A stretch of DNA of 64,000 nucleotides, taken from Phycisphaerales bacterium. Its GTDB lineage: Bacteria > Planctomycetota > Phycisphaerae > UBA1845 > UTPLA1. Every line of letters starts with the position of its first letter. Positions within the stretch are counted from its first letter, which is position 1. The position numbers and the translations under genes were made by a program. Positions 1 through 64,000 of this stretch are shown one piece after another. The stretch covers positions 62,001 to 126,000 of the forward strand of contig JAKSDK010000801.1 in NCBI GenBank assembly GCA_022360095.1, in the 5' to 3' direction. Under the pieces are notes generated by a model. That model did no database searches, was not told where the DNA came from, and saw nothing but the letters and a program-made list of their open reading frames with translations.

Positions 1-557
1 TCATCATTCATCTCGGTGGGATCGAGTTCGCCGAGATCAAAATTCCTAGATACGGCATCGCCTTGCGTCTTCGGAATTCTGCTCTCCAGCTCTTGCAGCT
101 TCTGCAAGACCTCAGACAAACTGGGTTTGCCAGGGGGATTCGGTGCACCTGTTCTGTTCCAACCAAGTAAGTCCAGGTACCTCTCGCGCAGCGCGTTTGC
201 CTCCGGGTCGGTGCGTCCATCCAATTCGGAGATCCCCTTCAATGCCGCCTCTCTCATACCCTTGGGGAGTTGAGTACCGCGTCCTCCTGCGCCGGCTTCA
301 AGCCTCCCATTGATTCCCCGCATCTTGGCGCCTGCCGCAACTGTGAGAGTGACGTAACCTTCGACCCCGGGGTCTTGAATATTCCCATATCCGTCGACGA
401 CCCAATCATCGAGTATTCCTTGATCTGCGACTTTGCTGATCGCCATCTCAGCCGCACCGCCCATCTGGCCGACGATCTTGTTTATCGACGAGTCGATGCA
501 TCCGGGGACGACGGCAACCAGCAGTACACACAACAACATGATGATTCTCGTTCGCAT
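1..557 (-). CDS. Predicted lipoprotein in phage lysis region (3' end off window)
   Basis: The reading frame runs uninterrupted from an ATG at 557 to the window edge, giving at least 185 residues; the C-terminus is missing. The first 20 residues form a lipoprotein signal: MRTR, a hydrophobic stretch, then the lipobox V-P-G-C with Cys20 as the likely lipidated residue. The mature part is rich in Gly, Ala and charged residues and ends in a helical, Leu/Glu-rich stretch. A purine-rich AAAGGAG lies about 9 bases before the ATG. It is the last visible gene of the prophage late region, directly after a one-pass membrane protein. A role in lysis or the envelope (spanin-like lipoprotein, superinfection exclusion) is an inference from position and lipobox only. 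I do not recognise a family. Confidence 0.75.
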   Translation of the reverse strand, partial: MRTRIIMLLCVLLVAVVPGCIDSSINKIVGQMGGAAEMAISKVADQGILDDWVVDGYGNIQDPGVEGYVTLTVAAGAKMRGINGRLEAGAGGRGTQLPKGMREAALKGISELDGRTDPEANALRERYLDLLGWNRTGAPNPPGKPSLSEVLQKLQELESRIPKTQGDAVSRNFDLGELDPTEMND

Positions 558-631
558 TTTCTCTGACTCCTTTCAAACTGTTCCACCAACCGCGGTTTGG
601 CTCGGCATCTGGTGGTCGAATGACCGAACCG

Positions 632-964
632 CTAGTTCTTGTGTCCGTCGAGCTTGTTCAGCAGAATCTTGTTCTGCGTTTCTCCTAGTTTTTCCACTAC
701 GTTTTGAAGGTTCTCCGTTGCCGCGATCACCGCCGCATGCCCCGGCTGTTGTATATGCGCGATTGCGATGCCACCGATTGCCCCAAGCACTAACGTCACG
801 ATCCAAATCGCAAGCCGGACCGTCCCGTTGAGTCGCGCCACCTGACAGACCAGGCCCTTCTGGGGGTCACCGTTGCCGGTGATGATCTTCGCAAGGACGC
901 CGATCTCTTCTCTTATTCCCGACTGGATGTTCTCTGCTGATTGCTCACCCATTCTTCTGCTCAT
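632..964 (-). CDS. Small single-pass membrane protein, holin-like position
   Basis: A 110-residue protein with a polar N-terminal half, one clear membrane segment at about residues 46-66 (AIWIVTLVLGAIGGIAIAHI) and a charged C-terminal tail. It follows the appendage genes and precedes a lipoprotein, where tailed phages often keep lysis genes. The ATG at 964 is the longest sensible start. An ATG at 952 is directly preceded by AGAAGA and may be used instead. The longer upstream extension reads into the preceding gene and is unlikely. Holin or holin-associated function is inferred from size, single membrane segment and position; no family motif is visible. Confidence 0.6.
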   Translation of the reverse strand: MSRRMGEQSAENIQSGIREEIGVLAKIITGNGDPQKGLVCQVARLNGTVRLAIWIVTLVLGAIGGIAIAHIQQPGHAAVIAATENLQNVVEKLGETQNKILLNKLDGHKN

Positions 965-1047
965 CAAAAGCGATGCCCGGCGCGACGTTCGATCCAAGTG
1001 GGTTCTTCTGATCGACCGGAATTGCCGCGCCGGGCAAAGCTGCACTC

Positions 1048-1878
1048 CTAGGTAAACGTGATCGCACTGCTGTAGTGGATCAGGCCCTGGAGGATGACAC
1101 CCATGTACCATGTCTGGGCACCGGCCTCCGTTATCCGAATAATCGCCTGGCCATTGGCGTCCGCCTTGACGCGGATCCGCTTGTTCGCCGTCAACGTGCC
1201 GAAATCAGTTCCAGTTTGAATGGCAATCCCTCCGCTTGGAGCGGTCGCCGTCTCCCAGCCCTCGAGGGCGTCGGCCAGAAACAACTCAAGAATGCGGCCC
1301 TCCGACAGATCGTTGCCTTGGGCATCCTTGACCTGGATGGTGACATCGATGTCGTCCCCCGATTCGGCACCCACACTGAATGCGACAAAGTTGATGACGT
1401 CCGCGACCTCGTCTGCCAGGTTCTCGAGTCCCAGGCCTGCCAGATGGACCAGCGTGGCAAACGGTCGCTGATCCGTCACATCATCGGCACTGAATCCGGC
1501 GCTGTCCGTGACCACCTTGTACATAGGCCAGGAGCCCGCCTGGAATCCCGTAGTGTTGACCTGAACGACGCCGTTGCTCGGCCTCAATTCGATGTAGTTG
1601 GTTTGGTTCGCCGTCAACACCACGTTTCCGGCGGCCACGGTTTGAATCGCCCCGCGCCCGGTGTGAAAGATGCCGGCATGGAAAGCAAACGTCAGCCCAT
1701 TCGACGCGGCTTCGTTCCAGGAAAGCGGATTGACGGCCGCCAGTCGATCGTCCACCGCGCGTTGTTGCTTGAAGGCCAGATCAAAGATGTCGGCTACGGA
1801 CAGTTTCGCCGCGTTGTTCGGCAGCTCGTCGTCGATCCTGGACTTGACGATGGGTGTGATTGGATTAGCAAGCGACAT
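1048..1878 (-). CDS. Phage appendage/fibre-like structural protein, paralogue of next gene upstream
   Basis: A 276-residue protein starting MSLANPITPIVKSRIDDELP, matching the start of the adjacent gene (SNPITPAVQNRIEEEMP). The middle part contains short beta-rich stretches, among them TANQTNYIELRPSNGVVQVN and YKVVTDSAGFSADDV. The last ~110 residues form a domain also seen at the C-termini of the proteins at 1891-2787 and 16317-17159 (ELFLAD, GGIAIQTG, then IIRITEAGAQTWYMGVILQG). This looks like an Ig/invasin-like beta-sandwich. Virion surface decoration or receptor contact is an inference from the shared domain and late-operon position. Start at 1878 is an ATG, 12 bases after the previous stop. 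Confidence 0.75.
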   Translation of the reverse strand: MSLANPITPIVKSRIDDELPNNAAKLSVADIFDLAFKQQRAVDDRLAAVNPLSWNEAASNGLTFAFHAGIFHTGRGAIQTVAAGNVVLTANQTNYIELRPSNGVVQVNTTGFQAGSWPMYKVVTDSAGFSADDVTDQRPFATLVHLAGLGLENLADEVADVINFVAFSVGAESGDDIDVTIQVKDAQGNDLSEGRILELFLADALEGWETATAPSGGIAIQTGTDFGTLTANKRIRVKADANGQAIIRITEAGAQTWYMGVILQGLIHYSSAITFT

Positions 1879-1890
1879 ATCGATATCCCC

Positions 1891-2787
1891 TTACGGAGGA
1901 GTCAAATTGAACGACGTCGAATAGAAGACCAGTCCGTCGACGATGACACCCAGGTGCCAGGTCTGTGCCTGGACGCTGTGCGTAACTCGGACGGTGATGA
2001 CGCTGAAAAAGGGACTAACCGTGAGGCTCCGGCAACGGATGCGCCGACCTGTATCGAGCGTTTCCAAGAGCTGACCACCGGCGCTCATCCCACCATCGGC
2101 GACCGTGGCGCTGAGGTACCCGCCTTGCGTGTCCGCCAGAAAAACCTCGAACGCGCGACGGCCGAAGAGGGACGGCGCAATCACCGGATGCTCTGCCGTG
2201 GGATGCCCGAGTTCGATCGTAATCTCGCGGAATCCTCCGGGGTCCGCGGGACTAATCGTGAACTTGGCTTGGTTTGGCCGGATCAGGTGGCCAACGGAAG
2301 ACACGTCATCGATGTTCGCAAAATCAATGACCTTGCCGTCCAGGATCATCGGCCAGGGAATCTTCGGTGTGACCTGCGTAATTTCGCCGGCGAGCGTTAC
2401 CACCTCGAAGACTGGAAGGCGATCGGCCGAGAAGCCTGCTTGGTTCACAGACACGGTGCCGATGAAGAGTGTGACCTCGAGCTCGATGTAGTTCGTGGCA
2501 TTGTCCGCAAGCGCGACCGTGCCCGCCGGCGTTTCAGCGGTGAACGTGCTGGTCCCGGGCCCCGTCCCCAGATGTGTCAGTCCGCTGTTGTATCCGAACG
2601 TCAGCCCCGATGTGGTCTTCGTATTCTGCGAAAAATGCGTGAGAATCGGGAGGTTGCCCTGTCGGATGGAGCTCAGGTGCGCGAACAGATCCTTGAGATA
2701 AACCGCGATCGAAACGCCCTCGGCCTTGGCCGCCGGCATTTCCTCTTCGATCCGGTTTTGAACCGCTGGCGTAATCGGGTTGCTCAC
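1891..2787 (-). CDS. Phage appendage/fibre-like structural protein
   Basis: A 298-residue protein if translation starts at the GTG at 2787 (SNPITPAVQNRIEEEMPAAK); the paralogue at 1048-1878 begins with the equivalent residues, which decides this start over the longer frame from 2811. The central part has the same FGYNSGLTHLGTG / LADNATNYIELEV arrangement as the paralogue. The C-terminal ~110 residues carry the shared virion domain (FEVFLAD, GGMSAGGQLLETL, VITVRVTHSVQAQTWHLGVI). The pair probably arose by tandem duplication. A fibre or baseplate appendage is likely; the exact role cannot be read from sequence. Confidence 0.75.
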   Translation of the reverse strand: MSNPITPAVQNRIEEEMPAAKAEGVSIAVYLKDLFAHLSSIRQGNLPILTHFSQNTKTTSGLTFGYNSGLTHLGTGPGTSTFTAETPAGTVALADNATNYIELEVTLFIGTVSVNQAGFSADRLPVFEVVTLAGEITQVTPKIPWPMILDGKVIDFANIDDVSSVGHLIRPNQAKFTISPADPGGFREITIELGHPTAEHPVIAPSLFGRRAFEVFLADTQGGYLSATVADGGMSAGGQLLETLDTGRRIRCRSLTVSPFFSVITVRVTHSVQAQTWHLGVIVDGLVFYSTSFNLTPP

Positions 2788-2855
2788 AGCACGTACTCCG
2801 CTGCTTCGCACCCGCGGTTTGATTGTCGCCTAAGGAATCGTTCGCACTGCCTTCG

Positions 2856-3284
2856 CTAAATCGCGATGTCCGTCGTGTCCTGTAGGATCCGTCGCGACTG
2901 CAGCTGACCGTTGGGGCCGATCACTTCGGCTCGGCCCGATCGAAGATCGCTGAGAAGATCGGCGCCCTGCCTGAGAAGCTCGTTCGCGTCGAGTTCGCCG
3001 GTGTCGGCACCAAACTTCATGAGCCAAGCATACCCCGAACCGATCAGGTTTGCCAAGTGCTTTATGATCTCCGGCGGATTCGCTTCCCAGCCACTGACGT
3101 CGAAGACCTTGATCAATCCGGTGTTGATGCGATGAAAGGCATCGGTCTCGGCGCGTCGGAGATCGTCGGCCGTGAACGGCTTGGCCTGATCGATGTGTAA
3201 ATCGGACGGATTACCCTCTTCGTTCGTAAAGTTCTTGAGGTAGCCCTCCCCAAAGATGAGCGTGTGGTAAGCGTGGTTTTCCAT
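2856..3284 (-). CDS. Small phage structural/completion-type protein
   Basis: A 142-residue soluble, acidic protein beginning MENHAYHTLIFGEGYLKNFT. It contains ADDLRRAETDAFHRINTGLI and WEANPPEIIKHLANLIGSGYAWLM, an arrangement reminiscent of Mu gp36/DUF1320-type proteins in which a small helical protein monitors residue-level packing in the head-tail joint. That resemblance is weak and is my inference. Its start (3284) is adjacent to the stop of the upstream gpG-like gene (3285), so the two are translated in tandem. The position, after the tail genes, is unusual for a head-completion protein. Confidence 0.6.
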   Translation of the reverse strand: MENHAYHTLIFGEGYLKNFTNEEGNPSDLHIDQAKPFTADDLRRAETDAFHRINTGLIKVFDVSGWEANPPEIIKHLANLIGSGYAWLMKFGADTGELDANELLRQGADLLSDLRSGRAEVIGPNGQLQSRRILQDTTDIAI

Positions 3285-3992
3285 CTATCGACCTCGTGAT
3301 CGGTGAGCAACCCGAAGCATTGTAGCAAGCTTCCCTGCCAATGCTCTTTGAAACCAGTTCAGGATTGCGGTGCTCGGGCGCTTTGGCAGCGGCCTGGCGG
3401 GAATCGTCACGGTCTTCCCGGACATCTTTCGAAATGCGCCGCGCAATTGAAAAAACACACGATTCCACCTGCCACGGACGCCCGTGACCGTCGCTGTTCC
3501 TCGGGACACTCGGCGAACACCGAGGATGGATTTCGGTACATTCCGTTCAAGGTCACGCTCCCGGCCTTGATCGTAAACGAACGCCGCTTGGTGCTGCTTC
3601 TGGTGCTTGGCCAGGATGGGGCTCCTGGATCCGGCCCTCGCGCTCACATTACTGACCTCGAAGATGTTGAAACTATGTCCACGCTCGAGCGTCTTTAGTG
3701 TCTCCCCCCGGTCGATCAGCGGCCGAGCTCGCCGCGCAGCCGCCGATAGCTGTTTGAGTGACTTGATGTCGGCTCCCTCGCGCCCCCTGGATAGCGCACG
3801 GGTCGTCGGGCTGATTTTCTTCCATTCTCTACGCGATCGCCCCCGATACTCCCGCTGGAGGTACTTGAGTGTGCGTTCCGCAGCCTCGAGCAGAATCGGC
3901 CTGAACATCCCAGTCTGAGCCTGGCGAAGAATCAGACTCACGGCGATCCGCAGCTTGTCGAACGGCCCCTTGAATTGAAGGTAATAGCCCAT
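3285..3992 (-). CDS. Phage virion morphogenesis protein (gpG-like)
   Basis: A 235-residue, strongly basic protein starting MGYYLQFKGPFDKL. The pattern W-K-K-I-S-P-T-T-R followed by RPLIDRGETLKTL and, near the end, TIPARPLPKRPS matches the layout of phage virion-morphogenesis/tail-completion proteins (Mu gpG, P2 gpS type), which end in a PARPF-like motif. The start at 3992 lies just after the preceding stop at 3994; an upstream ATG at 4043 would overlap that gene by 50 bases and lacks support. Probable role: maturation of the head-tail joint or tail terminus. Family assignment is from motif recognition only. Confidence 0.7.
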   Translation of the reverse strand: MGYYLQFKGPFDKLRIAVSLILRQAQTGMFRPILLEAAERTLKYLQREYRGRSRREWKKISPTTRALSRGREGADIKSLKQLSAAARRARPLIDRGETLKTLERGHSFNIFEVSNVSARAGSRSPILAKHQKQHQAAFVYDQGRERDLERNVPKSILGVRRVSRGTATVTGVRGRWNRVFFQLRGAFRKMSGKTVTIPARPLPKRPSTAILNWFQRALAGKLATMLRVAHRSRGR

Positions 3993-3993
3993 A

Positions 3994-4404
3994 TCAACGA
4001 GCTCCACATGCTCCACAGCCGGACGGCTTTCCTCTCGCAACACTTAGCCACCTGGTTGGCTCGTCTGGGCATCGCTCTGCGGCTAGTGAGGTTTTGGGGC
4101 CAACGGGGCACCCGCAAAGATCACACTTGCCGGACACATTGTGTTCACAGGATCGGCAGATCATTCTTCTGTGCTCGATGATCTCCGCCGGCGCCTGTTC
4201 CAGGTGAAGCGCCGCCTTTGTACGCTTGACCGCACCCTTCAGAGCATAGGGGACGATAAATGCCTTGTGCCTGTGGATCGGACAAAACGGTTTCCCGATG
4301 CGACCGAGGACCTGGAGTCGGACATTCTTCAGCAGTTCACAACGTAGCGTCTGGCTATCAGAGTGCTCGCAGGCGCTGCAGATTTCTAGAATTCGATGTG
4401 TGGA
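3994..4404 (-). CDS. Double zinc-ribbon phage protein
   Basis: About 136 residues from a GTG at 4404 that overlaps the preceding gene by 19 bases. Two cysteine clusters are visible: CSACEHSDSQTLRC near the N-terminus, and CRSCEHNVSGKCDLCGCPVG followed by ERCPD in the second half. Such paired CxxC modules are common in small phage proteins that sit among tail genes. Function is unknown; a structural zinc ribbon in tail assembly is the simplest reading. A longer frame reaches 4515 but its extra N-terminus lies over the previous gene and is Arg-rich shadow sequence. Confidence 0.65.
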   Translation of the reverse strand, partial: STHRILEICSACEHSDSQTLRCELLKNVRLQVLGRIGKPFCPIHRHKAFIVPYALKGAVKRTKAALHLEQAPAEIIEHRRMICRSCEHNVSGKCDLCGCPVGPKTSLAAERCPDEPTRWLSVARGKPSGCGACGAR

Positions 4405-5192
4405 CACTCGATCCTTGCCTCCGGTTCGGTAGTGAGATCTTCTGAAGGATAGCAGCCGTCTTCGTCCGACAGGTCTTGATTGCAGTCGCCGGCCGGAAAC
4501 ACCGGACAGTTGCAATCGCCGAAGGTGGTGATGATGGCGATATTGATCGCACCCGACAGGATGTTGGGTGGCGCGAACTTGACGGACGCACTGATTGCCC
4601 CACAGCCACCGCAGGGATTCAGATCAAACTGGATTCCCACGGTCGCCCGTGAACCGATCGGGTCGTTAAAGGGCGCACACTCGGGGATCGCTGGTGTTTG
4701 GTCAAACGCTTCGACGATCGCTCCGTATCGGCAAATCGATGGAAGCGGGAACGGCTGTGGCGCGGGAATCGGAAGAAGCTGCTGCGGCGCCACCAGTCCA
4801 CCAAGCATCTCAATCCAGAACGCTCGAATTTTTTTCCAGCACATGACGCGATCAGCCATCCCGACACCAGGCCAGTTCGGCGGAGGTTCTGATTCAACAC
4901 CGGTTTGTTGTAGGGCGAACGAGAAGTTCATGGCCACGGGGATATCTTCTGGACTGTTCGTGCAGGTCTCGCACGCGACAGACAGGTCGCAAAGCTCCTC
5001 TTCTTGAATCACATCGCACAAGAGACACGCACCGAGGCCCCCAAATCCGGACCGTCGCCGAAACCCACCGATCGCCGCGCATTCTTCTTCCGTCAGATCG
5101 AAGCAGTTGAATGTAGAGCCGCCGGTGTCGACGCAACAGCCACAGATCTCATCTTGTTGACAACAATGACAGGCAGCGTGTCTCCAGGTCAT
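4386..5192 (-). CDS. Cysteine-rich phage tail-region protein
   Basis: A 268-residue protein starting MTWRHAACHCCQQDEICGCC; the start codon overlaps the upstream stop by four bases (ATGA at 5189-5192), which fixes it. The N-terminal 100 residues contain many paired cysteines (HCCQQ, CGCC, CLLCD, CETC), and more occur in the C-terminal half (NPCGGCGA, CNCP, CNQD). The middle has a Pro-rich segment. This is unusual for a cytosolic phage protein and suggests either metal clusters or disulfides in the virion. It sits between the large hub-like protein and a zinc-ribbon protein. No family recognised. Confidence 0.65.
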   Translation of the reverse strand: MTWRHAACHCCQQDEICGCCVDTGGSTFNCFDLTEEECAAIGGFRRRSGFGGLGACLLCDVIQEEELCDLSVACETCTNSPEDIPVAMNFSFALQQTGVESEPPPNWPGVGMADRVMCWKKIRAFWIEMLGGLVAPQQLLPIPAPQPFPLPSICRYGAIVEAFDQTPAIPECAPFNDPIGSRATVGIQFDLNPCGGCGAISASVKFAPPNILSGAINIAIITTFGDCNCPVFPAGDCNQDLSDEDGCYPSEDLTTEPEARIECPHIEF

Positions 5193-8041
5193 GGGTTCAC
5201 TCCGATACACGTGCCGTCGTCGGCGTTGGGGACCGTCATCATCCAAAGACGATCGTCGACGATCTCCCCTTGCGCCGGCGGGAGTCCGCCCATCAGTTCA
5301 ATCGGGACGACCGCGCCGAGGGCAATCGGCTGCACGGCGAAACCGCCCGGGTAGGAACCGCCCGTGATGTCGACTCCGTGTCCTTCGACACCCTCGCCGG
5401 TGTTGAATAACTCAATGCTGTTCTGGATGTTGCTGAAATTGCGTCCCAACCCCTTGATGACGAACCCGCTTGCGGTCTTCTCCATCTCCTCGCCCGTGTA
5501 CTTCCATTTGTTGTTACCGTTCGACTCTTGTTGAGTGATCTTGGCCCACGTCCGCTGCACGTCTTTTCCGGCCGGGAGCCTGATCCGTACAAGCACCATC
5601 GGTAACCCGCCCTGCTCGCCGATGTCGTTGGCTGTCACGAACTGCACGACCTGGAAGAAGCCGCCGTCCCGATAGCCGATGTAGGGGTCCTCGTCGTCCA
5701 TCGCGTTCCCGGGCCGGATGAAATCACCCTGGCGCACGTTGTTGAACGCCCGCACGAACGCAAACCCGGAGTAAGCCGCGTAACCCGTCCCGTGGATGGG
5801 AAGTGGGAACTCGGTCACGACGTAGTTTTTCAGCAGGCCTGGGTTTTTCGATTTCTCTGCAGGGAAAGGCTCGATCGTTCCCAAGAAAGAATCCTGCAAC
5901 TCGAGGAACGAGAAGGCGGGAACCACTTCCGGTTCGAAGGCGTCGTCGACCGATACATTCTGAATGGTGAGCAGTCCCGGGCGCGTAGCAGTCTCCGACG
6001 GGGACTCTGGGGTATGGTTGGTCGCCGGTGTGTCGCCGCCGTGATCCTGGTTTGGAAGCGCACTGAAGTTGACGAGATCGCTTCGCTCGTTTCGTCCGAT
6101 TGACCTCGTGGCCCGTCGCTTGAACAGCCCCTCTTCATAGGGCGCCGTCCGAGCCGAGCGTGCCCGCTCTCGATTCGCAGACATCGACGTAGTGACTTCA
6201 TTGTTGGTGATGGACCAGGTGATCTGCCGTAGAAGTCCATCCGTGCTCATTTTGAGAAGATACGGAACACTTCCGCTTCCTGACATGCCGGCCTGATTTA
6301 CGCTTTCTCGCTCCTTTATCAACTTTATGGCGTATTTGTTCAGTGACTCAAGATTGAAGATCGGGTCTTCGCCAGGAACTCCCTTGATCAACAACACAAG
6401 CTCGGGGTGCCTGACGATGTTTGCGTTTTCGAGAGGAACATTCGGTGGGTACCGATAGAAATCCGCATCCGTCACCTGGCTCAGCCATGTGTTGGGATCA
6501 TCTGGGTTTTGCTGATCGGGCCTCACGCGCTGCTTTGCATGGTAGGCCCAACGCAGCGACACTTCGGCCGGGCGAGCGATCTTCAGCGGGCCCTCTATCC
6601 TGAACCTCATTTCTGAGAACTTGATAATGCCGTTGCGAAAATCGATCGTGAAACCGCTTTCCTCGAGCTGTTCCTTTTGATTGTCGTCGATGACGCCCGA
6701 AGCGATTGGCTTGTAGTCGCTCACACCCACCTGGGGTTTTTGTCTCACTGATCGGGCACCAACGCGCTTAGGTGTCACGATCGTGGGCAGAATGGGCAGT
6801 TTCCAGAGTTGATCCTCCGGAAGCCGATACCACTTCCATACACCCTGTCGTGCTACTTTGAGGACGTCTTCGAACATGTAGGGATCCTGTCCTTCTGGAG
6901 CCGTTGGGACCTTCACATTTCCCTTGACGGGGTCTGCCGCCAGGTCAATGAAGCCGTGCTCGCTCATCACGAATTCAAAAAGACCGTAAGGAAGAGGGTC
7001 CCCCACGTCGGACGTTATAGCATAGGACAGGTCCACCAGCGGTTTGACCTGTCCATCCAAATCCGGGGCCACGGGCTCGAGCAACAGCGTGCGTTCCTCG
7101 ATCACCGTGCGGCCACCCACGACCACCGTGTCTGCCGTCCCTTGATCGGTCGCCGTCTCGGTGGACTCTTCGAAGTTGATTCCCGGCGGCAGCGTCACAC
7201 CGCTCGCCTGTTGGGGATGCCACTCACTCAGTTTGACGACAACGAGCTTGCCGCTCAGGTCGCCGCCCGTAAGTTCGATCTGGTGGCGCAGGTTGACACC
7301 GTTCGTCCAGAGGCAGACAGAATATCCGTGCTCGTTCAGTAGCGCCTCGGCTTCGCGCGCGGGATTGGCATATTCCCATTTGACCGCAGGGAAGATCGGG
7401 ATGTCGTCCCCGATGGCGGACTTCATGTCCTCGGGCTGGTCCGCATTCAGGAATTCAAGCTGTTCGTCGGTTTGGATCCTCAGCATGGACGTGTCGTACT
7501 CGGAAGCTGTCAGGCCCATGGCCTCAAAACAAAGCTTGACGAGTTCGCGCAGCGTCTTCGGAAAGTCCAGCTTCTCGAGTGTCCCCGACTCGATCACAAG
7601 TTGGTCATCCGGACGAATTGGAAGTCCGTTTTGGTCCTCAGTCTTCAGCTCGATCGTCTCATGCGGAACGTTGTAGTACCCGGTGATGGCCCCGACGTTG
7701 AGCAGGTGTCTCGCGTCCTTGATCGTAACGATCAGATCCTGCGAGGCGCCTCGTGCGCTGTCAACGAACGTCACGTCGTGGATCTTTTCGAAGCGGTGCA
7801 CGATCTGCGCGCCAGAAGTCGGATCGACCAGCACGAGGTTCACGATGCTTCCTTTGCGGGGAAGCGGTAACGCCGGATCATACGGAATTCGTATCTGGTT
7901 GAGATTCGGCGCCATGCCGATCGTGCGTGTATAGCTCACACCGGACGGGGCGTCGATCGGGTACCGAATCTCTCTATCCAACTCAAAGAGATGAGGGAAC
8001 TGAAAGATGCCCGGTGGAATTGGAACTGGCGGAAACAGTGA
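5189..8041 (-). CDS. Large tail hub / tail-associated protein
   Basis: About 950 residues. It follows the tape measure and a distal-tail-like gene, the place of the hub (Tal, gp44/gpD-like) in siphophages. Short recognisable stretches include NLVLVDPTSGAQIVHRFE, DLIVTIKDARHLLNVGAITG and many beta-rich segments. The frame is open to 8101 but that would overlap the previous gene by 41 bases; a GTG at 8041 with AAGGGG nine bases upstream is preferred. Likely function: central hub at the tail tip, contacting fibres or the cell wall. The assignment is positional plus general character; no enzymatic motif was found. Confidence 0.65.
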   Translation of the reverse strand, partial: SLFPPVPIPPGIFQFPHLFELDREIRYPIDAPSGVSYTRTIGMAPNLNQIRIPYDPALPLPRKGSIVNLVLVDPTSGAQIVHRFEKIHDVTFVDSARGASQDLIVTIKDARHLLNVGAITGYYNVPHETIELKTEDQNGLPIRPDDQLVIESGTLEKLDFPKTLRELVKLCFEAMGLTASEYDTSMLRIQTDEQLEFLNADQPEDMKSAIGDDIPIFPAVKWEYANPAREAEALLNEHGYSVCLWTNGVNLRHQIELTGGDLSGKLVVVKLSEWHPQQASGVTLPPGINFEESTETATDQGTADTVVVGGRTVIEERTLLLEPVAPDLDGQVKPLVDLSYAITSDVGDPLPYGLFEFVMSEHGFIDLAADPVKGNVKVPTAPEGQDPYMFEDVLKVARQGVWKWYRLPEDQLWKLPILPTIVTPKRVGARSVRQKPQVGVSDYKPIASGVIDDNQKEQLEESGFTIDFRNGIIKFSEMRFRIEGPLKIARPAEVSLRWAYHAKQRVRPDQQNPDDPNTWLSQVTDADFYRYPPNVPLENANIVRHPELVLLIKGVPGEDPIFNLESLNKYAIKLIKERESVNQAGMSGSGSVPYLLKMSTDGLLRQITWSITNNEVTTSMSANRERARSARTAPYEEGLFKRRATRSIGRNERSDLVNFSALPNQDHGGDTPATNHTPESPSETATRPGLLTIQNVSVDDAFEPEVVPAFSFLELQDSFLGTIEPFPAEKSKNPGLLKNYVVTEFPLPIHGTGYAAYSGFAFVRAFNNVRQGDFIRPGNAMDDEDPYIGYRDGGFFQVVQFVTANDIGEQGGLPMVLVRIRLPAGKDVQRTWAKITQQESNGNNKWKYTGEEMEKTASGFVIKGLGRNFSNIQNSIELFNTGEGVEGHGVDITGGSYPGGFAVQPIALGAVVPIELMGGLPPAQGEIVDDRLWMMTVPNADDGTCIGVNP

Positions 8042-8060
8042 CACCGTGACACAACCCCTT

Positions 8061-9065
8061 CTACGGAAGTGGAAGACTCCTCGGGCCGATTGGACCAACA
8101 AGCGGCTGATCGCTCACCATCGCGAAACGCCAGCTCAGGCGGTATCCCGTGTAGCCACTTCCATCCGGCAGCGGCACGGGTGACTGTCGTACGATCTTGG
8201 GCGGTTCGAAATCCGGGAAGCTCAGGATCTTGGCCGCAAACGCCTGCTCGTTCGGGTAGGCCGTGCGGCCGACGGCCGATCCGGTCTGGAAAACAAACGT
8301 CGGAAGCATCGGGCCCATCTGCAGAAGCGGAGGGATTTCACCGAGCATCAGGCGCGGCTTGACAACGCGCGTCTGATTCTGCACCTCGACCGTCTCCTCG
8401 AAATCAAAGACATCGATCCCCGCCGAATGATCGGCGACATCGATCGTGAACCGTGCCACGTTCTTGAATACGCCGGCGGAGTTGTAACGCGCGTCAATCT
8501 GGCGACCCAGGACCAAGCCGGTTGCTGACAGATCGAACTTCAGTTGATCGATATGGAGTTCGATTTCCGCCAGCGACACACCCGTCAGTGTCCCCGAGAT
8601 TCGCAGGATCGAATGATTGCCGGCAGGCTGGCGGGTAACCGTGTATTCACCAAACAGATTGGTGCCAGCGAATGAGCCGCCCTCTTGATCCAGCGTCTCT
8701 TTTCTAAACACACCCGAGACGTCGATTCGAAAGGGAAGATGCGTTGCATAGCCTGTGTCGTCATCCGGAAGATCGACTCGTGTCGTCAGGCCCCCGATGG
8801 CCAGGTTGTTGCGGAGCGCTTTGATGATCGTCTCGCCGTCTTTCCAAAGAAGGTCGGACTGAACAGCAAAGGCGGCCTCGAGCGCCACGCGCATGGCCTT
8901 AATGGAAGTCGGCGATTGGGCGGCTTGATCGTATAGGTCCCCCGCCAGTGTCCAGGTCTGCCGATAGGCCTCGGGGTCGGCAACGCTCTGGGCCGGCTGG
9001 CGCGAGATGGTGACTCTCGGGGAAAGCGGAAAGACGTATTCGCCGTATTGTACGCTCAGTGCCAT
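8061..9065 (-). CDS. Distal-tail-like phage protein
   Basis: A 334-residue protein starting MALSVQYGEYVFPLSPRVTI, six bases after the tape measure stop. N-terminal text such as 'VQYGEYVFPLSP' and the SPTSIKAMRVALEAAF segment is typical of proteins that begin the tail tip, with mixed beta strands throughout (FRIDVSGVFRKE, HSILRISGTLTG). The order tape measure, this gene, large hub is that of Dit in siphophages. Specific homology is not certain; position is the main evidence. Confidence 0.6.
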   Translation of the reverse strand: MALSVQYGEYVFPLSPRVTISRQPAQSVADPEAYRQTWTLAGDLYDQAAQSPTSIKAMRVALEAAFAVQSDLLWKDGETIIKALRNNLAIGGLTTRVDLPDDDTGYATHLPFRIDVSGVFRKETLDQEGGSFAGTNLFGEYTVTRQPAGNHSILRISGTLTGVSLAEIELHIDQLKFDLSATGLVLGRQIDARYNSAGVFKNVARFTIDVADHSAGIDVFDFEETVEVQNQTRVVKPRLMLGEIPPLLQMGPMLPTFVFQTGSAVGRTAYPNEQAFAAKILSFPDFEPPKIVRQSPVPLPDGSGYTGYRLSWRFAMVSDQPLVGPIGPRSLPLP

Positions 9066-9071
9066 GTCGTT

Positions 9072-11981
9072 TTAGTTCAAGGGTGTTCCAGTGCTCCCGT
9101 CGTTGAACTCGCCCTGTTCGATGTTTTCGCGTTGCTGCCGGCGGAAGTTGTCCTCCATCCTCCTCATTGCGTCTTCAAGCTGCCTACGGAAAAGATCTGC
9201 CAGGGCTGGAGGAACCTGCTTGCCAATCTTGGAGAGAAAGATTTCCAGGCTGTCTGAAAACGCATCACCCATGGCGTCCTTTAGCGCCTCAGGTAACTTC
9301 TCTTGGATAGGCTCCAACACTTCTTCGATGACCTGAACGTTCCTTTCGCTCGCGGTCTCAAACAGTTCGTTGATGCGCTCGAGCCTTTGCTCCAGTGCAT
9401 CTCGCTCATCCGTCGAGTCGACGCCGCCCCTATGCTCGAGCAGCCTGGCGATGTCTGATCTGCCCTGGATGGTTAGCTGCTCGCCGAATTTCTGGGACAA
9501 GTGCTGCCTGATGAATTTCTCGTCGATGATGTCGAACTGCTTGAGCCTCGACAGCTCGGCCGCTGATACACCAGAATCCTGCCCGGCGAGAAAACGTTGC
9601 TGGACATCGAATGCCTTGGCGATGTCTGCAGTGAATTTGGCGACTTCGGCCGGTCCCTTTTGGGCGGCAGAACCGAACCGATCAACAATGCCCTGGTTTT
9701 GCTTGATCAAGGTCTGTTGCTTCGAAAACTCAGACGTCGCGCCCTCAATCAGTAAGCTCGCAAGTTCCGCTTGATTTTCCTGTGCGTTCTTAAACAGATT
9801 CTTCAGCTTGCCGAGGTCATCCAAGGGATCCTGTACAAGGCTCGCCACTCCCAACGTTGCCTTGAAATTGGGATCGATGTCCAGGAGCGCCCCGGGCGCC
9901 TCGTTGCCAATCAGTTCCTGAATGCGCTCGTTGATGCTGGAGATTCGGTCTTCGGGGTCTCGAAGCGGCTCCAGGATCTCTTTAATCGATTGGCTGATGT
10001 GCCTCGACTGATCGATGATCTGCTCGCGGGCATTGCGGCCGAAATTGATGATTTCGTCATTGGCGCCCAGGAACTGGTCTTTTAGAGAGCCGAGGTCGTC
10101 CTCAAATTTCAGGAAGAGGCCTTTGGATAATTTGCTTTCCTCTTTGAACCGAAATCTGAATGACCCAATTTTGTCGAGCGCCTCCTGTTCTTTGTCAGAC
10201 GTGTCGACGGGGCGCTCAGAAGATAATCCGAAGGTCGTGAGTTGACGCAGTGCGACGGCACCGGATCTGAAAAATGATTCCCCGGTCCTCTGTCTCTCAA
10301 AGAACGAATCGAGGCCACCAAATGTGGGTGAAAACCTGCCCGCTACACCAAGTAACGAATTTGCCAGAGACCTCTCTTGTTCCTGTCTGATCCTGAACGT
10401 CTCGGCGGCATCAGGTGCATTGAGGGCAACATCCAAGGCAACGCCGGCCGGGCCCAGGAATTTTGAAAACTTCGAAAACTTGGAGACCCGCGATAGCGTT
10501 GCTGCGCCTTTTGTACTGCTGCTGCTTCTACCTGTGGATCCCAAGCCCTTTGGCTCGGTACCGAACCGGCCGAGCAGGAATTCTTGGTGTCCAGTCGCTA
10601 TCGAAGGGTCGGCTGCGAAGAGGCCTCGCTTTGCCGCTGCGGCAGCGGTGCTCCCAGTAGCCCCGGCGCTTATTGCGCTGCTTGCGGCCGTGGACACGGC
10701 CTTGGCTTGAGCTGAGGCTCTTCTTCCGATCAACCCTCGGGTGCCGCGCCCCGCAATGCCCGCCCCGAACCCCGCGATCGAGGGGGCGAAATGAAATCCG
10801 CCGGCAACGGCAAGTGCCTTTAGTCCCTCCTCAGAAGAAGCCAGCTTCTTGAGTGACTGAATGAACGCATCGGCCAAGGTTCCAGCGAGCCATACAGCGA
10901 ATTCAGCAGCCGGCTCTTTCGCCTGATCGAACAGATTGCCTGCGACATCTTTGAAATCCGCGCCTTCCTGTAGCGGCTGAAGAATTTCAGATTTCGAAAA
11001 GGCAGCGGCCGACTTGAAGGCCTCGTTCAGGAACTGACCCAGCTCGTCAGTGACCCGCGCAGTGACGCCCGTACGCTCGAATTCCTCCAGCTGCTTGAGA
11101 AACGCCTGCGCCTCTTCCGTGAGCGAGTCGAACAGCGGCCCCGTCACCTCTCGCAGGCTGTTCGTCGCGGTGTCTTTGATGTTGCTGATCGTCCCGGTAA
11201 ACGTGCGACTCAGGCGATCCATCATGCCGCCGAAGCGTGTTTGGATGATATCCGCGAGGGCATCGAGCGCCTCCTCAGAATCACTCTTGAGCTGCCCGCC
11301 CTTGTCGAACTCAATGCCGCGCGACTCGAACTCGCTACGGCTGATGCCGACGCGACGTAGGGTCTCGAACGCCTCACCGGACGCGCCGGTTCGAAGAAAG
11401 CTGATCGCCCGTACCAGCTGCTGCACCTTCTCCTCGGTCCCACCGAACGCGGCTGCCAGATCACCGACCAGTGGGAGCCACTTCCGCGCATTCAGCCCGA
11501 AGGCTTCGAGCTGCGCTGTCGTCTCCGCCAGTCCCTGTACTTCAAAGGGTGTGGTCTTTGCGAATCGGATGATCCACGCGATGTCCGCGTTGGCCTTGGC
11601 CTGTGAGCGTTGGACGGTCTCGAGCGTCAGTCGATACTTCTCGAACTCCGCGTTGAGCCCGATGCCCTGCTTGAGCAGCAGCGTTCCCGCTCCAACCGCG
11701 GCCGTGCCGGCGATGGTCGACCAACGGAGTGTCGTTCGGACCAGTCCCTGCATGGCTCGAGTCCCCGACTCCGCACCACGGACGAGCGACCGTTCAAACT
11801 GTCTTGATGTCTGGATATTTTGGCGGAAGGCCGAGTTCAGCCTCCGTGCACCGACCCTGCCCTGGCTGTGCATTCGTTGCTGTTGCAGTTCCAGGCGCCG
11901 GTACTGATTGCCGAGATCGCGGAGGCCCCGCTCGAAATCATTGACGATGCTGATCGGTATGAGGACTTCTTCGTCGGCCAT
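9072..11981 (-). CDS. Tail tape measure protein
   Basis: A 969-residue mostly alpha-helical protein. It begins with a basic coiled-coil-like region (FERGLRDLGNQYRRLELQQQ), then a hydrophobic helix (STIAGTAAVGAGTLLL). A segment characteristic of tape measures follows (TTPFEVQGLAETTAQLEAFG, then FGGMMDRLSRTFTGTISNIK). The second half is long Gln/Glu-rich helix. It lies three bases after the frameshifted assembly-chaperone gene, the canonical order. At roughly 0.15 nm per residue the tail would be near 145 nm, typical of a siphovirus; that figure is an inference from the family rule. Confidence 0.93.
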   Translation of the reverse strand: MADEEVLIPISIVNDFERGLRDLGNQYRRLELQQQRMHSQGRVGARRLNSAFRQNIQTSRQFERSLVRGAESGTRAMQGLVRTTLRWSTIAGTAAVGAGTLLLKQGIGLNAEFEKYRLTLETVQRSQAKANADIAWIIRFAKTTPFEVQGLAETTAQLEAFGLNARKWLPLVGDLAAAFGGTEEKVQQLVRAISFLRTGASGEAFETLRRVGISRSEFESRGIEFDKGGQLKSDSEEALDALADIIQTRFGGMMDRLSRTFTGTISNIKDTATNSLREVTGPLFDSLTEEAQAFLKQLEEFERTGVTARVTDELGQFLNEAFKSAAAFSKSEILQPLQEGADFKDVAGNLFDQAKEPAAEFAVWLAGTLADAFIQSLKKLASSEEGLKALAVAGGFHFAPSIAGFGAGIAGRGTRGLIGRRASAQAKAVSTAASSAISAGATGSTAAAAAKRGLFAADPSIATGHQEFLLGRFGTEPKGLGSTGRSSSSTKGAATLSRVSKFSKFSKFLGPAGVALDVALNAPDAAETFRIRQEQERSLANSLLGVAGRFSPTFGGLDSFFERQRTGESFFRSGAVALRQLTTFGLSSERPVDTSDKEQEALDKIGSFRFRFKEESKLSKGLFLKFEDDLGSLKDQFLGANDEIINFGRNAREQIIDQSRHISQSIKEILEPLRDPEDRISSINERIQELIGNEAPGALLDIDPNFKATLGVASLVQDPLDDLGKLKNLFKNAQENQAELASLLIEGATSEFSKQQTLIKQNQGIVDRFGSAAQKGPAEVAKFTADIAKAFDVQQRFLAGQDSGVSAAELSRLKQFDIIDEKFIRQHLSQKFGEQLTIQGRSDIARLLEHRGGVDSTDERDALEQRLERINELFETASERNVQVIEEVLEPIQEKLPEALKDAMGDAFSDSLEIFLSKIGKQVPPALADLFRRQLEDAMRRMEDNFRRQQRENIEQGEFNDGSTGTPLN

Positions 11982-11984
11982 CGA

Positions 11985-12961
11985 TCATCGTTTCAAGACC
12001 GTCAGTGCCAGAAGGCTGCCGAGTGGGCCCGCCTTTTTCGTCAATTCCACACCCTGATCCCTAGAGACGCTGTCTTCGGCGCCGCGGATGGCGGCAAACA
12101 ACCTGATCTCAAACGGGTCCTGATCGTTGAGCCCGCCGGCACGCGGTGGGATCGACAGCAACGTGAACTGCTCGTAGCGCTGATAGAGCGCCGACCAGCC
12201 CGGCGGCGGGTACCGCGGCTTCTGCAAAATGATGTCTGCGATTGCACGTCGGTCATCTCTCGGCGCCTCGAATTTCCCGCACGGTGTCTTGCGGCAGATC
12301 GGTCGGTCGTGCTTGTCGTCCTGGATCAGTTCTCCACCCGCATCGCGCGCGAGTTTTCCGTCGCCCTGGACCCGGTATCGGAGGCAGTCGCGACATTGGA
12401 GGCCTGCCCGTCCTCGGTACCGGGCGGAGAACCGGATGAGCCTGGCGATTTTTTTTCGGCGTCCTCTACCAGCTGACCGGATTCACGGATGCACCGGATG
12501 ATGAATTGGAGAAGCCGATTGGGTGCCTTCGTGATCGCTTCGACCGAATCGAAGGGCCACGTCTTGTCTTCGGCGCCCTTCAGCGTCCAGGCCCTGAGGT
12601 GGTCGACCACGGATTGCATCGTCTGTCGGGTCTGCGCCTTGATGCGCTCGGGCGGATCGACGAAACCCGTACCAAGGCAGACGGCGCAATCCTGGAAGGG
12701 ACTGCCATTGCGATCTGAACACGCTGGACACGGCTGGTCCCTGCCAATCTTTCGCGCTTCACTGAACTTGGTGGGTAGATCCAGGGAGTCCTGGCCGGTC
12801 ATCGGTGTGAAGGCAAACGTCACCGTGATGGGAAGTTCCCGCGTCTTCTCCATCGTCCGGACGATACAGAGGTCACCGCCGATGTACGCGATTTCCGGCA
12901 CGTTCTCCGGCAGGTTATCGAAGTCCAGATTTCGGATCGTGTCGTTGTTGGTGCTGCTCAT
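11985..12961 (-). CDS. Tail assembly chaperone, long form by predicted -1 frameshift (G-T type)
   Basis: The 12326-12961 gene contains an A8 run read as GAA AAA AAA at 12457-12449. A -1 slip on the heptamer A AAA AAA moves reading into a frame that stays open to a stop at 11985, giving about 325 residues (171 + 154). The new frame is protein-like: LQCRDCLRYRVQGDG, ELIQDDKHDRPICRKTPCGK, then ADIILQKPRYPPPGWSALYQ. It has no ATG or GTG of its own before 12227. The zero-frame tail is by contrast low-complexity Ser/Gly/Thr. The fusion ends three bases before the tape measure. This matches the lambda G/GT arrangement, where the long form binds tape measure and recruits tube subunits. Confidence 0.8.
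12326..12961 (-). CDS. Tail assembly chaperone, short form (G type)
   Basis: A 211-residue protein starting MSSTNNDTIRNLDFDNLPEN. The middle holds a CPAC...CAVCLGTGF zinc-knuckle-like module, then a helical segment (NRLLQFIIRCIRESGQLVED). The last 40 residues are low complexity and follow the slippery A8 run. The gene lies between tail tube and tape measure. In the G/GT system the short form coats the tape measure in excess over the long form; that role is from family knowledge. The start at 12961 is preferred because upstream frame extension covers the preceding tube gene. Confidence 0.8.
   Translation of the reverse strand: MSSTNNDTIRNLDFDNLPENVPEIAYIGGDLCIVRTMEKTRELPITVTFAFTPMTGQDSLDLPTKFSEARKIGRDQPCPACSDRNGSPFQDCAVCLGTGFVDPPERIKAQTRQTMQSVVDHLRAWTLKGAEDKTWPFDSVEAITKAPNRLLQFIIRCIRESGQLVEDAEKKSPGSSGSPPGTEDGQASNVATASDTGSRATENSRAMRVEN
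12449..12455 (-). other. Predicted -1 ribosomal frameshift site (A AAA AAA)
   Basis: On the minus strand codons read GAA AAA AAA TCG; the heptamer A-AAA-AAA matches the X XXY YYZ slippery rule exactly. A slip of one base back gives ATC as the next codon and enters the 154-codon open frame ending at 11985. Position within the short chaperone gene (about four fifths along) is typical for siphophages. Confidence 0.75.
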
Positions 12962-12989
12962 TTGGGTATCGGTTTCCTTTCTTCTTTTC

Positions 12990-13925
12990 CTAGGTCGCGA
13001 TTGTGCACAGGAGTTCGTCATCGCCGGCGTTCGTCGAGACGCCTTTGAAGGGAAGGCGAACATTATTTGTCCCATTACCCGCCTGGAAATCCGGCACGTC
13101 ACCCAACAGCCGGGCACCGGCTGAGGCTGGCGTATGTGACTGGAAGGTCAGGACATCCGACCCGTTCGTGTAAACGATCTGCCAGCCGAACGGCTGATTG
13201 TTATGCCAGGTGGCGAGGATCGCCTTGGTCGTTGCGTTGTTGTCGAGTTCGAAGGTGCCGGTCACCCGTCGACGTCCGCGCTTCATTGCCCGACGGGTCT
13301 GACTGTTGCGGTAGATGTTTCCGTCCAGAACGTGATCGACGCTGATCTCAAAGGAGATCGGCTCCACGACCGTTCCGTTGATGGCCAGGGCCGACTCATA
13401 GTGCTGGACAATAGGGGCCACAGGAAGCGTCGCGGACGTGGCCGTGAGGTTCACGTTGTCGATCATGTCCTGGCCGAGGACTTCCTGCTGTAGTGTCAAA
13501 TGACCGTCATCCTGCGCAGACCGGACCGTGAACCGTGACGATCGGCAGTTGACGGCCCGGTAGATGTCGCCGACCTTGTCGATCTCGACGTTAAAAAGCT
13601 GGAGCTCGGTTGGCTGGTCAAGGACTGGATTTCCGCCGTTGAGCTTTCCGAACGCCAGCTCCAGGAGCTTCGACCAGTTGTCCGGACGCAGGTAGGCCGT
13701 GAACGAACCTGATGCCCCTTTCTTGCCCTGGCGTCGATCCTCGTCGCGCATGCTGATCTGGCCATGCATGACCTGTGCCTCTCGCTCCTCGATCTCTCGA
13801 ATCAGCGAATCGGCGTTCACCGCATAGGGCTGGTAGGCATTGGCGGCGGGATCGGTGTCCCAGTCGGTCTTTTTCCCAATCCGGATCCGATGTTCGTAAT
13901 CGGCGGCAACCCCTAGTTCAGGCAT
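12990..13925 (-). CDS. Tail tube protein
   Basis: A 311-residue protein starting MPELGVAADYEHRIRIGKKT, with alternating beta strands across its length (GSFTAYLRPDNWSKLLELAF; VEPISFEISVDHVLDGNIYR; KRGRRRVTGTFELDNNATT). That architecture and wording is typical of phage tail tube proteins of the type that precede the assembly chaperone. The frame is open to 13952 but the ATG at 13925 begins the typical sequence. It forms the hexameric rings of the tail tube by family knowledge. Located between a connector-type gene and the chaperone. Confidence 0.75.
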   Translation of the reverse strand: MPELGVAADYEHRIRIGKKTDWDTDPAANAYQPYAVNADSLIREIEEREAQVMHGQISMRDEDRRQGKKGASGSFTAYLRPDNWSKLLELAFGKLNGGNPVLDQPTELQLFNVEIDKVGDIYRAVNCRSSRFTVRSAQDDGHLTLQQEVLGQDMIDNVNLTATSATLPVAPIVQHYESALAINGTVVEPISFEISVDHVLDGNIYRNSQTRRAMKRGRRRVTGTFELDNNATTKAILATWHNNQPFGWQIVYTNGSDVLTFQSHTPASAGARLLGDVPDFQAGNGTNNVRLPFKGVSTNAGDDELLCTIAT

Positions 13926-13955
13926 CGCAATAGCCTCCTCATTTAGAACCACACA

Positions 13956-14744
13956 CTAGAAGATCGGGGCCCCGCCTCCACTCAACGGAAGCCCGCTTTG
14001 GGGACCCTGTCTGAGGATCAGACACCGCATGGCAAACTTCGCCACGTGCTCGACGTTCACGACCGTGTTCTCCTCTATGATCCGGTTCTGTTCGATCTGC
14101 AGATCACTCAGTTCGGCCCTCTGGTATCCGGTCGTCGCGTCAGGGATTCGAAACGGCCGCTTCACCGGTGGTTCATTAAAGACCCGGCCGGCAAGCAGCC
14201 TGTCGACCACCATGGAGTAGAAATCCGTGACCAGCGTCAGGTCCTGGCCGGGGGTCCACAGCTCGAATTGCAGGTTCAGGTCGAGACCGAGTTCGGTGTT
14301 TGAGTGCTGACTGACGGTATGCGAACCCGCGGCCGGGCTCATCATCAGCAGCGGCAGATCGCTTGCGGTCTTTTTGGGCACGTCACGTGTCTTCCACGGG
14401 ACAGAGAAGTCAAGGCGTCGCGCGTAGGCCGCGATCTCCGTCTCGAGGTGATACGTGAGTGCTTCGCCGGTCGTCTCCCATCCGGTCCATCCGTTGTCTT
14501 CGATCTTTGTGACTCTGAAGTTGTTGGCGTCGACCCATTCCGCAATGACATAGCGGCCCTTGTTTGACTCCGTCGCAGCATCCGTCACGACGATCTTTCG
14601 TTTGACGCTGCTGTCCTCCGGCAATTCCAGGGTCGTCGTGAAAATGTCCGGGGCGGACGATGTGGCGTCCGCGCCGTCCATGACTTGCCATTGGATCCAG
14701 TCCTGAATCGACAGCAGAACATCGGTGAGCCATTTCCTGGGCAT
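13956..14744 (-). CDS. Head-tail connector / tail completion-type protein
   Basis: A 262-residue protein (MPRKWLTDVLLSIQDWIQWQ) whose start is adjacent to the stop of the preceding small gene. The region EIAAYARRLDFSVPWKTRDV and ELGLDLNLQFELWTPGQDLT suggest a mixed alpha/beta fold. The position between small connector gene and tail tube is that of tail terminator or head-tail joining proteins. No diagnostic motif; assignment is positional. Confidence 0.6.
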   Translation of the reverse strand: MPRKWLTDVLLSIQDWIQWQVMDGADATSSAPDIFTTTLELPEDSSVKRKIVVTDAATESNKGRYVIAEWVDANNFRVTKIEDNGWTGWETTGEALTYHLETEIAAYARRLDFSVPWKTRDVPKKTASDLPLLMMSPAAGSHTVSQHSNTELGLDLNLQFELWTPGQDLTLVTDFYSMVVDRLLAGRVFNEPPVKRPFRIPDATTGYQRAELSDLQIEQNRIIEENTVVNVEHVAKFAMRCLILRQGPQSGLPLSGGGAPIF

Positions 14745-14942
14745 CTATCGCCTCCTCACCGCGTTCTTGCTGTAGACGAGTTGCGGATTGCTCAGGGCGC
14801 GGCGCTGCTTCCACAGCATCTCGAGCGTCTGCCGGAGCTCCGCAAGCGAAGGTGCGTTGTCATCCTGCGATTGGACCTTCAGGTTGATCCGCTCCTGGAT
14901 CCGCTTAATGTTGGCCTCGACAATCTGTAATTCCGTGGCCAT
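14745..14942 (-). CDS. Small helical head-tail joining-type protein
   Basis: A 65-residue protein, MATELQIVEANIKRIQERIN and on, largely alpha-helical and charged, ending in Arg-rich NAVRRR. Size and location suggest a gpW/FI-like head-tail joining protein, though no conserved motif is certain. It is the first gene after the minus-strand terminator at 14953-14997; the T-run of that terminator ends only ten bases before this ATG, so read-through or a hidden promoter must supply its message. The longer frame from 15026 reads through the terminator hairpin and is not credible. Confidence 0.6.
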   Translation of the reverse strand: MATELQIVEANIKRIQERINLKVQSQDDNAPSLAELRQTLEMLWKQRRALSNPQLVYSKNAVRRR

Positions 14943-14952
14943 GACAATCCTC

Positions 14953-14997
14953 AAAAAAAACGGCCCCGCCTGATGCGGCCAAGCCGCGGCGGGGCCG
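14953..14997 (-). terminator. Rho-independent terminator after the major capsid gene
   Basis: A perfect 10-bp GC stem (CGGCCCCGCC at 14961-14970 with GGCGGGGCCG at 14988-14997), 17-nt loop, followed on the minus strand by eight T (14960-14953). It lies between the capsid gene and the small connector gene, and would lower transcription of the tail genes relative to capsid. Confidence 0.9.
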
Positions 14998-15051
14998 CTC
15001 GTGCGAAACGCGATGTCCTTAGGCAAAAGCCACCGCGAGTTACGTCAGTCG

Positions 15052-16257
15052 TTACGCAGCCTTGCACTCGAGCATTTCGTCGTCCGATTCCCAGCTGACA
15101 TTGGCCTGGAAGAACGCCTTCCACAGGCCCAACAGGTTTCGGTTGAACAACTCTGAGTGGCTTTCCCCTGCGCGCTGCACGGTCAGATCCCAGATCACCT
15201 GCTCTTTGAGTGCAGCCTTGGGATTCCCGGCAAACCAGGTTCCCGGAGCATCGGTCACCTGATCCAGCAGCGGCGTAAACAATAGTCGGGGCTGCACGCC
15301 GATGATGTCCGCGGGAGTCAGCAGGCCCGTCAAGCTCTGATTCGCATCTCCGAGTCTGAATCCCGTGAAGTTGAATACCTTGTGTGCAAGCGATCGTTGG
15401 GATTCTGAAAAGACAAACGTTCGTGGGGCAACGAAGATGTTCTCGTTGGCCTCGTTCTTTCGTGCGGTGAAGTTGTCATGAACCTTCTGAAGAACTGAGT
15501 CATCGTTGACAAGTGGGTTGACGATTCTCGTGATGTGGCGGTTGTACCACTGTTTTCCAGCTGTATCGCGATAGACATCCGTTTGACCGTGCCCGCCCGA
15601 TGTCTTCTTGTAAGGGTAGTAGCGCTTGTTCTTCAGATTGTCCGCAAGCCCTCGCAATCGCCTTAGCTCGCGTTCGGTCTTGATTTTGACGGACACCTTC
15701 GCAACCTTTTTGACGAATTGTTGGGTCCTGTCGTATTTGACGGTGTTGATGTGCAGCCCGATCTTGAGTCCGTGAAGCGTCGGCTCCGGCGCCCGCGTAG
15801 ATTTCTCGCCCAAGAACTTTGCGTTGGGGATCTCATCGGCATCCGCGATGTCCTCCCCGCCTTCCATGGCCTGGAGCCCGGACATCGTTTCTTCCGGCTG
15901 CGACGACGGAAACGGATCGACAAGCTCATCGCCGATGTGATGGGCCGTTTCGTCATGGTCGGCCATCATCTCACGCTGGACGATTCCCTGGGTGAGTATG
16001 TTGAACTCACTAGAAACATGGGGCGCCGCAGCCTCGACGATTTCCGTGTCAGCATTGACGCCCAAGTCAAACCCACCGTTGAAGGCTTCGTGTAGGACTG
16101 CCAAGCCGAACCTTCGATGGTTGTTCAGTGATCGCCCCTGACTGTCTTTCTTATCCATCAGCTCAAAGCACTTTCGCATCCATATTCGGCGCGACTCCTG
16201 CAGACTACCCCTCTGCCGGGCCTCTGCCTCAACCAATCGATGAAGTCTTGAAATCAT
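15052..16257 (-). CDS. Major capsid protein candidate
   Basis: A 401-residue protein starting MISRLHRLVEAEARQRGSLQ. After a helical N-terminus it has LHEAFNGGFDLGVNAD, a central acidic stretch, and a long mixed region. The C-terminal third (VAPRTFVFSESQRSLAHKVF; TPADIIGVQPRLLFTPLLDQ; WFAGNPKAALKEQVIWDLTV) reads like the body of HK97-fold capsids. It lies after protease/scaffold and decoration genes and before connectors, the usual capsid slot, and it is followed by a strong terminator as expected for a very abundant product. No database match was made; the neighbouring 280-residue protein is the alternative. Confidence 0.65.
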   Translation of the reverse strand: MISRLHRLVEAEARQRGSLQESRRIWMRKCFELMDKKDSQGRSLNNHRRFGLAVLHEAFNGGFDLGVNADTEIVEAAAPHVSSEFNILTQGIVQREMMADHDETAHHIGDELVDPFPSSQPEETMSGLQAMEGGEDIADADEIPNAKFLGEKSTRAPEPTLHGLKIGLHINTVKYDRTQQFVKKVAKVSVKIKTERELRRLRGLADNLKNKRYYPYKKTSGGHGQTDVYRDTAGKQWYNRHITRIVNPLVNDDSVLQKVHDNFTARKNEANENIFVAPRTFVFSESQRSLAHKVFNFTGFRLGDANQSLTGLLTPADIIGVQPRLLFTPLLDQVTDAPGTWFAGNPKAALKEQVIWDLTVQRAGESHSELFNRNLLGLWKAFFQANVSWESDDEMLECKAA

Positions 16258-16316
16258 GGGTTGTGTCTCCCGTTTTCAAATACCCGGTGCAAAAAGCGTT
16301 CCGGAAAAGTTCTGTG

Positions 16317-17159
16317 CTAAGCGGTGAAGGTCAGGACGCCGCTCGTGTACATCTTGTTACCGATCAGTGCACGCAAATAAAACGTACCCGCCCCACTCTG
16401 CGTGACTCTCAGGATTGCCGTGCCGTTCGCATCAGTCGTCACCCAGAGATGCAGATTTGTGATGATGGCGGCCGTGGCGCCGGTCTGGGCGCTGATGCCT
16501 CCGTCGGGAGCGGCGGCGGCGACTCCTCCACCGGCAGTCTCGGCCGCGATCACTTCGAACGAATGGACTCCGCCAAGCGAGTTCCCCGCGGCATCCTGCA
16601 CCTGAAACGTCACGTCGACGTTGTCGCCCACTTCGGCCGCAACCGCGATGGAAAGGTTGGCCGGCTGTGGACTCACGTCACCTCCCAGGCGAATGACCGG
16701 TACGGCCTGCGCCTCACTCGCATTCGCCTCGGTCTTCTTGACGACCAAATAGATCGCGGCTTCGTAATCGGTGGTGGCTTCAAGGACGTCACGTTCAAGG
16801 GCGTTGCCCGGCTGCTTGGCCGGGGCAAGCATGTCGCCCACGTCGTACTGCGCGGCAGCGACGTTGACCCTGTGAATCTGGCCACGTTGAGCCACCGTTT
16901 GCTCGCGCGAGTCCTTGTCTTTCGCCACAGCGCCGATGGCCATTCCGTAAAACTTCTTCGCAAAGGCGCGTAGGGTCGTTGCGAGGTCCGTCGTCCACGG
17001 GAAGGTGTTGGCGGACTTGATCGTTCCACTGGCAGCGTCGTAATAGACGAAATCACCCGAACAACTGCCGATGATCAAGGGGTCGGCCGCATCGACGTTG
17101 CTGTTGCCGGCCGCGAAGGGCAGGCCGAGCCGTTCGTTTGATTTGAGTTCCTTGTTCAT
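16317..17159 (-). CDS. Capsid decoration-type protein with shared virion C-terminal domain
   Basis: A 280-residue protein. The N-terminal half (residues ~1-155; PLIIGSCSGDFVYYDAASGT, ATTDYEAAIYLVVKKTEAN) resembles small capsid decoration proteins (DUF2190-like). The C-terminal ~110 residues form a beta domain (DVTFQVQDAAGNSLGG; APDGGISAQTGA; ILRVTQSGAGTFYLRALIGN) homologous by eye to the C-termini of the two appendage proteins at 1048-2787. A head-surface protein carrying the same exposed domain as tail appendages is unusual. An alternative role as capsid subunit cannot be excluded. Confidence 0.7.
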   Translation of the reverse strand: MNKELKSNERLGLPFAAGNSNVDAADPLIIGSCSGDFVYYDAASGTIKSANTFPWTTDLATTLRAFAKKFYGMAIGAVAKDKDSREQTVAQRGQIHRVNVAAAQYDVGDMLAPAKQPGNALERDVLEATTDYEAAIYLVVKKTEANASEAQAVPVIRLGGDVSPQPANLSIAVAAEVGDNVDVTFQVQDAAGNSLGGVHSFEVIAAETAGGGVAAAAPDGGISAQTGATAAIITNLHLWVTTDANGTAILRVTQSGAGTFYLRALIGNKMYTSGVLTFTA

Positions 17160-17216
17160 GAAATCACCAGCTCCTCAATCAGGGGACCAAACGTGGCCCT
17201 CAAACGAATGTCCGTC

Positions 17217-18605
17217 TTACCCAAGTACGAGCTGCTCGATTTTTTCGTCGTCGAGCGATTCAGAGATTGGCTTGTCGTTTTCAGCACCGAGGGATGGCAC
17301 AGGACTGACTTCCTGAATCGGAGGCAGTGTGGGTCCGCTGGTCGCGCTTCCGGCGATGGCCTTGCGGTCCTCGCAGAGGGCCATCATCTTGGCCTTGACC
17401 TTCTCCTCATCGAGAGCGCCGTCCTCGTCGGTGTACGGGGAGTAGTCGCGCTCCATCAGATCGTCCATGAAGGCGACGGTTGTGATGCGGGCTGGCAGCT
17501 TGGCCTCCTCAAGAACGGCCTTTCGGATTTCCAGCAACTTGTTTTGTCGCTGCTGCGTCTTCTGACTCTCGGTCAAGGTCGATTCGGCCTCAGCGCGAGC
17601 CTTCTTTTCCTTGTCCAACTCCTCTTGAAGATCCTTGACCTTCTTGCGGAGACCGTCCTCAGACTGGGACTGGATGGCCGTCCAGAGATCCGGGTTGTGC
17701 TCGCGCAGCTCCTCTTCGGTGAGTTTCTTGATGTCCTCCGCCTTCATGGCTAGGCCCTCCTGCTCGGATGTGTTGGCATCCGTTTCGGGGTCAGGTTCGA
17801 AGTTATTGAGTTCGACCAACAGGGCCGCGGTGATGGCCCGCAGCCGACCGACGCGCTGACTCATCGTCAGGTTCTTGAATTGTTCCCGCCAAGTGGATGT
17901 CACGTCGTGCATCATGCCAGTGGCCGCACTGACGATCTTCCGGAGCTTCTCGAGCTTCTCGTCGGCCTCGATTTGGTCGCTGATGATTGTCTCGTTGAGT
18001 GGATCCGCGCTCTCGAACAGCGTGTTGGTCGTCCCGGGATTCGGCACGATCGCCACACCATGCGAACGCGTCAGCTTCTTGACGTGAAAGCAGCCCTGGC
18101 TGTCACTCGTGCCTGCACCAGAGGCCTCGATCGACAGACCCACGCGGTCGCTCGCGCTCTGGATCGTCTCGGTGAGGACCTTCGCCCCCGCGCCAATGGG
18201 CGTCAGCTTGTCGGCTTTCACGACCTTGCCGTGCTGATCCTCTTCGACGCGGAGCCCACTGACCTTGCCGCAGATCTCGGAGGCCGTGCGCGTGCCTCCA
18301 CGGTCGTCATGCCTCAGATAGACCGTCGCCCCATCGAAAAGCTTGGCTGCCTGCTCCATCACCGCCGAGTAATTGCGGTTGTTGCGGCTGGTTTCGCGGA
18401 GGACCGCAACGTTGGAGACCGAACCGTCCTCGTTCAGCTCAATGCGGCCGTCATTGCCCCTTTTGGTGCGTTCGAAGATGTCGTCGACGTGGATGAGGAT
18501 TCGATCGTCGATGGACTTCGCACGCTCATTCAGGCGCTTTCGAGCCTCAGTGACGTCCGGGGAGTTGGAATCAGGGCCTTTGGATGCCGTCTTGGGAGAT
18601 GACAT
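17217..18605 (-). CDS. Fused prohead protease / scaffold protein
   Basis: About 462 residues from ATG 18605. The N-terminal half (VAVLRETSRNNRNYSAVMEQ; DGATVYLRHDDRGGTRTASE; DRVGLSIEASGAGTSD; LTRSHGVAIVPNPGTTNT) has the pattern of head maturation proteases, including the short strands ending in the 'VGLSIEASG' motif. The C-terminal part is a coiled coil (KKVKDLQEELDKEKKARAEA) followed by an acidic tail, typical of scaffolds. Protease and scaffold are often fused or nested, and the protease cleaves the scaffold inside the prohead. It precedes decoration and capsid genes. Catalytic residues were not assigned. Confidence 0.75.
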   Translation of the reverse strand: MSSPKTASKGPDSNSPDVTEARKRLNERAKSIDDRILIHVDDIFERTKRGNDGRIELNEDGSVSNVAVLRETSRNNRNYSAVMEQAAKLFDGATVYLRHDDRGGTRTASEICGKVSGLRVEEDQHGKVVKADKLTPIGAGAKVLTETIQSASDRVGLSIEASGAGTSDSQGCFHVKKLTRSHGVAIVPNPGTTNTLFESADPLNETIISDQIEADEKLEKLRKIVSAATGMMHDVTSTWREQFKNLTMSQRVGRLRAITAALLVELNNFEPDPETDANTSEQEGLAMKAEDIKKLTEEELREHNPDLWTAIQSQSEDGLRKKVKDLQEELDKEKKARAEAESTLTESQKTQQRQNKLLEIRKAVLEEAKLPARITTVAFMDDLMERDYSPYTDEDGALDEEKVKAKMMALCEDRKAIAGSATSGPTLPPIQEVSPVPSLGAENDKPISESLDDEKIEQLVLG

Positions 18606-18757
18606 GGATTCCGCCGACAGTGACCATCCAGTCAATCGTCAGAACCCATACGTCATATCTTGGCACGGCCAAATCCCGATGGCAAGCACGAAGTGCCATT
18701 TATTTTTTCTTGCCAAATCCTGAATGAACAACCTGGGAAGAAAGCCGGGAAAAAGCT

Positions 18758-18785
18758 CGGAAAGTACTTCGGAAAGCTCGGAAAG
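18758..18785. repeat. Three short CGGAAAG repeats
   Basis: CGGAAAG occurs at 18758, 18770 and 18779 in the 190-base gap between the minor head gene and the protease/scaffold gene. Could be a weak protein-binding array or chance; no promoter was recognised next to it. Confidence 0.3.
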
Positions 18786-18797
18786 TAGGCGGCGGTT

Positions 18798-19976
18798 TTA
18801 TTTTTTCCTTGACGCGCCTGGAAGGTCTACGACCTTGATGATCCGCAGTCGGTTGTTGACGAACCGATCTGCAGGAACACCAGACTTGAATAGGTCGTAT
18901 CGGCTCGCACCCAAAATCTCACGCTGTTTGGCATCCGACTGGCGCTTCAGCCATTGGTCATAGGTCTCGTCTCGTGGCGGCGGCGCACCCTTGGGTACCG
19001 GGACATATGCACAGCGACACAGATTGTGAATCGGAATCTCCGGCATTTCCGGATCATTCACGCGGTACAGACCGGGAGAGAGCCCCTTGGAATGTCGCCT
19101 TGATGCCGCAGCGCACCGTAGACACACCCGCGCATCCAGCATCGTCGTGTATTTGATCACGTCGACGAGCGGCCCCGCGTATTCCATGAGGATCTCAAAA
19201 CTGTCGAAACTGATCACCTGCGCCTGGGTTCGGGCGATTGTCTCGATGTCGCGCTCGGCCTGCCGCAGTATGTGTCCGGCTTCGTCGACGATGTCGTCGG
19301 TTTCTCCTTCGAATCGGGCGATCTTCGCCAAGGCGTCTGAGACCCGATCAGTCGTGCGGTTGAGGGCACGGCCAGCGGCGCCGATGTAAGTCCGTGCCTC
19401 GTCCGTCTGCAGATAGGCCTCCATCTCATCGTCTCCGAGAATCCTGAAGAGCTCATCGAGGATTCCGGGAAGTTGGTCGGCAATCGACAGGCCGGTTGTC
19501 GTGCGGGGAACAAGTGGTTCATCCTCCGTCAGGGGTGGTAGTCCGGCAGTCTGTCTCAATCGTTTTAGGCGACGACGATCTGCCGTCTGTTGAATATGGT
19601 CTCTCAGTGCGACGACTCGGGATCCAGGGATGCTCCGCAGGAGCGCCCGTGCCTGCACAAGAATCCACCTGCGCGGCAGTTCGTCGAAGTCCCCCTTGAG
19701 GGAGCGCATAGAGGCCTCGACAGCGCTTCTGATTCGTCGTTCCAAGAGGAAGTTCAGTTGGTTGGCATTCCAGTCCTTCGGTTCGCCATCCAGATTCGCG
19801 AGGAATCTCATGATCGCGCGTCGTGCCTGGCGTATCGGCGGCGTCGCATCGCTGACGATCGCGTTTTCGACGCCCACGAGCGAATGCATGATCGAGATCC
19901 AGCGATCGTTCAGGCGGTCGCTGCGAGGCTGCTTGCGCGGCGGTCGCACTGGTTTTGCTTCAGTCAGGACAATCAT
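18798..19976 (-). CDS. Phage minor head protein (Mu F / SPP1 gp7 type)
   Basis: A 392-residue protein. Its C-terminal part carries the signature of this family: TMLDARVCLRCAAASRRHSK, then PIHNLCRCAYVPVP, i.e. a CxxC pair followed by H-x2-CRC. The preceding stretch (IVDEAGHILRQAERDIETIA RTQ) is helical. In Mu and SPP1 these proteins sit beside the portal and help head assembly or DNA delivery. In the usual order this gene directly follows portal; here the inserted NACHT gene (20125-23535, opposite strand) separates them. Start is ATG 19976, and the promoter of the NACHT gene lies right behind it. Confidence 0.85.
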   Translation of the reverse strand: MIVLTEAKPVRPPRKQPRSDRLNDRWISIMHSLVGVENAIVSDATPPIRQARRAIMRFLANLDGEPKDWNANQLNFLLERRIRSAVEASMRSLKGDFDELPRRWILVQARALLRSIPGSRVVALRDHIQQTADRRRLKRLRQTAGLPPLTEDEPLVPRTTTGLSIADQLPGILDELFRILGDDEMEAYLQTDEARTYIGAAGRALNRTTDRVSDALAKIARFEGETDDIVDEAGHILRQAERDIETIARTQAQVISFDSFEILMEYAGPLVDVIKYTTMLDARVCLRCAAASRRHSKGLSPGLYRVNDPEMPEIPIHNLCRCAYVPVPKGAPPPRDETYDQWLKRQSDAKQREILGASRYDLFKSGVPADRFVNNRLRIIKVVDLPGASRKK

Positions 19977-19988
19977 GACCTAGATGTT

Positions 19989-20031
19989 AGTTCCAACGGA
20001 ACTTACAAGAAACAGCAGGGCTCTGTATAAT
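19989..20031 (+). promoter_or_regulatory. Sigma70-type promoter with upstream palindrome, for the NACHT gene
   Basis: TTACAA (20003-20008), a 17-base spacer and a perfect TATAAT (20026-20031) lie about 94 bases before the NACHT start. AGTTCC (19989-19994) and GGAACT (19998-20003) form a 6-bp inverted repeat with a 3-base centre overlapping the edge of the -35, a possible operator. This would let the gene be expressed independently of the opposing phage late operon. Confidence 0.7.
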
Positions 20032-20124
20032 GTTGGCCGCCGAGGAGTAATCCGGGTCCAATTTCACGAAAATCTGATGACACAGAGCAAAAGAAGCCGG
20101 CACTAACGACATGGAGAATGCGTG

Positions 20125-23100
20125 ATGGCCAAACGACTAAGAAAACGCATCTTGGAAACAAAAAGTCTATACGACATCCTGCCACCAAGGACCTCGTCTA
20201 GTGGTCGTGAATTCGCTCGTATCGTAAACCTACTCTTGTTTCATGATGGACGCCGAAATGGAAAAACGGTCAGAATCTTCGATGACCGAGCCGGTGACTA
20301 CCATGGCCTTGACGCCTTTGAGAAGCAGCATAAGACGATCACTGTTGGCTATCAACACAAGTTCTATCCGTCTCCACTTAATAATAAAAATCGTGCGGAT
20401 ATCGAGACATCACTATCCAAGACCGTCGAAGGTCTAAAGAGGACCAAACAAACCATTAAAAAATGGATACTGGTAACGCCCCAGGATCCAGTTGAACCAT
20501 CGACGCGCAAGACCGGTGGAGATGTCACGTGGTTCGATAGTCTGCACAGCAAGCACAAACTGACCTTTGAAATTGAACACTGGGGACACACTCAACTCCA
20601 GGCCCTGATACTCGAAACGCCCTCGATCGGACTTAACTATTACCCGGAGCTTTTTTCCAGTGGCGTCACTCGCAAAAAGACAATCCAACAGCTTCGCCTT
20701 CAATACGACATCGCACTTAAGAAGGACCACGGAGAAATAGAGCTTGTCGGAATGTCTGTTTATAAGAAAGAGGCGGCCCGGACTATCCCGATCGAAAACA
20801 TCTACATTCCGCTCTCTGTCATCCCAAACAGCGCGGACGAGAACGACCCCAACATTCCCCGCCGAGATCCACTGGAGCTGCTTGTCCCGGGCACACACCA
20901 TGTCGTCCTGGGTGATCCTGGATCGGGCAAGACGACACTCCTTAGATTTCTGGCCCTTTTCGGTCAATCGGAGCCATTACAGCGACGCTATCGCGTGAAG
21001 GCGAAGGGCAAGCGTTTTCAATTTGAACCTGACGATCGGCTGCCAATCTTGGTCACGTTACGTCGTTATGCAGACGCAATCAAATCCAAAGAGAATTTAT
21101 CGCTTATCGATTATGTAAAGGAAAACACAGAGGCGGATTTTTCCATTACTGGAATATCGACGGAGTTCCTCGAATACTACTTGGAATCGGGAAAGACGAT
21201 CTTGTTACTTGACGGTCTCGATGAACTACCCAATCCAACATTCAAGAAGAAAATCCGCAATCGTATTCGCAACCTCGTGGAGGCCTATCCCGGAAACACA
21301 ACGGTTGTCAGTTCCAGAATCTACGGCTACGAGAGTGACTTTCAATTTGGCGAGGATGAATTCGAACATCACCGCCTAGCGAAATTGCGCCCAGAAGAGA
21401 TCGAGCAGTTTGTCCGGGATTGGTATGACGTGCACCTTGAACGGCCCAAGGACCGCAAGGACTATGTGGAAAGCCTCGTCGGTATCTTGGGTAATGAGGA
21501 AAATGAAGCAATTCGCGAACTGTCGCGGAATCCCCTGCTGCTGACGATTATCGTTCTTGTCCACCGAATCGATGCCGTCTTGCCGGACGAACGCCATGTT
21601 CTCTACGAAAAGTGTACGGAGACATTGCTCAACACCTGGCACACGTCGAAATTCCAAGAAATAGATAGACTTCACAGGGCCCAGGTCGATCGGCTGAACA
21701 TGGAACGCATGCAGGCCATGGCCTACTGGATGCACCACCAGATGGAGAAAACCAAGGCCGAACAACAGGCCGTGGTGGCTTACGGCCCGCTTCAGAAACA
21801 ACTCGCCGAACACATCAAGACTGAAAAACCACCCAATCCTGACTACGCCCCCGAGGACATCGCAACGGCCTTTATCGAGTTCATCCAGGATCGGGCAGGT
21901 CTTCTGGTAGAACTCGGCGACAGACAATTCAGTTTTGTCCACCTCACGTTCCAGGAATACCTTACAGCAAAACATATTCGCAGGTTATCAGAACTTAATG
22001 GTGTCAAAGATTTGTGGGCCACGGAGATTAGGGATCTCTGCTCTATTTCAAGATGGCGCGAGGTGATTCGCCTGCTGGTTGCGGGCTATGGGTCGGACAG
22101 CCAGGAGTTCCTCGTAGAAGAAATGCTGGCATGCGACCACACCAGCACAACGAATGCTCAACTGCTCGGTGGCTTGCTTTTGGATGGCGTCCCCGCCGCA
22201 AACGTGAGGAAACAACGTGTGCTCGAACACCTTCTGATGTCTTCTTCATGCACTCAAGGTGAAAGCGAACTTAGAAACACGCTGTCTGTTCTTCGTGCGT
22301 GCCGCGACAAACCTGATCTCGACAGGCAAGTGATCAAGGCAGCAGTAAAGTCACTTGCCGCTAACCTAGATGATGAGGGGCGAACGAGGCTTCGTCTGGT
22401 AGCGCTTTCTTGCAATATGAAGCTCACCGAGGTATGGGAAACTTGCGGCAAGGGTTTCAAACGAGAATCGGCTTTACTTTCGATGTTTGCAGGGAGAAGG
22501 CTGCGTACGGGCGAGGCCGAGATCCTGAATAGTGACGTGCAGCTTATGTGGGCTTACGCTGATGTTAGATTATTTAAGGGTCCGGCGGGGCGCGTCTACA
22601 CAAGCTTGTCCGCAAGTCTGGATGAAAGCATACACCCACAGACTAAGTGCGAACGATTGTTCGCTCTGCTTCTCTCAGCATTATCAGCAAATTTGACGCT
22701 TGGTCCACTCAACTACTACATTTCATTCCAACTCATTTCTTCTAAAGACACTTGTCTAATGACCTTTGGAAAAAACATGACTCGGGCTCTGGATCGGGCT
22801 CGGGCTCGGGCTCTGGATCGGGCTCGGGCTTTGTCTCTGGATCGGGCTCTGGATCGGGCTCGGGCTCTGGATCGGGCTCGGGCTCTGGATCGGGCTCTGG
22901 CTCTGGCTCTGGCTCGGGCTCTGGATCGGGCTCTGGATCGGGCCAAGGAACAGGCAGTCTGGCAGCAATTGTACTCTGATCCGACGATATCTGAGCAGCT
23001 CGTTCAGTTTCCGTGCGAAGTTTTCCGGTTGGAACCCCAGATGCTTTGGCGTGAAACGCTAAAAATCATCTTTCTGCCCACACACATCGGTCGAATCCGC

Positions 23101-23535
23101 ATAACGGACCCGCAATGGTGGATACAAACGAGAGACGCCTTTAAAACGGGAAAGACAACAATAGCAGACGTGAGCGCCGCAGCGGCTCAACTGATCTTCG
23201 ACAGTACCTTGTACGCGTTGAGCTACTATGACCCCACCAAGAAATCGTTAGGATACAACGACGAACAGATCGCGGAACACAAGCGAAGTTCGCCTAAACA
23301 TCGCGCGGTTTTCGATGAACTCGCAACGCTGACACGCGACAATGAGGACGCACCCTTGCGAATCGCCCACTGCATCCGCGACATTGCCTATGGAGACCGT
23401 TCGCGCACCGATGACCTCAAAGCAATGGTCGAGTCAAATGAGCCCGCCTATCGCAAGATCTTCGAGCGTTGCTATTGGAGGCCAACGAAAGACAAACGAA
23501 GCCGCGGCGTAGGGAAGAAAGTAAAAGATCAATAA
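20125..23535 (+). CDS. PD-(D/E)XK-NACHT STAND NTPase (bNACHT/Avs-like defence protein)
   Basis: About 1136 residues from ATG 20125 (GGAG eight bases upstream). Residues ~20-110 form a restriction-endonuclease-like domain: GREF with E29, DYHGLD with D58/D63, and a YQHKF strand with Q77 and K79. A NACHT domain follows: Walker [10 protein letters not shown] at ~263, Walker [12 protein letters not shown] at ~360, then the sensor-like [11 protein letters not shown] and the winged-helix region [31 protein letters not shown] is also typical. The C-terminus is helical with an LDRA tandem repeat (~886-940). Such proteins sense invaders through the C-terminus and activate the nuclease, by family knowledge. 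The gene lies antisense inside the phage structural operon and looks more A/T rich than its flanks. Confidence 0.9.
22781..22943 (+). repeat. In-frame minisatellite encoding LDRA repeats
   Basis: Tandem, imperfect copies of hexamers CGGGCT, CTGGAT and CTCTGG units (e.g. CTCTGGATCGGGCT) span ~160 bases of the NACHT gene. They encode alternating Arg-Ala, Leu-Asp-Arg-Ala and Ala-Leu steps, eight LDRA in all, predicted to form an amphipathic helix. Unit length is a multiple of three, so copy-number change would keep the frame. Confidence 0.9.
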
Positions 23536-23566
23536 TCTCCTTCTATATTTCAATTGGTGCCCTAGA

Positions 23567-25330
23567 TTACTGCCGCCCTTTCAATAAATCCACATCCGGC
23601 GCCGCCTCCGGATTCTCTGTCTGCTCATCCGCAATATTCTTCTCTTCCTCTTCGTGCTTCAGGTCTGCCCTGGTCCGCGCCGTCTTCTTCGAGATGATCC
23701 CGGCATCGGAGAGGATATCCAGTGACCGCGCGAGATCCAGTGGGTCGCGGATGATGATATTCGGGCCCTTGACCTCGATCTTCAGTTCATCCACCTCTTC
23801 CTCGCTCAGATCGCTCTCAATCCGTATCGTATCGCGGACGATCCGAGCCAACTGGCGCCCAAATCCCTTTTGGCGACAGAGTAGTGTGATGACCCCGCGG
23901 GCCTCGGCAACCTGCTGGCTGGCGAAGCTCGTAGCCGACGCATCGCCGGTGACCATGTAATCGGGGAGTCCCAGTCCGACGGCGATCAGGCGCAGGATCG
24001 CATGCCCGTCGCTCTCTGCATCCTTGGCTTGAACGTTCGGCGACTTAAAGTCGATCTCCGTGTCCATCGGAGCATTGATCGTCATTCCCAGATCGATGAG
24101 CCTCTTAGGTATCTCAACTGTGGGCCGGCTGTCGTCACCCGTCGGAGCCTCGTCCATCGAGTCGGCTTCGGCTTCGACAGCTGCCTCGATGTCACCGGGA
24201 ACACTGCTCTTCCGGTACACGACCATGGCGATGGCCGAGCGAACCTGGTTTAGCACTTGGCGGGCAGTCTGCCATGTGTCGTAGGCACGGATCGTTTTAC
24301 TGACGGTCAACAGCATGGGGACGCCGCGCTTACTGTTGCGACTGCAGTTGGTCTTGATGTGGCGAATACGCGAGTCCGGCAGGTTGTTGGCCTCCACGCG
24401 CACCCAATGACTCTGGCTTCCATCCTGCGTCTCGAACCAGTAGGCGAAAACGTGCTCTGGATCGTCCTTTAGAGTTTCGACACCAAATGTGAAAGATCGT
24501 TCTGCAATTTTTTCGGCGGAAAGCCCATGCTCTCCGGCGATCCTGTCGATCACATGTTTCTCGGGCTGCTTCAGGTTCTCCGGTTCCAGAAATCGATGGA
24601 TCGCCTGGCCTGGGCCGCGATCGCGAGCGCCTCCGTCGTCGCCTGCGTTTCGGATGCTGTAAAGACACTCTCCGTCACGGAGCGTCCGCGATACGAATTC
24701 TTCAGCCCGATCCTGAAAGTCGCTGCCCTCGCGCCGAGCCCAGGCACTCCAAGAATCCCGGCCCTTCGTCTGAACAATCTTGTTGTCGTGTGTGACGTTG
24801 ACCTCAACCTCCTGGCCGACGGAGTAGCAGACGAATATGTCGATTAGCCCGCGGTAGAGGGGATTAAACAGGTACAACCAGCGCGCGTCGTTCCTCCAGG
24901 CGTCCAGGTTCTGTTCACTCGGCTTTTGTGGAGGAAAGATGCGGCCCGTGATCGTCTCCCAGTCCGGGTCGTTCAGATCGATAGCGCCGTGTCGCCCGCT
25001 TGCGAAGTAATTCTGTCCCCATGATTCGGTGAGGAATGACTTTACTTCCGACTTAAGATTGCCCCGGTTCTCTGGCGCCCCTTGCAGTTTGTTCTCAAGT
25101 AGGAGCTCTGTTGCATTGGAGATGAACTGCTCTGCGATCGCCGTGCTCTTGCGATTGAGCGTTTGTGTGAGACGAAGCAACTGCAGGTCATTGAGGCCCC
25201 AGATTTTTGAGACCAACTGTTGCTTCCTTTTCGTCGCGTGCGGCCTCCTATTAGATCTCTTGGTCCCCGTTCCCTTCTTCTTGCGATTGGTCTTTCGAGC
25301 CGTCGGTGTTTTTGTTTTTGTCGTCTTCAT
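23567..25330 (-). CDS. Phage portal protein
   Basis: About 587 residues. The ATG at 25330 overlaps the large terminase stop by four bases (ATGA), which fixes the start; a longer frame from 25375 exists. A basic Lys/Arg-rich N-terminus precedes the portal core: YLFNPLYRGLIDIFVCYSVG, EFVSRTLRDGECLYSIRNAG, HIKTNCSRNSKRGVPMLL, ILRLIAVGLGLPDYMVTGDA. The last matches the typical GLPxxxLTG-like portal motif. It forms the dodecameric DNA gate at the capsid vertex, by family knowledge. It is directly downstream of TerL. Its stop lies 31 bases from the convergent stop of the NACHT gene. Confidence 0.9.
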   Translation of the reverse strand: MKTTKTKTPTARKTNRKKKGTGTKRSNRRPHATKRKQQLVSKIWGLNDLQLLRLTQTLNRKSTAIAEQFISNATELLLENKLQGAPENRGNLKSEVKSFLTESWGQNYFASGRHGAIDLNDPDWETITGRIFPPQKPSEQNLDAWRNDARWLYLFNPLYRGLIDIFVCYSVGQEVEVNVTHDNKIVQTKGRDSWSAWARREGSDFQDRAEEFVSRTLRDGECLYSIRNAGDDGGARDRGPGQAIHRFLEPENLKQPEKHVIDRIAGEHGLSAEKIAERSFTFGVETLKDDPEHVFAYWFETQDGSQSHWVRVEANNLPDSRIRHIKTNCSRNSKRGVPMLLTVSKTIRAYDTWQTARQVLNQVRSAIAMVVYRKSSVPGDIEAAVEAEADSMDEAPTGDDSRPTVEIPKRLIDLGMTINAPMDTEIDFKSPNVQAKDAESDGHAILRLIAVGLGLPDYMVTGDASATSFASQQVAEARGVITLLCRQKGFGRQLARIVRDTIRIESDLSEEEVDELKIEVKGPNIIIRDPLDLARSLDILSDAGIISKKTARTRADLKHEEEEKNIADEQTENPEAAPDVDLLKGRQ

Positions 25331-26802
25331 ACGGCTTTGATCCTCGCCTTGCCGGCTGTTTGGCGCCATCTCCATACTCTCTGGCCTTTGCGAGCCATCA
25401 TCACGGAGTCGGCCTCGTCCGGGCTGGCCTTACCTTTTTTGATCATCTGTTCCTTCGACATCAGCTTCAGCTGGCCTGTCGGCAGATGATAGTCCTTCCT
25501 CTGGTAGGCCAACTGCATGAGCAGGTCCTTGTCGTCGATCAGTTTGATTTTCTGAGTACGAATATCATTTGCAAGCAAGAAATATCCTTCCGACCGGGCG
25601 TTGAAGTATTTTCGCTCGTCCATCGGCTTGGCGTTCCCATTAAACTTCAGAACCGGCACTCTCTTTGCCCGAAGCTTGTCATGCACGCCTACTCCCAGGC
25701 CATCGGAGTCTACGGCGACGATGTCGGTGCGGTCATCACGCCACTCTTGGTAGGCAACTGCTGCCAATTTCTCGGTGTCATCGATGCGGTATTTCTTTAT
25801 TTTCGTGACGACGTTGCCGCGGATCCAGCATAAGACCGACTTGGATCGTCCCCCGCGCGCGACGTCAATCCCCAGCGCGGAAGGCTTGCCCCCCTTGCAG
25901 GGTGGCCGGCCCTCTGGGTCTTCGCATGCACGCTTGCATTCATGCAGTGTGAGCAGGAATTCGTCCGAAATGTCGGCGAACTCGCCTTTGACGTGCACCA
26001 TGTAGATCGGATCGGTCTTGTCTCCCCCGCAGTCGGCCAGTGTGTCCTCAATCCACTGTCGCGTGACCAGGCCGGGAAACGGTGGATCCTTGCCTTGGAC
26101 AATCCAGGGCAGCTTTTCCGAATCGATATGGATGGTCGACCAGAGATGCGCGATGTTGGGATCGTGGAACGCCCGATGGAACCACCCGTTCGTGACGGTC
26201 GGATTACCGATCGCCAGGATTCGGTCCTTCTCACCGCCGGTCACCGCCCGAATGCCATCATAAATGTCGTCAGAGATGCCGCTCGCCTCGTCGACGATGA
26301 CCAGAAGCCCACCTCGAGGGTGGCGCCCCATGAAGTTTTCCTTGCGCGTGGTACTGACGCCGGCGGCGAACCAGTCCTTCTCGATTTCCCATCTGTGCCG
26401 AAGCGGTCTGGGACCCAGTCCGCCTCGAACCTCAATGCCGCTCGGGAGCCTGAACGCCCTTTCGGACGCGACGCTCCACAGGTTGTGGATCTCGGCCCAG
26501 ATGACGTCCTTGACCTGTTTCATCGTTGGCGCCGTCGTGATAACCCCGCCCTTGGGGTGGGTCTGCATCCACCAATGGGCGGCAAGCGAGGCCATAGCGC
26601 TCTTTCCGATCGTGTTACCTGTTCGGACCGCCGTTCGCTTCTTTGTCGCCAGGGATTCCAGGATCGGGTACTGGTGCGGCAGCACATGGCGATCAAACCA
26701 GAGTTTGGCAAAGATCGCGGGATCGCGATGGGTCAGTTCAATGAGCTCGCGGTCATCATTCGAGAGTTGAGCGAGAGAGGGATGTCTGAGTGATCTGGAC
26801 AC
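25327..26802 (-). CDS. terL: Phage terminase large subunit
   Basis: A 491-residue protein with both halves of the packaging motor. ATPase: Walker A-like RTGNTIGKS (~59) and Walker B LLVIVDEASG (~167), plus an IGNPTVTNGWFH coupling-type segment. Nuclease (RNase H-like): GIDVARGG, IVAVDSDGLGVGVHDKL and SPDEADSVMMA supply the acidic residues. Length is as expected. It is followed by portal with a four-base overlap and preceded by a GroES-like gene 3 bases away. It cuts and pumps DNA into the prohead. Confidence 0.95.
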   Translation of the reverse strand: MSRSLRHPSLAQLSNDDRELIELTHRDPAIFAKLWFDRHVLPHQYPILESLATKKRTAVRTGNTIGKSAMASLAAHWWMQTHPKGGVITTAPTMKQVKDVIWAEIHNLWSVASERAFRLPSGIEVRGGLGPRPLRHRWEIEKDWFAAGVSTTRKENFMGRHPRGGLLVIVDEASGISDDIYDGIRAVTGGEKDRILAIGNPTVTNGWFHRAFHDPNIAHLWSTIHIDSEKLPWIVQGKDPPFPGLVTRQWIEDTLADCGGDKTDPIYMVHVKGEFADISDEFLLTLHECKRACEDPEGRPPCKGGKPSALGIDVARGGRSKSVLCWIRGNVVTKIKKYRIDDTEKLAAVAYQEWRDDRTDIVAVDSDGLGVGVHDKLRAKRVPVLKFNGNAKPMDERKYFNARSEGYFLLANDIRTQKIKLIDDKDLLMQLAYQRKDYHLPTGQLKLMSKEQMIKKGKASPDEADSVMMARKGQRVWRWRQTAGKARIKAV

Positions 26803-26805
26803 GCA

Positions 26806-27105
26806 TTATACGATGCACAGTATGTCAGGCTCATCAATCAAAAAAACTGATTCACCTTCAATCTTATGCTCGTCACCACCATAGATGGCGAAGATCACGT
26901 CGTCGCCAGGTTTCACCTGCATAGGGACAAGCTTGCCGTTCATAAGCCGACCAGGCCCGGCCGAAAGAACCCGACCGCGCGTGGGTTTCTGTTTGGCTTC
27001 GTCGGGGAGCACGATCCCGCCGGCGGTTTCAGTCTCGGCCTCATCGCGCTGGATAAGCACCTTATCGCCGATGGGTCTCAGCCTAGTCTTCAGAGTCGGC
27101 TTCAT
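26806..27105 (-). CDS. GroES-like co-chaperonin
   Basis: A 99-residue protein from ATG 27105, with a strong AGGAGG six bases upstream. It has the co-chaperonin layout: LRPIGDKVLIQRDEAETETAGGIVLPDEA (N-terminal strand and mobile-loop region), then GRVLSAGPGRL, VKPGDDVIFAIYGGDEHKIE and a final LIDEPDILCIV. Cpn10 proteins cap GroEL; phage versions (T4 gp31-type) help fold capsid protein, by family knowledge. The gene lies in the packaging module, between a small gene it overlaps by 23 bases and TerL. Virus-borne co-chaperonins are rare. Confidence 0.9.
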   Translation of the reverse strand: MKPTLKTRLRPIGDKVLIQRDEAETETAGGIVLPDEAKQKPTRGRVLSAGPGRLMNGKLVPMQVKPGDDVIFAIYGGDEHKIEGESVFLIDEPDILCIV

Positions 27106-27358
27106 CGTGCACCTCCTGTACATCTGTCGATTCTGCTGCGGCCCCAACGAGCGATTTGCCTTCGAGCTTCGGAACACCGGCCATGTCCAGAACGCGATGG
27201 TTGGTCGGCCACGGCGTGTTGATGCGGGGTCCGTCCTCGTCAGGCGCGAAGATCCGGCACCCATTTGGGGGCACGTGGCTTTTCATGTCCTTGTGCACTT
27301 CGAAGCGCCAGCCGAGGGACTTGGCGTGTTCGATACGGTTTTGCATTTGCTCGGTCAT
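27083..27358 (-). CDS. Small phage protein of unknown function
   Basis: A 91-residue acidic protein beginning MTEQMQNRIEHAKSLGWRFE. It overlaps the start of the GroES-like gene by 23 bases, so its end carries that gene's ribosome site, which supports translation of both. No recognised family. A Pro-rich middle (HVPPNGCRIFAPDEDGP) and acidic tail are visible. Confidence 0.6.
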   Translation of the reverse strand: MTEQMQNRIEHAKSLGWRFEVHKDMKSHVPPNGCRIFAPDEDGPRINTPWPTNHRVLDMAGVPKLEGKSLVGAAAESTDVQEVHDEADSED

Positions 27359-27560
27359 GGTTGGTCGCTCCTTCAGTTGTCCGCAACCGCAGCTTTGTCA
27401 ACTCTCGACTTTTAAATAACCGAACCCGCCCTAGATATGCAATAGGTTTCTGAAATAGCTATGGTTCTTTAGGGTCCAGCACCGCGAAGACACGCGACAG
27501 CTTGGCTGGGTGCGAATCTGGTTTGAAAATTCGAGGGGCCCATCAAGCGGGCCGAAGAAA

Positions 27561-28031
27561 CTACCCTCTAAATAACATCTCACGACCTCGCTCAAGCAGC
27601 CAAGCCACCGCACCGATTCGCCACAGCTTGAATCGAGACACCAGGAGCCAGCACATCTGAACCAGCACACGGCGACGAATCTGCCATTTACTCAGGCCAG
27701 CCTCGTGCATATTGCTAGCATCCTCGATGATATCGCCAAGTGCCTCTTCGCGGTATTTTTTGGGAATCCACCACGAAAATCGTTTCAACGTGAATAGCGT
27801 TGGTAGTTGGCGCGCAGACGCCTTTTTCCCTGTGAGTTCTGCCCAAAATCTAGCGAAGTTATACAGAGAAACCTGTCGTTGAATTAGCATCTCTTTCTGT
27901 TTCAACCGGTAGGCCCTTAGCCTTTGTTCCATCTGACGAAGGTTTGCATAAACTTCCATCTTTAGAGTTGAAGGTCGGACATGATCTTCGAACAATGCTT
28001 GGTTGTGCTTTTTTCTTTCGTCCTTGCTCAT
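27561..28031 (-). CDS. Permease-prefix-like membrane-associated protein paired with PadR
   Basis: A 156-residue basic protein whose start overlaps the PadR stop by four bases (ATGA at 28028-28031). Its C-terminal half contains PKKYREEALGDIIEDASNMH followed by WQIRRRVLVQMCWLLVSRFK, the pattern of the 'permease prefix domain' (YREEALGDLEEEY...RRxxWRQVL) found upstream of transporters and commonly next to PadR genes. No transporter body follows. It may be an amphipathic, membrane-associated partner of PadR. The tight coupling suggests a regulator-sensor pair in the prophage. The identification is by motif recall. Confidence 0.6.
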   Translation of the reverse strand: MSKDERKKHNQALFEDHVRPSTLKMEVYANLRQMEQRLRAYRLKQKEMLIQRQVSLYNFARFWAELTGKKASARQLPTLFTLKRFSWWIPKKYREEALGDIIEDASNMHEAGLSKWQIRRRVLVQMCWLLVSRFKLWRIGAVAWLLERGREMLFRG

Positions 28032-28342
28032 AACCGCACGTCTCCAAGAATCGCCGCTGCAATCAATTGAGCCGCATTAAGAGCCCGACGCCCTGGCGCC
28101 GTGATCTGGTAATATCTCCTGCGATTCCCGCCTCGTTCGTGGCTTGATTCGCCCTGTCTGGATTTGACGAAACCCTTGTCGATCATGATATCCAGGGTCG
28201 GGTACATAGAACCCAAAGGAAGATCACGACCTGTCCTCTTCTTGTATTCGTCCCGAATCTCTAAGCCGTACTTCTCGCCGTTGACGAGGATCTGCAGCAA
28301 GACGGCCTCGCGCTGATTCGCCGTTTTTTCTTTTTTTGCCAT
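28028..28342 (-). CDS. PadR-family transcriptional regulator
   Basis: A 104-residue protein with the PadR winged helix: EAVLLQILVNGEKYGLEIRD, PLGSMYPTLDIMIDKGFVKS, then the wing GNRRRYYQITAPGRRALNAA. These are dimeric repressors, by family knowledge. It is coupled by an ATGA overlap to the next gene and is driven by a strong minus-strand promoter with a palindrome (28384-28411), which suggests autoregulation. Sitting directly upstream of packaging genes, it could control part of the prophage module. Confidence 0.9.
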   Translation of the reverse strand: MAKKEKTANQREAVLLQILVNGEKYGLEIRDEYKKRTGRDLPLGSMYPTLDIMIDKGFVKSRQGESSHERGGNRRRYYQITAPGRRALNAAQLIAAAILGDVRL

Positions 28343-28383
28343 GTGTCACCGATTAGCTTTTTCCCCGGAGTTCAATTTATAGG

Positions 28384-28411
28384 ATTATATATGTTGACAG
28401 AGAGAAGTCAA
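28384..28411 (-). promoter_or_regulatory. Promoter and candidate operator of the PadR operon
   Basis: On the minus strand TTGACT (28411-28406), a 16-base spacer and TATAAT (28389-28384) form a near-consensus promoter about 42 bases before PadR. TTGAC (28411-28407) and GTCAA (28398-28394) form an inverted repeat over the -35 and spacer, a plausible PadR operator. Confidence 0.65.
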
Positions 28412-28425
28412 ATGGGGTGCAAAGG

Positions 28426-29112
28426 CTATTCCGGCAATACCCGCGATTCTACGAACTTGGCGTCGCCGCCACTGGAATCCATCCTCTCCCGAAACGCCGC
28501 CACTTCCTGGCTGAGCATCGCCGCCGTGATCGCAGTCGCGGCCCCCAAGTTGTTGATCTTGTCCGGATCCTTGAAGGGGTTCTGGAGGCCCATCTCTGGG
28601 AACCAGTCGCAGAGACACCAGATCGCCCACTTGGCCTGGGCGCCGTGCTTCTCCACCTCTTTGATGGCCCAGTTAATACACAGCTCCTTGGCTTTAAGCC
28701 CAACAGACTTCCGGGCCCTCGCGCGCAATAGGCGATAATTCGCATTCTTTTCTATAGCGGATCTTAGGGATCTACGCGATTTTCCGAGCACCAGGGCTGC
28801 GTCTTCCTCACTGAAGTTCCGACTGATCAGATTGCAGAATTGTGTCACCGCCTCCTCGTCTACGACCTCCGGCTGCCGACCCCGCACCGACACCCGGCCA
28901 GCCTTATGCAGGGCTGCCTGTCGCTTGGCGTGAAACTTATTGTCTCGCTCAGCAAGCTCGTTGAATTCGCTGTGCTTGCGCCCAGCCAGCCGCGCAGCCT
29001 TTCTGGGCGGCGTGCCCAGCGAGAGCATGTGCAGATAGGCTTCGAGCTCGCGGGGCCTGAGGGAATCATTGGTGCCGCTCGTCTTTTTCTTCTTCACTGC
29101 CACGTGAGTCAC
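28426..29112 (-). CDS. Terminase small subunit-like DNA-binding protein
   Basis: A 228-residue, basic protein from a GTG at 29112. The N-terminal half has helix-turn-helix character (EAYLHMLSLGTPPRKAARLA; DAALVLGKSRRSLRSAIEKN). The C-terminal half is helical (NNLGAATAITAAMLSQEVAA). Its place upstream of TerL and general features fit a small terminase or similar DNA-binding packaging protein, though the PadR pair and GroES lie between. It is the last plausible phage gene at this side. Confidence 0.6.
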   Translation of the reverse strand: MTHVAVKKKKTSGTNDSLRPRELEAYLHMLSLGTPPRKAARLAGRKHSEFNELAERDNKFHAKRQAALHKAGRVSVRGRQPEVVDEEAVTQFCNLISRNFSEEDAALVLGKSRRSLRSAIEKNANYRLLRARARKSVGLKAKELCINWAIKEVEKHGAQAKWAIWCLCDWFPEMGLQNPFKDPDKINNLGAATAITAAMLSQEVAAFRERMDSSGGDAKFVESRVLPE

Positions 29113-29234
29113 ACTTCAAAGAATGATCCGTTGGGATTCTCAGATGAACATTATACGCTAGATTGCTTTTGTTAACGCCCATCGCGCAACTAGCATTCAG
29201 TTGGGTAGCAGGTCTTGAAGTGCTTCAGCCGAGG

Positions 29235-29265
29235 CGCCTCGCTCTCAGGAGCGGGGCGTTTTTTT
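29235..29265 (+). terminator. Plus-strand rho-independent terminator without an obvious gene
   Basis: Stem CGCCTCGCTC (29235-29244) with GAGCGGGGCG (29249-29258), one G-T wobble, TCAG loop, then seven T. The nearest plus-strand gene ends at 23535, so it may end a small RNA or be a remnant of a deleted gene. Confidence 0.8.
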
Positions 29266-29271
29266 ATTATA

Positions 29272-29290
29272 CGTAGGTCGTCGACCTACG
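29272..29290. repeat. Perfect 9-bp inverted repeat (CGTAGGTCG/CGACCTACG)
   Basis: CGTAGGTCG (29272-29280) and CGACCTACG (29282-29290) around a single central base, about 80 bases before the pentapeptide gene. It could be an operator or a recombinase site; no protein can be named. Confidence 0.6.
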
Positions 29291-29371
29291 CCAGCACACT
29301 TTCCAATTGGGTATCGAGGAATTACAATATCTAACATGGGCGGAGACCAAGCGCAAGAAATCGGACCGGAG

Positions 29372-30604
29372 ATGACGAGAGATAAGGCACTGGAACTGCT
29401 GAACGGGTGGGAAGGGGGAGTCGAGGAGTGGAATGAATGGAGAAAAGAGTATCCCAAGGCGAGAATTCCGAGTCTTGAAAGAGGCAGCTTCAATAGCCCT
29501 TGCCACCTCGAGGGCGCCAACCTCAGCCACGCCAATCTCCGCGAAACCAACCTCGACGGCGCCAACCTCCGCTACGCCGATCTCCGCGAAGCCAACCTCA
29601 GCGAAGCCAACCTCAACGGCGCCGACCTCAGCGAAACCAACCTCCGCGGGGCCAACCTCCGCAGGGCCAACCTCAGCGGGGCCAACCTCAGCGGGGCCGA
29701 TCCCATATTCGCCACGCTGTCTGAAGAATTGGTCGGCCCCACCGAACTCAGGAAGGCAAAACTCATTGCTTTGGGCAGCTGGGGCCGTGCACTGGATATC
29801 TTTTGGACCCTCTATTCAGTTCCATATCTGTTGAATGAGACCATCACGCGAAACACACGCTTCGATCGACGCGCCCGCGACCCGTGGTCCGTCCTCCGTC
29901 GAAACTACACCGGCCCAAACATGATCTTCGTGCTGCTCTTTACGATCGCAGCATTCTTGCCAGTCATTGCGAAAGTGACGTTCTGGTCTGCTGTGAGTCG
30001 GTGGCAGGAGTCTGCGGCGCCCATGGCACTCGAAGCCATACAACGGACATCCGAGTTTCTCGCCAAAACACCTGATCCGGCTTGGTCACCGTGGGTCGAA
30101 AGGGCGCAAGAGCTGACAACAGGCGTCAATCGTGAACGAATCACACCGCGCCAGATTCGAGAGACAATCGAATTGCTTTCTTCAAGCACTGAGATAATCG
30201 AGGCATATCGAAAGCAGACGAATGCAAACGCTGAAAAGCTTGAAGAGCTGAAGCAAATTGAGAATCGGGTGACACAAGCTCAAGAAGCCGTCCGCATTCT
30301 AGGAGATTATGATTTGAAGGAACGTCGAGTGTTCTCGCTCGTCCTCGGAACAGACGACGGCTGGTATGTTGTGATCTTCTCTGCTGTCCTGCTTATCTAT
30401 AACGCGGCCCGCGCAATTCTGACGTATTTCGTCGGTCCACTACGGGATGATGAAGAGCGCGTGGGAGTCTCGCCGGCGTTGGGCGACTACCGGTGGTTAT
30501 GGAGGGTCCACCAGTTTACATCACCGGTACTGGCCATCTCTATTCTCGTCGGCATAGCACGGATTCTGAGCGGCCTTTGGTCGATAGTGCTGGTGCCAGG
30601 GTAA
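29372..30604 (+). CDS. Pentapeptide-repeat protein with membrane segments
   Basis: About 410 residues. It starts MTRDKALELLNGWEGGVEEW, a short N-terminal module shared with the TIR gene opposite (MNRDEAIMLLRSGPEGIQKW). This module, common before pentapeptide repeats, is why I prefer this ATG to 29336. About 13 pentapeptide units follow (A-N/D-L-x-x, to ~residue 120). After that come hydrophobic segments (NMIFVLLFTIAAFLPVIAKV; VVIFSAVLLIYNAARAILTY; SPVLAISILVGIARILSGLW) flanking a helical region. The protein may be a membrane effector gated by its repeat domain. It converges on the TIR gene with 40 bases between stops. Confidence 0.8.
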   Translation: MTRDKALELLNGWEGGVEEWNEWRKEYPKARIPSLERGSFNSPCHLEGANLSHANLRETNLDGANLRYADLREANLSEANLNGADLSETNLRGANLRRANLSGANLSGADPIFATLSEELVGPTELRKAKLIALGSWGRALDIFWTLYSVPYLLNETITRNTRFDRRARDPWSVLRRNYTGPNMIFVLLFTIAAFLPVIAKVTFWSAVSRWQESAAPMALEAIQRTSEFLAKTPDPAWSPWVERAQELTTGVNRERITPRQIRETIELLSSSTEIIEAYRKQTNANAEKLEELKQIENRVTQAQEAVRILGDYDLKERRVFSLVLGTDDGWYVVIFSAVLLIYNAARAILTYFVGPLRDDEERVGVSPALGDYRWLWRVHQFTSPVLAISILVGIARILSGLWSIVLVPG

Positions 30605-30644
30605 AGCGCGCCCGCCTTGCGCGGGTAGCTCAGCCCCCCCGCTG

Positions 30645-31811
30645 TCATTCAACTTGATTGTCCGCCAACCCATAATTGACTTTCAGCCCATCGACGAGTT
30701 TCTTGTACACCGACTCGAATTCTTCTGTCTGCCACGCCGAGAAGTCGAGGACGTTCTTTTCAAACACCGGTTCCCAATGAACGTCGTTAGTCTTGGACTT
30801 CCATTCATCGTCAAGAGCAACAGGACAAAGCACGTCGCGTCCTTCGTCCAGTTCTTTCTGTCTGGCCGCTTTCAGTTCATGCTTAACCCAGTCGCTATTC
30901 ACCGACGACTTTGAGAGCACGAGCAGTACTATGTCGTTGAGTCGGATGGCTCGATCAACTTGTTTCTGGATATCGCCCGCATTCAAGTCGTGTCGATCAA
31001 GCCAGGTTGGCGCGCCTTCGCCTTCTAGTCGTTCGTGAATCTTGTCAACAAACTTTGAATCCTCGTGTGAATAGGAGATGAACACACCACCGATGAAGAT
31101 CGGACCTCGATTACGGGCATTGATAACCTCGTATTGCAGGTTGGTGAACTCGTCTGCGGAGAGATCGGGATCATAAGCCTTGGCTGCGATGATCTGCCAA
31201 GACTGAAACCCGCAGCCACGCAAGAAAACGTCTGGTATTCTACCTTTTGATTTGGCCAAGGTTTCGACGCCGACCGAGCACGGACCATAAAACGTGACCA
31301 GACGAAGCCCACTTGCCTCGGACAAATCTAAGGCACTTAGAATGGTGCCATTCATTCTGGATCTTGTGAAGTTTGCGCCACTGAGTTGACTGTCAACGAA
31401 CGTTGTTCCAGAAAGAAAACTAAGACTGAAGTTGACTTTCGTGAGATTAGCATTGCCAAAGTAAGCTACGCCGAGATGGGAGTTACCGACATTGGCGCCA
31501 GTAAGGTTTGCCTGAAAGAAGTTGGCAGAGGCAAAGTGGGCATCGCGAAGGTTGGCAGTGTTAAGGTTGGCGCTTCGTAAATCGGCTTGGGCGAAACTAG
31601 CCCCTCTCAAATTGGCAGCACTAAGATCGGCGCCCCTGAGATTGGCACAGGGAAGATTGGCCTGCCTAAGGTCTACGGCGTGAAGATCAGCGCGGCTGAG
31701 ATCGGCACCGCGGAGGCTGGGAATGTTTTCTCCCTCATTGCGTCGGCGGTTCCATTTCTGGATACCCTCCGGCCCGCTGCGCAGTAGCATTATCGCCTCG
31801 TCACGGTTCAT
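30645..31811 (-). CDS. Pentapeptide-repeat protein with C-terminal TIR domain
   Basis: About 388 residues from ATG 31811 (a longer frame reaches 31859). Residues ~5-175 have the shared N-terminal module and pentapeptide repeats (ADLSRADLHAVDLRQANLPC and on). The C-terminal ~140 residues are a TIR domain: VFISYSHEDSKFVDKIHERL, the acidic loop WLDRHDLNAGDIQKQVDRAI, VLLVLSKSSVNSDWVKHELK, VLCPVALDDEWK. Bacterial TIR domains often cleave NAD+ or make signal nucleotides in defence systems, by family knowledge; the glutamate expected in the WVKHEL helix is present. It is probably defence cargo at the mobile-element boundary. Confidence 0.88.
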   Translation of the reverse strand: MNRDEAIMLLRSGPEGIQKWNRRRNEGENIPSLRGADLSRADLHAVDLRQANLPCANLRGADLSAANLRGASFAQADLRSANLNTANLRDAHFASANFFQANLTGANVGNSHLGVAYFGNANLTKVNFSLSFLSGTTFVDSQLSGANFTRSRMNGTILSALDLSEASGLRLVTFYGPCSVGVETLAKSKGRIPDVFLRGCGFQSWQIIAAKAYDPDLSADEFTNLQYEVINARNRGPIFIGGVFISYSHEDSKFVDKIHERLEGEGAPTWLDRHDLNAGDIQKQVDRAIRLNDIVLLVLSKSSVNSDWVKHELKAARQKELDEGRDVLCPVALDDEWKSKTNDVHWEPVFEKNVLDFSAWQTEEFESVYKKLVDGLKVNYGLADNQVE

Positions 31812-31952
31812 GAATGAAGGATTGTACATGAACTCGACGGGCAGACTTACCCAGACCATGCGCGGGACCTATACGGGACCGATTTTTAATTTAGCAGGGT
31901 GAATTTGGGGATAAAATCGCCGTTTTTGGGCCATTCACTAAGGGTGAAGTGC

Positions 31953-31990
31953 TTTTAAGTCCCCGGCGTCTGCCATTCCGCCACTCGCCC
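31953..31990 (-). pseudogene. 5' half of a tRNA-Leu(UAA), broken after the anticodon loop
   Basis: Read on the minus strand: acceptor GGGCGAG, TG, D-arm GCG...CGC, anticodon stem GGGGA and loop CTTAAAA with UAA anticodon (31959-31953). The expected TCCCC partner strand is absent; the sequence continues GCACTTCACCC, so variable and T arms are missing. This is what an integrase attachment scar in an anticodon loop looks like. TTCAC and GTGAA, five bases apart, follow directly, resembling a tyrosine-recombinase core site. Confidence 0.7.
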
Positions 31991-32297
31991 GACCTTGTCA
32001 TTAAAGGACTTACGGCACAAATCCATCGGCGCGTGACCTTTATGCAACCGATGGAATCCCCCGCCTGCGCCGGGGGCTCCAATTTCGTCATGTATACTAC
32101 TCCCATGGGGCGCAAGCGGAAAGCACGCCTTCACGGCGGAGACGGCAAGCGAATCGAAGGCGACTCCGAATCGGCCAGGGGGCCTCGTTGAACAAACGCT
32201 CATCCATCATAATGGCGCAAGTCGATCGAGGTCGGTCTGATTCACCGGATGAAATGAGGGACGAGCCTGAGCCGTTGAGAACTCATACGATGCCGCC
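31991..32297. other. Gene-free region between tRNA fragment and YedK-like gene
   Basis: About 300 bases, no credible ORF, no recognised regulatory site. Confidence 0.5.
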
Positions 32298-32984
32298 ATG
32301 TGTTCCCGTTTTTCATTAAAAGCACGACTCCAAGAACTGGCCGAGGAATTCGGCCTTCTCGGCATCGACGAACTGATGCCGCGCTACAACATCGCCCCGA
32401 CGCAGAACGTCCCGATTGTCCGGAAGTTTGCCGGCGAGTACTGCAGACGGCTTGATTCACTCCGTTGGGGGCTCGTGCCGAGCTGGGCCAACGATCTCAA
32501 GATCGGTACTCGAATGATCAACGCCCGGTCGGAGACGGTCACCGAGAAGCCGGCCTTTCGCGAGGCCATTCGGCGTCGACGTTGCCTCGTACCGGCCACG
32601 GGCTTCTACGAGTGGAAGCCTGAACCTGGCGCGGGCGGAAAGCCAAGAAAACAGCCTTACCTCTTTCATCGATGCGACGATCGCGTCTTTGCCTTTGCCG
32701 GACTATGGGATGAGTGGCGCGACCAAGAAGGAACGTCCGTCGAGACGTTCACGATCTTGACGACCGAGCCTAACAAACTTGTGCGCCCTTGCCACAATCG
32801 TATGCCTGCGATCATTGATCGTGACGGTTACGACCTCTGGCTTGATCCAGATACGGTGGATGCCCGAGAATTAACACCGCTTCTTCGTTCGTGGCCTTCG
32901 GACGCGTTCGCATGCAGCGCGGTCAGCACGTTCGTCAACAACCCGCGAAACGAAGGACCTGCGTGCATTGAACCCTTCGCATAG
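32298..32984 (+). CDS. SOS response-associated peptidase family (YedK/HMCES) abasic-site shield protein
   Basis: A 228-residue protein with the full family signature: catalytic Cys2 after the initiator Met (MCSRF), PRYNIAPTQ, LRWGLVPSWA, MINARSET, CLVPATGFYEW and HNRMPAI. In this family Cys2 forms a thiazolidine link to abasic sites in single-stranded DNA, with Asn and Glu and His residues in those motifs. Length is typical. It stands alone, outside the putative mobile element. Why it is here is not evident, though phages and islands often carry it too. Confidence 0.95.
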   Translation: MCSRFSLKARLQELAEEFGLLGIDELMPRYNIAPTQNVPIVRKFAGEYCRRLDSLRWGLVPSWANDLKIGTRMINARSETVTEKPAFREAIRRRRCLVPATGFYEWKPEPGAGGKPRKQPYLFHRCDDRVFAFAGLWDEWRDQEGTSVETFTILTTEPNKLVRPCHNRMPAIIDRDGYDLWLDPDTVDARELTPLLRSWPSDAFACSAVSTFVNNPRNEGPACIEPFA

Positions 32985-33268
32985 GGTTACTCATTTTTCA
33001 AGCTCGGAGAAGTACCGGACTCCCTCGCCCACCGCCCCACTCATGATCATCGTTCGAGAGCTGGGTGAGAGAAGAAAACACACCTCCAACTCGGGGGTGT
33101 GCATGATAGCAATAGGGAATACCCTTACTCTCGTCTAAGCAAAGTGAGACGAATCTAATCGTTGCCTGCGCCGACTCTCTAATTCACCGGCATCATATGG
33201 CCGATGGGAACATTGGGCACGGAGTATCACGGTGAAACATAAACTCGGCACATAGCAGAGGTGATGCA

Positions 33269-33892
33269 ATGTTGGATATTGGCAGCAGTTTTTTCCTCCA
33301 GATTCCAAGCAAATCCAAGCAACGTAGACTTCATCCGGTCGAAGTCGTCGGCTGCTCCGCCGACACCTACACCGCGAAGTTCGAAGAAGACAATATCCCT
33401 CTCGAAGCTGACCAAGATGTGCTCATCTACTTTGAAGAGAAGCGAGAGTTCATGCAACAGGCGGCCCACGTCAGTACGAGTATGCATGATGAGACTAAAC
33501 TTATCATTGAATTTCAAACGACCGGAGATCCTGTTTCAGCCGAAAGTCGACAGTGTTATCGTGTCTCGACGGTGATGGCTGACTTGGCAGCGGACTTCGG
33601 CTCGGAAAAAAACTGCCCATTGCTCGACGTTAGCTGTACGGGGCTTGCAGTCATCGCCGCTGAAGCTCATGACATCGGAAGTCTCGCGGATATCAAACTG
33701 ACATACGAAAATCGGGAATACGCCGGCAAGTCCGTTGTGCAGAGCGAACGGGAGCTGAGCAAGGGTCGAATCCGATACGGCCTTCTTTGTGTTAAGGAAA
33801 AACAGGCGACGACAAATTTGATGAGAGGCCTGGAATACATGACCGTTGCCCTCCAACGTGAGCAACTCCGTCGATTGGCCGTGACTGGTTAA
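33269..33892 (+). CDS. PilZ-domain protein
   Basis: A 207-residue protein with an N-terminal YcgR-like beta part (HPVEVVGCSADTYTAKFEED) and a C-terminal PilZ domain. RQCYRVST at about residue 92 and LDVSCTGLAVIA at about 118 supply the RxxxR-like and [D/N]xSxxG elements that bind cyclic di-GMP in the family. The first motif is RxxxR-like but compressed, so binding is not certain. It starts ATG 33269 and stands alone; other PilZ proteins cluster at 47.3-48.3 kb. Confidence 0.8.
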   Translation: MLDIGSSFFLQIPSKSKQRRLHPVEVVGCSADTYTAKFEEDNIPLEADQDVLIYFEEKREFMQQAAHVSTSMHDETKLIIEFQTTGDPVSAESRQCYRVSTVMADLAADFGSEKNCPLLDVSCTGLAVIAAEAHDIGSLADIKLTYENREYAGKSVVQSERELSKGRIRYGLLCVKEKQATTNLMRGLEYMTVALQREQLRRLAVTG

Positions 33893-34528
33893 GGTCGAAC
33901 TTGGCCGGCCATGCGCGGCTTTTTTGGGCCAATTCGCTTTCAAGGGAGGCCTTCAAGGGAGGCATGAATTGGGGAGTAAGAACGGCGAGTCCCGACCGAG
34001 CCGTCATCGTAGTCAAACGCGGTAACGGCCCCCGGGCGGCGTGCGCCTCGGCTGCCGACCAAACGGCGTGTTCGGAATGTTCAGGACCGTGACGGCCCGC
34101 AGTTCGCGCACCGGATCGCCCTTTCCGCAAAACACGGAGACGCCGCCTCGCACCCATCACGAAACAGGGACTGAGACCCACCCGTAGCGGGCTTCCATTC
34201 CCGACAACCATACCCATATCTTTGACAGCCCTATACCTAAAGATATAAGCTAAACATGGTTATTATTCGCTTATTAAATGATAAATCATTGTTTTGAATT
34301 GACTTATCGTGTAAAAAATGGATGTGAGATGAAGTCGATTGAGGCTTTGGTTCAGATGGCGGCGATGGCAAGCCCTCCAGGTCGCTCATCGGCCGGCGCC
34401 GCAGCCTCAACCGCGTAAGATGGCAGGAAAAAAGATCCCTCGACGAAAACAATGACCTCCACAAACGCCCCCAGCTTCGGCACACTAAGGACGCATCCCT
34501 TTTTGTGTCCAAGGGAACCGCGTGCGAT
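33893..34528. other. Gene-free region with a short tandem duplication
   Basis: About 640 bases without a credible gene. TTCAAGGGAGGC occurs twice (33939-33950 and 33952-33963), followed at once by an ATG with no good ORF. A weak GC hairpin with a T-run follows the PilZ stop (about 33904-33926). 34200-34320 is A/T rich. Confidence 0.5.
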
Positions 34529-34735
34529 TCAATTGTTTAAGGCTTCTTGTTCGATGAATTCGAGCAATGCGAGGGTGAGGGCCACGGCTAAGTACAAACC
34601 GTTATCTGAGCGTGACACGGGCCCCTGGGCAAGCAGGTCCGCCAGTTCTTCAAGCTCGCCCCGTGAATCCTTGGCCATCCCCAACAAGCCCTCAACACCG
34701 GAAGAAAAGAAATTACGGTCCATTACCGACGTCAT
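34529..34735 (-). CDS. Small hypothetical helical protein
   Basis: A 68-residue protein starting MTSVMDRNFFSSGVEGLLGM, preceded by AGGAGG nine bases before the ATG at 34735 (an ATG also abuts the AGGAGG at 34744). It has a predicted hydrophobic helix NGLYLAVALTLALLEFIEQE near the C-terminus. It lies upstream of and divergent from the ECF sigma gene. No family recognised; could regulate or be a membrane peptide. Confidence 0.5.
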   Translation of the reverse strand: MTSVMDRNFFSSGVEGLLGMAKDSRGELEELADLLAQGPVSRSDNGLYLAVALTLALLEFIEQEALNN

Positions 34736-34834
34736 CGTCTGCATCCTCCTGGCTTCCAAAACCCCAGATATTAGGACGGATTTTCTAAAAAAAGCGCTCC
34801 CTTGAAACAAAAAAATAAATAGGCTCGCAACTAA

Positions 34835-35431
34835 TTGGAAAATAGAAACTTACATGAAAATGCTCGGCTAAGCCAAGTTTTTTACGACGAAGCCGATTGG
34901 CTCCGTCTTGACGTGGAAATGAGGCTTAGCCGCAACGAACTCGGGCAATACCTGTCGCCGGACGACGTCGTCCAAATGGTTTTCCTACGCGCGCACGCTT
35001 CGACGACGCCCAAAAAATGGCCCACGAGAACACAGATCCGTTGCTGGTTGAGCGTCTGCGCGCAGAACGTGTTGACCGATGCCAGCAGATACTATCGCCA
35101 ACAAAAACGAGAAGGCGGGCGACGTCGACGACAGATTGAATTACTGGCGTCGACCATGATCAGGCTAATCAGTGAATATCGTGGACGCCAGCGGACACCT
35201 TCCTCAGAAGTGGCGATGGCCGAAGTCATCGACAGGCTTGAACGAGCGATTGACCGGCTTTCCGAAGATCGCAGTGATGCCATCCGCATGAAATACTTTG
35301 AGGGCCTCACGGAAGTCGAAATCGCCAAGCGCATGAATCGATCAAGAAGTGCGGTCCACGCCCTTATTTTCAAGGGCCTGCGCCAATTGTGGGATGATCG
35401 TCCACTTAAAAAGTGCGTGCTTGTATCATGA
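34835..35431 (+). CDS. ECF-type sigma factor (kinase-associated)
   Basis: A 198-residue protein with sigma2 features (LGQYLSPDDVVQMVFLRAHA; RCWLSVCAQNVLTDASRYYR) and a sigma4 helix-turn-helix (MKYFEGLTEVEIAKRMNRSR SAVHALIFKGL). No region 3. The ATGA overlap with the downstream Ser/Thr kinase (35428-35431) gives a coupled pair like the ECF groups of Planctomycetes that are linked to Ser/Thr kinases. There is no anti-sigma gene, so the kinase probably controls it. The start at 34835 is TTG; a later start is possible. Confidence 0.88.
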   Translation: MENRNLHENARLSQVFYDEADWLRLDVEMRLSRNELGQYLSPDDVVQMVFLRAHASTTPKKWPTRTQIRCWLSVCAQNVLTDASRYYRQQKREGGRRRRQIELLASTMIRLISEYRGRQRTPSSEVAMAEVIDRLERAIDRLSEDRSDAIRMKYFEGLTEVEIAKRMNRSRSAVHALIFKGLRQLWDDRPLKKCVLVS

Positions 35432-37410
35432 ACGAAAACGATATTCACGAGAGGCTTCGCCAGTTCAACCGTGATCTACTCCTTGCTCAAAATAGAGGAT
35501 CATCCGATCTATCGGAAGATGATGACCGACTTGATTTGGATGGAGATCTCGACGCCGATCTCGATTTCCTAAGAAGTCAGATCCCGGGCTACTTGATCGA
35601 AGAAATGATCGGCCGCGGAGGGCAGGCGACCGTATGGAAAGCCGTACAAGAATCCACCGGCAAGATCGTGGCCATCAAGACGCTAATCTGCGGGCCCCTG
35701 ACGGATAGCGCAAACCGGCACGCCAGGCGCTTCGAGCGAGAAGTCTCGATGCTCGGCTGCCTATGCCATCCCAACATCGTCAACATACGGGACAGCGGTC
35801 GTCAGCCCTTTCTCCGCTGGTTGGTGATGGATTTGGTGCAGGGTGATTCGATCACGGAGTACGCTGATCAACGAAAGCTCTGCATTCGAGACCGAGTGAA
35901 TCTTGTCATTCAGGTGGCGCATGCGATCGGAGCTGCCCACATACTCGGAATGATCCACCGCGACATCAAACCATCGAACATTCTGGTGGACGAAGAGGGT
36001 GTTCCTCGCGTCGTCGACTTCGGACTCGCGCGTGACGTCGAAGAGCTTCCCGGCCAGCACTGTTCTGTCACCGGTGAGATCATGGGCACGCTTCCCTATG
36101 CCAGCCCTGAGCAACTCAAGTGCGAACACTTGAACGTACAAACGGATGTGTATTCTCTGGGCGTACTGCTCTATGAGCTGCTTACCGACGACTTTCCCTA
36201 CTCCGTGGATGGAGATCGATCAGAGATTATCCAGGCCATCGTGAATGAAGAACCGCGATGTCCTCGAGCAATTTCAGCCGATCTGCGAAAGATCATCCTG
36301 AAATGTCTTGTCAAAGACCCGGCGGGTCGTTATTCGAATGCGACCGAGCTTGCCGATGACCTGCGGCGGTGGATCGACGGGGAGCCTGTGAATGCAGCAG
36401 GGCCAGCCATTTGGTATCTCCTTTCAAAGCAACTCCGCAGACACAAGGCCGGCGCGGCAATCGCCGCGTTGGGCATCCTCCTCGCAATCTCCGGCGCCGT
36501 TACGGCTATGTCTGTCTGGCATAAAGATCAAATCGCTCGAGCTGCGCAGATTGGCATGGATGCCGGCGGTCTCGTTCAACTCGGAAATGTTTACAGGGAC
36601 TCGGGCCGTGCAGAGCTGGCCCGACGGTCATTTGAGTCCGCCGTCGAACTCACAGAACTAAGCGGAATCGAAGACCGGCAAATCATGGGGATCCGGTATC
36701 GCGCCCTTCACCGGCTGGCCTGGGAAGACTTTTCAAACGGCGAGCTTGATCGAGGCCGTTCAATCTCCTCGAAGGCGGCGTCACTTGCTGAGAGGATGAA
36801 TCGTAAATATCCCGACGAGCTTTGTTGGAAACGGCACCTTGCTTCCTCTCACGCGCTCCGTGGCAAGGAGGCTGCGACGGTCCATGATTGGAAAAAAGCG
36901 CTCGGGCACTTCGAGCAATCACGCTCGATCACGATTGGAATCATAAAGCGGGCGCCGTCGAACACATCGTGCAAAACGGACTTGGCGTTTTGCACCAGGT
37001 GGATCGGTCGATGCAAGTTTGAGATCGGAGACTATTCCGGCGCTCGATCCATCTACAAGCAGGCTCGACAACTCTCGGACAGCCTGTGCTCGATCCAGCC
37101 TGAAGCGGCTGAGCACGTCCTTGATATCGCCCGATGCGACATTAAGCTGGCCCGCTGTCACATCAAAGAAAACAACACGGAGAAATACAAACAGGCCCAG
37201 ACGATCCTGACAAATGCGATCGCCTCGCTCGAAAAACTCGACGAGGACCACGGCCTCGTCAAGGACCAGGCACGGCTGCTGAACGACCTTCGAAACTACC
37301 TGCGGTTCGTCAAGCGGAAGTTGTCTTCCTACGGGTTACCGGAATCATCGTCCGTCTCCGCAGGCTCATCCTGCTCATCCGCCTCCGGATCCTGTTCACC
37401 GACGATGTGA
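35428..37410 (+). CDS. Ser/Thr protein kinase with TM and TPR-like C-terminus
   Basis: A 660-residue protein from ATG 35428. Kinase domain: IGRGGQATVWKA (61-72), VAIK with K84, HRDIKPSN (177-184, D179), DFG (197-199), GTLPYASPEQ (220-229). A membrane helix at ~341-363 (GAAIAALGILLAISGAVTAM) follows, then an extracytoplasmic TPR-like region (residues ~380-630). All catalytic residues present. The ATGA overlap ties it to the ECF sigma gene, which it may phosphorylate. The C-terminal tail is low complexity, Ser/Gly-rich, and overlaps the convergent gene by 82 bases. Confidence 0.93.
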   Translation: MNENDIHERLRQFNRDLLLAQNRGSSDLSEDDDRLDLDGDLDADLDFLRSQIPGYLIEEMIGRGGQATVWKAVQESTGKIVAIKTLICGPLTDSANRHARRFEREVSMLGCLCHPNIVNIRDSGRQPFLRWLVMDLVQGDSITEYADQRKLCIRDRVNLVIQVAHAIGAAHILGMIHRDIKPSNILVDEEGVPRVVDFGLARDVEELPGQHCSVTGEIMGTLPYASPEQLKCEHLNVQTDVYSLGVLLYELLTDDFPYSVDGDRSEIIQAIVNEEPRCPRAISADLRKIILKCLVKDPAGRYSNATELADDLRRWIDGEPVNAAGPAIWYLLSKQLRRHKAGAAIAALGILLAISGAVTAMSVWHKDQIARAAQIGMDAGGLVQLGNVYRDSGRAELARRSFESAVELTELSGIEDRQIMGIRYRALHRLAWEDFSNGELDRGRSISSKAASLAERMNRKYPDELCWKRHLASSHALRGKEAATVHDWKKALGHFEQSRSITIGIIKRAPSNTSCKTDLAFCTRWIGRCKFEIGDYSGARSIYKQARQLSDSLCSIQPEAAEHVLDIARCDIKLARCHIKENNTEKYKQAQTILTNAIASLEKLDEDHGLVKDQARLLNDLRNYLRFVKRKLSSYGLPESSSVSAGSSCSSASGSCSPTM

Positions 37411-37877
37411 AATCGATAGCACAACGACGAGGTCACGGGGTAAGGCGGTTGCTGCGGCGGTGCGGGCGGCGTGTATAGCGTTCCCTCAAAATCGTAATCA
37501 AGATCCGTCGAGACATTCGTCGCCGTACCCTGCATCAGTGGAGGTTCGGTAAACTCATCGACGGTCGGGTTATTGCTGTCGTCGTGGCTGAGCCACCACA
37601 GGTTATCTGATCCGTTCGAGTATGGGTTCACCTCGCACCACTCGACGGCCTGAGTGCCTTCGTCCGTGATCCTGATCTCTTGAATCTCCCAGCCGATGTC
37701 GTCGGCGCCTTTCGAATCGGCTGCCTTTAGATCAAGTTCAACCGTCCAATCCACCGCGGTTTGAGGGTCGCTCGGGGTTTCGTGGATTTCGTAGATAATC
37801 GTCCGATCGGCCGGGAGACCCAGCCCGGTGGACGGTAAGACAAGAATGAGCGCGCAGACCATGGGTGTGCTCTTCAT
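37329..37877 (-). CDS. Secreted protein of unknown function
   Basis: A 182-residue protein from ATG 37877 with an N-terminal signal peptide (MKSTPMVCALILVLPSTGLG), then a Pro/Asp/Glu-rich beta-type sequence (TIIYEIHETPSDPQTAVDWT), ending acidic (AETDDDSGNP). No family recognised. It overlaps the kinase gene 3' end by 82 bases in convergent orientation; both tails there are low complexity. Upstream frame extension to 37961 is not supported by a signal peptide. Confidence 0.65.
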   Translation of the reverse strand: MKSTPMVCALILVLPSTGLGLPADRTIIYEIHETPSDPQTAVDWTVELDLKAADSKGADDIGWEIQEIRITDEGTQAVEWCEVNPYSNGSDNLWWLSHDDSNNPTVDEFTEPPLMQGTATNVSTDLDYDFEGTLYTPPAPPQQPPYPVTSSLCYRFHIVGEQDPEADEQDEPAETDDDSGNP

Positions 37878-38069
37878 AATGAGTCTCCTAATCGGTTTGA
37901 GTGAACTTAGACTGAAGTATTCAAGCGTTTGCTTGATACCAAGCGGGCAATCGAACGGCAACGGGGCGAGCTCGTCTTCTCCCTCCCTAAACTAGGACGA
38001 TATCCGAGCTTCAAGCGCTCCCCTCAAGTTGAATTATTAGGAATCTTTTCGATCGACCCGATCCCGCGC

Positions 38070-39221
38070 CTACCGCTTCCTGATTACGTTGTTGAGTTCA
38101 GGCACCCGCAACTGGATGGGATACGAGTGGCTGTGCTGATAGCTCGCCTGCTTGAGATAAGTGTCGTATGTCGGACTCCTGGTAAGCGGAAACGTGAACC
38201 CTTCCGGCGTCTGAATCTGCTCATAGTCTTTGACGTGCTTGATGATCCATTTGACCAGATCATGCTCAAGCCTTGTCATTTCAATGCCGACACTGCGGTA
38301 CAAACCGAACATCGTCTTCACCCTCGAGGTCTGCCAGGCCTTGGTGGCAATGTCGTTGGTGTTATGAATGCGCGTGCAGCGGCCGCCGAGTTGTTCGTTG
38401 AAAAAGTCCCGAAAATCCGCGTCACCGGCCGTCGGGCCGGCGAAGGCGATCGTTGAAATCGTGGCGTTGTTGGAAGGGTCCCAACCGTGGACGAGCCCTT
38501 GCGATTGGTGAAACCACAGCGCCAACGTCGGGGCCAGCGCCCCGGCAAGGCTGTGTCCGACAAAGCAGATGTCGACCTTCTTTCTCGCCAGTTCTTTTAA
38601 AAAAGGCTCGATTCTCTGGTCGCCGGGGACCTGATCGTTGGGACGCAACTCGGTCAGCAGTGCGTTCAATCCGATCTGGGTCGCCTTCGAGATGTGTGGT
38701 TTGCCTTTGACGCGGACGCCCTGAGGAACTTCCCAGGGCACCTTCTCGACGACGCGAAAATCCTCTTCATACCAATCGAGGAACGCCATCCCGTTGGTCC
38801 CACGAACGGCCACGATGTATTGCGAAGGATCCTTCCGATTCTGTGCCACGAACATCATGTTGTCCTGGAGCAGAGCGAGTTCGAACTTGTAGATCGCCGG
38901 CCCCCAGACCACCTTCCAGTCGTTTTTCAACACGCGGATCTTCGGCATCGTGGTATTGATGATGTTAAGAATCTCCCTGGGGATGGTTTTGTCCCAGGGC
39001 CATCTCACGATGATTTGCTCGCCGGAGTACGCCAAGTAGGCCATGCTCAGGGCGACCTGCTTCCGTTTAGTGACCTGCAACTGCGAGCCTGTCCGGGCTT
39101 CGCCGTCGCCGTCGGCCCGGCGATCGTTGTTGCGAAAATCGCCGTCTCCATTGCTACACGCCGCCGATAGAAAGGCCGAGAATAGCGCAAAGCACCACAA
39201 GATGATCCTGTTCTTGCTCAT
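38070..39221 (-). CDS. Lipase class 3-like lipoprotein
   Basis: A 383-residue protein from ATG 39221, with GGAGG upstream (spacing ~8). The N-terminus is a lipoprotein signal (MSKNRIILWCFALFSAFLSA AC). The nucleophile elbow is CFVGHSLAGALAP (GHSLAG; usual GHSLGG), followed by IAFAGPTAGDADF, which fits the class 3 lipase fold, and preceded by YIVAVRGTNGMAFLDW with the oxyanion-type RGT. The final His lies in the C-terminal region (EHDLVKWIIKH). It probably hydrolyses acyl esters outside the cell membrane. No neighbouring genes suggest a pathway. Confidence 0.85.
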   Translation of the reverse strand: MSKNRIILWCFALFSAFLSAACSNGDGDFRNNDRRADGDGEARTGSQLQVTKRKQVALSMAYLAYSGEQIIVRWPWDKTIPREILNIINTTMPKIRVLKNDWKVVWGPAIYKFELALLQDNMMFVAQNRKDPSQYIVAVRGTNGMAFLDWYEEDFRVVEKVPWEVPQGVRVKGKPHISKATQIGLNALLTELRPNDQVPGDQRIEPFLKELARKKVDICFVGHSLAGALAPTLALWFHQSQGLVHGWDPSNNATISTIAFAGPTAGDADFRDFFNEQLGGRCTRIHNTNDIATKAWQTSRVKTMFGLYRSVGIEMTRLEHDLVKWIIKHVKDYEQIQTPEGFTFPLTRSPTYDTYLKQASYQHSHSYPIQLRVPELNNVIRKR

Positions 39222-39942
39222 CACTTGGTCCTCCGACAACCCGAGTTTTCGATATGACCTCGCCCGATTACGCTGCCGGGCAGTGTTCGACATTGCAACA
39301 AACACAGGGGCCCATCCTTTGCCTCCGACCAGAAATGAGAAATCGCGCCCGTGGAGCCCTTCCGTCCCTGCTTCGGGCTTTGCGCGGCCAGCCCGAAAGA
39401 CGGCCCAAGAAATAGAGACGAAAACGGTCGCGAAAGCGCTCACTCAGACAGCAGTTTTTTATGTCACCGCATGGAGGGCGTGTTTAAGCATCTCCGGCGC
39501 CCCGGCTCGCTCGCTTAGCCCGAATCGACATCATTCGGCGATTTCGTCGCCTGTCTGACAGAGCGTCCGATTACCATCCTCCGGCTCAAATACTCGAGAA
39601 CTCCGAGTTTTCATCGGGGCCTGACTCCAGCCAAAGTGAATATGAAATCTCGCCGTGTCGATGTTACAAAAGCGCAAAGGTTCGGTCCGTGCTGTTCATA
39701 ATAGGACGCGCAGACGTATGGTTCTCGGGCCCTAATGCGAATTATTCTTGAGAACACTCGATGTTCTAATTTTCATCGACTTCTGGCCGATGCAAAATGC
39801 AAACGTTGACGTAGGGAGGAACATTCGTGTGATCAGCGCGTTTCGATGAGCTTCCTGATCACGGGCGGTCGCAACGGCGTTTGCATGACAATAATGAAAG
39901 CGATGTTTCCCTTCAGGATAAGCAATCGGGGCAAATTCTAAC
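39222..39942. other. Gene-free region upstream of the hybrid kinase
   Basis: About 720 bases without a credible gene; no promoter I would assign. Confidence 0.5.
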
Positions 39943-42186
39943 ATGGCCAATGCGGGATTACCCACTGAGAGCACCCCTGCGGGCCCTTCAGGCCAATCTT
40001 TCAACGTGGCGCGCTATGCCTGGTTCCTGACGCTGCTGTGCGCCGCACCGTTGCCGCTCTTGGCGATCGGTGTTGATTTCTCAACGACCGTCGATGCGCC
40101 GTTGGCAGAAGGGATGCTGACGTCCGAAAATTTCAGTGAAGTCGCTCACCATGCCTTGCACGGCAGCTTTACACACACCATCCTGGAGTGGACGGCGGTT
40201 TGCCTCGCGGCCTTTGTCGCGGTCCTGGCCTTCTTCCATTATCGCCTCAAAGATGAGCCGTCGGTTCCGATTATCGGCGTGGCCTTAATTTGCGCCGGAG
40301 GAATGGATGCCTTCCACACGTTCGCAGTAGACAGGCTGATTTCGGCCGTAGCAGACAATCAGAGTCTGATTCCTTTCACATGGGCGCTGTGTCGCATATT
40401 CAACGCGATTATTTTGTTGGTCGGCGTCCTCGTCATTCTCAGATTTCCCTCGGTGACGGCAAAAAACCGAGGACGGTTCATCTGCCTGGTCAGTGCCTCT
40501 TTCATGGCCGTCGCCTACCTGATCATTGCGACGTGCGCCCGATCAGAAGTGCTGCCGCAGACGATGTTCCCGGATTCGCTTCTAAAACGACCGTATGATC
40601 TCTACCCCATCGTGCTTTATGCGCTCTGCGGCGTGTTCGTGTTTCCCAGGTACCAGCGACGGTACCCTTCCATCTTCGCCCAAACCCTGATGCTTGGCTT
40701 GATTCCTGCTTTTGCAACGCAGTTGTACATGGCCTTCGGCTCTGATGCGTTGCATGATTCCTGCTTCAACATTGCCCATGCAGCCAAATCCCTGTGTTAT
40801 GCCGTCCCCCTTCTGGGCCTCCTGCGAGATTATTCGGACACTTACAGAGCCCAACGGTCTGCTGAAGAGGAATTGCGTGGACTTGTCACCGAATTTGCGG
40901 AACTCAGGGCGATGGCCGAGGAGTCGTTTATCGAGTTGACGGATCAGGCAAAGGAACTCGAACGAGCGCGCGAAGAAGCGGATGCCGCCAACAGAGCCAA
41001 AAGCGAGTTTCTTGCGAACATGAGCCACGAGATTCGAACGCCCATGACTGCCATCCTGGGGTTCGCAGAGACTCTCGCCGACAATGTGTCCGGAACGGAC
41101 AACGTCGACTCCGTCGCCACCATAAAGCGAAACGGAGAACACCTTCTCGGGATCATCAACGACATTCTCGACCTGTCAAAAGTTGAAGCGGGGAAGATGA
41201 CCGTTGAAAACACGCATTATGATCTCTGCAATATCATCGAGGACGTGGCTTCGCTCATGAGAGTGAAGGCCGACGGCGCAGGCATTGCATTTAACGTTGA
41301 GTACCTAGGCCCCATTCCAGAAACGATTCAAACCGATCCCGTGAAACTCCGACAGATCCTCATCAATCTGATCGGAAACGCCATCAAATTCACCAAAGTC
41401 GGAGGCGTGCGGCTGATTGCGCGATGTATCGATGATAAAGCCGCGCCGCGGATGCAATTCGACGTGTTGGATACAGGGATCGGAATGACGCGGGAACAAA
41501 TGTCGAGACTGTTCCAGCCGTTTAGTCAGGCGGATACTTCGACGACGCGTAAGTTCGGCGGAACGGGACTGGGGCTGGCCATCAGCAAGCGATTCGCCGA
41601 GATGCTTGGCGGTGATATTACCATTGTCGAGGCCCAGGTAGGCGTGGGGACTCGATTTCGATTGAGTATCTCCACAGGCCCGCTCGACAACGTCAAGATG
41701 ATTCAGGACCCGCGCACGATCATCATGACCCGAAAGACCCCATCCCGGACCGCGAGCGATGATATTCCAAAGCTGAAGGGATGTCGCATACTCCTCGCGG
41801 AAGACGGTCCGGACAATCAACGGCTCATTGGACATGTCCTTAAGAAGGCCGGCGCCGAAATGTCGTTTGTTTCGAACGGCAAAGCCGCCTTGGAGACCGC
41901 CCTATCCGCTCGTGACAAGGGGGCTCCGTTTGACGTCATTCTGATGGACATGCAGATGCCCGTCATGGATGGTTACGAGGCGACACGCCAACTTCGCCGT
42001 CGTGACTACACCGGCCCGATCATCGCGTTGACAGCCAATGCGATGCAAGGCGATCGCAAGAAATGCATCGAAGCAGGATGTAACGAATTCGCGACAAAAC
42101 CGATTGATCGAAAAAAGTTGATTACGACGATCCACTCGCAGCGACAGTCCGGCGCAAAACCCGAACTAAGTCATTCTCTCGCTTGA
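39943..42186 (+). CDS. Hybrid sensor histidine kinase with MASE-type membrane sensor
   Basis: A 747-residue protein. N-terminal ~300 residues form a multi-pass MASE3-type sensor ([40 protein letters not shown]). A coiled coil leads to the HisKA domain ([12 protein letters not shown]362), then the HATPase with DNxxxG-type [21 protein letters not shown] and [15 protein letters not shown]-terminal receiver domain has [26 protein letters not shown] (D669) and a K within FATKPI. All catalytic parts are present. It is a membrane sensor whose partner is not encoded nearby. The domain label MASE3 is from recall. Confidence 0.92.
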
Positions 42187-42228
42187 AGTGCATCTCGCGC
42201 ATGGCGATTTCCAAGACCATGCTTGAAG

Positions 42229-42978
42229 TCAGTCGCTCAACTCCATCAGAACCTCAACCGCCGTTTCGGCCGCAGCCTCGAACGATCGCCGAACAGTCTC
42301 ATTCTCCAACCCCTGCCTGCTCCTATTCGCTCGGTCCTTTGAGAGTATGTTGTCGGTGCAGAAAAAAATCGCGGCGGCCCTGAGGCCCAGCGCGGAAGCG
42401 ACCACGAACGCGGCTGAGCATTCACAGTCCACACCAATAACAGCGCCCTCATGCTGCCCATAAACCTCAGGCCCCTGCCGGTAGGACGCATCCGTTGTGT
42501 AAACGAAGCCCTGGTGAACGTTCGTCCCGGTCCGGTTTCGAGCGCTGGCCAATAGCCGAAACGAGAGTTCCACATCTGGAACGGCGGGAAACGAGGACGG
42601 CATGTAGTAACGCGACGTGCCCTCCCCTCGAACGGCGCCCGAGGGCACGATGAGGTCACCGACTTGGACCTGCTCGACGGTACCGCCACAGGCCCCAAAA
42701 AGCACGAGCCTGCGAACACCGTTGGCTGCGGCCTTTTCCAGGGCATTGGCGGTAACGGGAGAACCCATGCCCGAATAGATCAGCGTGATGCAAGATCCGT
42801 TGATGCGAAGCGTATAGGCCTCGCGATCCGTATTTTCCCCCATCGCGATCGGCTCGCCGTTAAACCGTTTGACCATCGCCGGCAAAAAACTCCGACGACC
42901 GAAGGGAAACAGAATCGCAGACTCCTGAAACGGAAGTGAGCCGTAATTGCTGTAGGAGAAGTCGCGTTTGATAGACAT
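42229..42978 (-). CDS. Nucleoside phosphorylase family (uridine phosphorylase-like)
   Basis: A 249-residue protein from ATG 42978. GMGSPVTANALEKAAANGVR and LVLFGACGGTVEQVQVGDLIVP match the phosphate-binding and core motifs of the PNP/UDP family; a later VDCECSA region corresponds to the usual 'MExAA' ribose-binding segment but is altered. It probably cleaves nucleosides or an analogue. The frame extends upstream to 43161 but starts earlier have no support. It is divergent from the next gene. Confidence 0.85.
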   Translation of the reverse strand: MSIKRDFSYSNYGSLPFQESAILFPFGRRSFLPAMVKRFNGEPIAMGENTDREAYTLRINGSCITLIYSGMGSPVTANALEKAAANGVRRLVLFGACGGTVEQVQVGDLIVPSGAVRGEGTSRYYMPSSFPAVPDVELSFRLLASARNRTGTNVHQGFVYTTDASYRQGPEVYGQHEGAVIGVDCECSAAFVVASALGLRAAAIFFCTDNILSKDRANRSRQGLENETVRRSFEAAAETAVEVLMELSD

Positions 42979-43153
42979 CGATGTCAATATAACGTGGCAG
43001 TGTAGACTGACAATGCGCGAACTCATCTGAATCTGAATCCAAAGCCCGATACCGGTATTTGGTCTGTATTCATTGCGGTTTGCATGTCTGCCGCACTCCA
43101 CAATCTTGACTGCGATAAGACGATTTGAGACAATCGGCCCGGAGGCATTTCCC

Positions 43154-45109
43154 ATGTACAAGCCAAAAAAATCTTCCCTTTATGCAAGTGCGCTGATGGT
43201 CCTGACCACCCTGCCCGTCGCCAAGACACAAGGGCAAAACTTCGCCGCGCCGGACGGCCCGACCGTTTATCTCGCCGACGGCGATTGCAGTGATCCGACC
43301 GCGCCCTGTTTTCTTGGGAGTGCGGTCCAGGATGCCACCGACGGCGGAGCCAGTGGCAACACCGTGTTCATACGGCTGCCGAACGTCGGAGCCTCGTCCG
43401 TGTTTGAGGAAGACCTGATCGGCGCTGCCCGCATCGATATGAATACGACCTTCGACACATATCTCGACAACGGCGGTCCGACGCTCGGTGTAGACGGCAC
43501 TGTGATCATTCTCGGTGAGATCATCATCGGCGCAACCGATATCCTAACGCTCCTGGGCAATCTCGAGCTTTATGTCATGGGCATGCTGCAGATGAGAGAT
43601 CTCGCCGAGGTCGACGGTGACGGTGAACTGGTCTTCGGCGGTTCGTCGCGCATTCAACTGGGTGATCCCAGTGCCGGCGCCCCCGGCGCATCGCCTCAAG
43701 CCGCGACATTGCGGAATGTCCGAATCGCCGACGGCAGCAGCCTTTCCGTCACCGACCAAAGCCTCTCGGATAGTGTTCGGTCCGACTTGTTCGTCACCAA
43801 CCGTCTCGTGGTTGATGGGTTTTTCGATCTGTACGACAACTTTCTATGGTATGTCGACGGCACCGCGGGAGATGCCCTCGTTCATATCTCCGAACCGGCC
43901 ATGGTTTTTGGAGACAGCAGGTTTCTCATCGCCGTAGACCCAGCCGCATTAGGGGGTCCGCCGAACACCCGTGACGGTGCGTTTCAAATCACGGGAGGCG
44001 GCTACCTCGATATCGACTTTGACAAAATCACGGATGCCGGCGTCATGATTTCGCTTCCGGAGATCGGCGGAGGAGGAACGTCGTTCAACCGCGCCGGCGC
44101 TCTGTACATCCCGGAAGCAACGATACACCACGGGACGTTTCGAAACGAATTCAATGCGAGCACTGAGTTTGATTTTCTCGAGACCATCACGGGCAATCTC
44201 GAAGCCCTGGGGCCCGGGAGTGAGGTCTTCCCCGGCGACGGAGAATGTGATACGGGCGATGAGAGCGGCGTGTATTTTTTTGAGCCGGTGACGGTCGAAG
44301 GCAACGTCATTCTAACGAACACGGACGATCCCGTGACGGCTCCGTGCGCGGAGGGTGTCTGGTTCCTCGCCGACAGCGCAACACCCGAGACGCCACCGGG
44401 CGCGGTTCAACAAATCAACTCGACGTTCAAAGGCACATTTACTTCGGACGGCACTTCGGGCGTCCTCCTCGACACCAGTAACGGTGCGTCGCACAACCTC
44501 GCCGTCGAGGGCAACTTTGCTTTCGACGAAGCCCCGATCTTCACGCTCGTAAGCCCCTTCGACGCCGCCAATCCTTGCGTCAACGGGAACAAAGTGATTT
44601 TCTCAAGCGGGCTCAGCCCACAGACGCTGTTCTACAACACGCCCCTCGAAATCGAGAGCATACAGATCAACAAGAGCGATGCCGGCGACGACGTTGTGAT
44701 CGCCCCATCTTCAGGACAGTTTCTGGTGGGAACATCATTCGAAATCGTCCGCGGCAACTTCGTTGAGAATGGGTTGCTCGCCGCGGCCTCGGCCACACCC
44801 ACGATGCCGACAGATGACGATAGCGACGGAATTGTGAATGATTGTGACAACTGCCCAAGCATTGCGAATTCGGATCAGGTGGATGTTGACGGGGACGGCA
44901 TTGGCGATGATTGCGACAACTGTCCGGGCAATCCGAATCCCGGACAGGAAGATGCCAATGGAAACGGCCTCGGCGACGCCTGCGATTTGACCGCCCCGAT
45001 CGGCCTCTGTCCCGGTCCAACCATGATGACGATGTCAATGACGCTCCTGGGTATCGGCTGGATGCGTCGTCGTCGAAGGGGCGAAGACTCGGCCACAAGA
45101 TTCCAATAG
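43154..45109 (+). CDS. Secreted repeat protein with thrombospondin type 3 repeats and C-terminal anchor-like signal
   Basis: A 651-residue protein from ATG 43154 with an N-terminal signal peptide ([20 protein letters not shown]). Most of it is beta-helix-like repeat (e.g. [32 protein letters not shown]). Near the end, two calcium-binding thrombospondin type 3 repeats ([29 protein letters not shown]) are followed by a Cys, a hydrophobic stretch and an RRRRR cluster ([13 protein letters not shown]). This resembles C-terminal sorting signals such as PEP/MYXO-CTERM, but no exosortase is in the window. It probably is a surface-exposed protein. Confidence 0.8.
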
Positions 45110-45116
45110 AGAGCGC

Positions 45117-45623
45117 TTACACCCTTGCGAGAACGGCCGATGCTTCGAAGACGATGATTGAATCCGCGTCATCACCGGCTGAGCCGTTGCTGGCGCCCGC
45201 GACTTGGTCAGGTATCGGCTCCTCCAATCGGAGCAGGCCAACATAGGAACCGTCGGCCTGGAGTTCACCCGTGAACGTCAGGCGAACCTCGAAATTGCTG
45301 AAGATTTCCGGATTGTAGGCAACCGTCATAATCAATTGATCGCCTGCGATGGCCGCTGTTGGGGCATCGTTGATCCGTGCTGCGAATCCGAGCCCGTCGG
45401 TGCGGCACCCGTCGTTTAGGATGGAAATACGAGATTCCTGAATCGTCAGGCAGAAGCGCCCGCCGAACTCGTCCGCCAGAACCCATTGTCCTTCCAGAGA
45501 CGGCAGTCCGATCAACACGCCGCCCGGTACAGGAACTGGCCCCGCTCGCCGAGTACCGAGCGATCCAATCCCGCAGGCACCGACCGTCACCGACAGCATC
45601 AGGAGCAAAACGAGCTTCTTCAT
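45117..45623 (-). CDS. Small lipoprotein of unknown function
   Basis: A 168-residue protein from ATG 45623 with a lipoprotein signal (MKKLVLLLMLSVTVGACG; lipobox VGAC). The remainder is a beta-type fold (GQWVLADEFGGRFCLTIQES; FEVRLTFTGELQADGSYVGL), possibly lipocalin-like. No family recognised. Its ribosome site lies in a 12-bp hairpin (45627-45664), see separate entry. It converges with the repeat protein gene (stops 7 bases apart). Confidence 0.75.
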   Translation of the reverse strand: MKKLVLLLMLSVTVGACGIGSLGTRRAGPVPVPGGVLIGLPSLEGQWVLADEFGGRFCLTIQESRISILNDGCRTDGLGFAARINDAPTAAIAGDQLIMTVAYNPEIFSNFEVRLTFTGELQADGSYVGLLRLEEPIPDQVAGASNGSAGDDADSIIVFEASAVLARV

Positions 45624-45626
45624 ATT

Positions 45627-45664
45627 CCCCCGCCTTGATCGCTTGATTTTACTCAAAGCGGGGG
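45627..45664 (-). promoter_or_regulatory. Leader hairpin enclosing the ribosome site
   Basis: On the minus-strand RNA CCCCCGCUUUGA pairs with UCAAGGCGGGGG (12 bp, one U-G wobble, 14-base loop). The GGGGG half lies three bases before the ATG at 45623 and serves as the Shine-Dalgarno, so the stem would hide it. Candidate RNA thermometer or protein-binding leader. Confidence 0.55.
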
Positions 45665-45686
45665 AGGCGTTTCAAGAAACTCGGAA

Positions 45687-45720
45687 CCGGCTGGGCTTCA
45701 TCAGGGTGAAACCCAGCCGG
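45687..45720 (-). terminator. Possible terminator after the prepilin gene
   Basis: Perfect 9-bp stem CCGGCTGGG (45687-45695) with CCCAGCCGG (45712-45720), 16-base loop, followed on the minus strand by TTCCGAGTTTCTTG. Lacks a continuous T-run, so moderate. Confidence 0.5.
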
Positions 45721-45756
45721 ACCTGAAGATTTGCGGACTCGGGTACGGGGCTTTGC

Positions 45757-46842
45757 TTACCCCTCGTTGCTTCCGCCGCCGGCGGACGGCCTCGGGCGAA
45801 GTCGCCCATACCACATCGACCTGGAGATTTCCCGAAACGCGGCGTCGTTAATCGAGAAGGAAGAGCCACCGGTCTGGTAGGGACCAAGATAGCCGTCAGG
45901 CGATGATCCTGATTCGCCGGCCGCATCGTACACGGCGGAGACGTGCCCATCGGCGAACAGCACATTGGCGAATCCTCCGACATAATCCCCGGTCTTGGGC
46001 CTGTGAAGCGGGGCAATGTCGTTGAATTCATGTCCGTTACCGGGAACTCCGGTGATCGAGCTGTAGTCAACACTCATGCCGTCCGTAAAGGACTCTACCG
46101 TGAAGTCGCCCACACTGAGCACGCTTTCCCCCGCGAACGTATTCACGGTTTGGGCATAGGAGGAATCCACCGATGAATCGCCGCTATCGCCAACACGAGC
46201 ATCGCCCATCACAACGATGCGGTCCGCGGAGACGTCGGTCATACCCAGGTGCTTCAGATTCAGCGGGCCGTCGCCGTCGCGCGGACTCTTGCTCGGATCA
46301 CTGGGATCGCCATTCACGCCAAAGCCGTCAGCGGCCGTCGGATCGCCTCGGGAGAAATGCCAACTTGTCGCGTAATTGCTGTTGTAGCCCTTGGCCCAAA
46401 GCTCTTCCGATTGAACACCGACCGGCACCACAGGAATGGGGTGCGGACGATTGGGATTGGGAGCGCCGGTGGCTGAGGCGCCGGTGTAGTCACCGACCTT
46501 TTCGCTCACGGTAAAACGGTTCGTCGGGCAAAGCATATTGCCGGGGTTACCGACCTTCAGATTGATGACGTCCGCCACCCATCCAAACTTCCGTACATCC
46601 CCGTCACGTAGATGATCGAACGCTCCGGAAGTGCGTGCACCAATCGCATCATTGGAGGCATACATCTCGAACGCGGTCCCGAACGTTCTCAAATGCATCG
46701 CACAGGCGGCCGCCTGACCGCTCTGTCGAGCCGCGCTCAGGGCAGGCAACAAAATGGCGGATAGCAGCAAGATGATCGAAATGACCACAAGCAGTTCGAT
46801 CAGCGTAAATCCTCCTCGACGCCGCAATTTAAAAGTTTTCAT
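45757..46842 (-). CDS. Prepilin-type N-terminal signal protein (H-X9-DG-like)
   Basis: A 361-residue protein. It starts MKTFKLRRRGGFTLIELLVV with the GFTLIE prepilin cleavage site and hydrophobic helix, then the typical LLPALSAARQSGQAAACAMH. A C-terminal ANVLFADGHVSAVYD corresponds to the F-A-D-G-H element of the planctomycete H-X9-DG family. Such pseudopilin-like proteins are very numerous in Planctomycetota; function unknown. Ends at 45757 with a possible terminator 37 bases later. Confidence 0.9.
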   Translation of the reverse strand: MKTFKLRRRGGFTLIELLVVISIILLLSAILLPALSAARQSGQAAACAMHLRTFGTAFEMYASNDAIGARTSGAFDHLRDGDVRKFGWVADVINLKVGNPGNMLCPTNRFTVSEKVGDYTGASATGAPNPNRPHPIPVVPVGVQSEELWAKGYNSNYATSWHFSRGDPTAADGFGVNGDPSDPSKSPRDGDGPLNLKHLGMTDVSADRIVVMGDARVGDSGDSSVDSSYAQTVNTFAGESVLSVGDFTVESFTDGMSVDYSSITGVPGNGHEFNDIAPLHRPKTGDYVGGFANVLFADGHVSAVYDAAGESGSSPDGYLGPYQTGGSSFSINDAAFREISRSMWYGRLRPRPSAGGGSNEG

Positions 46843-47298
46843 TGAACTCTCTCCTCGGAAACAGGTGTTTTTCCTATCGCCCTACGGCTAACCGGCGGCA
46901 CATTGCTGCCTTTTGGAGTCGGAATTATGCCGTCTAAATATTTTTGTCTTCGTAAGGAAAAACTAATCTTGTATTAATGTTTGATGAAGCCCAAATGGAT
47001 GCGAAGGGCCTCGCTCGGAAGAACACCCAACCCCTCAGATTTCACAGGGCCATGGGTTCTTCATGACGTGGGGACGGCGGTCTTTTTGCCTTTGCTAAAT
47101 CGTTACTCTCTACCGTACCGGACGGATTGCCGTCGGTCGCCACGAAGCGAGATTGTCTCGTAACGGCCCCTCAGACAGACTCCACATTATGGGAACTATT
47201 ACGCAAAGACGGGCCCGCACGGCACGATCAGCGCGAAGGTGCCGATCGTCTTTCATAAACGATTCGGCGCATTAATATAGTCAAATGTATTTATATTG
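46843..47298. other. Gene-free region
   Basis: About 450 bases between prepilin gene start and the last PilZ-like gene end. A/T-rich near 47260-47290. No gene or clear regulatory site recognised. Confidence 0.5.
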
Positions 47299-47610
47299 TC
47301 ATGCCTCGATCTCGGCATAGACTTTTCTTGTGTCATCGCTGATTGCTTCCATGCGCCGAACAACGGCCGATCGGAATCCGAACTTCATCGCGATCTCTCC
47401 ATCACTCGGATAAAATCGCGCCCCCACATCTGGAGCGTCCTCGGCCGCCGTTTCCAGCACCAGGCTGTTGAGAGACCGTTCCGTCACGATACTCTTGCGG
47501 ATTCGGCGCCCTCGATGGATTCGCCACGAAAGTCTCTTTTCGGTATTCCAACGAGCAAAATGGCGACGCTCCGTCGCCGCGCGTTCATGTTGCAGACCTT
47601 CTGACGCCAT
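47299..47610 (-). CDS. Small PilZ-like protein (third of three)
   Basis: A 103-residue basic protein with WNTEKRLSWRIHRGRRIRKSIVTERSLNSLVLETA, where RGRRIRKSI... resembles the basic patch and SLNSLVLE the [D/N]xSxxG-like strand of PilZ proteins, but the motif is weak. It lies 33 bases after the second PilZ-like gene, same strand, so probably one operon. Binding of cyclic di-GMP cannot be assumed. Confidence 0.55.
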   Translation of the reverse strand: MASEGLQHERAATERRHFARWNTEKRLSWRIHRGRRIRKSIVTERSLNSLVLETAAEDAPDVGARFYPSDGEIAMKFGFRSAVVRRMEAISDDTRKVYAEIEA

Positions 47611-47643
47611 CGACCCGGTGTCTCCCTTCAGATACTCTCTTTC

Positions 47644-47937
47644 CTAGTCGACCGATTGGAAACTGGTCGCCATCAAAACCAGATCCGCATGCACTGGTTC
47701 GACTCTTGTCACCACGGCTTCTCGCATGGGCTTGCCCGCTTCCCGCGGGTCCAACGTTGACGCCACGATTCGATTGCCCGAGAGAGGACTTCCCGCTCCT
47801 CTGAACAGAAAGGCCGCTCCGTCTGCCGAGCTTTCGATCAGCCATCCCTGTCTTAACTGGCCGTCGGTAGATTCCATCCACCAAATGGGTTGAGAACGCC
47901 ATTCACGCGGAGACCCCCTTCTTTCAGTTTTCTTCAT
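47644..47937 (-). CDS. Small PilZ-like protein (second of three)
   Basis: A 97-residue protein from ATG 47937, overlapping the upstream gene stop by four bases (47934-47937). WWMESTDGQLRQGWLIESSA DGAAFLFRG gives the PilZ-like strand pair ending in a DxSxxG-like 'ESSADGAAF' segment. The N-terminal RRG and Arg residues supply a basic patch. Likely same operon. Confidence 0.6.
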   Translation of the reverse strand: MKKTERRGSPREWRSQPIWWMESTDGQLRQGWLIESSADGAAFLFRGAGSPLSGNRIVASTLDPREAGKPMREAVVTRVEPVHADLVLMATSFQSVD

Positions 47938-48293
47938 TCTTCTCTGCATCGATCACCTCCTGCATGCTCCAGGCACAAACGATCCGCAGTCCGATCTTCA
48001 AACTCTGCCGCAACACAGTTCGAATCAGACGAAATCGCATCAATCCGAATGACTTGGGCGCGTTTGTTCCATCGGCGCCGGCCGACCTTCAACCTCATCA
48101 TCGCGCCGAGCACGGGCGTGTTATCGCTGTCCGTCAATAAGGCGAAACCGGCTTCAGAGATTCCGACGAGTACCCCCACACGGTCACCGGCCTTGGACTC
48201 GTCTTGCCATTTGACCTTTGTGTAGAGTACTGTCCGCTCTGATGCGCGACGTCCGAGCGTCGCGCGCCGGGGATTCCTGCGATCCCGAGACAT
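47934..48293 (-). CDS. Small PilZ-like protein (first of three)
   Basis: A 119-residue protein from ATG 48293. MSRDRRNPRRATLGRRASER contains an RxxxR-type basic patch and VGVLVGISEAGFALLTDSDN the following [D/N/G]xSxxG-like strand (GISEAGFAL). It fits a PilZ domain of typical length. Upstream frame extension to 48425 is unsupported. Three such genes in a row beside a diguanylate cyclase suggest local cyclic di-GMP output. Confidence 0.65.
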   Translation of the reverse strand: MSRDRRNPRRATLGRRASERTVLYTKVKWQDESKAGDRVGVLVGISEAGFALLTDSDNTPVLGAMMRLKVGRRRWNKRAQVIRIDAISSDSNCVAAEFEDRTADRLCLEHAGGDRCREE

Positions 48294-48808
48294 GTCACTT
48301 CCCCCCACCATATCCGTCCCTGGATCAGGCCCACTTTGCTTCCCTGTTGAAGTCTCCGGAGACCTGACGCCAGGACTTCTTCCCGTATGTCGGCCCGACC
48401 GGGTGCCCGCATGACGGGATAACAAGCGAGGACGCCGGACTTAAGTCCAGCCGAAAACCACGGGCCTGGGACCTAAGAAAAACGGCGCCTTATGGGGATT
48501 TCGCTTTTTCGACTTGCGATAAGTCTTGACGAGGGCGCAATCGATACGCCGATAATGCATCGATGCGATGTTCGACGTTCAAATCAACCTAACCCGATCG
48601 CATTCCCTCCTTTGTAGGGGGTGCGGAGAAACGCAACGATTTGCGTACTCGGAAATCCGGACTCAAGTAAGGACACTGCCCGAGACTTTCCAGGGTGAAC
48701 CCTCACAAAAAGATTAAGGCCTCGTTCCACCACGTCGATGGTTACTTCAGCACGATGATTCCTGTTCACAGGAGTGCGTATGTTCTCGGGCCATTGTGAG
48801 AAATATCC
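48294..48808. other. Gene-free region between PilZ operon and GGDEF gene
   Basis: About 515 bases; the divergent promoters of both units must lie here but none is convincing. A 61-codon minus-strand frame (48584-48769) lacks support. Confidence 0.5.
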
Positions 48809-49825
48809 ATGTCAATAGCACTCGATGTTGTCAATCTCATCGACTGTCTACCTACGCAAATCGTCGTGGTGGACGCGCTGGGCACCATTCAAGTCACCAA
48901 CCGTTCCTGGCGCAGGTTCGCCGTTGAAAACAGCGGTGATCCAGGCCATTTGTGCGAGGGAGTGAATTATTTTGACATTTGTCAAAAAGCTGCGACTGAT
49001 AACGTCGAAGAAGCCATACAGGCGATCGAGGGATTCCACGATGTTATTCAAGAAAAGTGTACGCAGTTCGAAATGATCTATCCGTGTCACGCGCCGACCA
49101 CCCGGCGGTGGTTCCAACTTCGATTCGTTCCCTATGGAGACGGATCGCTTTTCGTGATGACGCACGAGAACATCACGAAGAAGTATTGCGCAGAACGCAA
49201 GTTGCGCAAGCTGGCCTATGCCGATCCGCTGACCGGACTTCTAAACCGTCGAAGCATTTTGCGTAAACTATCAAAAGTCACGGGCGATTTGAGGCCGGTC
49301 GACGAACTCTGCGTCACGGTCATCGACGTGGACCACTTTAAGAACATCAACGATACGCATGGACACCAGGTCGGCGACCATGCACTCCGCGCGATCTCAT
49401 CGCGAATCGAGGCGTGTCTTCGTAGTGAGGATATGTTGGGTAGAATCGGGGGAGAGGAGTTTCTGGCGATCCTTCCTCGCAGTTCACAAGAAAACGGCGT
49501 CGATATCGCAGAACGAATTCGGCAGTCCGTCGCCATGCATCCGTTTCATGTCGATAGCACGCAAATTCCGTTATCCGTCACGCTGGGAGTCGCTCACTGC
49601 CGTGGAAAAGCCGCACCGAACGAACTGATAAAATCCGCTGACGCAGCGCTTTATCAGGGGAAACGAGCCGGGCGAAACCAGGTCGTACCTTGCAGTGCCA
49701 AGAAGATCGGAGCGATCGCGGGCACACTCACGCCGGCCGGCTCCAGGAAACGCAGGACGAATAGAGACCTGGCTTCAGAACGCCTGTCAGAAGCTTCCCT
49801 TCTGAAGCGCCTTATGTCACATTAA
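48809..49825 (+). CDS. PAS-GGDEF diguanylate cyclase
   Basis: A 338-residue protein. N-terminal PAS-like sensor (residues ~8-125; QIVVVDALGTIQVTNRSWRR), then a GGDEF domain with ADPLTGLLNRRS, VIDVDHFKNINDTHGHQVGD and GGEEF at 214-218. RSED at 205-208, five residues before GGEEF, is an intact inhibitory RxxD site. It makes cyclic di-GMP and should be product-inhibited by family knowledge. It stands divergent from the three PilZ-like genes, a natural receiver set. Confidence 0.93.
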   Translation: MSIALDVVNLIDCLPTQIVVVDALGTIQVTNRSWRRFAVENSGDPGHLCEGVNYFDICQKAATDNVEEAIQAIEGFHDVIQEKCTQFEMIYPCHAPTTRRWFQLRFVPYGDGSLFVMTHENITKKYCAERKLRKLAYADPLTGLLNRRSILRKLSKVTGDLRPVDELCVTVIDVDHFKNINDTHGHQVGDHALRAISSRIEACLRSEDMLGRIGGEEFLAILPRSSQENGVDIAERIRQSVAMHPFHVDSTQIPLSVTLGVAHCRGKAAPNELIKSADAALYQGKRAGRNQVVPCSAKKIGAIAGTLTPAGSRKRRTNRDLASERLSEASLLKRLMSH

Positions 49826-49879
49826 TTCGGTGTTTGATACGCTCCAGGCCATCCGGACATCTCCAATGCGCAACGACGG

Positions 49880-51139
49880 TTACCTCGTCTGCCAATCGCC
49901 CTGCACGACGTAGCGCTGCGTCGTGAGCTCCTCTAGTCCCATGGGGCCGTAAGCGTGAATTTTTGACGTGCTGATTCCAATCTCTGCGCCCAGACCCAAC
50001 TGAAATCCGTCGTTGAAACGCGTGGAGGCGTTGACGAGCGTGCAGGAGGATTGCACCTCATCGGTGAAACGCCGCTGATTCACGGGGTCCGTGCTAAGAA
50101 TCGCATCGGTATGATTCGAGCCATACTGATTGATGTGGGCCACGGCCGCATCGAAGTCGGGCACGACCCTGATCGCCAGCACCAGGTCCAGAAACTCCCG
50201 CCCCCAATCGTCATCGTTGGCCGGCACCGCCTGAGGAGCCAGCTTGCACACAACCTGGTCACCGCGTGCCTCCACGCCCTCGTCGCTCAACCGGCGCACG
50301 AGCCCGGGGACGAAGTCCGCGGCCACCGACGCGTGGACCAGCACACATTCCGCCGCGTTGCAGGTGGACGGCGCTGAAGTTTTTGCCGTGGCGCAAACGT
50401 CGACGGCACGATCCGGGTCGGCGGACGCATCAACAAAAATGTGACAGACCCCATGAAAATGTTGCACAGTTGGAATTCTGGAATGTTCGTGAACAAACCG
50501 GATGAGCGAAGACCCGCCTCGCGGAATCACCAGATCGATGTATTGCTCCAACTGAAGAAGACGTTTGATCTCTTCGCGATCTGAAGTCGTCAGCAGTGAA
50601 ATGGCGTCCGGCGCAATCCCATGGGCTTGAAGCGTCGCCGCAATCATGTCCGCGAGCATCCGATTGGAATGTGACGCCTCGCGACCTCCCTTCAGGATGC
50701 ACGCGTTGCCCGACTTGAAGCAGAGCGCAAAGGCATCGACCGTCACATTCGGCCGGGCTTCGTAAATCATCATGATCACGCCGATCGGACAACGCACTTT
50801 TCTGACCTGCAAGCCACTGGACACGTCATATTGCTTCGTGACCGCGCCGACCGGGTCTTCAAGGTCGGAGACTTGACGAAGACCGTCCGCCATCTGTCGA
50901 ACGGCCTGATCCGACAAAGCCAACCGTTTCTTTTTGGCCTCGCCGAGACCATTCTGATCAGCGGCATTCAAATCCTGTGCGTTCGCCTGCCGGATATCGG
51001 CCGTGTTTTTCTCGATACGGTCCGCAAGATCGCGCAAACAATCGTTCTTGGTCTCCGTCGTTAACGTGGCGATTTTCCGGGCGGCCGCCTGTGCGCTCGC
51101 CGCCATTTTCTCAGCCGGTCCCATGCATTGTCCCTTCAT
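49880..51139 (-). CDS. proA: Glutamate-5-semialdehyde dehydrogenase (gamma-glutamyl phosphate reductase)
   Basis: A 419-residue protein with family motifs: CPIGVIMMIYEARPNVTVDA, CFKSGNACILKGGREASHSN, TCNAAECVLVH (active-site Cys), and TLVNASTRFNDGFQLGLGAE IGIS near the end. It reduces glutamyl-5-phosphate with NADPH, second step of proline synthesis. It follows proB by 4 bases in the argR-argG-argH-proB-proA operon. The start is uncertain between ATG 51139 and 51124. Confidence 0.97.
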   Translation of the reverse strand: MKGQCMGPAEKMAASAQAAARKIATLTTETKNDCLRDLADRIEKNTADIRQANAQDLNAADQNGLGEAKKKRLALSDQAVRQMADGLRQVSDLEDPVGAVTKQYDVSSGLQVRKVRCPIGVIMMIYEARPNVTVDAFALCFKSGNACILKGGREASHSNRMLADMIAATLQAHGIAPDAISLLTTSDREEIKRLLQLEQYIDLVIPRGGSSLIRFVHEHSRIPTVQHFHGVCHIFVDASADPDRAVDVCATAKTSAPSTCNAAECVLVHASVAADFVPGLVRRLSDEGVEARGDQVVCKLAPQAVPANDDDWGREFLDLVLAIRVVPDFDAAVAHINQYGSNHTDAILSTDPVNQRRFTDEVQSSCTLVNASTRFNDGFQLGLGAEIGISTSKIHAYGPMGLEELTTQRYVVQGDWQTR

Positions 51140-51143
51140 GTGC

Positions 51144-52271
51144 TCAGTTCAGGAGGACCATATCATCGCGATGAATGATCTCGTCCACATAGACATAACC
51201 CAGAACCGTTTTGATGTCCGCCGCTCGTCGGCCGCAGACTCGCCGTATTTCATCAGCAGGGTAGGAAACCAATCCGACGGCGAAGGACGCGCCCGACGCG
51301 TCCTGAACGTCCACTCTCGCACCGATTGAGAAATCGCCCTCGACCTCGAGAATGCCCGACGGCAAGAGACTTGCTCCTTTTTCGACAATCGCTTTCTGCG
51401 CTCCGACATCCACGCGGACGGCCCCGAGCGACCTGGTCCTGACCGCAATCCACTGCTTCCTTGAATTCAGTTTTTTTCTGCCGCTGGAGACGAACCATGT
51501 CCCGACCGGCTTGCCGGAGATGACCTCCAGCAACGTTTCGGCCTTCGTGCCTTCGGCGATGATCGTCGAAACGCCCCACTGACCGGCCAGCCGTGCCGCG
51601 GAGACCTTGGCTTTCATCCCGCCGACGCCCGACTCGCCGATGGCGGACGTGATATGACGATCCACGTCCGATCCCGTATCGATCTGAGGAATCACCTCGT
51701 CCGTCTCGTCATGATAGAGTCCGCGGACGTGACTGAGCAGGATGAGCAAATCGGCGGACGCGACGCTGGTCAGCAACGCGGCGAGGTGATCGTTGTCCCC
51801 GACTTTGGCCTCGTCGTCCGACAGAGCGTCGTTTTCATTGATAATGGGGACGACCCCGTGGTTCAGCAACATTTGCAACGTGTGCCGAGCGCTAAGAAAA
51901 CGACGACGATTCTCAATGTCCTCCGCCGACATTAGAAGCTGTGCAATCGGTGTACGATGCTTTCCAAACTCACGGGCAAAGGTCGCCATCAGCCGGTGTT
52001 GCCCGACCGACGCTGCCGCCTGTCGCAACACCACGGCCGACGGCGGCTTCGCCAACGCCAGCGATCGAAAACCCGCCGCGACGGCCCCCGACACGACCAT
52101 AACGATTTCATAGCCCTGCTTCCTTAGCGCGGTGACGTCTTGGGCCAAAATCGAGATCACCTTCGGACGAAACCGTCCTTTGCCGGCGATGACGCCGCTG
52201 CCCACCTTGACGACGATCCGCTTGACCTCGCCGAATTCCCGTTTGCTGTTCACCGACCAGTCAGTCTTCAC
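51144..52271 (-). CDS. proB: Glutamate 5-kinase with PUA domain
   Basis: A 375-residue protein: amino acid kinase motifs VVKVGSGV, VMVVSGAVAAGF, VVPIINENDALSDDEAKVGD NDHLAALL and the G-V-GGMKAKVSAA lysine segment. A PUA domain lies at the C-terminus (KQWIAVRTRSLGAVRVDVGA, ILEVEGDFSIGARVDVQD). First step of proline synthesis. It overlaps argH by 11 bases upstream. Confidence 0.97.
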   Translation of the reverse strand: MKTDWSVNSKREFGEVKRIVVKVGSGVIAGKGRFRPKVISILAQDVTALRKQGYEIVMVVSGAVAAGFRSLALAKPPSAVVLRQAAASVGQHRLMATFAREFGKHRTPIAQLLMSAEDIENRRRFLSARHTLQMLLNHGVVPIINENDALSDDEAKVGDNDHLAALLTSVASADLLILLSHVRGLYHDETDEVIPQIDTGSDVDRHITSAIGESGVGGMKAKVSAARLAGQWGVSTIIAEGTKAETLLEVISGKPVGTWFVSSGRKKLNSRKQWIAVRTRSLGAVRVDVGAQKAIVEKGASLLPSGILEVEGDFSIGARVDVQDASGASFAVGLVSYPADEIRRVCGRRAADIKTVLGYVYVDEIIHRDDMVLLN

Positions 52272-53565
52272 GGCCGCCCTCCGATTTCAAGACGGTCAGC
52301 AGTTCATCGGCGACCCTCCGCGTCTCAACAGGATTGGCGCTGCCCTGTGTTTCATAACGGTCCGTCGCGATATCGGTCGGCATAGCGGATCGGGACAGGT
52401 CTTTCGCGACGGCGTGATGGGCGTCGCGCAAGGCCATGCCGTCCTTCACTTTGCTTTCCATGTGGAGCGTCGCATTGATATGTCCCAGTTCGAGCGAGGC
52501 GAAGAGCTGCTCGGAATTGAATTCCAGCGCTCCCAGGAAACACTCGGTGAGCGTGCTTATCGTGTGCATCGTCTCAACGGCATGACGAATCACGGGCTTG
52601 ATGCATTGAAGATCACGGTTATAGCCACGCGGGAGCCCCTTCAAAATCATCACCGCCTGCTGATGTGCCGAAAGCACGGCGTTACACTCGCCCCTGAGCA
52701 ATTCCATGGCATCGGGATTTGTCTTGTTGGGCATCATGGAGGAACCGGTTGCGAATTCACCGGGATAGACCGTCCAGTTCAACGGCGTCTGTGAAAACAT
52801 GATGACGTCTGTGGCAAATGATTGAAGATGCAGGGCCGTCTGCGCCAGCAGAGCCAACAGTTCCAGACACTCATCCCGGCAGGAGGTTGATTCCAGCGCA
52901 TTGAGAGACGGCGCCCCGAATCCCAGTTGCGCCGCCTGGACCTGACGGTCGATCGCAATCGACGAGCCCGCGACGGCGCCGGACCCGAGTGGGCACGACC
53001 GGCGCCAGTCCGAGACCAAATACCGCAAGTGGCGCCGCACTCTTGATAGTGCCGTCATATAGCTCAGGACCCAGAAGCCCACGTTGCCCGGCGCGGCGAA
53101 TTGGCAGTGCGTTTGCAAAGGAAACGCCAGGTCGCTCCAATCTTTTGCTCGACGACAGCCCGTTTCGATCAATCGGCCGAAGTCCGCGACATGCACCCCG
53201 CCCTTCTCAATGAGATACATTTTAAGCAGAGTGGCGACTTGATCATTACGGGAACGGGCCGTGTGAATCTTGCAACCGGCTTCCCCGGCAAGGTCTTTCA
53301 GTTGCAACTCCATCCAGGTATGCAGGTCTTCCGCGGCGGACTCCGGGCAGGGTTCGCCGGAAAAATCCTTCTCAAGCCGATCTAGCGCGCAAAGGATGCG
53401 CGCGTGCTCTTCGGAGGTGTAAACATCGGCTTCCCGGAGTGTCTTCGCATGGGCACGTTGCAGACGCAGTTCATAATGCAGAAGAAACCAGTCCTGCTCC
53501 AGACACCGATTGATCGCGGCAAACTTCGGATGCAGGTCTTGCATTTGGTTCCATAGCGCTTTCAT
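52261..53565 (-). CDS. argH: Argininosuccinate lyase
   Basis: A 434-residue protein carrying the family signature GSSMMPNKTNPDAMELLRGE and HTARSRNDQVATLLKMYLIE. It splits argininosuccinate into arginine and fumarate. Its N-terminus (MKALWNQMQDLHPKFAAINR) is short of the usual WGGRF motif and begins within argG, overlapping that gene by 95 bases. It overlaps proB by 11 bases downstream. Length is slightly shorter than the usual 460. Confidence 0.95.
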   Translation of the reverse strand: MKALWNQMQDLHPKFAAINRCLEQDWFLLHYELRLQRAHAKTLREADVYTSEEHARILCALDRLEKDFSGEPCPESAAEDLHTWMELQLKDLAGEAGCKIHTARSRNDQVATLLKMYLIEKGGVHVADFGRLIETGCRRAKDWSDLAFPLQTHCQFAAPGNVGFWVLSYMTALSRVRRHLRYLVSDWRRSCPLGSGAVAGSSIAIDRQVQAAQLGFGAPSLNALESTSCRDECLELLALLAQTALHLQSFATDVIMFSQTPLNWTVYPGEFATGSSMMPNKTNPDAMELLRGECNAVLSAHQQAVMILKGLPRGYNRDLQCIKPVIRHAVETMHTISTLTECFLGALEFNSEQLFASLELGHINATLHMESKVKDGMALRDAHHAVAKDLSRSAMPTDIATDRYETQGSANPVETRRVADELLTVLKSEGGRED

Positions 53566-54769
53566 TTTCAGCCTCCGAAAACGGCTGACCGACCGCGGAC
53601 TGCCAACTCAACCGAATGAATCCCTGCGCGTCCTGATGTGAAAAATCGCTCTTCTCGAACGTGGCGATCTCTTCGCAGAACAACGGCCTGTCGGCGTTGA
53701 TCCGAGAAACGTAGGGCGTCGGACTCAGATTGACCGTGACGTCGCCGTTCAAGCTTCGCATCACCGCCCGAGCCGCCGACTCAAGAATCATCCGCTGATC
53801 CGAAAAATACTCACCGCGATACAACATGGCCGCGTATTGATGTCCCAGGTTAACATAATAATCAAACGTCGGCTTGTTCAAGCAGCTACGGGACAAGGCA
53901 TCGACGGCAATGTGCAAGAGCTTCGCGGCCGGATTGATATACAGCCCCCTTGATTTGACGCCCGTAAACCGGTTCTCAATCACCAGATCCCAGGACCACG
54001 GCTCATGTCTGTAGTCGCTGTTCAGACGCGCAATCGTCCGGTCCGGCGCAACGGATTCGCCGTTGATCGAAACCGGTAGGCCTTCCTCGATCTTGATCTC
54101 GAGCGTTTTCGACGGCGGCTTGGCGTGAGCATTTCCTCCAAAGCGATCCGCCACGGAAGCCAAAACTCGATCAACCTCCAGCGTCGACGTCGGGTCTTCG
54201 AGCACACCACCCTCGACGCTCAAATGCCAGAAGTTCTCGTCGAGGCTGTAGTCCTTGATCACTTCATAGTCGCCTTCCAAACCCTTGTTGGCGAGATAAT
54301 CTATCAGATCCTGACGACCGCCGAATTCCCACGATTTCCAAGGCGCAAGCACAGGATAATCAGGAGCAAGACTACGATACGCATACTCAAAGCGGACCTG
54401 GTCGTTACCTTTGCCCGTCGCCCCGTGAATCAAGGTGCCGCCACCCAGCTCTCTCGCTCGACGAATCTGCTCCAACGCGATAAACGGCCTGGTCAAGGCC
54501 GTGCCTAATCGATAGACACCTTCGTACGTCGCACCCAATCCAAGCGCGTACGGCACAACCTTCTCGAAAATCTCCGGTTTGGCATCACGGACGACGGCGG
54601 TCTCGGAGCCGAGCGACAAGGCCTTTTCTCGCAGCGCGGGCAGGTCCTCGCTCTGACCGACGTCCACCAACACGGCATGCACGACATAACCCTGGTCAAT
54701 CAGCCAGGGGACAATCGCGGACGTATCCAACCCGCCGGAATAGGCCAATACACAGTGCTTAGCGCTCAT
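53471..54769 (-). CDS. argG: Argininosuccinate synthase
   Basis: A 432-residue protein from ATG 54769. MSAKHCVLAYSGGLDTSAIV is the ATP pyrophosphatase P-loop; HGATGKGNDQVRFEYAYRSL and WEFGGRQDLIDYLANKGL are family-typical. It joins citrulline and aspartate. The C-terminus extends ~30 residues past the usual end and overlaps argH by 95 bases. It overlaps argR by 11 bases upstream. An upstream extension to 54898 has no family match. Confidence 0.96.
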   Translation of the reverse strand: MSAKHCVLAYSGGLDTSAIVPWLIDQGYVVHAVLVDVGQSEDLPALREKALSLGSETAVVRDAKPEIFEKVVPYALGLGATYEGVYRLGTALTRPFIALEQIRRARELGGGTLIHGATGKGNDQVRFEYAYRSLAPDYPVLAPWKSWEFGGRQDLIDYLANKGLEGDYEVIKDYSLDENFWHLSVEGGVLEDPTSTLEVDRVLASVADRFGGNAHAKPPSKTLEIKIEEGLPVSINGESVAPDRTIARLNSDYRHEPWSWDLVIENRFTGVKSRGLYINPAAKLLHIAVDALSRSCLNKPTFDYYVNLGHQYAAMLYRGEYFSDQRMILESAARAVMRSLNGDVTVNLSPTPYVSRINADRPLFCEEIATFEKSDFSHQDAQGFIRLSWQSAVGQPFSEAENESAMEPNARPASEVCRDQSVSGAGLVSSAL

Positions 54770-55208
54770 GTTTATCTCCAAACCATTGTTCAAGACGACG
54801 GAGTGCCACGGACTGAGTCCGGCGCGTTTTCGTCGCGAGGAAAATCGTGTCATCACCGGACAATGTCGCCATGATCGAGGGATCCGCGGCGGCATCAATT
54901 GCGACGCCCACGGTCTGTGCCTGACCTGTGCCGGTCCGGATCACGATCATGTGAGGGCCGCAGGTCGCAAAACTCCGAACGGCGGCCGCCGAGTTCACGA
55001 TGTCCGGACCATGCTCTTCGGAAGCCTGAACGACATAACGACTGCCGGCCTTGCGAATGCCGAGCTCGGTCAAGTCACGACTCAAGGTCGCCTGGTTGAC
55101 TTTCATCTCCAGCTTTCGCAGGGCCTCGAGCAACTGCTGCTGAGTCGTCACCGGTCGCGTCCGAATGATTCGTCGAATCGTCGCCTGTCTTTGATGCTTT
55201 CCGTTCAT
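54759..55208 (-). CDS. argR: Arginine repressor
   Basis: A 149-residue protein with the winged helix MNGKHQRQATIRRIIRTRPV, VNQATLSRDLTELGIRKAGS (SR recognition helix), and the C-terminal oligomerisation and arginine-binding domain VRSFATCGPHMIVIRTGTGQ, GDDTIFLATKTRRT. Represses arginine synthesis genes with arginine as corepressor. It is the first gene of the arg-pro operon; an ARG-box-like palindrome lies on its promoter, so the operon should be autoregulated. Confidence 0.96.
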   Translation of the reverse strand: MNGKHQRQATIRRIIRTRPVTTQQQLLEALRKLEMKVNQATLSRDLTELGIRKAGSRYVVQASEEHGPDIVNSAAAVRSFATCGPHMIVIRTGTGQAQTVGVAIDAAADPSIMATLSGDDTIFLATKTRRTQSVALRRLEQWFGDKHER

Positions 55209-55216
55209 GGTAGGAG

Positions 55217-55244
55217 ATTATACATAGTATGCATATTTATGCAA
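55217..55244 (-). promoter_or_regulatory. argR operon promoter with ARG-box-like operator
   Basis: On the minus strand TTGCAT (55244-55239), 16-base spacer, TATAAT (55222-55217). Palindrome TGCATA-AA-TATGCA (55230-55243) overlaps -35 and spacer and resembles the 14-base ArgR half-site pair. TATAAT is only eight bases before the argR ATG (55208), so the mRNA start would be at or beside the start codon (leaderless). Confidence 0.7.
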
Positions 55245-55308
55245 CATATTATGACGATAAATTTTTCCCTGTTTTCGGACGAAAACCATGTGTGACGAAT
55301 CGAGGCAC

Positions 55309-55641
55309 TTACGTTTCGGACTGTCCGGCCGTGTCGACGACGACGGGCGGCTTGGCCACGTCACCGGCGATTAGAGCCGCCGGCACATGACGCCGGACCG
55401 GACTCAGCTCGCGACGGCCGCAGGCCGGGCACGTGGAACAAACCCGCCGGGGCCGGCTTAGCAGGATCGGCAGCAACCCCAGCGGCCCCAGGAGAAGACC
55501 GAAGGCCGCCCCTTGAAGCCCTTGTCCTCGCCGGGCTCCCAGGATTCCACAAAGCACCGGCCAAAAGAGCCACATCAGAATCAGGAGGCCCAGCACAGCA
55601 AACAAATTAGGAATCGTGAATCGTTCAAGCACATCAATCAT
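55309..55641 (-). CDS. Small membrane protein with zinc-ribbon-like CxxC
   Basis: A 110-residue protein from ATG 55641. Two hydrophobic segments (LFAVLGLLILMWLFWPVLCG; GAAFGLLLGPLGLLPILLS) precede CSTCPACGRRELSPVRRH with a short Cys pair. No named family. Upstream of and divergent from the PopT-type gene. The frame extends to 55671 but the ATG at 55641 is better. Confidence 0.65.
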   Translation of the reverse strand: MIDVLERFTIPNLFAVLGLLILMWLFWPVLCGILGARRGQGLQGAAFGLLLGPLGLLPILLSRPRRVCSTCPACGRRELSPVRRHVPAALIAGDVAKPPVVVDTAGQSET

Positions 55642-55962
55642 GGCAAATCTCGCAGCGCGACGACCAATCATTCCGAACGGGCAGAACCCGGGCGCACGTC
55701 AGGGTCTCCATCTTAATTTACGATTTGACCCAATCTGACGCGACAAACATGAATGGACCATCGGCGCGGATACGTCGCGGGAGGCAAAATATCAGACGTC
55801 GCCCGGCCACTCGATTGGCATCGCCCCACTCGCCCGGTAAGGTCTCCACAACGAAAACGCGAGTATTCAGCGATCAGGGCCGCGCCCGTGCAGGTAGGCG
55901 TCCACACGCCAGGGTCCTCAACATTCGCGTTTTGACGCTCAGATTAGGGAGTCTTCATATCG

Positions 55963-56937
55963 ATGGAAAACCAACAGCGGCCGAGTGAATCGACTTCAAA
56001 GGACCCCTCGCCGAAACAAGCAATTCCATGGTTTCGTTGTGGCATCGGCGGCGTGCTAATGGGATTGGCCAATCTCGTCCCGGGTGTGAGTGGCGGAACG
56101 ATGATCCTGATCATCGGCCTGTACGACGACTTCATTTCCTCCGTTGCGGATATCACGCGGTTGAAGTTCACGCGCCGAAGTTTTCTGATCGTCGGAATGA
56201 TCGGCGGCATTGCGATCTTATCCATCGCCATGCTGGCGGGACAAATCGGCAAGCTGATGGACGCCTATCCGTTGGCGATGTATTCGCTCTTCATCGGGAT
56301 GACGCTGGGCGGTGTGCCAATGCTCTGGCAAATGGTCAAACCCTTGAACCCGGGCTCGATCCTTCCGTTGATGGCCGGCATCGCCGTCATGGTCGTCATC
56401 GCGCTGACAACGACCGGCGCATCGCGACTTTCCGACGAAGAGAAAGCCAGCCTCAAGGAGCGCGTCAAGAGCGGTGAATTCATCCTCGAGCCCAATTATG
56501 CCCTCGATATTGCGGCGGGCGTGCTCGGCATGAGTGCCATGGTGCTGCCGGGCGTCTCCGGCGCCTACATGCTGCTGTTGCTCGGTCGATACCGACAAAT
56601 CCTCGGCGCCATCGCGGCTGCAAAGACGTATGTGCTCTCGTTCGGCAAGGAGGGAGATCTGACGTGGTTGCAGATCGTGCTACCGGTGGGAATCGGAGTG
56701 CTCGTCAGCGTCATTGGCGTCACGAATATTCTCAAATGGCTGCTGCATCACCACGAACGACCGACGGTGGCCCTGCTCCTGGGAATTCTGGTCGGCTCAG
56801 CGGTCCTGTTATTTGGCAAAGTGAACGTTCAAACCGGCGGAGACTATGCCACGGCCGGTGGACTGTTGTTGGTCGGCCTGGTTCTCACCCTGGCTCTCGG
56901 GCGAGTGGGCGATGGGGAAAAAACAGGCAAATCGTAA
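55963..56937 (+). CDS. DUF368 membrane protein (PopT-type undecaprenyl phosphate translocase)
   Basis: A 324-residue multi-pass membrane protein. GVLMGLANLVPGVSGGTMIL IIGLYDDFI near the start is the DUF368 signature (PGVSGGT), repeated as GMSAMVLPGVSGAYMLLLLG. This family recycles undecaprenyl phosphate across the membrane for envelope polymers, by published family knowledge. Eight or nine membrane segments are suggested. Next gene downstream is ispE, on the isoprenoid pathway that supplies the lipid, a satisfying neighbour. Confidence 0.9.
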   Translation: MENQQRPSESTSKDPSPKQAIPWFRCGIGGVLMGLANLVPGVSGGTMILIIGLYDDFISSVADITRLKFTRRSFLIVGMIGGIAILSIAMLAGQIGKLMDAYPLAMYSLFIGMTLGGVPMLWQMVKPLNPGSILPLMAGIAVMVVIALTTTGASRLSDEEKASLKERVKSGEFILEPNYALDIAAGVLGMSAMVLPGVSGAYMLLLLGRYRQILGAIAAAKTYVLSFGKEGDLTWLQIVLPVGIGVLVSVIGVTNILKWLLHHHERPTVALLLGILVGSAVLLFGKVNVQTGGDYATAGGLLLVGLVLTLALGRVGDGEKTGKS

Positions 56938-57123
56938 TTCCGGCGAGATAACTCACAGCGCCGAATTGGGAAAATATGACTCCGCCTTGACATATCGCTG
57001 CAAATCGGGGGTACAATTGGGAGAGATTTTAACTACTTGTGATCGAGCAGCGACTTGACGGGCTTCCGCACTGTTGACGTGCAGCATTGCTCCGCATCAC
57101 CCATGTTGGAACGGAAGGCCGGC

Positions 57124-57996
57124 ATGACCACCATGGCGCCACAACTCATACGATGCCGCGCTCCCGCCAAGGTCAATCTGACACTGGCCGTGCTCGGCTC
57201 CCGGAGCGACGGTTTTCACGAGATCGAATCCTGGGTCTTGCCCATCAATTGGTGCGATCAGCTTTCGCTGTCCGCTTCAGACCAGCTATCGCTTCGTGTC
57301 GAGGGCGCTTCAAAAGGCGTACCGGAGGATGCTTCGAATCTGGTCCGGCGCGCGACGACCGCACTCGCACAGGCAGCGGATCGTGAGCCGGCAGTGGCCA
57401 TTGTCCTTGAAAAATCAATCCCTGCCGAAGCAGGACTCGGGGGTGGCAGCAGCGATGCCGCCTCGACGCTGATGGGGTTGAACCGACTTTGGGAGTTGAA
57501 TTGGCCGATCGAGCGACTTGTCCCCATCGCCGCCGAGATCGGTTCGGATGTGCCTTTGTTTCTGAATCCCGGTAGTGTAATTATCCGAGGACGAGGAGAA
57601 CGCGTCGAACGGCTGGAGCGAGGATGGAACGGTCGGCTGGTCGTGGTCGTGCCGCCGTATTCCGTCTCAACGAAGGCGGTTTACGAAGCATGGGAAGCCG
57701 GGGCGCGTTCGGAATCTCTTCATTCGTCGCCGTGGGATGAGCCGACTCTTGAGGGCGAATCGTTGATGGCACGGCTGTACAACGATCTGGAGCCGGCCGC
57801 GTTTGCCGTGGAGCCGCGTCTGCGCAAAGTTCATTCCGCGCTCGAGGAAATCGGCGGGAGACCCGTGCGCATGACCGGCAGCGGGAGTGCGTTCTTCACG
57901 ATTTTTGACCGGCAGGAACCGGCCGAGGCGTGGCGGGCCGACGTGCAGAGTTTCCTGAGTTCCGATTTTCAGGTTCGAGTTTTTTCAGCCGGCTAA
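57124..57996 (+). CDS. ispE: 4-diphosphocytidyl-2-C-methyl-D-erythritol kinase
   Basis: A 290-residue GHMP kinase: APAKVNLTLAVLGSRSDGFH, PAEAGLGGGSSDAASTLMGL (ATP loop), MTGSGSAFFTIFD (C-terminal motif). Fourth step of the MEP isoprenoid route. ATG 57124 has AAGG seven bases upstream and gives the usual N-terminus; the frame opens at 57055. Followed by SpoVG after 50 bases, echoing the Bacillus ispE...spoVG order. Confidence 0.93.
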   Translation: MTTMAPQLIRCRAPAKVNLTLAVLGSRSDGFHEIESWVLPINWCDQLSLSASDQLSLRVEGASKGVPEDASNLVRRATTALAQAADREPAVAIVLEKSIPAEAGLGGGSSDAASTLMGLNRLWELNWPIERLVPIAAEIGSDVPLFLNPGSVIIRGRGERVERLERGWNGRLVVVVPPYSVSTKAVYEAWEAGARSESLHSSPWDEPTLEGESLMARLYNDLEPAAFAVEPRLRKVHSALEEIGGRPVRMTGSGSAFFTIFDRQEPAEAWRADVQSFLSSDFQVRVFSAG

Positions 57997-58046
57997 GACA
58001 CCTATGCCAAGATGAATGGCATTGCGAAGTCGAGGGATAAGGTCAG

Positions 58047-58730
58047 ATGAACATCACTGAAGTCAGAGTCAAAATGGTCAGCGACGGAACCGAACGACTC
58101 CGCGCTTTCTGCAGCGTTACGCTTGACGGCGCATTCGTCATACGTGATTTGAAAATCATCGATGGGTCGCATGGCCCGTTCGTCGCGATGCCGTCGCGAA
58201 AGCTGGCCGATCGATGCCCCGAGTGCAAAGCCAAGAACCACCTCCGAGCGAGGTACTGCAACGAATGCGGCACCAGATTGCACGAAGGCCGTGCCCCTCG
58301 CGATTCACAAGGACGCGTCAAACTCCACGCCGACATTGCACATCCGATCAACGCGGATTGTCGCGAGCAAATACAAACGGCCGTGATTGAAGCCTTTGAG
58401 GATGAATTGGAGCTCTCCAAGAAGCCTGGTTACAGACCCCAGGTCGACGACTTCGACGACATCGAGGAAGAACTCGAACCCGTGGGACAAGATGATGACG
58501 ATGGATCAAACTACGACGAGTTCATTAGCGATTTGAAAGCGTCCGTGGAAAACAAGCGAAATAGAACAATTGTTCAAACCGCGGAACCCGCCTCCCATGG
58601 CAAGTCCGGTTCAGAATCGAGGATATCCGAGACGGCCGTTGTGGATGACCAGCCCGAAGAAAAAGAACTCGCCAAAAACGAGCCGCCGCCGCTTGACGAA
58701 GACGACAGTTTCGGGGCAGGCATCGTCTGA
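58047..58730 (+). CDS. spoVG: SpoVG-family protein with inserted zinc ribbon
   Basis: A 227-residue protein. Residues 1-52 match SpoVG ([35 protein letters not shown]) and the core resumes with [20 protein letters not shown]. Between them sits a zinc ribbon ([20 protein letters not shown], ~58-78) and linker. The C-terminal ~95 residues are acidic and disordered-looking. SpoVG proteins bind nucleic acid and tune gene expression in other phyla. The insert splits the normally compact fold. Start ATG 58047. Confidence 0.85.
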
Positions 58731-59034
58731 GTGGCGACGGACCCTGTGAAGAGCAATAAGCTCTTGCAACTCATGTCTCTGTGCTTCAAGAAGCCCAACA
58801 CCCCTCTATTTTGATGATTTCTCGCGCAGAAGTCGCACAGGTTGAATTCAGGTCACGGTCTTGTGATAATATTGGCATGGGAGGAGTAGGACGTCGGTTT
58901 CGAGGATCCTCGACAAGAGGACTCTGGGAGCGGGGAACGTCTTGACCTCCTGACTGAATGCGAGCCGAGCCAGCCTGCGGTGGGACGACGTACGCTCACA
59001 CCGCAAACCAATGACCGCGAATGGAGGATTGAGG
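58731..59034. other. Gene-free region
   Basis: About 300 bases before the secreted repeat protein; no recognisable site. Confidence 0.5.
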
Positions 59035-60939
59035 ATGCAGTTTGCACGTCAACGAAGACTCGCCAGTGTCGTGTTGGGACTTGGTTCGATTCTATTAGGC
59101 TGCGCAACCATCGTCAGCGCGGACGGGCCCGCCGCGAACAGAGCGGTCGCTGAGAGGCCGATGGCTGACAATCGGATCGCCCTGAAATCACCGGTCCAAC
59201 TGCAAAATATGCGTTATTACCGTTGCTCGACGACTGGATCGTGGAGCGTGGAGGATCGGCCGATCAGCAATCGGCCGCCCGAAGGGTTTGAGTTGCAGGC
59301 CCCTGCCCAGCATGCAACCGCCCTACGAGGGAGTTTTGGCTGCTCGGGTGCTACGACGACGGTGACTCACACGGATGCGGATTTTGGTGGCGGTTCGTTT
59401 AACGTGCAGGCCGGTTTTGGAGAAAGTGAAATAGCGGCGACCTCCTACACGATTCCAGCCGGCGACTTCCCTATTCAGATTGACGCGATTGAGGCCATCT
59501 TCGCCCAACAGAGTGCGGTCGTAACAACGACCACGGAATGGTCGGTTCTCGTGTGGGAAGGCACACCCGATACAGGGACGCTTGTTGCGGAGTTCATGTC
59601 TGACGATGTTGTTCTTCCACATCTTGTTCTCGCCCCCGGAACGCAAGGCGCAAACATCCTGGTCCAGGTGGACCCGGGTGATCCCATGCAGATCGTTGTA
59701 AACGACAATGGGACTCAAACTTTCTCCGTCGGCTACCGAATCGATATGCACAACAATCAGACCCAAAACCCGTGCTCCGTCCCGCCTCCATCTAACTCGA
59801 ATGCGTTTCCGACCACGGACGTCAGCGGTCTGTCGCAGTCGGCTCAGAACTGGATTTTCGCACTTAATTGTCCCGGCCCTCTTTCCTGTGCACCCGGTGG
59901 AGGTTGGTTCAGGTTCCAAGATCTCTTTTTCTTGTGCATTCCAAGCGGCGACTGGGTGATCCGGGCCAGCTATTGTGCGGTGCCGGGTTCTCAAATCGGC
60001 GCCTGCTGCGAAGCGGACACCACGTGTACAAGCCCGATTGACGACGCGTCCTGCGTCGCGCTGGGCGGAAACTTCCAAGGCGAGGGGACCGATTGCGGCT
60101 CCGTCACATGCCCGAACCTGTTCGGCGCATGCTGCCGCGCCGACGGCACCTGCGATGATAACGATGTCCTGCTGGAGGACTGTGAAGGCCCTGGCGAGAT
60201 CTTTTCACAGGACATGACCTGCGCTCAGGTCGAACCCTGTCCGCAGCCATCAGGCGCCTGTTGTACGGATTTCGGGCCCGGCTGCGTGTTTGTTCCGGAA
60301 GCCAGTTGCTCGGCTGATCCGTTTAACGGAACCTGGTTGGGTGCGTTCACCGATTGTGTCGCGGGAGCCTGTGACGGCGCCTGTTGCAACCCGACGACAG
60401 GATTCTGCTCGATTGAAAATGAGAAGCTCTGCAATCAGTTCGGAAGTCAGTTCCAGGGACCGGGAACCGCTTGCGTCGGCCCGAGCAGCGACCAATGCCC
60501 GACCGCTGCCTGCTGCCTGCCGGATGGAATGTGCATGGACTTGACGGTCGTTGATTGTGACGCCCAGCAAGGCACCTATAACGACGGCGAAGTGTGTGCC
60601 TCGTTCAAGTGCCCGCAGCCCTTGGGAGCCTGTTGCCTTACGTCAGGTGGCTGTCTCTCGGATATCACGCAGGCGACGTGCGAAGGGCAAGGCCAAACGT
60701 GGGCCGGCCCCGATACGGTCTGTCCGGGCGGCTGCCAGCAAGGCTGCCCCGGGAGTGATGGCGACCTGAATACGGACACAACCATCGATAGTCTCGATAT
60801 TCAAGGATTTGTCGACTGCATGCTCACGGGAGCCAGCTCCAACCCGAACGTGAATTGCGATTGCGGCGACTTTGACGGCATGAACGGCGTGGATGATGCT
60901 GACGTTCCCGGGATGATCGGCGCGCTACTGGCCCCGTAA
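59035..60939 (+). CDS. Secreted GACC-repeat protein with dockerin-like C-terminus
   Basis: A 634-residue protein from ATG 59035 with a signal peptide (RLASVVLGLGSILLGCATIV). After ~300 residues of beta-type sequence there are six Cys-rich repeats of about 40 residues, each with [GA]ACC (GACCEADTTC, GACCRADGTC, AACCLPDGMC, GACCLTSGGC). The last ~60 residues (DLNTDTTIDSLDIQGFVDCM; CDCGDFDGMNGVDDADVPGM) are two EF-hand-like dockerin-type loops, probably calcium-binding. Such proteins are common in Planctomycetota. Likely extracellular. Confidence 0.8.
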   Translation: MQFARQRRLASVVLGLGSILLGCATIVSADGPAANRAVAERPMADNRIALKSPVQLQNMRYYRCSTTGSWSVEDRPISNRPPEGFELQAPAQHATALRGSFGCSGATTTVTHTDADFGGGSFNVQAGFGESEIAATSYTIPAGDFPIQIDAIEAIFAQQSAVVTTTTEWSVLVWEGTPDTGTLVAEFMSDDVVLPHLVLAPGTQGANILVQVDPGDPMQIVVNDNGTQTFSVGYRIDMHNNQTQNPCSVPPPSNSNAFPTTDVSGLSQSAQNWIFALNCPGPLSCAPGGGWFRFQDLFFLCIPSGDWVIRASYCAVPGSQIGACCEADTTCTSPIDDASCVALGGNFQGEGTDCGSVTCPNLFGACCRADGTCDDNDVLLEDCEGPGEIFSQDMTCAQVEPCPQPSGACCTDFGPGCVFVPEASCSADPFNGTWLGAFTDCVAGACDGACCNPTTGFCSIENEKLCNQFGSQFQGPGTACVGPSSDQCPTAACCLPDGMCMDLTVVDCDAQQGTYNDGEVCASFKCPQPLGACCLTSGGCLSDITQATCEGQGQTWAGPDTVCPGGCQQGCPGSDGDLNTDTTIDSLDIQGFVDCMLTGASSNPNVNCDCGDFDGMNGVDDADVPGMIGALLAP

Positions 60940-61051
60940 TGTCGGCGAAATGTCGAGTCTTCGGTCAGAATCGCGAACGCCGGTAACGGACCGTGGGGAA
61001 TCTCCCGGCGAGCGCATCTGATCGTCGAGGCTGTCATGGGAAGGCGCGTTC

Positions 61052-61333
61052 TCAGTCGATCACGACATCATCAAGGGCGGAACAACTGATCACAGTCTCC
61101 GCAAAGACGAAGATCCGCTTTCGATTCGCCCGAATTCCATGAGTTCGAGCTTCGCAGATGTATCGCTCCTTTGTCACGTGTCCCTCTGACCGATCGCGAA
61201 TATCAGCGCCTTCCAGCCAGAAACCGTCCCGATGAATCTCACGAAGGGTACCGAGATAGGTCATCGGGCCGGCGGTGTCCAGGACCACTTCATGACCGAT
61301 AAGCTGCGCGAGACTGGCGTTGCACTCTGCCAT
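61052..61333 (-). CDS. Small protein with LSm/Hfq-like region
   Basis: A 93-residue protein. LIGHEVVLDTAGPMTYLGTL REIHRDGFWLEGADIRD has the strand pattern of an LSm fold (variable, hydrophobic-alternating), and the tail GIRANRKRIFVFAETVISCS follows. This might be an RNA-binding or PilZ-type small protein; LSm is an inference by pattern only. It stands alone. Confidence 0.55.
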   Translation of the reverse strand: MAECNASLAQLIGHEVVLDTAGPMTYLGTLREIHRDGFWLEGADIRDRSEGHVTKERYICEARTHGIRANRKRIFVFAETVISCSALDDVVID

Positions 61334-61486
61334 GGCGTCTTATTGAGTTCATTTTCCGGTTCAACAAAGGGAGCGACTTGGTTTCGACCGACACGCATTT
61401 CATCCTATATAATAGGCGAGAGCTTGACGCAATGAGTCAGCCTTCATAAGAATCCGCTACCGGAAGGTGTGCCGGAGAACGAATGA

Positions 61487-62479
61487 ATGACCGTGACTAA
61501 TCGAAAACAACTGATTTGGCTGCTGGGGACGTTGATGCTCGTAGGCGGGCTGATTCTCATAGACGTTGCCAGAGCGGGTTCTTCTGCGCCAACGATTCAG
61601 ACGCCGAGATGGGCTGATCTCGTCAAAACACACGCTATGCATGCCACGATGAACGATCCGTCTGACGTCGAAGAAAATGAAGAGGAAGATGAATACGATG
61701 ACATCAGACCGGGCCAGGCTCCGAAGTTGAAAAAACTCAGCCCTGAAGAAATCAGTCGCATTCGATACATGGAACTTCGAGGCATGCGATTAAAAACGAA
61801 GATCCCGGACCGTGTCCAGGTCAAGATTGCCAGGGACACGATTGACGAATTTCTGATCGAGATGGAGGGGCACCCCGATTTTCGCGGCAAGAAGAGGCGG
61901 CGCGAGTTTCTCAAAAAGACGCCACCACAGAAACTTCATATCATGGCAAAATATCGAGGTCCTGATTACGCGGACAGAGTCGAAATTCGCAATGATCCGG
62001 AGATCTTCGTCGAATTCAGACGGCATGTCCTTCCGACATTGCTCAGAACCTGCGCGACAAGCGGATGTCATTCGCCCACGAACGAGGAGGCATTCGGTTT
62101 CAGGTTGTTTAAAGACCCCAAGAAAACCGATGCGACGGTCTATGCGAATTTCATCATCGTGAACGATCTTGAACGAGGCCGTCAACGGATGATTGACAGA
62201 GGCCAACCGGAAGACTCCCTGTTGTTAACGTACATGTTGCCGAAAAAGGACGTCAAGGTGGAGTTTCGCCATCCGGGAGACGTGGACTACAAACCCGTGT
62301 TTCAATCGCGTAAGGCCCCGCGGCTCAAACGCATCCAAAGGTGGATTGCATCGCTGAAGCACCCGGCCGAAGACTATGGTGTCCGACTCATCCCGCGACC
62401 TCCGATGGACCAGGAAGAAGAGGACGATGCGTCTGCCACTTCCCGTCCGAATAGCAAAGCGAAGACCCCGCCAAAATGA
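61487..62479 (+). CDS. Secreted protein with CX4CH haem-like motif
   Basis: A 330-residue protein from ATG 61487 with a membrane/signal segment (LIWLLGTLMLVGGLILIDVA). The C-terminal part holds CATSGCHSP (C-x4-C-H), a haem-c-like motif with four rather than two residues, set in VLPTLLRTCATSGCHSPTNE. Regions of high charge (EENEEEDEYDDI) and RIRYMELRGMRLKTKIPDRV suggest an extended protein. Related sequences with CxxxxCH occur in planctomycete cytochrome-like proteins. A haem or metal function is inferred. Confidence 0.7.
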   Translation: MTVTNRKQLIWLLGTLMLVGGLILIDVARAGSSAPTIQTPRWADLVKTHAMHATMNDPSDVEENEEEDEYDDIRPGQAPKLKKLSPEEISRIRYMELRGMRLKTKIPDRVQVKIARDTIDEFLIEMEGHPDFRGKKRRREFLKKTPPQKLHIMAKYRGPDYADRVEIRNDPEIFVEFRRHVLPTLLRTCATSGCHSPTNEEAFGFRLFKDPKKTDATVYANFIIVNDLERGRQRMIDRGQPEDSLLLTYMLPKKDVKVEFRHPGDVDYKPVFQSRKAPRLKRIQRWIASLKHPAEDYGVRLIPRPPMDQEEEDDASATSRPNSKAKTPPK

Positions 62480-63206
62480 GCTGCGCGAAAGACTCTTGAC
62501 CACAAGCCTGATTATCGCAGGAACGGGACTGGCCGCAGTGATGGCCGCGACAATCTCCCTGCGCCGACGCCGCACGTCTTCACAACTCCGAAACCTTGCC
62601 AGAAAACACGGGTGGGAAATCGTACTTCCTCAGACGGAAAATTGGGCGGTTCGGCTCTGTGACGTGCCCCTTATGCAGGTCGGCCACAGTCGTCGTGTCG
62701 GCCCCACGCTCCGGCCTCACCAGGGTCTATGGCTGTTTCCTTATGTTTTCGAAACAGGCTTCGAGCACAGACGAGACACCCACACGTGGCGATTCGTCAT
62801 TTGTGACGTCGAGCATCATTGTGGACGAGCCCTGATCACCCGACAGGATTGGCTGATTGCCGCCGCAACGTCCGCCGCCACGGACAAAATTCACCTAACC
62901 CAAGCTCAATCCGGTCCCAACCCTTCGCCCGGCTCGACCGCGCTCGTAGAAGATTACGAAGAATGGCTCGAACGACTTGAAGGCACCCTCAAAAATTGGC
63001 TCACACAACAACCCAAGGAAAGAACCTGGGAATTCTTGCCTAATACAATCGTGGGATACGAACCCGGCGAATTTCATGAAGACGCGCTGGTCGCTTTGGC
63101 GGACAGCGCGACGGAGCTGGCCCGACGCTGGAAAACGGTCGACTCAAATCAGGAATCTTCCGATTCCTCGGCGTCCGATGACGGCGCGGAACTGACCGTG
63201 GGTTGA
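62427..63206 (+). CDS. Hypothetical membrane-anchored protein
   Basis: About 259 residues from ATG 62427, overlapping the previous gene by 53 bases. A hydrophobic segment (SLIIAGTGLAAVMAATISL) near the start is followed by a soluble domain (CDVPLMQVGHSRRVGPTLRP; FVICDVEHHCGRALITRQDW). No family recognised. Its 3' end overlaps the convergent kinase gene by 58 bases. The start may be later or earlier. Confidence 0.6.
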   Translation: MRLPLPVRIAKRRPRQNELRERLLTTSLIIAGTGLAAVMAATISLRRRRTSSQLRNLARKHGWEIVLPQTENWAVRLCDVPLMQVGHSRRVGPTLRPHQGLWLFPYVFETGFEHRRDTHTWRFVICDVEHHCGRALITRQDWLIAAATSAATDKIHLTQAQSGPNPSPGSTALVEDYEEWLERLEGTLKNWLTQQPKERTWEFLPNTIVGYEPGEFHEDALVALADSATELARRWKTVDSNQESSDSSASDDGAELTVG

Positions 63207-64000
63207 GTGCTGGTGGGTTGCGTCGTCGGCGATTGGTCCTTGGAATTCTGCTGCGCATCAATGATGGCACGGAGGATTTCCAGAATGTGGTCCTTCGGCA
63301 TTTCCTGTGTTTCGTCGGATGTCGGCCCGGCTGAAACATCGGCGGGTTTCTGGCTCATCTGCGGACGGACAAGATCGAACTCCGTGTGTTTGTCCGGAAC
63401 CTCGGCCTGTTCGGAGTCCATCTCTTGAGCAAGCTGCGCACCACTCTCGACAAATACTTGGAGACCGGCGGAATACAGATCCGAGTTTTCCGCGACACCA
63501 CGATTGATGATATCCAGGGCTCTCGCCAGCCTGGGATCCAGCGTCTTGACGACCGATTCATAGGCCGCTCGAGCCTTTTCCGCTTCCGCCCGCTGGTGCT
63601 CCAGCATCTCCTTGGAATGCTTGAGTTTTTCTTCTTTGGCTTTGAGTTGCTCCTCCTGCTGTCTGATGGCCGTTTCTTTCTGATCCAATTGAGTCACGAA
63701 ATGCCGAACGACCAGAGCCAACGCCCCGGTGATCACGACCAACGCCGTGGCGACCCCGACCAATAGACGGTGTTTCCAAACCGCCTTTTTTAGAATGTAG
63801 AGACCGCTTGCCGGCTTGACGGAGATGGGCTCACCCGCGAGATACCGCATGATGTCGCTATGAAAGGCGTCCAGGGATTGATAACGATCGTCCTTGCTCT
63901 TCTCCAGTGCCTTCATCATGATCGCGGAGAGTTCACCGTCGATCTTGCTGTCATGAGAGCTGGGAGACACGGGCTCGGCGTGGGCGATGTTCTCAAGAAG
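63149..64000 (-). CDS. Ser/Thr protein kinase, C-terminal part (5' end off window)
   Basis: The frame runs to the window edge (at least 283 residues) and ends at 63149. It starts inside the kinase C-lobe (LLENIAHAEPVSPSSHDSKI; ALEKSKDDRYQSLDAFHSDI, with the conserved Arg), then a juxtamembrane region, a membrane helix (LLVGVATALVVITGALALVV), and a long coiled coil (KAKEEKLKHSKEMLEHQRAE). The tail is Ser/Thr/Glu-rich and overlaps the convergent gene by 58 bases. Catalytic motifs lie beyond the edge. Confidence 0.88.
   Translation of the reverse strand, partial: LLENIAHAEPVSPSSHDSKIDGELSAIMMKALEKSKDDRYQSLDAFHSDIMRYLAGEPISVKPASGLYILKKAVWKHRLLVGVATALVVITGALALVVRHFVTQLDQKETAIRQQEEQLKAKEEKLKHSKEMLEHQRAEAEKARAAYESVVKTLDPRLARALDIINRGVAENSDLYSAGLQVFVESGAQLAQEMDSEQAEVPDKHTEFDLVRPQMSQKPADVSAGPTSDETQEMPKDHILEILRAIIDAQQNSKDQSPTTQPTSTQPTVSSAPSSDAEESEDS

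Follow-up and report, generated by a model that had tools for sequence, protein, structure and literature searches.

A predicted lambda G/GT-type −1 frameshift cassette for tail assembly chaperones in a planctomycete prophage

Between the tail-tube and tape-measure genes of a planctomycete prophage, two overlapping reading frames lie on the minus strand, the second of them in the −1 register and lacking an early ATG or GTG. This locus raises the question of how the second frame is translated, and whether the pair corresponds to the G and GT proteins of phage lambda. The window, which is the whole stretch of 64,000 nucleotides that was analysed (contig JAKSDK010000801.1, Phycisphaerales bacterium), lies on a contig of 207 kb, in a draft genome of 8.5 Mb and 1918 contigs, and the prophage around the cassette encodes a lambda-family portal protein. 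We consider it very likely that the cassette is a −1 frameshift tail assembly chaperone pair of the lambda G/GT type in a long-tailed prophage. Its features are collected in Table 1.

Table 1. Features of the cassette and of its neighbouring genes, in coordinates of the window
Feature	Coordinates	Strand	Basis
Tail tube protein gene	12990..13952	-	Pfam Phage_tube_2 (5e-18); upstream of G
G-type ORF, zero frame, 211 aa, ATG start	12961-12326	-	Homology to relatives' G ORFs
CPAC...CAVC insert in G, zinc-knuckle-like	12650..12742	-	Alignment with relatives' G
Shine-Dalgarno-like GAGGA, possible stimulator	12462..12466	-	6 nt upstream of heptamer
Slippery heptamer A AAA AAA, X XXY YYZ phase, inside A8 run	12455-12449	-	In-frame reading; junction kept in relatives
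T-type extension, -1 frame, 154 aa + stop	12449-11985	-	Homology to L059 and L020; coding signature
Four-cysteine cluster of extension (CxxC...CxxxxC), putative zinc site	12279..12395	-	Cysteine conservation in A1
Tail tape-measure protein gene	9072..11981	-	PHROG 973 (1.2e-20); downstream of G

An earlier note, made from the sequence of this DNA, had proposed the frameshift, and most of its description of the site agreed with what we found. The run consists of a G followed by eight A (12457-12449) and is read in frame 0 as GAA AAA AAA TCG, which places A AAA AAA in the proposed X XXY YYZ phase, 40 codons ahead of the stop of G. The conserved chaperone part of G reaches the slip site and is followed there by a zero-frame tail of 40 aa, rich in S, G, A and T and of low complexity, as had been noted. 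Open from 12482, the −1 frame runs on to a stop at 11987-11985, and the tape-measure ATG stands at 11981, in keeping with the statement that the extension ends 3 bases ahead of that gene. The tape-measure gene also matched Pfam TMP_3 (9e-8), under that model's curated cut-off. The description of the −1 frame as 154 open, protein-like codons was likewise supported, as its codon signature is that of the other phage genes: GC at the three codon positions was.57/.44/.74 in the G frame before the slip,.62/.47/.76 in the T frame after the stop of G, and.61/.44/.72 in other phage genes. The T frame scored +0.20 per codon, compared with −0.32 for both other frames, and it is at the slip site that the coding signature passes from frame 0 to frame −1.

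Genes of other kinds were also observed in the window. Between the prophage's genes for the portal and for a putative head protein, the opposite strand carries a gene for a NACHT-domain ATPase (20122-23535, plus strand; Pfam NACHT, 9e-9). It has a [10 protein letters not shown]-type repeat and is possibly a prophage-borne defence gene. Near the prophage edge, a minus-strand gene (30645-31859) encodes a protein in which a TIR domain (TIR_2, 5e-24; PADLOC TIR models) comes after pentapeptide repeats, and adjoins a gene for another pentapeptide-repeat protein (29336-30604, plus strand).

Within the 157-nt overlap of the two frames, A AAA AAA is the single in-phase XXXYYYZ. When the overlap was shuffled with its dinucleotides preserved, 3.1% of the shuffles contained an in-phase AAAAAAN and 10.7% an XXXYYYZ of any kind with A or T as Y; in-phase AAAAAAN was absent from the other phage genes (about 6,600 codons scanned). 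Taken alone, the window is weak to modest evidence for a frameshift, and it is the relatives that decide.

Used directly as queries, G and the extension of the window returned nothing from IMG/VR or from 50,697 phage records, and G likewise found nothing in 100 related genomes. Relatives were reached through the tape-measure and tube proteins within the phylum, and then with a profile of the extension; scans of genomes and viral contigs gave five loci, three of which were new to the set (L054, L056 and L058). The aligned set comprises 18 loci besides the window, two of them near-duplicates, since L054 (Blastopirellula marina DSM 3645) is a near-identical copy of the same-phylum L033. The four weakest matches of one profile search were left out, as were L048 and L052, which look decayed and lack the G/slip junction. 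L052 has a T piece without G. In L048 (genome G489, reverse strand, ORF 688-2217 in reversed coordinates) the T-type cysteine segment lies inside a capsid-like ORF of 510 aa, as would result if capsid and tail genes of a decayed prophage had been fused by a deletion. The nearest relative, L059, shares its bacterial family with the window, and its extension matched that of the window at 29% identity along 153 aa (E = 1e-21); L020 matched at 28% over 120 aa (E = 4e-11).

Each of the 18 loci has a homologous G and, behind it, the extension in the −1 register; a canonical heptamer marks the precise junction in 17 of them. The earlier note had named the absence of homologues of the extension and of a conserved slippery site in relatives as what would count against it, and the homologues as well as the conserved site were found. 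The heptamer is AAAAAAC in 14 loci, GGGAAAC in L029, GGGAAAA in L059 and AAATTTT in L020; these changes retain the XXXYYYZ form, as predicted by selection for tandem slippage. L058 is the sole relative with a broken heptamer, AAGAAAC (L058:3995-4001), and retains both the −1 arrangement and a Shine-Dalgarno-like stretch. Of the 18 relatives, 14 have a zero-frame stop immediately after the position of the heptamer. The zero-frame tail of the window is longer than the 0-8 codons of its relatives and, like the broken heptamer of L058, counts against the frameshift reading.

The two frames might instead be one continuous ORF, interrupted by gene decay or by a sequencing or assembly indel such that the count of the A8 run is wrong. 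Homopolymers are error-prone and the assembly is a draft of 1918 contigs; against this, the same −1 arrangement recurs in the 18 other loci, several of them in single-contig genomes and with differing heptamers, and each frame is coding on its own side of the site. We therefore rejected assembly error and regard an indel or decayed gene as highly improbable.

Alternatively, T could be made as a protein in its own right, with a start inside the overlap. The extension contains TTG codons, and some relatives have a GTG or ATG a few codons past the slip. In the window, however, ATG and GTG are missing from the extension until about codon 134, and the first TTG (12227), the first possible start, comes after the conserved cysteines. 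The earlier note's statement that the extension has no ATG or GTG start holds before that codon. In five relatives (L026, L047, L030, L060 and L028) the −1 frame opens just 3-15 nt upstream of the heptamer, and therefore the shift must occur there. An own start would also leave the conserved heptamer unexplained. Independent initiation of T was rejected on the conserved heptamer and the lack of an early start in the window, and we give it almost no credence; the extension is probably translated solely as a fusion to G.

Transcriptional slippage on runs of A is known to yield fusions of this kind as well (PMC5009743), and with eight consecutive A in the window, RNA polymerase could slip there and the fusion could be read from mRNAs with an extra A, alone or alongside ribosomal slippage. 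The heptamers of the relatives, AAAAAAC, GGGAAAC, GGGAAAA and AAATTTT, fit tandem tRNA slippage, whereas they are short or mixed for the polymerase. Because of these heptamers, ribosomal slippage is the better general explanation, and we regard a contribution of transcriptional slippage as unlikely.

A covarying hairpin after the site in one group of relatives also speaks against slippage by the polymerase. Seven relatives share a stem of 10 bp, closed by a 7-nt loop, that starts 8 nt after the heptamer; 98.6% of its cells were paired, six cells carried double changes, its covariation score was reached by none of 500 shuffles, and slid registers stayed below 60%. These sequences are also protein-coding, which explains part of the column conservation but not the pairing changes. 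Other relatives have stems at a similar position in a shifted register, and pooling 15 relatives weakened the covariation, as the groups do not share one register of the stem. Folding z-scores were −3.9 for L043 and −2.3 for L059, and the window showed no significant structure downstream of the heptamer (z of +0.8 to +1.4). Upstream of its site, the GAGGA of the window is calculated to form an anti-Shine-Dalgarno duplex of −5.8 kcal/mol, and about 93% of control windows from the same genes gave a weaker one; purine-rich stretches of this type precede the site in many loci. Since acidic codons dominate there, these stretches are suggestive only as stimulators of slippage.

The extension carries a CxxC (C19, C22) and a CxxxxC (C52, C57), the two cysteine clusters that the earlier note had described. 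C19, C22 and C57 are invariant in A1, and the fourth cysteine is present at a position that shifts, which would be consistent with zinc binding. The extension and those relatives that were searched had no significant match in Pfam, PHROGs, PDB or the 50,697 phage records, and judged by these sequence searches the four-cysteine T family is new. A sequence-profile search of PDB gave chance matches only, and among the Pfam and PHROG tail assembly chaperone families the best named match was Phage_TAC_4 (E = 0.06), for two relatives. The predicted structure of the extension (pLDDT 54.8) was too poor for use.

G of the window alone contains the CPAC...CAVC insert, which is missing from G of all relatives aligned. 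Its AlphaFold model (pLDDT 73) had no match in PDB. In BFVD, several neighbours, at weak to moderate scores, are annotated as tail assembly chaperones; TM-scores are mostly below 0.5, and the one match at E < 0.001 is an unnamed protein. The predicted fold may be weakly chaperone-like. Among the closest predicted-structure neighbours were the chaperones of Gemini (Bacillus), Molivia (Arthrobacter) and Predator (Mycobacterium), with weak scores (E of 0.015-0.09, TM under 0.4); at the sequence level, tblastn, Pfam and PHROGs gave no match.

As the earlier note had proposed, the cassette resembles lambda gpG/gpGT: in both, the genes lie between the major tail protein and the tape measure, a −1 shift, known in lambda and predicted here, falls near the end of G at a canonical in-phase heptamer, and the T frame ends at the tape-measure gene. 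The lambda sequence has an in-phase GGGAAAG at the equivalent place, read as G GGA AAG where the window has A AAA AAA, and lambda T is without cysteines whereas T of the window has four. Neither G nor T of lambda has detectable sequence similarity to its counterpart in the window; aligned with lambda T, the extension showed no recognisable homology (hhalign probability 0.2%). Low sequence similarity is usual among G/GT-type cassettes (PMC5009743), and for this reason we still file the cassette with the lambda type. The haloarchaeal tailed viruses HCTV-1, -2 and -5 have G-T slip sites GGGAAAC, AAAAAAC and GGGAAAG (PMC5009743), a mixture close to that seen in the relatives of the window, although their hosts are archaeal; the likeness is one of slip sites.

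The tape measure is bound by G in lambda and the tube protein by the T part of GT, and the G:GT ratio matters (PMC5009743). For the prophage, we infer from sequence that slippage occurs and, with it, some efficiency of slipping: most ribosomes would read G to its own stop and produce an abundant chaperone, while a minority would slip back by one base with AAA and AAA of the heptamer in the P and A sites, producing a rarer G-T fusion. If the prophage works as lambda does, the tape measure may be coated by G, and the few GT molecules may use their T extension to recruit tail-tube subunits, so that tube polymerisation starts; the binding partners of G and GT are likewise taken from this analogy.

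The kind of frameshift is already known, and what is new is the four-cysteine T family together with the zinc-knuckle-like insert in G of the window. Among the open-licence papers searched, we found none on G-T frameshift cassettes in planctomycetes. An ordinary annotation would miss the extension of 154 aa. The conserved tail-chaperone frameshift is extended here to a planctomycete prophage family whose T domain is unrecognised by the databases searched, and the 19 aligned sites, with five canonical heptamer types and one covarying hairpin, can be used for annotation and for tests of slippage. On a tentative reading, which we think slightly more likely to be wrong than right, these prophages define an undescribed family of tail chaperones in which T is a zinc-stabilised, tube-recruiting module and G of the window gained a zinc knuckle of its own; if true, both halves of the fusion would bind metal.

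Follow-up and report, generated by a model that had tools for sequence, protein, structure and literature searches.

A nuclease-NACHT gene on the plus strand (20125..23535) lies inside the minus-strand head operon of a prophage, between the portal and minor-head genes, and is probably temperate-phage cargo encoding a single-protein receptor of the bNACHT type, which would be expressed in the lysogen and act by abortive infection. Positions refer to the window, i.e. the whole stretch of 64,000 nucleotides analysed, unless they are given as contig positions. PD-(D/E)XK-NACHT proteins are already known in outline as a kind, and the window protein is a further member with an orphan C-terminus. Two features are less usual: the gene is nested antisense among head genes, at a junction whose two genes are translationally coupled in a relative, and it contains a codon-monotonous array.

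The gene was assigned by the ORF call (1136 codons, 1136 aa) and a Pfam NACHT match, and it is the only gene in the gap between the portal and minor-head genes. An alternative start codon is GTG 20122; ATG 20125 is better spaced from a GGAG at ~20112. The borders measure 145 bp on the minor-head side (to GTG 20122) and 31 bp on the portal side. The GC content of the gene is 51.2% and its GC3 0.559, compared with 55–60% and 0.66–0.77 for the phage structural genes. The results agreed with an earlier, sequence-only reading, which had described a protein of ~1136 residues encoded on the strand opposite to that of its two neighbours and richer in A/T than its flanks.

The minor head or head morphogenesis gene (18798..19976, minus strand; PHROG 241, 1.4e-19) and the gene for the large terminase subunit (25327..26802, minus strand; PHROG 2) both have homologues in G110, a genome of the same family. 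The portal gene between them (23567..25330, minus strand; Pfam Phage_portal_2, 5e-26; PHROG 21) was given the start at 25330, which yields an ATGA overlap with the terminase gene (25327–25330); a longer portal ORF begins at 25375. The structural ORFs are intact over the whole head operon. The location in a prophage, claimed earlier, was supported by two direct repeats of 38 bp copying tRNA-Leu(UAA) sequence. The right attachment site is at 31954..31991, and the left copy, outside the window at contig 29146–29183, falls within an intact tRNA-Leu(UAA) (contig 29098–29184) that is adjoined by an integrase-like gene (contig 29300–30448). The element between the repeats is about 64.8 kb long, and its right half forms part of the window. 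On inspection of the sequence, the genes to the right of it resemble ordinary chromosomal genes.

The junction was compared with those of related phages. G110 contains a phage colinear with the window: terminase, portal, and minor head correspond, as do nine or more additional genes, and the proteins are about 29–38% identical. A 4-bp overlap joins both the terminase/portal and the portal/minor-head pair in G110, the latter as GTGA; such an overlap is the usual layout for translational coupling. In the window, the overlap between terminase and portal is retained, but portal and minor head are separated by 3590 bp. In a more distant relative, G331, a (fused) head protein is encoded immediately after the portal gene, with no insert. 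The eight portal-family loci of the phylum that have colinear downstream genes are on the same strand throughout, and the remaining ones are isolated portal-like genes with no recognisable head operon around them. No portal relatives were found in viral contigs and phages, and four loci with matches to the terminase only (three) or a partial match to the minor-head gene (one) were not informative. The empty site in G110 and G331 and the same-strand order of the colinear portal-family loci make acquisition within this lineage the most likely history of the gene. Its absence from relatives and its different composition support the status of cargo proposed by the sequence-only reading, as does its position in an element with tRNA attachment sites. 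The further claim that the placement left the capsid operon unbroken was not supported in that form: the ORFs are whole, but the ancestral junction, as represented by the GTGA overlap in G110, is broken. A late transcript would have to cross a 3.4-kb antisense gene, and the minor-head gene would need its own ribosome-binding site.

The best-surviving alternative, to which we give somewhat less than an even chance, is that the same defence gene was inserted here by chance, with neither its location nor its direction serving regulation; the prophage may then be lytic-defective, since portal and minor head are uncoupled. The existence of only one known carrier, the loss of the ancestral 4-bp overlap, and the long antisense segment that the late transcript would carry untranslated are all consistent with such an event, whereas the intact structural ORFs of the operon and the coincidence of the insert borders with gene ends, which leaves both ORFs whole, argue against this alternative.

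Upstream of the gene, we found a promoter-like site, CTTACA-18-TATAAT (20002..20031, plus strand), with 10/12 matches. It was the best of 6 matches in the search, where shuffled sequences yielded 2.8 (S.D. 1.7). A 23-bp palindrome, TGTTAGTTCC-aac-GGAACTTACA (19985..20007), overlaps the -35 box and is located a short distance 5' of the start codon of the minor-head gene. The near-consensus site and the palindrome that had been noted before both exist, but the numbers of matches are only suggestive of an own promoter. No regulon was inferred for the palindrome as an operator, because its core, AGTTCCNNNGGAACT, has no further exact copy in the genome.

The N-terminal domain (aa 1–185; 20125..20679, plus strand) was analyzed by alignment, PADLOC, and hhalign. 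Pfam gave no match to the N-terminus, and the 5027 PADLOC models matched it only with Avs2, Avs4, and Avs2, all weakly (0.002–0.014). When the N-terminus was used in tblastn at a relaxed E-value, plasmid proteins sharing the pattern G-x-D/E ... Q-x-K were retrieved; three of the four that were examined at full length proved to be LmuA (E < 1e-100) and the fourth a full Avs2. A profile comparison by hhalign of the domain with an LmuA alignment gave a probability of 92.5% and a P of 4.8e-7. In a five-sequence alignment of the nuclease, D58, G61, Q77, and K79 were invariant, and the candidate active-site residues are E29, D63, Q77, and K79. Viral contigs contained no homologues of the domain for an alignment, and a match in G415 was judged spurious. 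At the sequence level, transitive homology and profile comparison confirm an Avs2/LmuA-type PD-(D/E)XK nuclease at the N-terminus. The PD-(D/E)XK-like N-terminus of the earlier reading was thereby upheld, but not by structure, as a single-sequence model of the domain had a mean pLDDT of 31.8 and the fold was not obtained.

The NACHT NTPase (aa 258–434; 20896..21426, plus strand) was identified by Pfam (PF05729, 8.6e-9, above the cut-off), conserved columns, and predicted fold. It displays a Walker A motif, GDPGSGKT (K269), and a Walker B motif, LLLDGLDE (aa 360–367), both of which were conserved in an alignment with 50 relatives, together with a further 10-letter motif. In the AlphaFold2 model obtained from this alignment, the pLDDT of the NACHT was mostly >90, and helical hairpins extended up to about residue 780. 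When the predicted structure was searched against the PDB, each of the 20 best matches was an NLR (NOD2, NLRC4, NLRP3, and other entries), in line with the NACHT motifs claimed earlier. The hairpins that follow the NACHT module (aa 640–780; 22042..22464, plus strand) are solenoid-like in the model, with a pLDDT of about 65–93, whereas the helices of the orphan C-terminal region (aa 941–1136; 22945..23532, plus strand) were predicted with low to medium confidence.

Pfam gave no match to aa 661–886 or 941–1136, so that neither NCH1, NCH2, SNaCT nor an LRR sensor was detected in these segments and helices were the only feature; a plasmid match to aa 941–1136 was not found either. We found no full-length homologue of the protein and, in a single-protein scan of viral contigs, no close relative of it; an alignment search of these contigs returned six distant NACHT matches. 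Since the C-terminus is an orphan, and since NACHT relatives have diverse C-termini, including SUMF1-like and HEAT, the protein could be another type of NACHT regulator, such as a host-stress or plasmid-DNA sensor or a prophage-stabilising toxin. We consider this unlikely, as Avs2 and Lamassu, which share its type of effector, both serve in defence, and as the PD-(D/E)XK-NACHT proteins tested have been antiphage (PMC12169576).

Two further explanations can be dealt with briefly. The assembly is a draft of 1918 contigs with 3.5% contamination; it is nevertheless very improbable that an unrelated gene was joined into the contig by an assembly artefact, as the contig is uninterrupted over 207 kb, the borders of the insert are exactly at gene ends, and the assembly contains one copy of the gene. 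A structural or assembly function as a permanent component of this phage, which the location within the head operon might suggest, is less credible still and was rejected in view of the empty site in G110 and G331, the opposite strand, the immune-type domains, and the different composition.

TRF and a codon census revealed a hexanucleotide array, C[GT]GG[CA]T, within the gene (aa 887–939; 22783..22941, plus strand). It encodes in frame almost only RA, LD, and LA dipeptides, nearly without synonymous variation. Because CGG, GCT, CTG, and GAT fill 51/53 of its codons, whereas in the rest of the gene CGG and GCT are scarce (10% of Arg and 13% of Ala codons, respectively; log10 P -41.7), the array points to an origin by DNA-level expansion rather than by protein-level selection alone. 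Whole-unit changes keep the frame, and therefore the length of the protein would vary rather than its expression being turned on or off. Alternating dipeptide tracts were also observed in seven cyanobacterial NACHT proteins, between NACHT and NCH2, and the C-terminal NCH2 domain was verified in four of the tract-bearing proteins. These tracts show synonymous variation, unlike the window array, which is also located farther from the NACHT core, and we do not claim that they are homologous. At a threshold of 11, dipeptide tracts were present in 6/86 NACHT proteins and 1/142 neighbouring ORFs, a modest effect (one-sided Fisher p 0.012) with related sequences counted separately and the threshold picked after viewing the data. 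Matches of the repeat to two other loci were attributed to chance composition. If the array does behave in this manner, it would give bacterial relatives of NLRs a possible way of changing their sensors quickly. A more elaborate scheme, in which the late head operon is the off-switch of an antisense NLR-like DNase and slippage in the array alters the length of sensor or oligomerisation helices in frame by two-residue steps, allowing rapid diversification without a dedicated mutagenic enzyme, appears to us a long shot.

In the receptor that we propose, the Avs2/LmuA-type PD-(D/E)XK DNase would be the effector, the NACHT NTPase the oligomerising switch, and the orphan helical C-terminus the sensor. 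The gene would be expressed in the lysogen from its own promoter. A product of an infecting phage would be sensed, the NACHT module would assemble, and the nuclease would degrade DNA, so that the infection is aborted and the prophage and sister cells are spared. Oligomerisation, DNA cleavage, and abortive infection can be expected with good probability from what is known of the family. The nuclease is required for defence by bNACHT25 and bNACHT32, both PD-(D/E)XK-NACHT proteins (PMC12169576), and the nucleases of Avs1–4 act once terminase, portal, or another phage protein has been recognised (PMC12931631).

Prophage defence genes need self-tolerance, as exemplified by BstA/aba (PMC8585504) and Tha/Ith (PMC11087260). 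In the case of the window gene, late transcription of the head operon after prophage induction would oppose it and might turn it down, so that the phage's own lytic cycle is not attacked. We put this self-silencing forward tentatively, as rather doubtful, by analogy of layout with the antisense tha/ith genes; the arrangement would be compatible with mutual exclusion of lytic operon and defence gene through opposed transcription. In S. aureus prophages, an antisense gene that overlaps the defence gene switches the Tha/Ith defence off, with antisense transcription contributing to the effect, and tha self-silencing relies mainly on an inhibitor protein (PMC11087260). As candidate inhibitors, the antisense ORFs over the window gene were not significant: a length of 199 aa was attained in 0.15 of codon shuffles and one of 177 aa in 0.04, which does not set either clearly apart from chance. 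How prophages with receptors that broadly sense phage components escape self-killing when induced is understood only in part, and a nuclease-NACHT gene antisense between portal and minor head, turned down by late transcription, would, if true, be a simple and testable answer.

As regards known systems, the central NACHT NTPase and the N-terminal effector of bNACHT proteins are present, and a C-terminal sensor of known type was not detected. Because the C-termini of known bNACHT proteins vary, the orphan C-terminus does not exclude the protein from the broad bNACHT group, in which it stays by its domain composition, outside clade 6. It resembles the clade 6 proteins bNACHT25 and bNACHT32 in having an N-terminal PD-(D/E)XK DNase, a central NACHT, and a C-terminal helical putative sensor in one protein (PMC12169576). 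Unlike these proteins, which carry the C-terminal NCH1 domain, it has no detected NCH family, and its gene is located in a prophage head operon and contains the hexamer array.

Avs2 and Avs4 (AVAST) have an N-terminal nuclease of the same family and a STAND-type switch, but the window NTPase matches canonical NACHT/NLR folds and full-length Avs models do not match. In PADLOC, the full window protein gave no Avs match at E 0.01, whereas a real Avs2 scores 1810 bits, and the weak Avs2/Avs4 likeness was confined to the N-terminus. Avs membership was rejected beyond the nuclease domain, the Avs STAND core and C-terminal repeats not being matched at full length. LmuA of Lamassu shares the nuclease family according to hhalign, but it works with the SMC-like LmuB in an operon; the window nuclease is fused to a NACHT, and the gene for this fusion is the only one between portal and minor head, with no second gene.

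The position of the gene recalls the P2 and P4 hotspots, where 1–5 kb of defence cargo is located between two conserved phage genes (PMC9122126). However, no turnover is evident at the window junction and no differing cargo was found there in relatives, G110 and G331 being empty and the distant colinear loci same-strand; a defence hotspot was not shown. In the Tha/Ith system, the defence protein is a HEPN RNase, its gene is near the cI operon, and a small inhibitor gene accompanies it, whereas the window has a DNase-NACHT in a head operon and no evident inhibitor. The two are alike in layout, in that a prophage defence gene is overlapped by opposed phage transcription (a 'noncontiguous operon'; PMC11087260), and the window gene likewise lies within a phage operon, on the opposite strand.

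The gene adjoining the right attachment site of the prophage (30645-31859, minus strand) encodes a pentapeptide-repeat protein whose C-terminal part is a TIR domain (Pfam TIR_2, 4.5e-24). Its GC3 of 0.562 is low, as in the NACHT gene. On these sequence features, the pentapeptide-TIR gene is probably a second defence cargo gene of the prophage. Divergently oriented from it is a plus-strand gene for another pentapeptide-repeat protein (29336-30604). A tandem array with a 15-bp unit, at 29515-29693, codes for the repeat of this protein. The C-terminal part of this protein, judged by eye, has a membrane-spanning look.

The prophage's left half also holds a group of genes on the plus strand (locus L046, G000:C451, 50250-59789), which runs against the minus-strand phage genes and contains, as judged by eye, one protein-kinase-like gene and one sigma-factor-like gene. 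It is possible that this block represents further prophage cargo.

Immediately beyond the right attachment site, a second stretch (32104-32157) resembles the integrase gene start (MGRKRKARLHGGDGKRIE...). The DNA identity between the two regions was 74% across an alignment of 209 bp that takes in the att core, and the stretch may perhaps be a remnant of an earlier element integrated at the same tRNA.

In several genomes belonging to the same phylum, portal-family genes were also found standing alone, with their neighbours on the opposite strand and no recognisable head operon around them (L215, L216, L217, L218, L222, L223, and L228). These are possibly domesticated portal-like genes.

Cyanobacterial NACHT proteins (loci L112, L116, L133, L072, L067, L093, L140, and L149) contain tracts of alternating dipeptides, for example (AN/AY/AI)n or (LA/LD/RA)n. 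These tracts are located after NACHT and before the C-terminal domain, and their DNA unit is 6 bp with synonymous variation.

What the first reader, a model, noticed from the sequence alone, without database searches (positions are those of the whole stretch)
22781..22943. Copy-number-variable LDRA minisatellite in the NACHT sensor half
Hexamer-based tandem DNA repeats encode eight LDRA steps in frame. Slippage in units of three bases would change repeat length without frameshift, so the sensing part could vary quickly. All three forward frames stay open here (reading SGSGSG in one shadow frame), which shows how regular the DNA is. A hypervariable STAND sensor arm would be an unusual diversity mechanism.
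Basis: partly seen in the sequence, partly recalled or inferred. Interest (0 to 1): 0.8.

Follow-up and report, generated by a model that had tools for sequence, protein, structure and literature searches.

The report
Slippage-prone repeat in bacterial NACHT sensor
A prophage-borne bacterial relative of animal NLR immune receptors carries, in its variable sensor arm, a freshly expanded run of 27 six-base DNA repeats that codes for a helical rod, and unrelated runs of the same kind recur in the same part of other bacterial NACHT proteins with different units and lengths, which suggests a built-in way for these sensors to change length.

Summary
Window 22782-22943 is a hexanucleotide array (27 units: 14 CGGGCT, 8 CTGGAT, 3 CTGGCT, 2 variants) coding 54 residues with exactly eight LDRA steps, in frame in an 1137-aa NACHT gene; all six frames are open across it. 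Codon use is frozen (CGG 15/15 Arg, GCT 17/18 Ala; rest of gene 8/84 and 9/69), so the DNA expanded recently. It is the only array of its kind in the 8.5-Mb genome. Of four full-length relatives found in other phyla, one (KSB1) has a different hexamer array at the same alignment position, again the only one in its genome; three have none. A scan of 44 NACHT genes found eight strong hexamer-period arrays, all C-terminal to the NACHT module, against 0 of 129 other ORFs; cyanobacterial arrays lie before the NCH2 domain. In all arrays tested the coding frame is the best helix former of the three forward frames. So 'hypervariable sensor arm' is supported between lineages (unit, length, presence). 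Strain-level copy-number change, which the title asserts, is untested: no second genome of this genus was available. Best reading: a slippage-prone coding minisatellite acting as a helical spacer.

The parts
20122..23535 (+). NACHT STAND gene, 1137 aa (GTG at 20122, alternative ATG at 20125), antisense to and inside a prophage head-gene module
   Evidence: only one copy in the genome
20122..20865 (+). N-terminal presumed effector domain (residues 1-248); conserved D59...G62-L63-D64...G76-Y77-Q78-x-K80 resembles a PD-(D/E)xK/Mrr-like nuclease, but K80 is Thr in one of five relatives; no Pfam or PDB match
   Evidence: nuclease reading is inference
20902..21426 (+). NACHT NTPase domain (residues 261-435), P-loop GDPGSGKT, Walker B region ILLLDGLDE
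   Evidence: PF05729 E=8.6e-9, 35.9 bits against cut-off 26.7
21931..21969 (+). HD2-type motif [13 protein letters not shown] (residues 604-616) closing the NACHT module
   Evidence: (NLRC4_HD2 weak hits in 2 of 5 members)
21970..22430 (+). alpha-helical (solenoid-like) start of the sensor arm, residues about 617-770, modelled with pLDDT mostly 60-90
22783..22944 (+). hexanucleotide array, 27 units, residues 888-941, [54 protein letters not shown]
23077..23454 (+). conserved C-terminal region after the array (residues 986-1111; WRE...[12 protein letters not shown] motifs); not recognised as NCH2
23567..25375 (-). phage portal protein (prophage context)
   Evidence: PF05136 E=5e-26, phrog_21 E=1e-29
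25327..26802 (-). terminase large subunit (prophage context)
   Evidence: phrog_2 E=1.8e-28
18798..19976 (-). head morphogenesis protein on the other side of the NACHT gene
   Evidence: phrog_241 E=1.4e-19

Best explanation
The feature is a young coding minisatellite of hexanucleotide units in the post-NACHT arm of a bacterial NLR-like (NACHT STAND) protein. Each unit adds two residues from a small helix-forming set (L/R then A/D), so the array codes for a charged, Ala/Leu-rich alpha-helical rod between the helical solenoid that follows the NACHT module and a conserved C-terminal domain. Unit gain, loss and replacement by replication slippage or unequal recombination never break the frame and change arm length by about 3 Angstrom and 200 degrees per unit (ideal helix geometry), altering how far and at what angle the C-terminal part sits. 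The same slot has gained, lost and replaced such arrays repeatedly in separate NACHT lineages, so it tolerates and probably exploits length change. Shown: the array, its recent DNA-level expansion, the slot's variability between lineages, and the consistent helix-coding frame. Inferred: helix in the real protein, slippage as the mutational process, and a spacer/geometry role in sensing, by analogy with the 12-bp TAEL repeats of type I restriction HsdS.
For: Codon freezing: within the array CGG 15/15 Arg, GCT 17/18 Ala, GAT 8/8 Asp, CTG 11/12 Leu, against 8/84, 9/69, 30/67 and 30/127 elsewhere in the gene; 0 of 20,000 codon resamplings are as uniform. Unique in genome: all pattern matches (14/14 and 12/12) fall in it. 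KSB1 relative L031 (52% overall identity) has another hexamer array (ALELGRALELGRDLELGLERARARELGLGL..., Ala codon GCG, not GCT) at the same alignment position, also the only such array in its 7.2-Mb genome (7/7 matches); L032-L034 lack one. Recurrence: 8 of 44 NACHT genes against 0 of 129 other ORFs have hexamer-period arrays with z>10 (Fisher p=1e-5), all after the HD2 motif. Cyanobacterial plasmid NACHTs carry arrays (AIANAYAKAI..., LDSALTSAL..., RDLARDLAS..., LDFDFDFD...) between a conserved arm helix and NCH2 (PF22727); detected runs about 38 to 157 residues, anchor-to-anchor distance 66 to 221 residues. In 13 of 13 arrays tested the coding frame has the best helix propensity of the three forward frames. 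AlphaFold models the tract as two long helices. HsdS precedent: 12-bp repeat coding TAEL, 2 against 3 copies, changes domain spacing by 0.34 nm and 36 degrees (PMC3874165).
Against: No within-species comparison exists here, so slippage in real time is unproven. The structure models are of low confidence over the tract (pLDDT about 36-58). Three of five full-length family members have no array and are apparently intact, so an array is not needed for the fold or function. The window genome is a draft in 1918 contigs, so its copy number could be mis-assembled. Part of the NACHT sample was reached by DNA searches with array-bearing genes, which inflates the 8/44 figure.
Confidence: 0.6

Rival explanations
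1. Tolerated passenger: a hexamer array arose by chance slippage in a fast-evolving, loosely constrained linker of the sensor arm. It persists because any in-frame helix-forming insert is harmless there; its length has no effect on sensing.
For: The flanking region is the least conserved part of the protein (alignment A1); relatives without arrays are apparently intact (L032-L034); the array's own sequence is not conserved between relatives.
Against: Recurrence in several NACHT lineages at the same architectural place and none in 129 neighbouring ORFs; consistent choice of the helix-forming frame, though that also follows from mere tolerance of helices and exclusion of stops.
Confidence: 0.27
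2. True contingency locus: the array is kept hypermutable by selection and copy number switches the receptor between recognition states within a population, as in phase-variable genes.
For: Homogeneous DNA repeats that can slip without frameshift; array birth and turnover at the same slot across lineages.
Against: No strain-level variation could be observed; interrupted hexamer arrays usually slip less than homopolymers or perfect tetramer runs (general knowledge); in-frame change would tune, not switch off, the protein.
Confidence: 0.1
3. Assembly artefact: collapsed or expanded repeat in a draft genome.
For: The source genome is in 1918 contigs; the array (162 bp) is about as long as a short read.
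Against: The array is interrupted and aperiodic enough to be anchored; the same kind of tract occurs in plasmid records of cultured cyanobacteria (L212, L217, L223, L225, L226, L234) and in another MAG (L031). Only the exact copy number is at risk.
Confidence: 0.03

Closest known systems
Bacterial NACHT/NLR-related defence proteins (bNACHT; NACHT STANDs)
   Same: Central NACHT NTPase, separate N-terminal presumed effector and variable C-terminal presumed sensor; here carried as cargo on a prophage
   Different: The passages read (PMC10907252; abstract of PMC12169576) do not mention hexamer-coded dipeptide arrays; defence function of this protein is untested
Type I restriction HsdS TAEL repeats (EcoR124I/EcoR124II)
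   Same: Short in-frame DNA repeat (12 bp, 4 residues) coding an alpha-helical spacer; unit number changes inter-domain distance and rotation, hence specificity (PMC3874165)
   Different: HsdS binds DNA with two TRDs; this is a NACHT protein, the array is far longer (27 hexamers) and the effect on specificity is only inferred. Works-like, not a member.
Fungal NLRs with high internal conservation (HET-D/HET-E WD40 arrays)
   Same: NACHT receptor whose sensor half is a highly homogeneous tandem repeat that varies in unit number by concerted evolution (PMC12222747)
   Different: Fungal units are WD40 repeats that fold into propellers; here units are two residues and are predicted to make a helix
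DGR-diversified NACHT/STAND antigen sensors of multicellular bacteria
   Same: Proposed fast diversification of the sensor part of bacterial STAND NTPases (PMC10907252)
   Different: That uses a retroelement and point hypermutation of a C-type lectin; here the proposed source is repeat unit gain and loss

Membership tests
NACHT STAND (PF05729) | NACHT domain above curated cut-off with P-loop and Walker B | tested here: met
   E=8.6e-9, 35.9 bits against 26.7; GDPGSGKT and ILLLDGLDE; all five relatives match
NACHT STAND (PF05729) | C-terminal helical NOD module (HD2-type motif F-x-H-L-T-F-Q-E-Y-L) | tested here: met
   invariant in five relatives; profile touches NLRP3 at the same motif (weak E=0.03) and NLRC4_HD2 in two members
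Bacterial NACHT anti-phage defence system | demonstrated protection from phage | not testable with these tools
   no close characterised homologue; PADLOC gives only P-loop matches
Cyanobacterial NACHT with NCH2 C-terminus | NCH2 domain (PF22727) after the array | tested here: not met
   no NCH2 match in the window protein at E<=1, while L212 and L225 match at 6e-17 and 2e-44
Polymorphic coding minisatellite (VNTR) | tandem DNA repeat with homogeneous units in frame | tested here: met
Polymorphic coding minisatellite (VNTR) | copy number differs between strains of one species | not testable with these tools
   no other genome of the genus held; between-lineage variation only
HsdS TAEL spacer | type I restriction specificity subunit with two target recognition domains | tested here: not met
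   domain content is NACHT, no restriction-subunit match
Fungal HNWD-type NLR with WD40 arrays | repeat units are WD40 propeller blades | tested here: not met
   unit is a dipeptide; no WD40 match
DGR target | adjacent reverse transcriptase and template repeat | not tested
   neighbouring genes examined are phage structural genes; no dedicated RT search was run

The most novel reading that the evidence does not exclude
Bacterial NLR-like NACHT receptors have a 'length slot' between the NACHT arm and the C-terminal domain in which hexanucleotide coding arrays are born, slip and are replaced again and again, giving sensor-arm diversity by repeat-unit change, a mechanism distinct from retroelement hypermutation and from the large-unit arrays of fungal NLRs.
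Probability: 0.35. Interest if true: 0.82.

Novelty: new variant of a known kind. Interest (0 to 1): 0.62.

Why it matters
How prokaryotic NLR-like sensors diversify their recognition half is an open question. If short coding repeats let the sensor arm change length without loss of frame, it would be a simple, testable diversification route in bacteria, parallel to WD40 arrays of fungal NLRs and to TAEL spacing in restriction enzymes. The cyanobacterial carriers found here are named strains with plasmid records, so copy-number variation and its effect can be measured directly.

Tried and rejected
A degenerate LDRA-type pattern scan of 392 genomes of the phylum and of viral contigs gave mostly GC-rich low-complexity hits in other genes; none of the loci examined from those scans was a NACHT gene. 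Viral-contig searches for the NACHT protein and for the portal found no relatives. The family is rare: no further full-length member in 82 genomes of the KSB1 phylum or 296 of the Algicola order. AlphaFold of the full protein is poor (mean pLDDT 49) and of the C-terminal half moderate (58); Foldseek gives only generic solenoids with no E below 0.05, not used. The N-terminal domain has no PDB or meaningful Pfam match. Two apparent hits (L013, L023) are runs of N and were discarded. Idea of a second gene in the SGSGSG or reverse frames: rejected, those frames are at most 107 codons. Strain-level comparison was sought among PLSDB strain sets (Leptolyngbya boryana, Synechocystis 6803), but those NACHTs have no array.

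Full report
Observation. The array at 22782-22943 is real. Read in the frame of the ORF 20122-23535 it consists of 27 hexamers: [54 protein letters not shown]. All six frames are open across it. TRF also reports 12- and 18-base periods, which are higher orders of the same hexamer.

It is a recent DNA event. The residues use nearly one codon each inside the array (CGG 15/15, GCT 17/18, GAT 8/8, CTG 11/12), while outside it the gene uses CGG for 8 of 84 Arg and GCT for 9 of 69 Ala. None of 20,000 resamplings from the gene's own codons is as uniform. Selection on the protein alone is not expected to produce this; repeat expansion is. In the whole 8.5-Mb genome all matches to a degenerate pattern of the array lie here.

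The gene. It encodes 1137 residues with one NACHT domain (PF05729, residues 261-435), an HD2-type motif at 604-616, and a C-terminal half that diverges most between residues about 700 and 985, then becomes conserved again. The N-terminal 248 residues are conserved but have no Pfam or PDB match; a D...GLD...Q-x-K pattern suggests a PD-(D/E)xK nuclease, which is inference, and the lysine is threonine in L033. The gene lies antisense between the portal (23567-25375) and a head morphogenesis gene (18798-19976) of a prophage, so it looks like prophage cargo. The relative L034 also sits beside a DUF6362 gene, a domain I know from phage genomes (own knowledge).

Relatives. Only four full-length relatives were found in one genome per species of 84,980 species: a KSB1 MAG (L031), an Algicola MAG (L032), an uncultured Schlesneria (L033) and a Magnetococcales MAG (L034), 38-52% identical overall. 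L031 has a hexamer array at the same alignment position, but with other units (LE, LG, RA, RD, RE; Ala codon GCG), again codon-uniform (0 of 20,000 resamplings) and again the only array of its kind in its genome (7 of 7 matches). L032-L034 have ordinary sequence there. The chance that the only such array of a 7.2-Mb genome falls in the 3.3-kb orthologue is about 5 in 10,000, so the coincidence needs either descent with complete unit turnover or a slot prone to such arrays.

Other NACHT proteins. Cyanobacterial plasmid NACHTs, first reached by NACHT-domain similarity, carry the same kind of tract: Calothrix 336/3 (AIANANAYAKAIANANAYAKAI...), Calothrix PCC 7716, and then Nostoc N6, Nostoc C057, Allocoleopsis PCC 7113 and Acaryochloris MBIC10699. 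The arrays start just after a conserved arm helix (GKRA/IRAFYL) and end before the NCH2 domain. Relatives with conserved flanks have long, degenerate or no arrays; detected runs in the cyanobacterial carriers are about 38 to 157 residues, and the anchor-to-anchor distance ranges from 66 to 221. Of the first six plasmid NACHTs examined, chosen without regard to arrays, two had strong ones (L212, L217). Across 44 NACHT genes eight had arrays at z>10, and 0 of 129 other ORFs in the same loci (Fisher p=1e-5); four of the eight (L223, L225, L226, L234) were fetched through DNA searches with array-bearing genes, and the window itself was given, so the proportion is inflated; the zero in neighbouring ORFs and the shared location do not depend on that.

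Protein level. In all 13 arrays tested, including nine from NACHT genes, the reading frame used is the one with the best intrinsic helix propensity of the three forward frames; the others hold stops or are rich in Gly, Pro or Ser. The cyanobacterial cases share ancestry, and the non-NACHT ones were found by a residue pattern, so this is support rather than proof. AlphaFold models the window tract as two long helices with low confidence.

Mechanism. The best-supported reading is a helical spacer coded by a slippage-prone minisatellite. The nearest mechanistic precedent is HsdS of EcoR124I and EcoR124II, where a 12-bp repeat coding TAEL, present two or three times, moves the two specificity domains by 0.34 nm and 36 degrees and changes the recognised gap (PMC3874165). 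The nearest biological parallel is the fungal NACHT receptors HET-D and HET-E, whose WD40 repeats are kept nearly identical and vary in number (PMC12222747). Retroelement hypermutation of bacterial NACHT sensors has been proposed (PMC10907252), so sensor diversification is an existing theme; the short-repeat route was not found in the open-access papers searched, which does not cover subscription journals.

What is not shown. Strain-level copy-number change, rate of slippage, helix in the real protein, effect on sensing, and anti-phage function. The main rival, a harmless passenger in a tolerant linker, explains most of the data except the concentration of such arrays in NACHT genes. Scores reflect a confirmed and unexpectedly recurrent feature with an unproven functional claim.

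Noticed in passing
window 20122-23535 between 18798-19976 and 23567-25375: A NACHT STAND gene sits antisense inside the head module of a prophage, between portal and head morphogenesis genes, which suggests prophage-encoded defence cargo; a Magnetococcales relative (L034) is next to a DUF6362 gene.
   Followed up: partly
L104:2892-3590, L142:4520-5368, L163:5156-5908, L239, L242 (IMG/VR): A family of phage proteins of roughly 190-290 residues, without Pfam match, carries long LD/LA/RA hexamer arrays in a fixed slot; relatives L240 and L241 have ordinary sequence in the same slot. Same repeat alphabet, unrelated protein.
   Followed up: partly
L235:3652-4719, L236, L237:2873-3796 (Streptomyces plasmids): Hypothetical proteins with long degenerate L/R-A/D dipeptide tracts and a shared C-terminal motif (ADLT...RW, PGSG...IV).
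   Followed up: no
window 30645-31859 (-): Protein with N-terminal pentapeptide repeats and a C-terminal TIR domain (TIR_2 E=4.5e-24, ThsB_TIR 5e-8), next to a second pentapeptide-repeat gene at 29336-30604 with a 15/45-base tandem array.
   Followed up: no
L246 (Synechocystis B12) and L227 (Nostoc MS1): NACHT genes broken into several ORFs, while related copies are intact; the C-terminal piece of L227 still shows an array remnant.
   Followed up: no
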